The position numbers and the translations under genes are program-made. Shown piece by piece: positions 1 to 25,732 of a stretch of DNA of 25,732 nucleotides (its first letter is position 1; each line of letters begins with the position of its first letter). Source of the stretch: a virus; IMG/VR virus record IMGVR_UViG_3300030085_001886, positions 1 through 25,732 of that record, one strand, 5' to 3'. The notes under the pieces are model-generated. The model saw nothing but the letters and a program-made list of their open reading frames with translations, searched no databases and had not been told where the DNA came from.

Positions 1-1635
1 AATTTGCCTTATCTGCGACATGCGTTCCTGTAGTTGATCTAAAGGAACGTCTATTTTCATAACACCGCCTTCAGGAAATTTATAAGTATTATCCAAAATT
101 TTACCAGGTCTGACTAAAGTAAACTCTCCGCCCTCAGCCATGGCTTTCATAAGACTACCTGAATTAGATGCCAAAAGAGCAAAATCAGCTAACTTATCAC
201 CTGTTGCATCAATCTTAACATCTGCTAATCCTTTTAACGCATCAGTAAATCTTTTTATCGCATCGCCCATCTTGTCTAGACTTGTTATTTGTGACGTATC
301 TAAATCTTTTAGTGGGGCTAGTGAATCAACTATAGCCTGAAATGTATTTTGTGTAGAAGTCTTACCATCACCTTCAAAATCTTTTCCAGTTAAAAATGAC
401 CAAAGCTTTTTGGCAGCTTTAATTGTACCCTCAATTGTATTGAACGCTAAATTGCCTGCCAACATAGATATTATCGCAGGACCTAAACCTGCGAGTGCAG
501 TGACCTTTGTAAGTAAACCTGGGTCAATATCGTTTAGTTGTCTTAAACCACCGCCGATATTAGTCATCATTGTTTTAAAGCCTGAACCATCGATTCCAAC
601 AAATGCAGCTAAGTCACCAATGCCTGCAATACCAGCAAAGAATGCACCAATACCAACGCCTATAGCTGCCATACCTACAGCAGCCTTACCGGTAACTGTT
701 GGTGGGAACAAAGCAGCTAGTGCGCCACCCGCGCCCATAGCTGCACCAACTGCAGCTAAATCTCTACCAGAAAAAGCTCCTAATCCTTCGGCAACATTCG
801 TCATCATGTTCTTTAGTCTTGTGCCGTCAGTGTCCATATAAGACATTGCTTTGTCTGAAGCTGCAAGACCAGCAAAGAAGCCACCTATTCCTAAGCCTAT
901 CGCAGTCAGACCAACTGCAGCGACACCTGCAACTTTTAGTCCTCCTACTGCAGCAAAAAGCGCTGAACCAGAAATAAGTCCACCGAGAACTAAGAGTTCT
1001 CTATCACCAAAAGCTTTCAGGCCCTCAGCAACATTTTTCATCATGTTCTTTATTTTATTACCGTCAGCATCTAAGTATTTCATGCCAGCGTCACCAGCAG
1101 CTAAGCCAGCAAAAAATCCTCCAATACCTATACCAATGGCACCTAGACCTACAACTATGTCACCACCGCCTAGTCCTGGCATGGCAACAAATAGTGCAGA
1201 ACCGGCGAGTAGTGCTCCAAGTGCTAAGAGCTCTCTATCACCGAAAGCTTTTAGACCATCAGCTAGGTTAATCATTAATTTTTTAAGATTATCACCCGAT
1301 CCAAATTTATTCATGATAGCGTCTGCACCGGCCAATCCAGTAAAGAATGCTCCAAGGCCTGCACCTACTGCACCAAGACCTATGCCTCCTCCAGCCAACA
1401 TGCCACCTAAGCCACCGAAGTTCATAGTGTTACCACTTGCAACACTCGTATTTTTAGCAGGTGCAGAAGCTTTAGCCTTCTGCTTGCTTTCTCTTTTATC
1501 CTCGAGATCGTCAAGGTTTTTACCTAAGAAGCGTTTAGTCAAAAGCACGTTCAGCGCGTGAAGTTCTTCCTTCATCGCTACTGTATCTTCGTTATTAGCG
1601 TTTAGTGTATCAATTACATCTCTTAGTTCTGCCAT
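1..1635 (-). CDS. Probable tail tape-measure protein (partial, C-terminus beyond the left edge)
   Basis: The reading frame is open from an ATG at 1635 to base 1, so 545 residues are visible and no stop is reached. A purine-rich ribosome site (GGAAG, AAGAAG) precedes the ATG. After a charged N-terminus of about 60 residues (MAELRDVIDTLNANNED, then Lys/Ala-rich), the protein is Gly/Ala-rich and hydrophobic. It carries four repeats of 77-79 residues beginning at residues 95, 172, 251 and 330. Each starts with G[AG]FF.G[LI]A and continues with a KNMM.N.AEGL helix. Repeated, partly membrane-like segments suit a tape measure, which sets tail length and leaves the tube during DNA ejection. Position is the main support: it directly follows the gp26/gp51-like two-frame chaperone unit and a tube protein, as lambda H follows V and G/GT. 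I cannot show homology to T4 gp29 itself. Another internal tail or membrane-active structural protein is the alternative. Confidence 0.6.
   Translation of the reverse strand, partial: MAELRDVIDTLNANNEDTVAMKEELHALNVLLTKRFLGKNLDDLEDKRESKQKAKASAPAKNTSVASGNTMNFGGLGGMLAGGGIGLGAVGAGLGAFFTGLAGADAIMNKFGSGDNLKKLMINLADGLKAFGDRELLALGALLAGSALFVAMPGLGGGDIVVGLGAIGIGIGGFFAGLAAGDAGMKYLDADGNKIKNMMKNVAEGLKAFGDRELLVLGGLISGSALFAAVGGLKVAGVAAVGLTAIGLGIGGFFAGLAASDKAMSYMDTDGTRLKNMMTNVAEGLGAFSGRDLAAVGAAMGAGGALAALFPPTVTGKAAVGMAAIGVGIGAFFAGIAGIGDLAAFVGIDGSGFKTMMTNIGGGLRQLNDIDPGLLTKVTALAGLGPAIISMLAGNLAFNTIEGTIKAAKKLWSFLTGKDFEGDGKTSTQNTFQAIVDSLAPLKDLDTSQITSLDKMGDAIKRFTDALKGLADVKIDATGDKLADFALLASNSGSLMKAMAEGGEFTLVRPGKILDNTYKFPEGGVMKIDVPLDQLQERMSQIRQI
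430..1353 (-). repeat. Four tandem 77-79-residue protein repeats in the putative tape measure
   Basis: Unit starts, read on the minus strand, are at 1353, 1122, 885 and 648, giving periods of 231, 237 and 237 bases. Shared landmarks are G[AG]FFAGLA at the start, K[NK][LM]M.N.A[ED]GL about 24 residues in, AFGDRELL.LG in the first two units, and a hydrophobic Gly/Ile run at the end. The fourth unit is the most diverged. Identity is clear at protein level and moderate at DNA level, so these look like old duplications under selection. Confidence 0.85.
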
Positions 1636-1641
1636 AACTTC

Positions 1642-1797
1642 TTATCTTCCTTGATTATACTTCTGTTCTTCTTCTTTTATAAAATCAATAAGCATACTTA
1701 CATAAACTTCTTTTTCCCAAGGTATCATCATGTCTATCTCATTAAGTGAATATTTATGATGTTGCATAAGATCAAAGTTTGTTTTATAGTGCACCAT
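1642..1797 (-). CDS. gp51-like short frame, probably the -1 frameshift extension of gp26
   Basis: This frame of 51 residues runs from an ATG at 1797 to a TAA at 1644-1642. It includes the blocks HYKTNFDLMQHHKYSLNEID and MMIPWEKEVYVSMLIDFIKE. In the same frame it stays open a further nine codons upstream, to the slippery site at the end of gp26. No Shine-Dalgarno sequence precedes the ATG at 1797, unlike most neighbours, which argues against independent initiation. T4 has gene 51 immediately after gene 26, and gp51 is known as a baseplate-hub assembly factor. The IPWE-type motif and Glu/Lys-rich end resemble the second-frame domain of tail-assembly chaperones. I infer that it is made mainly as a gp26-gp51 fusion of about 295 residues, loading the tape measure encoded next, seven bases downstream. 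Confidence 0.75.
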   Translation of the reverse strand: MVHYKTNFDLMQHHKYSLNEIDMMIPWEKEVYVSMLIDFIKEEEQKYNQGR

Positions 1798-1819
1798 CAG
1801 ATTCGAATGAGATAGACAT
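1730..1819 (-). promoter_or_regulatory. Inverted repeat, candidate frameshift-stimulating RNA stem
   Basis: On the minus strand ATGTCTATCTCATT (1819-1806) is perfectly complementary to AATGAGATAGACAT (1743-1730), making a 14-bp stem around a 62-base loop. Within the loop three further 4-bp pairings line up in order (GAAT/ATTC, GATG/CATC, TGCA/TGCA), so a long interrupted hairpin is possible. The stem starts four bases 3' of the slippery heptamer, where a frameshift stimulator belongs. Confidence 0.7.
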
Positions 1820-1820
1820 A

Positions 1821-2528
1821 TTAGAAAAAACTTTGCATGCCCTCCAATGTAATTTCATTATCTTTACCACATGATTCACATTTAAAACTTACTTTATGAC
1901 GCAGTGTAGGAATGTTTTCCATAAACTCACGTATCTTACCAAACTGTTCAGAACTCATCGATTCTATAAATTCTTCAAACTCTTTGTAGTTTACTTCAGA
2001 CATATCAATTCTTTCGTCTGCAGTAACGACCGCAGCGATCGATTCATATATCAGACCAAAGATTCTATCCATAGCACTATCACCGGTCACTTTTTCATTC
2101 GATGCAATATCTAAATAAGTAGGCTGTTTCATTTCAACAGATACTTTGTCACTTAGCTTTACATTCTTAGGTAATGGATTACCGTCGATTTTTATATCTT
2201 CTAAGTTAATAGCCGTTTCATTCTCATGTTCACAGTGTTTACAAATTAAATTCACATTTGTGTTTTCACCAATTGATTTAGATCGTATCTTTATAAACAA
2301 GTATTCAACATCATATGATGTCAAAGACTTAGGATCTACGTTATCGTATACGCATGATACTACTGTGTCTAAAATAGATCCTGCAATTTGCTTTGGATCT
2401 TGTGATTCCATAGCAATCAGAAGAATCTTTTCTTCTTTGACCACAAATGGTCTGAATGTAATTTCATTTTGTGTTGATGGTATTGTTGCCTGATACTTAG
2501 GCATTTCATTCAATTTTGGCAGTGCCAT
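1821..2528 (-). CDS. 26: T4 gp26-like baseplate hub / tail assembly protein
   Basis: This 235-residue protein begins MALPKLNEMPKYQATIPST and has the charged-hydrophobic pattern VVKEEKILLIAMES typical of the T4 gp26 (T4_baseplate) family. Two CxxC pairs, Cys96/Cys99 and Cys217/Cys220, could form a zinc knuckle. In T4, gp26 is classed as a baseplate-hub assembly component, and it is thought to act like the tail-assembly chaperones of other phages. The start is preceded by AGGAG. The gene follows the tube-like protein after nine bases and ends GMQSFF at a slippery TTTTTTC, so a share of ribosomes probably continues into the gp51-like frame. Family assignment is fairly secure; the chaperone role is inferred from context. 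Confidence 0.85.
   Translation of the reverse strand: MALPKLNEMPKYQATIPSTQNEITFRPFVVKEEKILLIAMESQDPKQIAGSILDTVVSCVYDNVDPKSLTSYDVEYLFIKIRSKSIGENTNVNLICKHCEHENETAINLEDIKIDGNPLPKNVKLSDKVSVEMKQPTYLDIASNEKVTGDSAMDRIFGLIYESIAAVVTADERIDMSEVNYKEFEEFIESMSSEQFGKIREFMENIPTLRHKVSFKCESCGKDNEITLEGMQSFF
1824..1830 (-). promoter_or_regulatory. Slippery heptamer for programmed -1 frameshifting (T TTT TTC)
   Basis: The last sense codons of gp26 read AGT TTT TTC and then TAA. This gives the heptamer T TTT TTC in the correct phase for tandem -1 slippage of two Phe tRNAs. After slippage the next codons are CTA, ATA and TGT, and the frame stays open for 60 codons to 1642. The slip is directly before the zero-frame stop, as is common for such sites, and a 14-bp stem can form four bases downstream. 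Confidence 0.78.
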
Positions 2529-2537
2529 TATTTACTC

Positions 2538-3230
2538 CTATAAAAAGCTTGTCAAATCACCTAGTCCGCCGGTTATACCTGCAGATGCTGAGATCCATCC
2601 TTGTCCACTAGAAACTCTTTCCCAATTTGTATAAGAAAGTTGTACTGTAGCTTGCACTAATCCGTCTAGATCGTTAGTTAGTTCGATTGCTTGTATTGTT
2701 GTTGGGTATGCGTCTATTAATCTTACAGAATAAACAGAACCGGTGCCAAGGCCTATGTTTACTCTAATTGGTCCAGAACCAATTCCAATATTCTTAATTG
2801 GTTTTCTTAATTGATGTATCTTCACATCTTTAGCATAATCTTTCTTGTAGTTAGCGATACCTCCGGCCTCATTAAGAGTTTGTTTTCTCCACTCATCAAA
2901 GTATTTCCTTGTTCCATAATCATTGAGTAAGTAAAAAGAAAGTGTTACATCATCTACTGCGTAGCCATACGCTACTTTTTGGAACTCCATACCTATACGT
3001 CTTTCAGTAGAAAGTATTTGTTTACCAGGTAACGTAGCTGCAGCACAAAGAATATTTAAGTCACCACCTCCAGATCCTAATCCTACTCCACTTGTTAATA
3101 ACGTAGTCAGCTGACCCAAAAATCCAGTCGTACCAGAAAAAGTTGTAGGTAATTCTACTAGAAATTGATTTGAACGTGCAAACCCAAGTTTAGACGATGC
3201 GAGTGATTTAAGTTGATCTATACTACTCAT
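2538..3230 (-). CDS. Tail-tube-fold protein (gp19/gp54-like)
   Basis: The protein has 230 residues. Its start (GFARSNQFLVELPTTF), the segment CAAATLPGKQ, the block VDDVTLSFYLLNDYGTRKYF and the late TIQAIELTNDLDGLVQATVQ match the tail-tube fold shared by T4 gp19, gp54 and the tube domain of gp48. At 230 residues it is longer than gp19 (163) and shorter than gp54 (320), so it may be the tube initiator gp54 or a second tube protein. It overlaps the stop of the upstream gene by four bases and has its own AAGGAA ribosome site. Lying directly before the gp26/gp51 chaperone pair, it matches the major tube position of the lambda-type tail module. The main gp19 tube gene may lie elsewhere with the sheath gene. 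Confidence 0.75.
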   Translation of the reverse strand: MSSIDQLKSLASSKLGFARSNQFLVELPTTFSGTTGFLGQLTTLLTSGVGLGSGGGDLNILCAAATLPGKQILSTERRIGMEFQKVAYGYAVDDVTLSFYLLNDYGTRKYFDEWRKQTLNEAGGIANYKKDYAKDVKIHQLRKPIKNIGIGSGPIRVNIGLGTGSVYSVRLIDAYPTTIQAIELTNDLDGLVQATVQLSYTNWERVSSGQGWISASAGITGGLGDLTSFL

Positions 3231-3817
3231 ATTGCTTTCCTTGAATCTGTATATACAGTGCTCTTATTTGCTTTCTCAAACTGTGCTGTTGGTAAGAATG
3301 TAGCAATCTCCCATTCAGGTGCCTGCACTCTGGCAAGTCTTGATCTTACATGTCGTGTAAGATAGTGTTTTAAACACGGCTTAAAAAATTTCATTTTACT
3401 GGATGATTGTAAAAGCTTTAAAGTTACATCAAATTTTGTTGTTTCATCATACTTATCATTGTTTGTTATATCTAATAAAGCATCTAAAAATTTTGCCCTT
3501 AAAACGTTTGGCAAATAATGTAAGTTCAATCCATAAAATCCACCAGGCGCCGGTTTAACTATTATAGCTAAGGGAAACCTGTCGTAGTAAGGTAATGTAT
3601 CTTTATGTTTTGGATCATAGAAGAACATATTCATAGAGCCAATCAATGGATTCTGCCTGTTTACGAGTTTTACTTGATCATCTTTTAATAGTTCTTGTCT
3701 ATTGATTCTACCCATCGCTTGTGCTTTTTTACGAAACCAATTTTGTGCTTCTTTTGTACGTGGGTTTATACCAGCACGAAAAGCTTCAAACTCTAACTTT
3801 TGAAATAGATTAGACAT
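3227..3817 (-). CDS. Conserved T4-like phage structural protein, function not assigned
   Basis: The protein has 196 residues and no signal peptide or membrane segment. Recognisable stretches are NPLIGSMNMFFYDPKHKDTL, YYDRFPLAIIVKP, FYGLNLHYLP and KPCLKHYLTRHVRSRLAR. I recall this pattern from marine T4-like myoviruses, where it is a small virion-associated or packaging-related protein, but I cannot name its T4 counterpart with confidence. It sits between gp4 and the tube-like gene, so a role in head completion, neck or tail assembly is plausible. Its start codon lies exactly five bases after a late-promoter octamer and has no Shine-Dalgarno sequence. Its last four bases overlap the next gene. 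Confidence 0.7.
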   Translation of the reverse strand: MSNLFQKLEFEAFRAGINPRTKEAQNWFRKKAQAMGRINRQELLKDDQVKLVNRQNPLIGSMNMFFYDPKHKDTLPYYDRFPLAIIVKPAPGGFYGLNLHYLPNVLRAKFLDALLDITNNDKYDETTKFDVTLKLLQSSSKMKFFKPCLKHYLTRHVRSRLARVQAPEWEIATFLPTAQFEKANKSTVYTDSRKAI

Positions 3818-3822
3818 ACAAG

Positions 3823-3830
3823 TATTTATA
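3823..3830 (-). promoter_or_regulatory. T4-type late promoter TATAAATA for the gene starting at 3817
   Basis: A perfect octamer on the minus strand (plus-strand TATTTATA) lies in the 13-base gap between gp4 and the next gene. With T4 geometry (octamer ending at -6) transcription would begin at 3817, the A of the ATG. Confidence 0.7.
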
Positions 3831-4325
3831 TCATTTTTTACGCTTTTTGCGGAAAGGCTTTAAAGGTGCTAAAGGTTTTAACTTACCTTTTTGTTCTTTC
3901 ATGATTCCCATACTTTTTAACGTGTTCTCTGTCCATATCTGAAAGTCCCATCCTCTGTCCTTAGCATACTTGGTCGCTGCTTCCCACTTATTCATATTCT
4001 TTACATATGTTAATGCTTCACCAATATATCTTTTAGATTTGTCTGGTTTCTTTGGTGGTGTTGTTTCTTTATCGGGTTTTATTTCTACTAAGATTGTCTT
4101 GCCGTCGTTAAATGTTATTTTCAAATCAACGAAATATCTGTGCATCTTCTTATCTATTTCCCAAAGATAAGGCACTACTGTTTCTTCTGAACTCCAATGT
4201 TTTACATTTGGATTGTTATCGCACCACATAAAGCAAAGCTTTTCCCAGTGTGATCGGTATATCACTTTGCTAGGATCACCTCTGTACTTATTTGTGTTTG
4301 GTTTATACTTTCCAGAATACGGCAT
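3831..4325 (-). CDS. 4: gp4-like head-completion protein with nuclease fold
   Basis: The protein has 164 residues and starts MPYSGKYKPNTNKYRGDPSK, very close to the known start of T4 gp4 (also called gp50/gp4 head completion). A PD-(D/E)XK/TnsA-like nuclease core is visible: Glu28 in HWEK, Asp67 in HRYFVDL, and Glu81-Ile-Lys83 in VEIKP. The C-terminus is very basic (KGKLKPLAPLKPFRKKRKK), suiting DNA contact at the packaged head vertex. In T4, gp4 acts after DNA packaging so that tails can attach. The gene is first of the minus-strand run, reached by the late promoter at 4355-4362. Only a weak GAAAAA precedes its ATG. Confidence 0.9.
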   Translation of the reverse strand: MPYSGKYKPNTNKYRGDPSKVIYRSHWEKLCFMWCDNNPNVKHWSSEETVVPYLWEIDKKMHRYFVDLKITFNDGKTILVEIKPDKETTPPKKPDKSKRYIGEALTYVKNMNKWEAATKYAKDRGWDFQIWTENTLKSMGIMKEQKGKLKPLAPLKPFRKKRKK

Positions 4326-4332
4326 TTTTCGT

Positions 4333-4340
4333 TATAAATA
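4333..4340 (+). promoter_or_regulatory. T4-type late promoter TATAAATA, rightward, for gp48 and the baseplate run
   Basis: A perfect octamer followed by an expected start near 4346, then AGGAG at 4363-4367 and the gp48 ATG at 4372. Late promoters of this form are read by the phage sigma factor gp55, which should be encoded elsewhere in the genome. Confidence 0.82.
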
Positions 4341-4354
4341 GTTTCAGATATTTT

Positions 4355-4362
4355 TATTTATA
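4355..4362 (-). promoter_or_regulatory. T4-type late promoter TATAAATA, leftward, for gp4 and the minus-strand run
   Basis: A perfect octamer (plus-strand TATTTATA) ends 30 bases before the gp4 ATG. Start of transcription is expected near 4349, giving a leader of about 24 bases. It faces the rightward promoter at 4333-4340. Confidence 0.8.
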
Positions 4363-4371
4363 GGAGTCAGC

Positions 4372-5646
4372 ATGGCACGCGATCGCAGTAGTGATATGAT
4401 GTCAGCAAGAAATTTTGCTAGGTCACCTCAAGGACAAGGTATTACGAAAGCTAACTTTTCACAAGCAGATACTGTAAAGCTATTATCTAAAGCTGTATCT
4501 GTGCCACGTGGAGGTGTTACTTCTGGAGCAGGTATGGCTAAAGGTAGGAGTGAGATTCTTTCATACCCAACCAACGATGTAAATAATTATCCAGCCAGGA
4601 TGAGATTCACTGTACATAAAATAAAATCATATCAAGTCGATGCTAAAGCAACTCAAAATATGTTTGATAAAGCTTTAAAAAAACTTAATGCTGCTGCCAA
4701 AGACACAGCTGAATTTATAGAAAGTTTCGATGGTCGCAAAAATAGAGAGGGTACTGGAAGTGGATTTGATGGCGTGGATGATTTTGGAAATAATCCTAAC
4801 CCAGACACTGCAGTAGTAGGTGGTGATACTAAAAAACTTGGTTTATCACCTGGTGCACTTGGAGGACGTATAGCAGAATCTGAGTTTCAAATAGATGCAG
4901 CTGCCGGGTCTGTTGCTCAAAAAGCTACTAATCTAAAAACATTTAGAAGTCCAGAGGCACCAATTATATACTTACACTTGCCACCTGGTCTTGTTTATCA
5001 AGATGGTGTCAACTATAATCCAGTAGATATAGGTCCCGGCGGTTTAACTGCACTTGGAGTTGCTAACAACGGTGGTGCTTTATTGAGTGCATTGAACCAA
5101 GCAGTTTTCAGTGGTATAACAAACATGTTTGATCTTGTAACAGGTGCTTTAGAACAAGAGGCTGCGCAGGTAGCAGCTGCTAGAGCTGTGAATAGATTTG
5201 TACCGGGCCAAGGAGCAAAAGCTGCACTACAAACTGCTACGCAAACAGGAATAAACACTGGGACACGCGCTATATTTGATAGACCTAACATACGTAATTT
5301 TACTTTTCAATTTAAACTAATTGCAACTTCTGCTCCTGAGGCTTTACAGATTGAAAAAATAATAAGATCTTTTAGAAGTGAACTGTATCCAGAATCAATT
5401 GATATTGGAGGTGGCTTGCCTATAGGTTATAAATTTCCAAACATTTTTAAGATAGATTTTAATTTTAATAATGGTTCTTTAAAAGTTCCAAAAATACTCT
5501 TATGCTATTTAAGAGATATGACTACTACGGTCAACGGAACTGCTGCTGTGTTTCATTATGATGGACAACCATCTGAAATCGATTTGACATTAATATTCCA
5601 AGAGTACAGAGCATTGAGCAGACAAGATGTAGAGGCAGGTTTCTAA
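4372..5646 (+). CDS. 48: gp48-like baseplate tail-tube cap protein
   Basis: This 424-residue protein matches T4 gp48 (364 aa) best in its C-terminal half. Landmarks are APIIYLHLPPGLVYQDGVNY, IRNFTFQFKLIATSAPEA, the block IIRSFRSELYPE, YKFPNIFKIDFNF, VPKILLCYLRD and IDLTLIFQEYRALSRQDV. gp48 caps the baseplate hub and starts tube polymerisation together with gp54. The first 180 residues are Ala/Gly/Ser-rich with possible coiled segments and look like a lineage-specific extension. The start is supported by AGGAG five bases upstream and the late promoter at 4333. The stop overlaps the next start (TAATG). Confidence 0.9.
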   Translation: MARDRSSDMMSARNFARSPQGQGITKANFSQADTVKLLSKAVSVPRGGVTSGAGMAKGRSEILSYPTNDVNNYPARMRFTVHKIKSYQVDAKATQNMFDKALKKLNAAAKDTAEFIESFDGRKNREGTGSGFDGVDDFGNNPNPDTAVVGGDTKKLGLSPGALGGRIAESEFQIDAAAGSVAQKATNLKTFRSPEAPIIYLHLPPGLVYQDGVNYNPVDIGPGGLTALGVANNGGALLSALNQAVFSGITNMFDLVTGALEQEAAQVAAARAVNRFVPGQGAKAALQTATQTGINTGTRAIFDRPNIRNFTFQFKLIATSAPEALQIEKIIRSFRSELYPESIDIGGGLPIGYKFPNIFKIDFNFNNGSLKVPKILLCYLRDMTTTVNGTAAVFHYDGQPSEIDLTLIFQEYRALSRQDVEAGF

Positions 5647-6401
5647 TGGACTACTTCAGACACTTTCCTAAAATACCATATGTGTTTGGCAACTTAAGTG
5701 AAATAGGTGGCCAGAGAGTTACATCAGAAATATTTCAAAACATTTCTGCTAATATCGATATATTTGAATCATTAAAAAATAATTCTTCATTCTATACTCT
5801 ATACAATGTGCAAGATGGTGATAGGCCTGATCAAACTTCTTCTTACTTATATGGTGTTCCAACTTATCATTGGACATTTGCTTTAATGAATGATAAGATA
5901 AAAGAGCGAGGTTGGCCTCTATCAAACAGTGAAATAGAAAAAAAAGTAAAAGTCGATTTTCCACATACTTTTATCAACACAAGAAACTCATTAACTGGTG
6001 TCATGTTGCCAGGAGAAACTGTGGAAGGTTTACAATCCGGTGCTAGAGGAATTGTGCTACGTAGACACTTAGATCTTGGCAATATCATCGTAGATAAAAA
6101 GACAACTGCAAATTTTATAGCAGGGGAAGTAGTACGTAACGTAACACAGATTGCAGGTGTGACAGGTGAGGTCATAATTAATTCAACAGGTGACGAGCAT
6201 TTAGCGTCACATCACTATATAGATGGTGATGGAGAAAGAGTTGATATAGATCCAGAATCTGGACCTGGTGCACTTCTTACGGAAGTAACTCATATTGATA
6301 GATACTTCGAAGATAATGAAGACTTAAGATTAATTAGAGTTATAAGACAAGAAAACATAGAAGAAATTAACGCAATATTCAAGCAAGCAATTGATACCTA
6401 A
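5646..6401 (+). CDS. 53: gp53-like baseplate wedge protein
   Basis: The protein has 251 residues against 196 in T4. The N-terminal half has the gp53 pattern: YFRHFPKIPYVFG, a middle YTLYNVQDGDRPDQTSSYLY, then YHWTFALMNDKIKERGWPLS, the conserved strip of the wedge protein that links wedges in the dome. After residue 121 comes a beta-rich insert (GETVEGLQSGARG ... AGEVVRN) that T4 gp53 lacks and that resembles segments in gp8 and the DUF4815-type protein downstream. The C-terminus (YFEDNEDLRLIRVIRQENIE) is typical of the family. Translation is coupled to gp48 and gp27 by TAATG overlaps. Confidence 0.88.
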   Translation: MDYFRHFPKIPYVFGNLSEIGGQRVTSEIFQNISANIDIFESLKNNSSFYTLYNVQDGDRPDQTSSYLYGVPTYHWTFALMNDKIKERGWPLSNSEIEKKVKVDFPHTFINTRNSLTGVMLPGETVEGLQSGARGIVLRRHLDLGNIIVDKKTTANFIAGEVVRNVTQIAGVTGEVIINSTGDEHLASHHYIDGDGERVDIDPESGPGALLTEVTHIDRYFEDNEDLRLIRVIRQENIEEINAIFKQAIDT

Positions 6402-7741
6402 TGTCTGAAAGTCAAGAAAGAGTTACTAGGGGTTTAGAATTAGAATCAGTTATTCTAAATTCTAATACCTTTGTCAATCCAGCAGGGATTAACATTTACG
6501 GGTTAGTAACAGATATAGAAATATTTGAGCACATAGATTTGCCTTATATTACAGGACAGGTCGCATTTATAGATACTGAAAGATTATATGATAGACTAGG
6601 TTTTGATGGAGGTGATTCAGTAACGATAGCTCTTAAACAAACAAAATCAAGTAAAAGAATAGAAAAAACATTTATCATCGATAGAGTTATCAGTACAGTT
6701 AAAGCTAATGAAACAACTGAATTAATTACTTTTCATATGATTGAAGACATTGCATTTATTTCTAGATTTATAAATGTCAATAAAAGCTACAGTGGTTCAC
6801 CTGTAGATATTATAGAAAATATTTCAAAAGACTATCTGCAAAAAGAAATAATTAACACAGGTGATGTATATCAAAATAAATTAAAAGTAATAGTTCCAAA
6901 CATGCAACCTCTAGATGCTATGTGTTGGATTAAAAACAGAATGACAACCCGCGATGGTATACCTTATTATTTGTTTTCAGTTTTTGATGGTCCGGCTTTA
7001 AACTTAATAAGTTTAGATGATATGCTAAATGAACGGCCTTTTAATACTAAGGCTCCTTTTATACACGGTCTTCATAATCTATACACAGAAATAGAAGGTG
7101 GTGTATTCAGAAACTATCCAATTATGAAATATGAACATAAAAATGTAGATGATTTGTTTGGTTTAGTTGAAAAAGGATTAATTAGTTCTACGTATAGTTA
7201 TTATGATTCTCACGCTGCTAAACCAACAAAGCAGTTTTTAAATGCGGAAGAACCTTTGAGTACACTTTTACCGGCAAAGTCTGATAGAAGACACAATATG
7301 CCTTTTAATTTAGAAATTGATGGTGATAGAATAAATGAAAAAAATGCAAGAAAAATTTATCAGCTAAGTCAAAGTGGAGCTTACGAAGACGGCACCAACA
7401 GATTTAGAAGTTATGATCAAGAACCTGGTAAAGGACATATACAAAAAGCATATAATAGATCAATGAAGCATATACTTTTAAAAGAAACAATGCGTGTACG
7501 TGTAAGCGGTGCAGGATTTTTAGACGGCACTAATCACAGGTCAGTTGGAAGCATTGTTAGATTAGGATTCAAATCAAATAAACCTAATGATGCTGGACTA
7601 CGTTTTGATTTGAAAAAGTCTGGTGATTACTTAATCTACGCTTGTAAACATTCAATACGCGCAGAGAAGTATGATATAGAACTAGAATGTGTAAAGAACG
7701 CATCTTTCAAAAATGATTCTTTTTTGAGGTCTGGTCAATGA
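6401..7741 (+). CDS. 27: gp27-like baseplate central hub protein
   Basis: The protein has 446 residues (T4 gp27 has 391). It opens with a beta-barrel-like segment (NIYGLVTDIEIFEHIDLPYI, then TGQVAFIDTERLYDRLGFDG). TTELITFHMIEDIAFISRF and SPVDIIENISKDYL follow, as in gp27 and VgrG-type hubs. NMQPLDAMCWIKNRMTTRDG corresponds to the conserved hub helix. gp27 forms the trimeric ring between the tube and the gp5 puncturing device. It lies directly before the gp5-like gene and shares an ATGA overlap with it, which suits stoichiometric expression of the hub pair. The family is secure; the domain borders are approximate. Confidence 0.88.
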   Translation: MSESQERVTRGLELESVILNSNTFVNPAGINIYGLVTDIEIFEHIDLPYITGQVAFIDTERLYDRLGFDGGDSVTIALKQTKSSKRIEKTFIIDRVISTVKANETTELITFHMIEDIAFISRFINVNKSYSGSPVDIIENISKDYLQKEIINTGDVYQNKLKVIVPNMQPLDAMCWIKNRMTTRDGIPYYLFSVFDGPALNLISLDDMLNERPFNTKAPFIHGLHNLYTEIEGGVFRNYPIMKYEHKNVDDLFGLVEKGLISSTYSYYDSHAAKPTKQFLNAEEPLSTLLPAKSDRRHNMPFNLEIDGDRINEKNARKIYQLSQSGAYEDGTNRFRSYDQEPGKGHIQKAYNRSMKHILLKETMRVRVSGAGFLDGTNHRSVGSIVRLGFKSNKPNDAGLRFDLKKSGDYLIYACKHSIRAEKYDIELECVKNASFKNDSFLRSGQ

Positions 7742-8643
7742 TACCTAATACGCATAAAGATTACTATGGTGATGAAACGCGATGGTTTATTGGCACAGTA
7801 AAAAGTTTAAATGATCCACTAGAACTTGGTAGAGTAAAAGTTAGAATATTTGGTGTGCATAGTGAAAATTCAACTGACGTACCTGACGGTGATTTGCCTT
7901 GGGCACAAGTTTTAATACCTGTAACTGAAGGTGGATCATCAGGCATAGGAACAAACATAGGTATAAAGCCACAAGCACAGGTTTGGGGTATTTTTTTAGA
8001 TGGCAAAAATTCACAATTACCTTTAATTCTTGGTTCTGTACCAAGGTACGAAAGACCAATTAATAGTAGTTACTTTGTAGATTACGCTAGCATACCAGAT
8101 GAATTACAACACTCGTCACATCTTGACAATGTCGATTTAACAATACCAAAGTCAGCGAAAGAAACAGATGAAGAGTTTTTAAGTGGGTCTAGCAATATAG
8201 AAAAAGCATTCAATTTCTTTTTAACACAAGAGGGCGGAGGATTTACAGCTGAACAAGCTTGTGGAATACTTGGTAACTTCTACATAGAATCAGGTGCACA
8301 AATTACTGGTGACTTAAATACTGTAGCACAGTCTGCACCACCAGAAAGATCATTTGGTATTGCACAGTGGAACTCAGCTCCTAGTGTTGCAAGATACCAA
8401 AATTTAGTACAGTTCGCTGGTGATAGAAATTTAAGATGGCAAAGTTTATATGCACAACTTTTATTCACAATCAAAGAATTAAATGACCATAAAGAGTATT
8501 ATAGGTATAATGAGTTAAAAAGAGCAAAGACACCTGAAGAAGCTTGCCTTATTTTTGAAGATAGATTTGAAAATCCAAAAATTAAAAAACAGCAAAAAAG
8601 GATTAATGCTGCTGATGAAATTTTTAGAAAGATGACAAGATAA
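7738..8643 (+). CDS. 5: gp5-like hub protein: OB-fold plus phage tail lysozyme, no needle domain
   Basis: Residues 1-110 form the gp5 N-terminal OB-fold: WFIGTVKSLNDPLELGRVKV, RIFGVHSE, LPWAQVLIPVTEGG, and GIFLDGKNSQLPLILGSVPR. From about residue 155 a tail-lysozyme domain follows (Phage_lysozyme2-like). It has GILGNFYIESG with the probable catalytic Glu184, then SFGIAQWN. This is a different lysozyme family from the T4L-type domain of T4 gp5. The protein ends at residue 301 with no octapeptide beta-helix; that part is encoded in the gene at 10349. The enzyme would open peptidoglycan during tube penetration. ATGA and TAATG overlaps join it to its neighbours. Confidence 0.88.
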   Translation: MIPNTHKDYYGDETRWFIGTVKSLNDPLELGRVKVRIFGVHSENSTDVPDGDLPWAQVLIPVTEGGSSGIGTNIGIKPQAQVWGIFLDGKNSQLPLILGSVPRYERPINSSYFVDYASIPDELQHSSHLDNVDLTIPKSAKETDEEFLSGSSNIEKAFNFFLTQEGGGFTAEQACGILGNFYIESGAQITGDLNTVAQSAPPERSFGIAQWNSAPSVARYQNLVQFAGDRNLRWQSLYAQLLFTIKELNDHKEYYRYNELKRAKTPEEACLIFEDRFENPKIKKQQKRINAADEIFRKMTR

Positions 8644-10352
8644 TGGCTGACGGAATCACAAGACCAAGTTTACAAAACACTTTAAATCAAATCGAACAAG
8701 CTTCTGGTTCTCTTGATGCTGAAGAAAAAGCACGTCAGAAAAAAGCAATAAAATTATTCAGTGATTTTAATAGTGGTTCAAGTGACTTAGGAACTATGAT
8801 AGGTGGTTTTAAAACTTTGGCACAAGAAGCTAAAGCTGCAGATGCTAAAAAGAAAGGTAAGCCAAACCCTATACCAGCAAAAGCAACTGAAACTCTTGGT
8901 ACAACATCTAATACTAAAACTCCTTCATCTATTAACAAAACCGCGATTGACGCTCTTACTGGTAAAACATCAAAAGAAAACAATGTTGTACATCCTGCGA
9001 TAACAGGTGCTAATCCCAAAGCTATTCGTGCCACATTAAAAGAAGGATTTGAATTAAATAGAGATGAAATAGATGCTAATGTGAAACTAGCATCAAAGAA
9101 AGCTGCAGAGGATCCAAATTTTCAAGAAGCAGCTCGCAAGTTTGGTTTTGACCCAGATGGAGTAACAAATCTTATAGAGACTTTACCTGCACAGGCAGAT
9201 CAGTTACTAGACCCATCAAATGATCCAGTTGATGAGATTGTAATTGATCAGAAGCTAACGTCTAGTATACAAATGGATCAACTAGATAATCCACTAGGTT
9301 CTTTCAAATTAAAGTTGCCAGTTGATAATTTTCCAATTGACACACCTACTGCACCTGACGCAAGTTTAATAACAAAAGAGCTAGGTAAGAATAGAGGATT
9401 AAATATAAATGATCTCGTAGAACGTAATCCATTTGGTAATATGGGAGTCGACTTTGGAAATGTTTTAGGTAATATCGGTAGTAAATCTATGGGTGGCCAA
9501 ACATCTAAGGAAATAGGACAGATAATACCTGAACTCGGGCAAGCGCCAGACGTTGAGTTCCCAACAAACATTATAAATGAAAAAGGATTTACAGATCTAT
9601 TCAGTTCATTAGAAAAAGGTAATTTAAAAATTAACGCCGAACCTACAACACCGATTGAAAAAATAGGTGTAACATCAGGTCAGGTTGGCGATTTTATTTA
9701 CACACGTGTGACTAGTGCACAAGAATTAGAGCTTGAATTAAAAACAATTAAAAGGAAAATTACTAACGTTAACATAGGTTGGACAGGTAGTGCGTCAGAC
9801 GGAAGATTTACAAGTGCAAAATCTTATAATGATGGTATAGCTACAGCTAAGAGAATACAGTTTCAAGTTCTTAATATAGGGACTGACAATATACCTGAAA
9901 GAGATCGTGCTGCATGGATGCACTATTTTGTAGGTAAGAATGGTACGATCGAAAGAGTAATGCCGCTTGAAACTTTTCCTAATACAAAAAGTTATGCTGC
10001 AGACAAAGATGCTGCAGGTCGATTGCTCAGTGCATTCGGTGATATAAACTTTCCACCGGTTGAAGTTGATTTAGAATTTGCAGAGCAACAATTGAAAGAT
10101 GGAATTAGTATTATAATAGACGCTGGCCACGCAGTTTCTGAAATTGAAAAAACTCAACAAACTTACAGCAAAAAATCAATTACTGACGAAGCTTGGAAAA
10201 GCTTAGATACTATGCTAAGTACAATCGTAAAAGTATTTCCTTATATAGAAGGTTATTCACATGGTGATGATTTATTAAATGATTTAGCTTTAGGTGTAGG
10301 TTTTGATGTTGGTGATTATTTGAAAAGATATAGCGAGGATGAAGACGGATGA
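8643..10352 (+). CDS. Baseplate-associated protein with degenerate T7-lysozyme-like amidase domain
   Basis: This 569-residue protein has a long Lys/Ala- and Asp/Asn-rich, probably extended N-terminal region (to about residue 340). A C-terminal domain follows that reads like Amidase_2. WMHYFVGKNGTIERV (His427) parallels YHFVVKRDGTVEAG of T7 lysozyme, and the ending VGFDVGDYL parallels the family's CPSFDVARWL. The first zinc-ligand motif (HCSAT in T7) appears as GWTGS around Trp380, and the Cys ligand is lost. One candidate ligand, His540 in YSHGDD, remains. I infer a peptidoglycan-binding or purely structural pseudoenzyme. The gene lies between the two halves of the split gp5 and is tied to both neighbours by overlaps, so it is probably a hub or needle component. 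The family parallel was made by eye and is moderately sure. Confidence 0.6.
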   Translation: MADGITRPSLQNTLNQIEQASGSLDAEEKARQKKAIKLFSDFNSGSSDLGTMIGGFKTLAQEAKAADAKKKGKPNPIPAKATETLGTTSNTKTPSSINKTAIDALTGKTSKENNVVHPAITGANPKAIRATLKEGFELNRDEIDANVKLASKKAAEDPNFQEAARKFGFDPDGVTNLIETLPAQADQLLDPSNDPVDEIVIDQKLTSSIQMDQLDNPLGSFKLKLPVDNFPIDTPTAPDASLITKELGKNRGLNINDLVERNPFGNMGVDFGNVLGNIGSKSMGGQTSKEIGQIIPELGQAPDVEFPTNIINEKGFTDLFSSLEKGNLKINAEPTTPIEKIGVTSGQVGDFIYTRVTSAQELELELKTIKRKITNVNIGWTGSASDGRFTSAKSYNDGIATAKRIQFQVLNIGTDNIPERDRAAWMHYFVGKNGTIERVMPLETFPNTKSYAADKDAAGRLLSAFGDINFPPVEVDLEFAEQQLKDGISIIIDAGHAVSEIEKTQQTYSKKSITDEAWKSLDTMLSTIVKVFPYIEGYSHGDDLLNDLALGVGFDVGDYLKRYSEDEDG

Positions 10353-12334
10353 GTATTAGTGATAAACAACTCAAGGCAATGAAAATAACTGAAAAGTTAG
10401 AAAAAAATCCTGATGGGTTTGCTGACAATTCAGATACGTATCCATTCAGACAATATACTGGTCGACAGTCTACAAACCTTGAAGCACGTGGTATAGAAGA
10501 AAATACGCTGCCGTACGGAGGTGGCACTATAGGAACTAACCTTGAGTTTAAAGATTTCGCATCTTCAGAGTATCCATACAACCAAGTTCGTAGAACAGTG
10601 TCAGGTCATGTACAAGAGTATGATGATACACCGGGGCGTGAACGTATACTTTTCAAACATCGAAAAGGTACCGGTATTGAGATGCAACCTGATGGTACGA
10701 TACTTATTTACAGTACAAAGAATACTGTGCGTATTGGTGCAGGCGATGAAAAGATTATCATTGAAGGTGACGGTGATATAACTTACCATGGCAACGTAAA
10801 GATGAGAGTTGATGGCGATTTCGATTTAAGTGTAGGTGGAAGTTATAACGTTGATGTGTTTGGTGATCACGAAGAAGATATAAAAGGTGGTTACAGACAA
10901 GACATCGGTAAGAACGTGCAATCTTTAGTTGGTGGTAACTATTATAGACAGGTAATTAAAAGCACTACTAACTTGACACATGGTGGTGATAATACATTTA
11001 TCAAAGGTGCAGCTTCTACGATGTATGGGTCTACTACCGAGTTTTTATCAAAAGGTATTATGACACATACTTCTGAAGCTGAAGCAGTACTATCTGCACC
11101 TAGTATTAATATTGGTGCTAATGATTTGACAGCTATTGGTGCAACAGGTACAATGGGTGGCGATGGAATGGTAATATACGCTAACACTACTCACAGTGAT
11201 CGTGTAAATTCTACTTCTATGCATGCCACAACATTTCATGGTGACTTAAATGGTGTAGCTGATAAAGCAGATGAGGCAAACAAAGCAGGAACTGCAGCAT
11301 TAGGCGCAGCCGGATCTGGTGGAACACCTACAGTAACGACAGCAACTAATAAAGAAACTGCTGAACCTACATCTTCTATACTTACTTCTTATCTAGGTGA
11401 GTCAGAATTCGCTGTCAGGACTGTGACAATTGACCAAGGTAATGTACTATTCAATCAGGTAAATAGGAATGCAGACTACGAGGGTGTATCAGACAGGACA
11501 CTTAGTACTACAGAAGCCAGGTCAAAACTAAGAGATCCTTTGAATCAAAAGAAAACAAAGTTTGTTGGTACACTCATAGCTGAAGATACGATATCAGCTA
11601 CATTTTCAAATAGTGTACCACCTGGTGTTGATAGAGTTATCTCTAATGAAGCAACACCAAGACGTGTAAGATCTAGGAGTGTATTAGGTAAAGTTGTTGG
11701 TGCTGAAGCAAAAAGATTTCAAGGAAGTGTTATCAATGCTGAGATAGAACACGTACCTCACCCAAAGTATAAGCCTGAGAATCAAGAAAATATTACATCA
11801 AGAACAGAATTAGACCATGGTATTACGATTGCTAAGTTCTTAGGTGGATACGGAGATTCAATTACATTCGATCACGTTACAAAACTAGAAGACCGTGTTA
11901 CTATTGCACGTAATTTATATATGCATGGACAGGTATTGAAATCAATTATGATAGATGATGATGAGTACGATGAGTATCGACTGGTTGTTGCAGAAGGTAT
12001 ATACAGAGCCGGGCCAAATGAAACAATGACCGAGGGTGGAATAAATGATTTGAAATCTAAAGGTAGATGTGTTGTATATGAATTGAGAAATAGAAAAGGT
12101 GAGATAGACAAAAAGAAAACTTACGACCTTGCAGTGTGGTGGAAAGATTCTTTACAATTTGAAAAAATGATATTAAGTTATGATACGTATAATGTAGGTG
12201 GTAGTCTTACTGCGCAAATCATACTTATTATGCCAGAAATGCCTTCAACATACATTACAAAATCAACTAACGAAATAGAAACTCGCTTTAACAACTATGT
12301 ACAAAGTACAAACGAATTAGTAGAAGTGGTATAA
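10349..12334 (+). CDS. Membrane-puncturing needle protein, gp5 C-terminal beta-helix type
   Basis: The protein has 661 residues. From residue 154 it shows the octapeptide periodicity of the T4 gp5 triple-stranded beta-helix: VDGDFDLS, VGGSYNVD, VFGDHEED, IKGGYRQD, IGKNVQSL, VGGNYYRQ and so on to about residue 209, fading after. Upstream, YNQVRRTVSGHVQEYDDTPG and GTGIEMQPDGTILIYSTK match the short barrel before the needle in gp5/VgrG-like spikes. After a low-complexity linker (ADKADEANKAGTAALGAAG, near 305-325) a C-terminal half of about 320 residues follows that I do not assign. Its block KKTYDLAVWWKDSL and ILSYDTYN recur, as I recall, in marine T4-like phages. The protein would trimerise under gp27/gp5 as the spike. 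The stop overlaps a late promoter for gp25. Confidence 0.8.
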   Translation: MSISDKQLKAMKITEKLEKNPDGFADNSDTYPFRQYTGRQSTNLEARGIEENTLPYGGGTIGTNLEFKDFASSEYPYNQVRRTVSGHVQEYDDTPGRERILFKHRKGTGIEMQPDGTILIYSTKNTVRIGAGDEKIIIEGDGDITYHGNVKMRVDGDFDLSVGGSYNVDVFGDHEEDIKGGYRQDIGKNVQSLVGGNYYRQVIKSTTNLTHGGDNTFIKGAASTMYGSTTEFLSKGIMTHTSEAEAVLSAPSINIGANDLTAIGATGTMGGDGMVIYANTTHSDRVNSTSMHATTFHGDLNGVADKADEANKAGTAALGAAGSGGTPTVTTATNKETAEPTSSILTSYLGESEFAVRTVTIDQGNVLFNQVNRNADYEGVSDRTLSTTEARSKLRDPLNQKKTKFVGTLIAEDTISATFSNSVPPGVDRVISNEATPRRVRSRSVLGKVVGAEAKRFQGSVINAEIEHVPHPKYKPENQENITSRTELDHGITIAKFLGGYGDSITFDHVTKLEDRVTIARNLYMHGQVLKSIMIDDDEYDEYRLVVAEGIYRAGPNETMTEGGINDLKSKGRCVVYELRNRKGEIDKKKTYDLAVWWKDSLQFEKMILSYDTYNVGGSLTAQIILIMPEMPSTYITKSTNEIETRFNNYVQSTNELVEVV

Positions 12335-12337
12335 ATA
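12330..12337 (+). promoter_or_regulatory. T4-type late promoter TATAAATA for gp25
   Basis: A perfect octamer embedded in the stop region of the needle gene (stop TAA at 12332-12334). Five bases separate it from the gp25 ATG at 12343, so T4-like initiation would fall on the A of the ATG. Confidence 0.72.
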
Positions 12338-12342
12338 GAAAC

Positions 12343-12783
12343 ATGGCAAAAGCATTCTCTATAGAAGACGGAAATCAGTTTGGTACTTCAGTCATTGGTG
12401 CTAGAAGTATCGATTACTCTGACATAGATTTGACTTTTACTGCAAAACCTGCAGGTGATATTTTTAAGAAAACTGCGATAGCAGCTGTTAAGCAGTCTGT
12501 TAAAAATTTACTTATGACTAACAGGTTTGAAAAACCTTTTGATGCATCTTTTGGTGGAAATCTAAATGACTTTCTTTTTGAATTAGATACGGGAGATGAC
12601 GCTGAACTGATAGCTGACAATATTATTGAAGCTGTTGAATTGCATGAACCAAGAGCTGCTGTTTTAAGCGTAGATGTAGATCTATTACCAGATCGTAATG
12701 TAGTTAGAGTATCCGTTGTATTCGAAGTGTTAAGCGTTGGTGAAACTGTTACACTCGATTTAAATTTAACGAGGCTAAGATAA
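12343..12783 (+). CDS. 25: gp25-like baseplate wedge protein
   Basis: The protein has 146 residues (T4 gp25 has 132) and belongs to the GPW/gp25 family. Landmarks are YSDIDLTFTAKPAGDIFK, AVKQSVKNLLMTNRFEKPF, FGGNLNDFLFELDTGDDAEL and the late EPRAAVLSVDVDLLPDRNVV with VSVVFEVLSVGETVTLDL. gp25 sits in the inner wedge and nucleates the sheath. The early block AVKQSVKNLL...RPF-like and the beta-hairpin end are typical. The ATG is five bases after a late-promoter octamer and has no Shine-Dalgarno site. The stop abuts the gp6 start. Confidence 0.93.
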   Translation: MAKAFSIEDGNQFGTSVIGARSIDYSDIDLTFTAKPAGDIFKKTAIAAVKQSVKNLLMTNRFEKPFDASFGGNLNDFLFELDTGDDAELIADNIIEAVELHEPRAAVLSVDVDLLPDRNVVRVSVVFEVLSVGETVTLDLNLTRLR

Positions 12784-14622
12784 ATGAGCGCACAAATAAA
12801 ATCTTCCGACCTTGACTTTGTTAACATAAAAACTAATCTTAAGAACTTCTTTAGAAATAAAAGTGAGTTTTCTGATTACGATTTTGAAGCTTCAGGCTTA
12901 TCAAACATATTAGATGTATTAGCCTATAACAGTCATATCAATGGTTTAACAGCTAACTTCTCATTGAATGAAGCATTTCTTACAACTGCACAACTACGCA
13001 GTTCAGTTGTGTCGCACGCACAAACGTTAGGGTATGAAGTATCTTCTAGAAAAGCAGCAACCGCAACTGTAAATCTAAATGTAAATTTAGCAGGCGTAAC
13101 AGGTCGGCCGGCAAGACTGCAACTAGCATCTGGAACATTATTCACTAGTTCAATTGACGGTGTAACATATACTTTTAGAACAAGAGAAACCTTCTTTGCA
13201 TCAGATGATGGCACTGGTTTGTACGTATTCAAGACAACAGATGAATCGGAAAGTTTACCTATAGTAGAAGGTACTGAAAAAACTAAAACATTTTTTGTGC
13301 CGGAAAAAACAGAGAGACAAATATACGTAATACCAGATGAAACGATAGATACGTCTACAGCTGAAGTAAATGTTTTTGAATCTTCTAGCTCTACATCTTT
13401 TACATCATACACACCTATTAGCTTAGCTATTACAGTGGATGAAAATTCCACACACTTTTCTTTAAATGAATCACCAAATGGTTTTTATGAGTTAAACTTT
13501 GGAGATGGTATTTCATTTGGTAAATCACCGGAGCCAGGTGAAAAAGTTGTAGTCACATACTTATCTAGTAGAGGAGCTGCAGCAAACAACGGGACAATAT
13601 TTACACCTTCTTCTGATGTTACTGTCAATGGAGTAGATTATACATTAAACGTTGTAACAGTAACAGAATCGACAGGCGGAGCGGCAAAACAATCTATAGA
13701 GTCAATTAAACAATTAGCGCCAATCGCTTTTGCTGGTCAAAAAAGATTAGTAACATCTTTTGACTATAAAGCAATGGTTGAATCAAACTTTCCACAGGTT
13801 CAAAGTGCGTCGGTATGGAGTGGTGATCAAAATGAACCCATCGATTATGGCGCAGTTTACATATCATTACAATTTCAAGCGAATACAAGTGATGCAGTAA
13901 AGCAGTCTGTCAAAGATTTAATAAAATCGAATTACACAAACAATCTTTCTGTAATGTCTATGACTACTAAATTTACAGATCCCGAGGATGTATTCCTGCA
14001 ACTCGATACAAGATTTGCATATGATCCTGGCCGAACGGGTATCACACTGCTTTCTGCAGAAGAAAGAGTCTTTAACTTAATGAAGTCTTTCTTCGATGCT
14101 AATGTTTCTACCTTCGGTGGCATATTTAGAAAGTCTAATTTGTTAACCGAAATAGATGCATTGGATGATTCTATTCTTTCGAGTACTATCAATGTAAGTG
14201 TACAAATGAGACCAACTATTACTATTAATACATTGAACACTTTAGATGTTAACTTTCCTGTAGAAATTGCAGTACCAGACGATGTATTCTTTAGAGTGCA
14301 AAGTGATGCATTCGAATTTAATGGTCTTGTTTGTACTATTAAGAATCGTTTAGGATCTACTATATTAGAAATAGTAGACTTGGATGGAAACGTTTTATTA
14401 GACAACGTAGGTGAATACAATTCTTTGTCTGGTAAAGTAAGCCTTGTAGGATTCAGACCTACACAGCTCATATCAGGTCAGACATTCTTACCTATTAGAG
14501 TAACGCCTAGAAGTGAAGGTACTATCAAACCTTTGAGGAATTATATATTGCAACTCGATACTGCGAGATCTTCTGCAACAGCAGAGATTGACAGACAAAC
14601 ACAATCATTATCAGTTACGTAA
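12784..14622 (+). CDS. 6: gp6-like baseplate wedge protein (baseplate J family)
   Basis: This 612-residue protein (T4 gp6 has 660) begins with SSDLDFVNIKTNLKNFFRNK, YDFEASGLSNILDVLAYNSH and NGLTANFSLNEAFLTTAQLR, the conserved start of gp6. The middle carries GFYELNFGDGISFGKSPEPG, the baseplate-J motif, then RLVTSFDYKAMVESNFPQV. gp6 dimers form the continuous ring holding the wedges together. The order gp25-gp6 is that of T4. The ATG follows the gp25 stop with no gap (TAAATG), and the same arrangement joins gp6 to the next gene, suggesting re-initiation by terminating ribosomes. Confidence 0.94.
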   Translation: MSAQIKSSDLDFVNIKTNLKNFFRNKSEFSDYDFEASGLSNILDVLAYNSHINGLTANFSLNEAFLTTAQLRSSVVSHAQTLGYEVSSRKAATATVNLNVNLAGVTGRPARLQLASGTLFTSSIDGVTYTFRTRETFFASDDGTGLYVFKTTDESESLPIVEGTEKTKTFFVPEKTERQIYVIPDETIDTSTAEVNVFESSSSTSFTSYTPISLAITVDENSTHFSLNESPNGFYELNFGDGISFGKSPEPGEKVVVTYLSSRGAAANNGTIFTPSSDVTVNGVDYTLNVVTVTESTGGAAKQSIESIKQLAPIAFAGQKRLVTSFDYKAMVESNFPQVQSASVWSGDQNEPIDYGAVYISLQFQANTSDAVKQSVKDLIKSNYTNNLSVMSMTTKFTDPEDVFLQLDTRFAYDPGRTGITLLSAEERVFNLMKSFFDANVSTFGGIFRKSNLLTEIDALDDSILSSTINVSVQMRPTITINTLNTLDVNFPVEIAVPDDVFFRVQSDAFEFNGLVCTIKNRLGSTILEIVDLDGNVLLDNVGEYNSLSGKVSLVGFRPTQLISGQTFLPIRVTPRSEGTIKPLRNYILQLDTARSSATAEIDRQTQSLSVT

Positions 14623-15597
14623 ATGGCCACCTTTGAAACACTAAGAGATTACGACAGATTAGCGTCGAGTTATAAAGTTAGCGTAGTACGACAAGTATTA
14701 CCTGAATACTTTACAACATCTTATCCTAATCTAGTAACATTTCTCGAAGCATACTATGAACACTTAGATTCAGATGAAAACTTTGGTGGCATAGTTAACG
14801 AGATACTAACAATACGTGATGTTGAGGATGTTACACTCAAAAGACTTGACTTTGTACTCGATGAGATTGCTCTTGGTGTATCAAATACACAGTTTACATT
14901 TCCAAGAGAAGCACTAAGAAACTTTGGTAACTTTTTTCGAGTCAAAGGTTCTTTATATTCAGCAGAAGGTTTCTTTAGAGCTTTCTTCGATGAAAACAAT
15001 ATTGAAGTCATTTACCCAAAAAATAGCTTATTAAGAGTTGGTGACTTAACACAGGGTAAGATTGGGCCCGAAGACGCATTTGTTTTACAAGATGGTAGAA
15101 TATTTCAAATCTTTTCAGTGCTAATTAAATCTCCACTTTCTTTAAATGACTGGGAAACACTTTATAGAAATTTTGTACACCCTGCAGGTTTCTTTTTAGG
15201 TGCAGAAGTTGAAGTTATAACTGAGGGCCAAGTCACAATTATAACAGCAGAGTCTATTACTGATCCTGATCCAAGAATAAAAGTTATTGAAGCTGCATCA
15301 TTTAGTATGACTGGTGATAGAGAAGTTGCATTATTATTACCAGATGATCAAGATGCTGACAGTGCACTACAGAAATACGATGCTTTCCGCACTACAAATT
15401 TCTTTGGTGGAAGAGGTGTGAGCTTACTTACACTAGCAAAAATTTACAGCAGTCTAGACGAGCTAGGCGGATTTGCTGTTAGACAAGATGCTGAGGCTGC
15501 TGGTATACAAACTAGAATTACTTTCGACAACACTTTTGAAACATTTGATCGAAGACAACTTAAAAGTTATGTTAATTCTACTGTAAGTTCAGTATAA
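14623..15597 (+). CDS. Baseplate wedge protein in the gp7 position
   Basis: The protein has 324 residues. The start FETLRDYDRLASSYKVSVVR, QVLPEYFTTSYPNLVTFLEA and the following YYEHLDSDENFGG are followed by a helical segment and FVLQDGRIFQIFSVLIKSPL. DWETLYRNFVHPAGFFLGAE resembles the compact P2 gpI/tail-protein fold found at the N-terminus of T4 gp7. T4 gp7 has 1032 residues, so if this is the counterpart it is a shortened form. In T4 the order is 25-6-7-8. Here the gene follows gp6 at zero spacing and precedes a fibre gene and gp8. The gp7 equivalence is inferred from position and a weak likeness; the protein being a wedge or wedge-linked structural protein is well supported by context. Confidence 0.7.
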   Translation: MATFETLRDYDRLASSYKVSVVRQVLPEYFTTSYPNLVTFLEAYYEHLDSDENFGGIVNEILTIRDVEDVTLKRLDFVLDEIALGVSNTQFTFPREALRNFGNFFRVKGSLYSAEGFFRAFFDENNIEVIYPKNSLLRVGDLTQGKIGPEDAFVLQDGRIFQIFSVLIKSPLSLNDWETLYRNFVHPAGFFLGAEVEVITEGQVTIITAESITDPDPRIKVIEAASFSMTGDREVALLLPDDQDADSALQKYDAFRTTNFFGGRGVSLLTLAKIYSSLDELGGFAVRQDAEAAGIQTRITFDNTFETFDRRQLKSYVNSTVSSV

Positions 15598-15600
15598 ATA
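15593..15600 (+). promoter_or_regulatory. T4-type late promoter TATAAATA for the fibre/gp8 run
   Basis: A perfect octamer overlapping the stop codon of the preceding gene (15595-15597). The expected start is near 15606, leaving a leader of about 21 bases with TAGGA at 15616-15620 before the ATG at 15627. Confidence 0.82.
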
Positions 15601-15626
15601 ATAACAATTAATGTGTAGGATACAAG

Positions 15627-16505
15627 ATGGCTAAACAAATTATAGGTATCGGAACTAGTGGCAATGATGGTACAGGTGATGACCTGCGTACTGCTGGTGG
15701 CAAGATTAACGATAACTTTACTGAATTATATACTGATGTTGCATCTTTACAGGTAGCAACAGGCGGAGCAGCTGCAAATCTCGGTGTAGGATTTGATAGT
15801 AATGCAATTGTTTTTGAAGGTGCAACTGCAGATTCTTTTGAGACTACATTTACAATTACAGATCCTACTAAAGATAATACTATTACATTACCTGATTCTA
15901 CAGGTACAGTTTTGCTTGACACTACAATTGGTGGAAGCATCGCAAATTCAATTAATGGTATTGTAGACTCTAATTATATAGCATTAAGAAGTGGTATTGC
16001 GCAAGATTCTTCACAGACTCTTTTAATTGTAAGAGCCAATTCTATTGACTCAGGTCTTGCAACTGCGCTAATTGATTCAGCTTATGTAACTGCTAGAGTC
16101 AATACTTCTACTTTAGACTCAGCAGAAGTACAAAGGATGATCGACTCTAACGGTGGTTTAGATTCATCCGAAGTACAGAAAATGATTGATTCAAATCGTG
16201 GTCTTGACTCTGCTGAAGTAACCACAATAGTTGATTCAGATTACGTAAGACTAAAACAATTAAGCAACTTTAATTATGTTGATTCAGGAGCAGTTACAAC
16301 TTTAGTAGATTCAGATTACATATTAACAAGAACAACTCAAGTTAACTTAAATGCATACACGGTAGCTAATAAACCAAACAACCCAGATCATGGGGCACTA
16401 ATTTTTGTAAGAAATGGAGCATCAGGAAATCCATGCCTTGCAGTTTTTGACAGTGGTTCAGGTGCTTTTCTAAGGATAACACTTGGTGCTGCAGTAAGTA
16501 CTTAA
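15627..16505 (+). CDS. Tail fibre-like structural protein with DS-rich repeats
   Basis: The protein has 292 residues. The N-terminus IIGIGTSGNDGTGDDLRTAG, with GKINDNFTELY next, is a common virion-anchoring head of marine phage fibre proteins. A middle segment (ITLPDSTGTVLL) looks like beta-prism fibre sequence. From residue 110 to about 240 the protein is full of Asp-Ser pairs, including three 15-residue repeats from 16113 (LDSAEVQRMIDSNGG, LDSSEVQKMIDSNRG, LDSAEVTTIVDSDYV). The end (PDHGALIFVRNGASGNPCLA) resembles a small tip domain. It precedes gp8 with a TAGGATA ribosome site between. I infer a short fibre or spike attached to the baseplate periphery; the receptor is unknown. Confidence 0.75.
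   Translation: MAKQIIGIGTSGNDGTGDDLRTAGGKINDNFTELYTDVASLQVATGGAAANLGVGFDSNAIVFEGATADSFETTFTITDPTKDNTITLPDSTGTVLLDTTIGGSIANSINGIVDSNYIALRSGIAQDSSQTLLIVRANSIDSGLATALIDSAYVTARVNTSTLDSAEVQRMIDSNGGLDSSEVQKMIDSNRGLDSAEVTTIVDSDYVRLKQLSNFNYVDSGAVTTLVDSDYILTRTTQVNLNAYTVANKPNNPDHGALIFVRNGASGNPCLAVFDSGSGAFLRITLGAAVST
16113..16247 (+). repeat. Three tandem 45-base (15-residue) repeats in the fibre gene
   Basis: Units begin at 16113, 16158 and 16203. The protein pattern LDS[AS]EVxxxxDSxxx is kept, while the codons differ (for example GAC/GAT for Asp and TCA/TCT for Ser), so the DNA copies are no longer identical. Confidence 0.8.
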
Positions 16506-16516
16506 TAGGATAAGAT

Positions 16517-17869
16517 ATGCCAGCAATAGTAACAGACGCATTACGAAGACAGATAGCACAGGACTTCTTTGATCAGTTTACAGCTGATACGAGGAAGTAC
16601 TATATCGGTATTGGTCGATCAGAGCAGTGGGATTCATCCGAAACAGTACCAACACCAACAAATTCACCACAACAAATTCAAGCATTTCGTAATGCAATGC
16701 AAGGTGTGAAGAAAGTTGAAGCGACATCACTGGTGGTACCAAGAAATAACTGGGCGTCAGGTGTTATATATTCGCAGTTCGATGATCAACAAGCAGGTTA
16801 TCCTGCAAGTCCATATTATGTAAAGAATGAAGCTAATCAAGTATATGTATGTTTAGAAGTTGGAAGAAACGCTGCCGGTACGGCTGTTCCTTCTACCAGC
16901 GAACCAACTCACTCAAACAACGATGCAAGGCGATTAGCTGATGGTTACGTTTGGAAATTTTTGTATACTATAAGCGCAGCCAGTGCAAACAGTTTTATGT
17001 CTTCAAACTTTATGCCAGTGCAAGTGCAAGGTGCGACTGATTCAAACTCGACTGGTATTCAGCTAAAACAAGAAGAAGTACAGAATAATGCAAAAGTTGG
17101 TGAAATTTTAAATCTAGTCATAACAGATGGTGGCGCTGGTTACACGTCTCTACCAACAATAACTATTACGGGCACAGGTTCAAACGCTTCATTTATACCT
17201 ACAATTGATTCTGCAACTGGAAGACTCGTAAGAATAAGAGCAGAAGATTCTAGCAACGGTGACGTAAAAGGATTTGGCACTGGATATACAAGGGCTATAG
17301 TTTCAATTACTGGAGGTGGTGCATCACAAAACGCAACTGCCCGAGCAGTGCTTGGCCCTGACTCAGGTATGGGTAAAGATCCTAGAGAAGATTTAAGATC
17401 TACATCAGTTATGTTCCATTCTGATTTACTGGGCACTGATTCAGACTTGATTGTAAATCAAGACTTTAGACAGGTAGGCTTAGTACGAGATCCACGCACT
17501 TCTGCCGGCGCGGCTTTCTTAGCAACTACTGGTAATTCACTAAAGAGCATGACGTTATCAAGTATTGTTACAGGATTTACAGCTGATAAAACTATTCAGG
17601 GTTCAACCACATCAGCAAAAGCAATTATAGATGAAATTGATTCGAATCAGATATTCTATCATCAAAATGATGATACTGGATTCTTAACATTCCAAGACGG
17701 TGAGCTTATAACTGAAACAAATGGATCAGGTGATGGTGTTATCGATTCAGCCTTAAGATCGCCGGAAGTAGATCCTGAAACTGGTGCGATACTCTACATA
17801 GATAATAGAAAACCTGTAAGTCGAGCGCTGGCACAAAATGAAGACATTAAAGTTGTCGTACAATTCTAA
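16517..17869 (+). CDS. 8: gp8-like baseplate wedge protein with inserted beta domains
   Basis: The protein has 450 residues against 334 in T4 gp8. Matching landmarks in order are YYIGIGRSEQWDSSETVP (T4 FITFGRSEPWSS), VVPRNNWASGVIYSQFDD (T4 VIPRRDW), the motif DGYVWKFLYTIS (T4 DGYVWEYLFEI), and the final AILYIDNRKPVSRALAQNED followed by IKVVVQF (T4 YMENRPPIIMAMDQTEEINI). gp8 dimers join inner and outer parts of the wedge. Two inserts account for the extra length. Residues about 200-281 hold two G.GYT...I.ITG.G..A repeats, and residues about 352-402 hold a G.T.SA.A-type segment also seen in gp53 and the DUF4815-type protein. AAGGA for the next gene overlaps this stop. Confidence 0.92.
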   Translation: MPAIVTDALRRQIAQDFFDQFTADTRKYYIGIGRSEQWDSSETVPTPTNSPQQIQAFRNAMQGVKKVEATSLVVPRNNWASGVIYSQFDDQQAGYPASPYYVKNEANQVYVCLEVGRNAAGTAVPSTSEPTHSNNDARRLADGYVWKFLYTISAASANSFMSSNFMPVQVQGATDSNSTGIQLKQEEVQNNAKVGEILNLVITDGGAGYTSLPTITITGTGSNASFIPTIDSATGRLVRIRAEDSSNGDVKGFGTGYTRAIVSITGGGASQNATARAVLGPDSGMGKDPREDLRSTSVMFHSDLLGTDSDLIVNQDFRQVGLVRDPRTSAGAAFLATTGNSLKSMTLSSIVTGFTADKTIQGSTTSAKAIIDEIDSNQIFYHQNDDTGFLTFQDGELITETNGSGDGVIDSALRSPEVDPETGAILYIDNRKPVSRALAQNEDIKVVVQF

Positions 17870-17880
17870 GGAAATAAAGA

Positions 17881-20800
17881 ATGGCTACTACTCTTAGTTC
17901 AACCCTCATACCCTCGAAGTACAAAGATGACTTTAGAGATAGTGACGGTTATTATCGAATTCTTTTTAATAGCGGTAGGGTACTGCAAGCTCGCGAACTT
18001 ACACAAATTCAAACTATACTACAAGAACAAATTAAAAGATTCGGTGGTAATGTATTTCAAGAAGGTGGAGTTGTAAAACCTGGAACAACACAAATTAATA
18101 CAGCATACGAGTTTGTAAAACTTAATACGACTTCACTTGCGTTGCCTACAACTACTTCTACACTACTTGGCACAACATTTACAGGATCGACTAGTGGAGT
18201 CACTGCACGTGTAATTGAAGTAGTCAATGCGACTGGTTCAGACCCAGCTACACTTTATGTAGCATATACTAATGCACCAGCAGCTCAAGCGGGATTAAAC
18301 GCAGTTAGATTTACAGCAGGTGAAAATATAACAAATGGATCAACCACACTTGCTGTACAGACCACTAACACCGATGCAAACCCTGCAACTGGTCGAGGTA
18401 CTCGGTTCTCAGTAGATAGTGGACTGTATTTCGTAAAAGGATTTTTTGTATTTACCTTACCACAAGCTGTTATAGTATCTAAGTATAGTGATTCACCTAC
18501 CGAAACTGTAGGATTTAAAATTATAGAAGATGTTGTTGGTGTAGATGATGACGCTGACTTATATGATAATCAGGGTTCAGTGCCAAACACATCTGCACCC
18601 GGTGCTGATAGATTTCGTATTACACTAACTCTCACAAATGAAACAGACTTAGAAGCATCTGACAACTTCGTACCTCTCGTAAATATCAATGAAGGTATAG
18701 TTGTATCAACTAGAAATCAAACGAATTCATACAATGTTGTAAGAGATTTTGTTGCAAATCGAATCAAAGAAAATTCAGGTGACTATTTAGTAAAACCATT
18801 TAGGTTGAGATTTGAATTAGATTCTGATAAAGACAATCTTCTAATGAAACTTAGCGATGGTATCGCAGTAGTTGACGGATATCGTTCAAGAGTTCTTGCT
18901 CCTTTTACAACTAGAATTACTAAGCCTTCTTCAACTGTAGAGATAGAAAACGAAGTAACACCTGCAGGTTACGGAAACTTCGTAACAGTAAATGTCGATT
19001 CAAATGGTGCTGCAGCAGGTTTATCTGGAAATACGAAAGGCTTGCCAGATATTGATCGATTCCAAAAACTAGCATTAATGAACGGTGCAGATTTTGGTGG
19101 AGACTCAATTGGTACGTGCCGTGTTAAAGCTGTGCACAGAGAAGCGAGCAATAGCCTAAGATATTATCTTATGGACATACAAATGAATGCTGGTCAAAAC
19201 TTTAGAAATACTGTAAGTATAGGTAATTCTGAAGAATCTTATTTCAATCTATTCAGACCAAACAACAAGGCTGTGCTATTCGAGCCTGAAAAGAATATAT
19301 CAATATTCAAAGTACCTAGGCAAAGACCACAAGCACTGGATGATATATCTCTGCAAACGCAAAGAAGATTCACATTTAATACAAATGGTGCTGGAGCAGG
19401 ATCAATTTCACTTACTGCAGCAGGTGAAACTTTTGCAAATGTAAATGATTGGATTTTTGCAAAGGAAGATAGTGCAGTATGGCAACACCCAATTGGCGTG
19501 GCTGGCACAGGTACAACATCCGCTGCTATTACAGGTGCACCTGCTAGTGTGACAGGAATGGAAGTGTTAGCTTTCGTAAATAAAGCTACAGGTATTATTA
19601 GAAGTAAAACACTAGTAGAAGAAACGCAAGTTTTACAAGATGTGAACGGTGTAATTAACTTAGCTAAAGCTGATATATTTAGATTGTTGCGAGTAAGAGA
19701 AGGTGATTCTGACGGTATTGATCTTTTAAATAGGTATGAATTAGACAATGGACAAAGAGATAACTTTTATGGTCTCGGCAGACTTATACGTAAAGATGGT
19801 TTCTCGGCACCTTCAGATCCAGTACACGTAAGATACAAATACTTTCAACATGGTGCTGGTGACGGGGACTTCTTTGCAGTTAACTCATACACTGGACAAG
19901 TAGACTACGATGAAATTCCATCATATCGTGATGGAATGGGTGAAACTCTTCAATTAAGAGATTGTATAGACTTTAGATCAGTAATGGATTCTGCTGGAGA
20001 ATTTACAAATTCAACAAAAGGTGCTCGCATACATGAACACTTGCAAGTTAATGATACAGTACAAGCTGACATAAATTATTATCTTCCACAAGCTGCGGTT
20101 GTTTCAGTAACTAGGGACGGAAGAACATCATTTAATAAAGGGAATCCAAGTTTCATACCTCAATATCCAGAACTAGAAATAGGTTCTTTGCCTCTATATA
20201 GAATTATATTCAACGGTAATACTCTTAATGACTCTGATTTGTCAATGGAGAAGCTAGATCATAAACGCTACACTATGCGAGACATTGCGCAAGTAGAGAA
20301 AAGAATCGATAAACTAGAAGAAGTAACAGCTTTAAGTTTACTAGAAATAGACACTAAAAACTTCGAAGTTTTAGATTCTGCTGGGTTGAATAGAACTAAA
20401 TCAGGCTTCTTTGTAGATAATTTCTCTACACAAGAAATGTCTGATACAAAACAACCAGATTATCGTGCTTCTATTGATCCACAAGTTAACTTGCTGACAA
20501 CAGCATTTAACGAAGATAATATAAGATTAATTTTTGATTCTGCTAACTCAACAAACATTGTTCGTAGAGGTGATAACTTATATCTCGACTATGAAGAAGT
20601 GTCATATAAAAAACAAACACAGGCATCAAGATTCCAAAAGATTAATCCTTTTGAAGTTGTAATTTATCACGGTGACATTGATTTATCTCCCGCATCTGAC
20701 GAGTGGAGAGAAACAAAAGTAAGAACAAAGAAAGTTATTGACGGAGGAATCAAGCTAGATACGTCTCAAGCTTACTTATGGAACAACTGGCAGTGGAACT

Positions 20801-21534
20801 GGGGTGGAACTAAAATAGAAGATCTAGCAGTTGGCAGTACTACAAATGCAAAAACATCAGATCAGGCTACTAAGATTGTAACTGACGTCAACAAAGTTGT
20901 GTCTGACGAAATTGTAGAAGATCTGATTAATCAAACAGTAGTACACGTTGCTCTATTACCATTCTGTAGGTCACGTAAAGTTTACTTTAGAGCTAATGGA
21001 CTAAGACCTAACTCTACAGTGTTCTGTTTCTTTGATGGTGTAAATGTAGAACATTTTGTTAGAGAAGAAACATTCAAACGTATTTCAGAAGATCCAGTTG
21101 ATTTTGGTAACATACACAACAATATTGTTTCACACCCTGAATCATCGTCTGCAATAACAAGCGATGCTAACGGACATGTCGAAGGATCGTTCTTTATACC
21201 AAACACTAATCAAATTAGATTTAGAACAGGTACTGTAGAATTTAAAATTTTAGATATTTCAGCTGATCAAGAAAAGAAATCTACGACAGTAGCACGTGCA
21301 CTTTACGCTGCAACTGGATTTTTAGACACAGTAGACCAAGAATGGAAGTCTACACGAGTACTTGGAATTCAACATTCTAGAAGTGTGCAGCATAAGCCTC
21401 AACCGCAGAACCAAGGTGGTAACGGGCATGATTTTTCTGGTAAGGCGACTACATGGGGTGGTGGTACTACAAGTCACCATGATACTGGAATACATGGCGG
21501 TGGTAGCTTTAGCGGCGGCGGCATGTGGACATAA
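17881..21534 (+). CDS. Large DUF4815-type baseplate/fibre-network protein
   Basis: The protein has 1217 residues. The N-terminus (FRDSDGYYRILFNSGRVLQA, RELTQIQTILQEQIKRFGGN, VFQEGGVVKPGT) is the DUF4815 pattern of large myovirus structural proteins. A G.TSG segment lies near residues 95-165. Around residues 800-830 there is a coiled-coil-like stretch, YTMRDIAQVEKRIDKLEEVT. The last 50 residues are Gly/His-rich (HDFSGKATTWGGG, SHHDTGIHGGGSFSGGG). Its position after gp8 is where T4 has gp9 and gp10, so it may serve as the peripheral hub to which fibres attach; that is inference. The start has AAGGA upstream. It pairs with the next gene, 16 bases downstream. Confidence 0.82.
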   Translation: MATTLSSTLIPSKYKDDFRDSDGYYRILFNSGRVLQARELTQIQTILQEQIKRFGGNVFQEGGVVKPGTTQINTAYEFVKLNTTSLALPTTTSTLLGTTFTGSTSGVTARVIEVVNATGSDPATLYVAYTNAPAAQAGLNAVRFTAGENITNGSTTLAVQTTNTDANPATGRGTRFSVDSGLYFVKGFFVFTLPQAVIVSKYSDSPTETVGFKIIEDVVGVDDDADLYDNQGSVPNTSAPGADRFRITLTLTNETDLEASDNFVPLVNINEGIVVSTRNQTNSYNVVRDFVANRIKENSGDYLVKPFRLRFELDSDKDNLLMKLSDGIAVVDGYRSRVLAPFTTRITKPSSTVEIENEVTPAGYGNFVTVNVDSNGAAAGLSGNTKGLPDIDRFQKLALMNGADFGGDSIGTCRVKAVHREASNSLRYYLMDIQMNAGQNFRNTVSIGNSEESYFNLFRPNNKAVLFEPEKNISIFKVPRQRPQALDDISLQTQRRFTFNTNGAGAGSISLTAAGETFANVNDWIFAKEDSAVWQHPIGVAGTGTTSAAITGAPASVTGMEVLAFVNKATGIIRSKTLVEETQVLQDVNGVINLAKADIFRLLRVREGDSDGIDLLNRYELDNGQRDNFYGLGRLIRKDGFSAPSDPVHVRYKYFQHGAGDGDFFAVNSYTGQVDYDEIPSYRDGMGETLQLRDCIDFRSVMDSAGEFTNSTKGARIHEHLQVNDTVQADINYYLPQAAVVSVTRDGRTSFNKGNPSFIPQYPELEIGSLPLYRIIFNGNTLNDSDLSMEKLDHKRYTMRDIAQVEKRIDKLEEVTALSLLEIDTKNFEVLDSAGLNRTKSGFFVDNFSTQEMSDTKQPDYRASIDPQVNLLTTAFNEDNIRLIFDSANSTNIVRRGDNLYLDYEEVSYKKQTQASRFQKINPFEVVIYHGDIDLSPASDEWRETKVRTKKVIDGGIKLDTSQAYLWNNWQWNWGGTKIEDLAVGSTTNAKTSDQATKIVTDVNKVVSDEIVEDLINQTVVHVALLPFCRSRKVYFRANGLRPNSTVFCFFDGVNVEHFVREETFKRISEDPVDFGNIHNNIVSHPESSSAITSDANGHVEGSFFIPNTNQIRFRTGTVEFKILDISADQEKKSTTVARALYAATGFLDTVDQEWKSTRVLGIQHSRSVQHKPQPQNQGGNGHDFSGKATTWGGGTTSHHDTGIHGGGSFSGGGMWT

Positions 21535-21550
21535 TATATAGGAAATAGAA

Positions 21551-23125
21551 ATGGGAACTTCACTAGGTTATCAAATCGACAGACACCCGATAGCACAGTC
21601 TTTCTACGTTGAGCAAGACACGGGTTGCTTTATAACTAAGGTAGATTTATACTTTAAGAGTAAAGCTACTAGCGATCCGGTATGTCTTCAGGTAAGACCT
21701 ATGGTTGATGGCTTTCCTTCAACAGATGTTATTCTGCCTGGCTCAGTTGTGTATGTTAATGGTAGCTCAGTAAATGTGTCGGATCAAGCAACACTTGCTA
21801 CAAGTTTTGTTTTTGAAGAGCCACTGTACTTAAAAGGTAACCGTGACTATGCTATTGTAGCTATCACTAACTCACCAGATTATCAAATATTTATTGCACA
21901 AATCGATGAATTTGAAATTGGAACCACTGCCGGCAGGGTTGCTAAAAATCCTGCACTAGGTACACTATTCTATTCTCAAAACGGTGGAACATTTACACCG
22001 TCACAAGAGCAGGACTTAACTTTTGAAATCTTTAGAGCAAAATTTGATACATCAACTGAAGGTGCGGCTATATTACAAAATGCTGAATTACCTTTAAAAC
22101 TTTTAGATATAGATCCTATTACAGTTACTAAAGGAAGTAATTCAGTACAAGTCTTTGATCCAGGACACGGCTTTGTTGTAAATGATCCAGTGCGTATTGA
22201 AGGTGTAGATTCTGCGAGTAATATTGGTGGTATCACAGGTCCAAACATTTTAGGTCCAAGAACAATCACTGCAGTCGACTGGACAGGATACACATTTAAT
22301 GCGGGTGCCTCGGCTGATAGTGATGGCATAGGTGGTGGAATTGATGTCAAAGTAACTAAGAACATACCTTTCTCTATTTACTTTAAAAATTCTCAACTGT
22401 TAAACCCGCCTCAAACTAACATGGCATCTGCTTTGAAATTGACAACTGGTAAATCATTTGCCGGTACTGAAACGCCGTATCAAAAGTCTAATAACTTCGT
22501 GCACTCAAGACCAAACGTTACTCTTTACACAAGAAAAGCGCATGTAGTAGCAAACACTGCTATTGAAACTAGCGAACTTGGTGCAAACGTAAAATCTTTA
22601 GAAGCGCAATACTCTTTTCAGTCGTTTGACGATTTTGTGACACCAATGTTGGATATGCAAAGATCTTCTATAACTCTAGTTGATGCACTAATAGATAGGC
22701 AAGATTCGTCTGCTTCTACTGGATTTAACGCTCCACTGACATACGTAGATGAAACAGCAGCAAGAGGCGGATCAGCGGCGACTAAACATATTACAAAGGC
22801 TGTTACTCTTATAAATCCAGCAGTTGGATTGAAAATAGCTTTTGCCGCACAAAGACCTCCGGGCTGTGACTTTCAAGTTTATTTTAGAACTGCTACGTCT
22901 GATCAAAATATTGAAGATCAAGGTTATACATTAACGCCAGAAGTAACAAACAATCCAATTGATGAAAATCTCGTAATCTTCAGAGATTATCAATTCTTGC
23001 CTGGTGGCGATGGTGGTCAGCTAGATGAGTTTACTAAGTTTCAAATTAAAATAGTTATGAGATCTACTGATAAATCAAAGCAACCTTTCATTAAAGATTT
23101 AAGAGTTATTGCATTGAGTGTATAA
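21551..23125 (+). CDS. Marine T4-like structural protein, partner of the DUF4815-type protein
   Basis: The protein has 524 residues. The start YQIDRHPIAQSFYVEQDTGC continues as FITKVDLYFKSKATSDPVCL and QVRPMVDGFPSTDVILPGS, a jelly-roll-like pattern that I recall from large structural proteins of marine T4-like phages, sometimes as the C-terminal part of one long protein with the DUF4815 region. Here it is a separate gene with its own AGGAAAT ribosome site and an in-frame stop before it. Residues about 190-260 (VQVFDPGHGFVVNDPVRIEG) form a beta-rich insert. The C-terminus (FTKFQIKIVMRSTDKSKQPF, IKDLRVIAL) is typical of a tail-attachment domain. It is probably a baseplate-periphery component; no enzymatic motif is seen. 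Confidence 0.75.
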   Translation: MGTSLGYQIDRHPIAQSFYVEQDTGCFITKVDLYFKSKATSDPVCLQVRPMVDGFPSTDVILPGSVVYVNGSSVNVSDQATLATSFVFEEPLYLKGNRDYAIVAITNSPDYQIFIAQIDEFEIGTTAGRVAKNPALGTLFYSQNGGTFTPSQEQDLTFEIFRAKFDTSTEGAAILQNAELPLKLLDIDPITVTKGSNSVQVFDPGHGFVVNDPVRIEGVDSASNIGGITGPNILGPRTITAVDWTGYTFNAGASADSDGIGGGIDVKVTKNIPFSIYFKNSQLLNPPQTNMASALKLTTGKSFAGTETPYQKSNNFVHSRPNVTLYTRKAHVVANTAIETSELGANVKSLEAQYSFQSFDDFVTPMLDMQRSSITLVDALIDRQDSSASTGFNAPLTYVDETAARGGSAATKHITKAVTLINPAVGLKIAFAAQRPPGCDFQVYFRTATSDQNIEDQGYTLTPEVTNNPIDENLVIFRDYQFLPGGDGGQLDEFTKFQIKIVMRSTDKSKQPFIKDLRVIALSV

Positions 23126-23343
23126 TGAATTATGTTAAAGTTGAGGGTGAGTCTAGCTTAGTTAGAAATGAAAACGGTGTTATATTAAGTAATGATAATA
23201 ATGCTGTTGAACAGGCTAAGTTAAGAAAAAAATTAAGAAAACAAAAAGACGCGGAACTTGAATCACTAAAGCAGGATGTCAATGATATAAAGTTACTGCT
23301 AAATCAAATTGTAGGTAAACTCGATGGCACGAATAGCAGATAG
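23125..23343 (+). CDS. Small coiled-coil protein, marine T4-like conserved
   Basis: The protein has 72 residues. A short beta-like head (MNYVKVEGESSLVRNENGVI) is followed by a charged helix, KLRKKLRKQKDAELESLKQD, with heptad spacing continuing to VNDIKLLLNQIVGKL. Overlaps on both sides (TAATG with the upstream gene, 20 bases with the downstream fibre gene) tie its translation to virion genes. Proteins of this size and layout occur, as I recall, in this place in marine T4-like genomes without a known function. A trimerisation or assembly-aid role for the neighbouring fibres is possible. Confidence 0.75.
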   Translation: MNYVKVEGESSLVRNENGVILSNDNNAVEQAKLRKKLRKQKDAELESLKQDVNDIKLLLNQIVGKLDGTNSR

Positions 23344-24346
23344 TAGTTTTATTGATGACTCCATCGGCGTCTTTATCGATAATATCAATCAGATAAGTGT
23401 TTTTCTTGGCAACCTCGACAGTGTTGATCATTCGCCTTTAGTAACTTCAGAAAACTTTAATAACAGAGTTAATGATCCTGCAAACACTTTTTACGATCCG
23501 AGAGACGTACCTCCTCTAACACACGATGCGGTGCGAGAAGTAAACTTCTTACACAATAAAGTACAATACTTTTCTTATTTGCTATTCTCATCTTTGCCTC
23601 CAAATATGGGACCTCATAAGTTAGTAGCCGACAGTGCTTATTTTGATAACTTAACTGTTGATCAACTTATAGTACCTATACCTCAACATAGATTACCTCC
23701 GCCTGGATATGTTGGCCCAGGCGATTCAGCACCAGGCGATTCTGATTATCCACATACAGGTTTATTGGCCATTGACAGCGCTAATATATCATACCTTAGT
23801 GGACAATATTTCAAGGTTGGTGCTAATTATTTTGACAGTCCACATGCCGGTTACTATTCATTATTAAATAATCCTAGCTATAATGCAGGGACGGGAAAAG
23901 TCTGGTTTGATAGTAGTGAGAATTTAGATTTTGGTTTAGTACTTAATACCGGTAGGATCAATAAACTTACTGGTCCTCCCGCGGACGCTGACCCACCTTT
24001 TCCATTTCCTATGCCACGAAGATCAAATGTAGATTCAGGCTTTGAGCAAGACTCAGGATTTTTTAGTTATGACAGTGGAAGATTTAATCAGTTAATGGTT
24101 GGTAATTTCTTTATTGCTGATTCAACACCAACTATTGATTCTTCTGACTTTCAACAGTTTAGGTTTCCGAATGATTCAAATAATTTTACAAGCTTAGAAT
24201 TTAATTCGCTGCATTTTGATAGTGATGATACATTCAATTTACCTTTACGTAGAGTACAGAGGCTAACCATAAAAACTGATTCTGGTGTCTTTAATGGTGG
24301 TGGATTTTTATTAACGCCTTGGGATAGTGCTAGTAGAATAACATAG
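23324..24346 (+). CDS. DS-rich fibre-like structural protein (paralogue of the next gene)
   Basis: The protein has 340 residues. The N-terminal about 100 residues (DDSIGVFIDNINQISVFLGN, LDSVDHS, then DAVREVNFLHNKVQYFSYLL FSSLP with one gap in numbering) form a helical head that matches the head of the gene at 24366. The rest is rich in Asp-Ser pairs (LAIDSANISYLSGQYFKVGA, DSGFEQDSGFFSYDSGRFNQ), with a Pro-rich stretch near residues 125-145. The DS repeats suggest a beta-structured fibre shaft. Start: GTAGGT precedes the ATG, inside the end of the small coiled-coil gene. It is probably a virion fibre or decoration attached through the conserved head; target unknown. Confidence 0.7.
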   Translation: MARIADSSFIDDSIGVFIDNINQISVFLGNLDSVDHSPLVTSENFNNRVNDPANTFYDPRDVPPLTHDAVREVNFLHNKVQYFSYLLFSSLPPNMGPHKLVADSAYFDNLTVDQLIVPIPQHRLPPPGYVGPGDSAPGDSDYPHTGLLAIDSANISYLSGQYFKVGANYFDSPHAGYYSLLNNPSYNAGTGKVWFDSSENLDFGLVLNTGRINKLTGPPADADPPFPFPMPRRSNVDSGFEQDSGFFSYDSGRFNQLMVGNFFIADSTPTIDSSDFQQFRFPNDSNNFTSLEFNSLHFDSDDTFNLPLRRVQRLTIKTDSGVFNGGGFLLTPWDSASRIT

Positions 24347-24352
24347 TTGGAG

Positions 24353-24360
24353 TATAAATA
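24353..24360 (+). promoter_or_regulatory. T4-type late promoter TATAAATA for the gene at 24366
   Basis: A perfect octamer in the 19-base gap between the two paralogues, five bases before the ATG. T4-like initiation would fall at 24366. A GGAG at 24349-24352 lies upstream of the expected start, so it would be missing from mRNA made here. Confidence 0.72.
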
Positions 24361-24365
24361 GAGTT

Positions 24366-24989
24366 ATGACCCGCAGAATATTCATTAATGCATCAGATGC
24401 AATAGGTACCTGGATTGGTAAAAACAATTCGCTTGCACGTTTTATTGGCGATTTAGATAGCTTAGACTCTGGTTTTTCTGGTATACACACGGGTTATTTA
24501 AAATCTGATTCTGACATTGTATCAGCATTAAATATGTTACACTTACAGCTTGATAGTGTAAACAATTATCTTTTTGACTCACTGGGTGTCTTAAGACTTC
24601 AAGCTATTTATGCAGACTCTGCTGACATAGGTATTTTACACGCTGAACACGCAGCTATAGACAGCGCACAGATAGATAGTGCACATATCAATAAACTCAC
24701 CGGATCTTATATGAGATTTGATAGTGCTGATATTGATAGTGCAACAATAAGACACTTATCTGGTGAATCACTTTTCTATGATAGTGGTAGATTTAAAAAT
24801 CTGTCTGTAATCGATAGTGCATATATCGATAACGCAGCTATCAATGAGTTTAGTGCAGAAAGAATTACTGTACGAAGTGAAGCTGTCACACTATCACATG
24901 CACAGTTATTTACAGTTCAAGATTCTGCTGGCAGTACACTATTAGCAGGTTATCTATTATCGACGGATAGCGCGGCAACTACAGCATAG
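24366..24989 (+). CDS. DS-rich fibre-like structural protein, shorter paralogue
   Basis: The protein has 207 residues. Its head (NASDAIGTWIGKNNSLARFI, GDLDSLDSGFSG, then DIVSALNMLHLQLDSVNNYL) aligns with the head of the preceding protein. The body has a near five-residue rhythm of I-D-S-A-x (AAIDSAQIDSAHINKLTG, DSADIDSATIRHLSGE, VIDSAYIDNAAINEF), reminiscent of pentapeptide-type beta helices, and ends in a small cap (FTVQDSAGSTLLAGYLLS). The gene has its own late promoter and no usable Shine-Dalgarno site on the short transcript. It is likely a virion fibre component. Duplication followed by length change best explains the pair. Confidence 0.7.
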   Translation: MTRRIFINASDAIGTWIGKNNSLARFIGDLDSLDSGFSGIHTGYLKSDSDIVSALNMLHLQLDSVNNYLFDSLGVLRLQAIYADSADIGILHAEHAAIDSAQIDSAHINKLTGSYMRFDSADIDSATIRHLSGESLFYDSGRFKNLSVIDSAYIDNAAINEFSAERITVRSEAVTLSHAQLFTVQDSAGSTLLAGYLLSTDSAATTA

Positions 24990-24996
24990 GTGAAGC

Positions 24997-25732
24997 ATGG
25001 CTTTCCGTAGACCATTAAAATTCGAAGTCAATACAAACTCGATTAAGTCGGGTGGTGACCACGAATTTAAGTTAATGACTAACGATGATATTAGTCGTTT
25101 GAGACAACGTGCAATCTTTGAACTCGGTAAAGATCCAGTCTATAAACTTTTAGTCACCTTGCAAAGTGATAGTGATAGGTTAGATCCAATATCAGATACG
25201 CGAGTAAGATCTGGTCCTGGCCTCGATGGTACAAATTCATCATACCCTGCAAGTGATGATGTATTAAGTACAGTCAATACCGATTATCAAAGGCTAAGAG
25301 ATTCTACAGATTCTTGTGGTTTCGATTCTAATGCATACTTATATTTAGCAGACACTGCTCCTCGACCACTTTGCCTAGATTCTGATAGAGGACAAATTGT
25401 AATGCAGATGCCATTACAAGATGTGTTTGATACTTTAATAAAACCAGCACTTGATTCTGTGTATTCAGATGTTACAAATGTAAATGATGCTGACGCTAGC
25501 ATGCGACCAGGTTTATTTTACATAGGCACTACATCTGTTAATACTGTAACGGGTGGTAGAACTGTAGGTGTAGTTGAAAGTGCAGACGCTGTATTTATCG
25601 ATACGGTAGCGAACACAGGTTCTTTTTCTGCAGGTGCTATTGGCACGACTGGTACTTTCCAAGATCACCCACAGACAGCAACCACATATCGCTTATTCTC
25701 TACGCATAACGACGATTCAAATACAGAACACT
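24997..25732 (+). CDS. Fibre/structural protein of marine T4-like type (partial, runs off the right edge)
   Basis: The frame is open from the ATG at 24997 to the end (245 residues seen), with AGGTGA as ribosome site and seven bases after the previous stop. It starts MAFRRPLKFEVNTNSIKSGG and continues with LMTNDDISRLRQRAIFELGK. As I recall, marine T4-like phages carry a structural protein with this kind of start (MAFRRPL, then a helix ending RAI). The part seen also has Asp-Ser pairs (DSTDSCGFDSNAYLYLADTA) and a segment GLFYIGTTSVNTVTGGRTVG that looks like a beta-rich fibre domain. The C-terminus, where a receptor-binding tip would lie, is outside the window. Confidence 0.72.
   Translation, partial: MAFRRPLKFEVNTNSIKSGGDHEFKLMTNDDISRLRQRAIFELGKDPVYKLLVTLQSDSDRLDPISDTRVRSGPGLDGTNSSYPASDDVLSTVNTDYQRLRDSTDSCGFDSNAYLYLADTAPRPLCLDSDRGQIVMQMPLQDVFDTLIKPALDSVYSDVTNVNDADASMRPGLFYIGTTSVNTVTGGRTVGVVESADAVFIDTVANTGSFSAGAIGTTGTFQDHPQTATTYRLFSTHNDDSNTEH

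Follow-up and report, generated by a model that had tools for sequence, protein, structure and literature searches.

The window, that is, the whole analysed stretch of 25,732 nucleotides, is a 25.7 kb IMG/VR virus contig representing a fragment of a genome. It carries a gene of the gp26 type (Table 1), which profile searches assign to PF12322 with an E-value of 4.2e-62 (210 bits against a curated cut-off of 24.5) and to PHROG_150 with an E-value of 5.1e-62. The 3' end of this gene reads ...TTG GAG GGC ATG CAA AGT TTT TTC TAA. From the heptamer T TTT TTC that abuts the stop codon, the -1 frame runs for 60 codons, ending at position 1642, and is translated as LICLSHSNLMVHYKTNFDLMQHHKYSLNEIDMMIPWEKEVYVSMLIDFIKEEEQKYNQGR up to its own stop. 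The segment of this translation past the ATG at 1797 matches PHROG_634, the gp51 family (E 3.5e-22), and also positions 244-276 of PHROG_150, a profile of which gp26 itself covers positions 5-232; since the tail matches PHROG_150 beyond the end of gp26, this family already includes proteins with both parts joined. The preliminary description of this DNA had proposed a programmed -1 frameshift between gp26 and a gp51-like frame; upon re-reading of the sequence, its coordinates, the heptamer and its phase, as well as the open -1 frame of 60 codons, were all found to be correct.

Table 1. Features of the gp26 locus in the window and predicted peptides of its products
Feature	Position	Strand	Basis
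Long downstream ORF, cut by the record end; putative tape measure gene	1..1635	(-)	Position
-1 frame extension (TAC-C, gp51-type tail), 60 codons and stop	1642..1824	(-)	PHROG_634, open frame, pN/pS
First ATG of the -1 frame, without Shine-Dalgarno sequence	1795..1797	(-)	Anti-SD duplex +0.1 kcal/mol
Zero-frame stop TAA, predicted end of the short product	1821-1823	(-)	Sequence
Slippery heptamer T TTT TTC, in phase, abutting the stop	1824..1830	(-)	Sequence, conservation in 211/221 loci
Shine-Dalgarno-like GGAGGG, 9 nt upstream of the heptamer	1840..1845 (approximate)	(-)	Sequence, anti-SD duplex
gp26-type gene (short tail assembly chaperone, TAC-N), 235 aa	1824..2528	(-)	PF12322, PHROG_150, AlphaFold2 model
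ORF of the gp26 gene including the stop	2528-1821	(-)	
Upstream tail tube-like protein	2538..3230	(-)	PHROG_45 tail tube, 5.9e-31
Predicted tryptic peptide of the short form, DNEITLEGMQSFF			
Predicted tryptic junction peptide of the fusion, DNEITLEGMQSFFLICLSHSNLMVHYK			

The order of genes around gp26 is, as had been claimed, similar to the V-G-T-H order of lambda: a tube-like gene is followed by gp26, the -1 tail and a long tape-measure-like ORF. A tail tube gene is annotated upstream of gp26 also in phiM12, C48C1, QD01 and K491. The downstream ORF, truncated in the window, showed no match to Pfam or PHROG families and is considered a tape measure gene by its position; nearly all relatives have a single long ORF (480-760 aa) at this place, and some of these ORFs weakly match tape measure families (3.5e-8 in L101 and 3.6e-7 in L155). 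In the Pfam and PHROG searches, the window showed no match to the lambda-type chaperone families, and the gp26 profile did not match the sequences of solved structures, the resemblance being confined to the fold. Specifically, in an AlphaFold2 model of gp26 (pLDDT 92), the best structural neighbours of the N-domain (residues about 1-96) are 3fgx (Z 7.8), the HK97 tail assembly chaperone 2ob9 (Z 7.8) and YqbN 3klu (Z 6.8), followed by a PICI protein (Z 5.1), with clearly unrelated chains appearing from Z 3.6. The modelled fold is thus suggestive of a tail assembly chaperone; given that the Z-scores are below 8 and that a Foldseek search with the model yielded an E-value of 0.7, the match is to be taken as a hint, not a proof. 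As a separate feature, gp26 contains two CxxC pairs (C96/C99 and C217/C220) that are nearly invariant in the clade of the window, P-SSM2 and phiM12 being among the relatives that lack them; the pairs suggest a zinc ribbon.

For comparison, 221 gp26 loci were collected from IMG/VR and from named phages. In 211 of these loci, gp26 has an in-phase T_TTT_TTN close to its 3' end, separated from the stop by 0-24 nt, and both the heptamer and the open -1 frame are kept even at 25-40% identity of gp26. In some loci, the stop is shifted downstream by 3 to 9 nt (occasionally by up to 24), with the heptamer staying put. At least 50 open -1 codons are present in 206 of the 211 loci; of the other five, at least L092 and L102 end at a contig edge. 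The carriers of the heptamer include P-SSM2, S-PM2, S-CRM01, C48C1 and Melnitz-3 of the Kyanoviridae, the Emdodecavirus phiM12, P10VF, phiM9 and Atu_ph04 of the Pootjesviridae, the Menderavirus BUCT608, the Chakrabartyvirus pf16, Aeh1 and QD01 of the Straboviridae, Acinetobacter phage SH-Ab 15599 and Nitratidesulfovibrio phage SRB7757. Hence the alignment of gp26-gp51 junctions, which the preliminary description had suggested as a check, came out in favour of its proposal, and the opposite pattern, no slippery run together with a separate ATG for gp51, was confined to three loci of the Ackermannviridae type and, in a different guise, to the T4 group.

The choice of codons within the heptamer was analysed in the 211 heptamer-bearing sequences, grouped into 81 clusters at 75% identity. 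The Phe codon at the slip is TTT in all 81 clusters, as compared to 45-88% TTT at seven further conserved Phe columns located outside the heptamer, and the codon preceding the slip codon invariably (81/81) ends in T, which puts this column at the top of 102 comparable ones. Relative to local codon usage, the nominal log10 P is about -16 for the slip TTT and about -18 for the preceding T, values that overstate independence because the clusters share ancestry and were chosen for T6N, ten loci having been removed. The second codon of the heptamer tolerates any base in its third position (TTC, TTT, TTG and TTA all occur), and in phiM9 and P10VF the Phe is replaced by Leu encoded as TTG, so that T_TTT_TTG preserves the slippery pattern in spite of the changed residue. 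A part of the T run is explained by the protein itself, since the FF pair near the C-terminus of gp26 is conserved at the protein level. Overall, codon choice appears to provide very strong evidence that the heptamer is kept as such.

The -1 frame of the relatives shows pN/pS values of 0.08-0.20. Upstream of the ATG, the ratio is 0.12-0.20 in the -1 frame versus more than 1.4 in control frames; for codons 4-9 past the slip, which precede the ATG of the window, it is 0.12 versus 1.4-2.9 in the other frames. Judging by these ratios, the -1 frame is under purifying selection upstream of the ATG. This region is of importance when considering the possibility that the gp51 tail is translated separately, as a small protein with a start of its own, be it ATG 1797 or an ATG overlapping the stop, by reinitiation after termination of gp26. 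Indeed, an ATG overlaps the gp26 stop, and the tail is annotated as a separate gene, in QD01, K491, P10VF, phiM9, S-CRM01 and BUCT608, and the Ackermannviridae-type K475, K357 and Ds16CZ have such an overlapping ATG and no heptamer. In the window, however, the ATG is located 24 nt beyond the stop, lacks a Shine-Dalgarno sequence and is preceded by a conserved LSH segment. The preliminary description correctly noted that this ATG has no ribosome-binding site (the best upstream anti-SD pairing is +0.1 kcal/mol) but erred in treating it as the only internal ATG: a GTG follows in frame one codon past 1797 and an ATG ten codons past it, these codons being located within the conserved domain or at its margin. 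ATG 1797 is probably not a functional start. Moreover, upstream of the conserved core, the -1 frame is devoid of start codons (ATG, GTG or TTG) in 39 of the 81 clusters, contains GTG or TTG only in 14 and includes an ATG in 28, and the T run is kept even where an overlapping ATG is present. Translation of the -1 frame before any ATG is strongly supported by these comparisons, and it seems quite unlikely that the tail is made from a separate start instead; in several lineages, free gp51 could arise as well because the ATG overlaps the gp26 stop there.

Another reality check concerns the frequency of such sites. The main ORFs of the window (~8,471 codons) contain just three in-phase T_TTT_TTN, and among the 42 in-phase X_XXY_YYZ sites of any kind in the window, only that of gp26 and one other have an open -1 frame longer than 33 codons. 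The gp26 heptamer with its open -1 frame exceeds chance. The other site, a T_TTT_TTG at codon 440 of the gp27-like ORF 6401-7741 (+), some seven codons before its end, served as a negative control: its -1 frame merely enters the next ordinary gene (gp5-like), and a gp27-gp5 fusion at this place was rejected, the heptamer being absent from all distinct relatives tested and, probably, accidental. Such runs, then, do arise by chance, and the FF pair of gp26 is conserved as protein, so one might envisage that the FF codons simply make the T run and that a gp51 gene, degraded or independent, occupies the -1 frame. This view is contradicted by the 211 of 221 loci, by the codon choice statistics and by the purifying selection, and it appears extremely improbable.

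Next to the gp27-like ORF, the gp5-type hub protein seems to be split over three ORFs of the (+) strand, namely, 7738-8643 (301 aa, with an OB domain and Phage_lysozyme2), 8643-10352 (a 569-aa protein without a family match) and 10349-12334 (661 aa, a separate gp5-type beta-helix part matching the gp5 profile at 327-618). The gp27-like gene of another contig, L226 (IMG/VR 3300020378_000517), is 100% identical to that of the window, and this contig apparently stems from the same virus.

In the window, GGAGGG occupies positions -15 to -10 relative to the heptamer; its anti-SD duplex has an energy of -9.8 kcal/mol, the best such pairing among all in-phase stretches of gp26. A GG is present at -11/-10 in nearly all clusters. 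The Gly of this element is conserved as protein; the Glu codon before it is GAG in 27 of 41 cases versus 11.1 expected (P 4e-8), this column ranking first among the 21 conserved Glu columns that were tabulated. Frameshifting in E. coli dnaX is stimulated by a Shine-Dalgarno-like element, and the 9-nt spacer between this element and the slip site in gp26 resembles the spacing in dnaX. Going by this conservation, GGAGGG is a probable frameshift stimulator. No significant RNA structure was detected around or downstream of the slip site of the window (z +0.48 and -0.59 in two computations). Over the clusters, downstream structure has a mean z of -0.94, with 22% of the values below -2; as a general stimulator it was rejected, these values leaving at most a lineage-specific role. 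An apparent hairpin, CGCAGGAG...CTCCTGCG, is located just past the gp26 stop at 3187 in SH-Ab 15599 (L039), where it possibly acts as a lineage-specific downstream stimulator. A fusion could, in principle, also be produced by transcriptional slippage, since RNA polymerase is capable of slipping on runs of six or seven T and the fusion protein would be identical; it is, however, highly unlikely that this happens instead of ribosomal slippage, considering that the run does not exceed T6-T7 and maintains its codon phase and that the fixed phase and the Shine-Dalgarno-like element at dnaX-like spacing point to the ribosome.

The observed conservation of the heptamer, the coding -1 frame, the homology and the gene order argue, with a probability of about 0.93, for a tail assembly chaperone pair of the lambda G/GT type in which the fusion is made by -1 ribosomal frameshifting. 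Most ribosomes would read gp26 and stop at TAA, yielding the short form of 235 aa, and a minority, probably held by pairing of the 16S rRNA with GGAGGG 9 nt upstream, would slip by -1 on T TTT TTC and translate a further 60 codons, so that gp26 and gp51 are fused in a product of 295 aa. If lambda is taken as a guide, the tape measure protein would be coated by the short form, the fusion would recruit tail tube subunits, and both forms of the chaperone would leave before completion of the tail.

In T4, gp26 and gp51 are encoded by two divergently oriented paralogous genes without a slippery run, whereas the window contains one gene with a heptamer. Residues 2-200 of the T4-type gp51 form a gp26-family domain (PF12322, 4.8e-55, as tested with the near-identical RB18 copy), and its C-terminus is the same tail as that of the window's -1 frame (98-99% probability in profile comparisons); T4 gp26 has neither a slippery run nor a tail. 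Since gp51 consists of a gp26-like domain and the tail, T4 gp26 corresponds to the short form and T4 gp51 to the long form. The suggested equivalence of the -1 frame and T4 gp51 holds inasmuch as the tails are homologous, but the match is to only the last ~50 residues of gp51. Similarly, the idea that genes 26 and 51 make up one two-product unit in this lineage is supported by the relatives, with the amendment that T4 gp51 itself is already a gp26 paralogue fused to the tail. A second gene of the T4 type, with a gp26-like domain and a tail, was not encountered in the 25.7 kb fragment, where the -1 frame holds the tail only and extends without a stop over just 10 codons upstream of the gp26 stop. 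In an unrooted tree, all six gp26 and all six gp51 N-domains of the T4 group fall on one side (100/97), all the frameshift phages fall on the other, and the three Ackermannviridae-type loci without the heptamer nest among the latter. This topology fits a single duplication in the T4 group that replaced the frameshift, a direction that we infer from a tree with long branches and no root. Tentatively, and with some doubt, one might suppose that the frameshifting of the family is set by the conserved Shine-Dalgarno-like element and that three products, the short chaperone, the fusion and a free tail, are made where an ATG overlaps the gp26 stop (QD01, phiM9, S-CRM01). If true, the T4 duplication and the separate start of the Ackermannviridae would be alternative replacements of an ancestral frameshift.

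With lambda G/GT, the locus shares a short product and a -1 frameshifted long product encoded between the tube and tape measure genes. The lambda slippery site is G_GGA_AAG, different from the T_TTT_TTC of the window, where, in addition, the slip occurs directly at the stop. As to T4-like phages, the abstract of a study by Vladimirov and colleagues reportedly names T4 genes 26 and 51 and is said to describe frameshifting as retained by several groups of these phages. Their TAC-N genes have been reported to contain poly-T signals for -1 frameshifting (Vladimirov, Gautam and Davidson 2022, Virology 566:9-15, as cited in PMC12846349), and some T4-like phages possess a short TAC gene together with a fused long one (PRFect, PMC10885494, citing Vladimirov et al. 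2022). As relayed by these citing papers, TAC-N/TAC-NC are the same gp26-family genes with the same poly-T -1 signals, the window representing an uncharacterised marine lineage; because both the frameshift and the short/long relation in T4 are, by these accounts, already published, the proposal made for this locus is right but not new. A 2016 review considers G-T frameshifting to be conserved 'except T4' (PMC5009743). In the TAC of phage Adele (Vandenendeviridae/Andersonviridae, PMC12846349), a -1 frameshift takes place at a conserved GTTTTT near the 3' end of TAC-N, a likeness in motif and position found in phage families different from that of the window. In the annotation of Acinetobacter phage Kimel, gp26 and gp51 are tape measure protein assembly chaperones. 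The Shine-Dalgarno-like element and the quantitative tests of codon choice and selection may add to the published work.

The comparative data strongly support the view that most T4-like phages, including the abundant marine ones, express gp26/gp51 as one frameshifted unit, the two-gene solution of T4 being the exception. This entails a systematic annotation problem: the tail is either listed as a gp51 gene of its own, frequently with an arbitrarily placed start, or overlooked altogether, and none of the annotation records examined contains a fusion CDS. In the record of C48C1, 'gp51' starts about 25 codons late, inside the domain. In Aeromonas phage Aeh1 (L046), the gp51-homologous -1 tail at 3211-3387 is unannotated, the record having no gene there, and the -1 tail of SH-Ab 15599 is unannotated as well.
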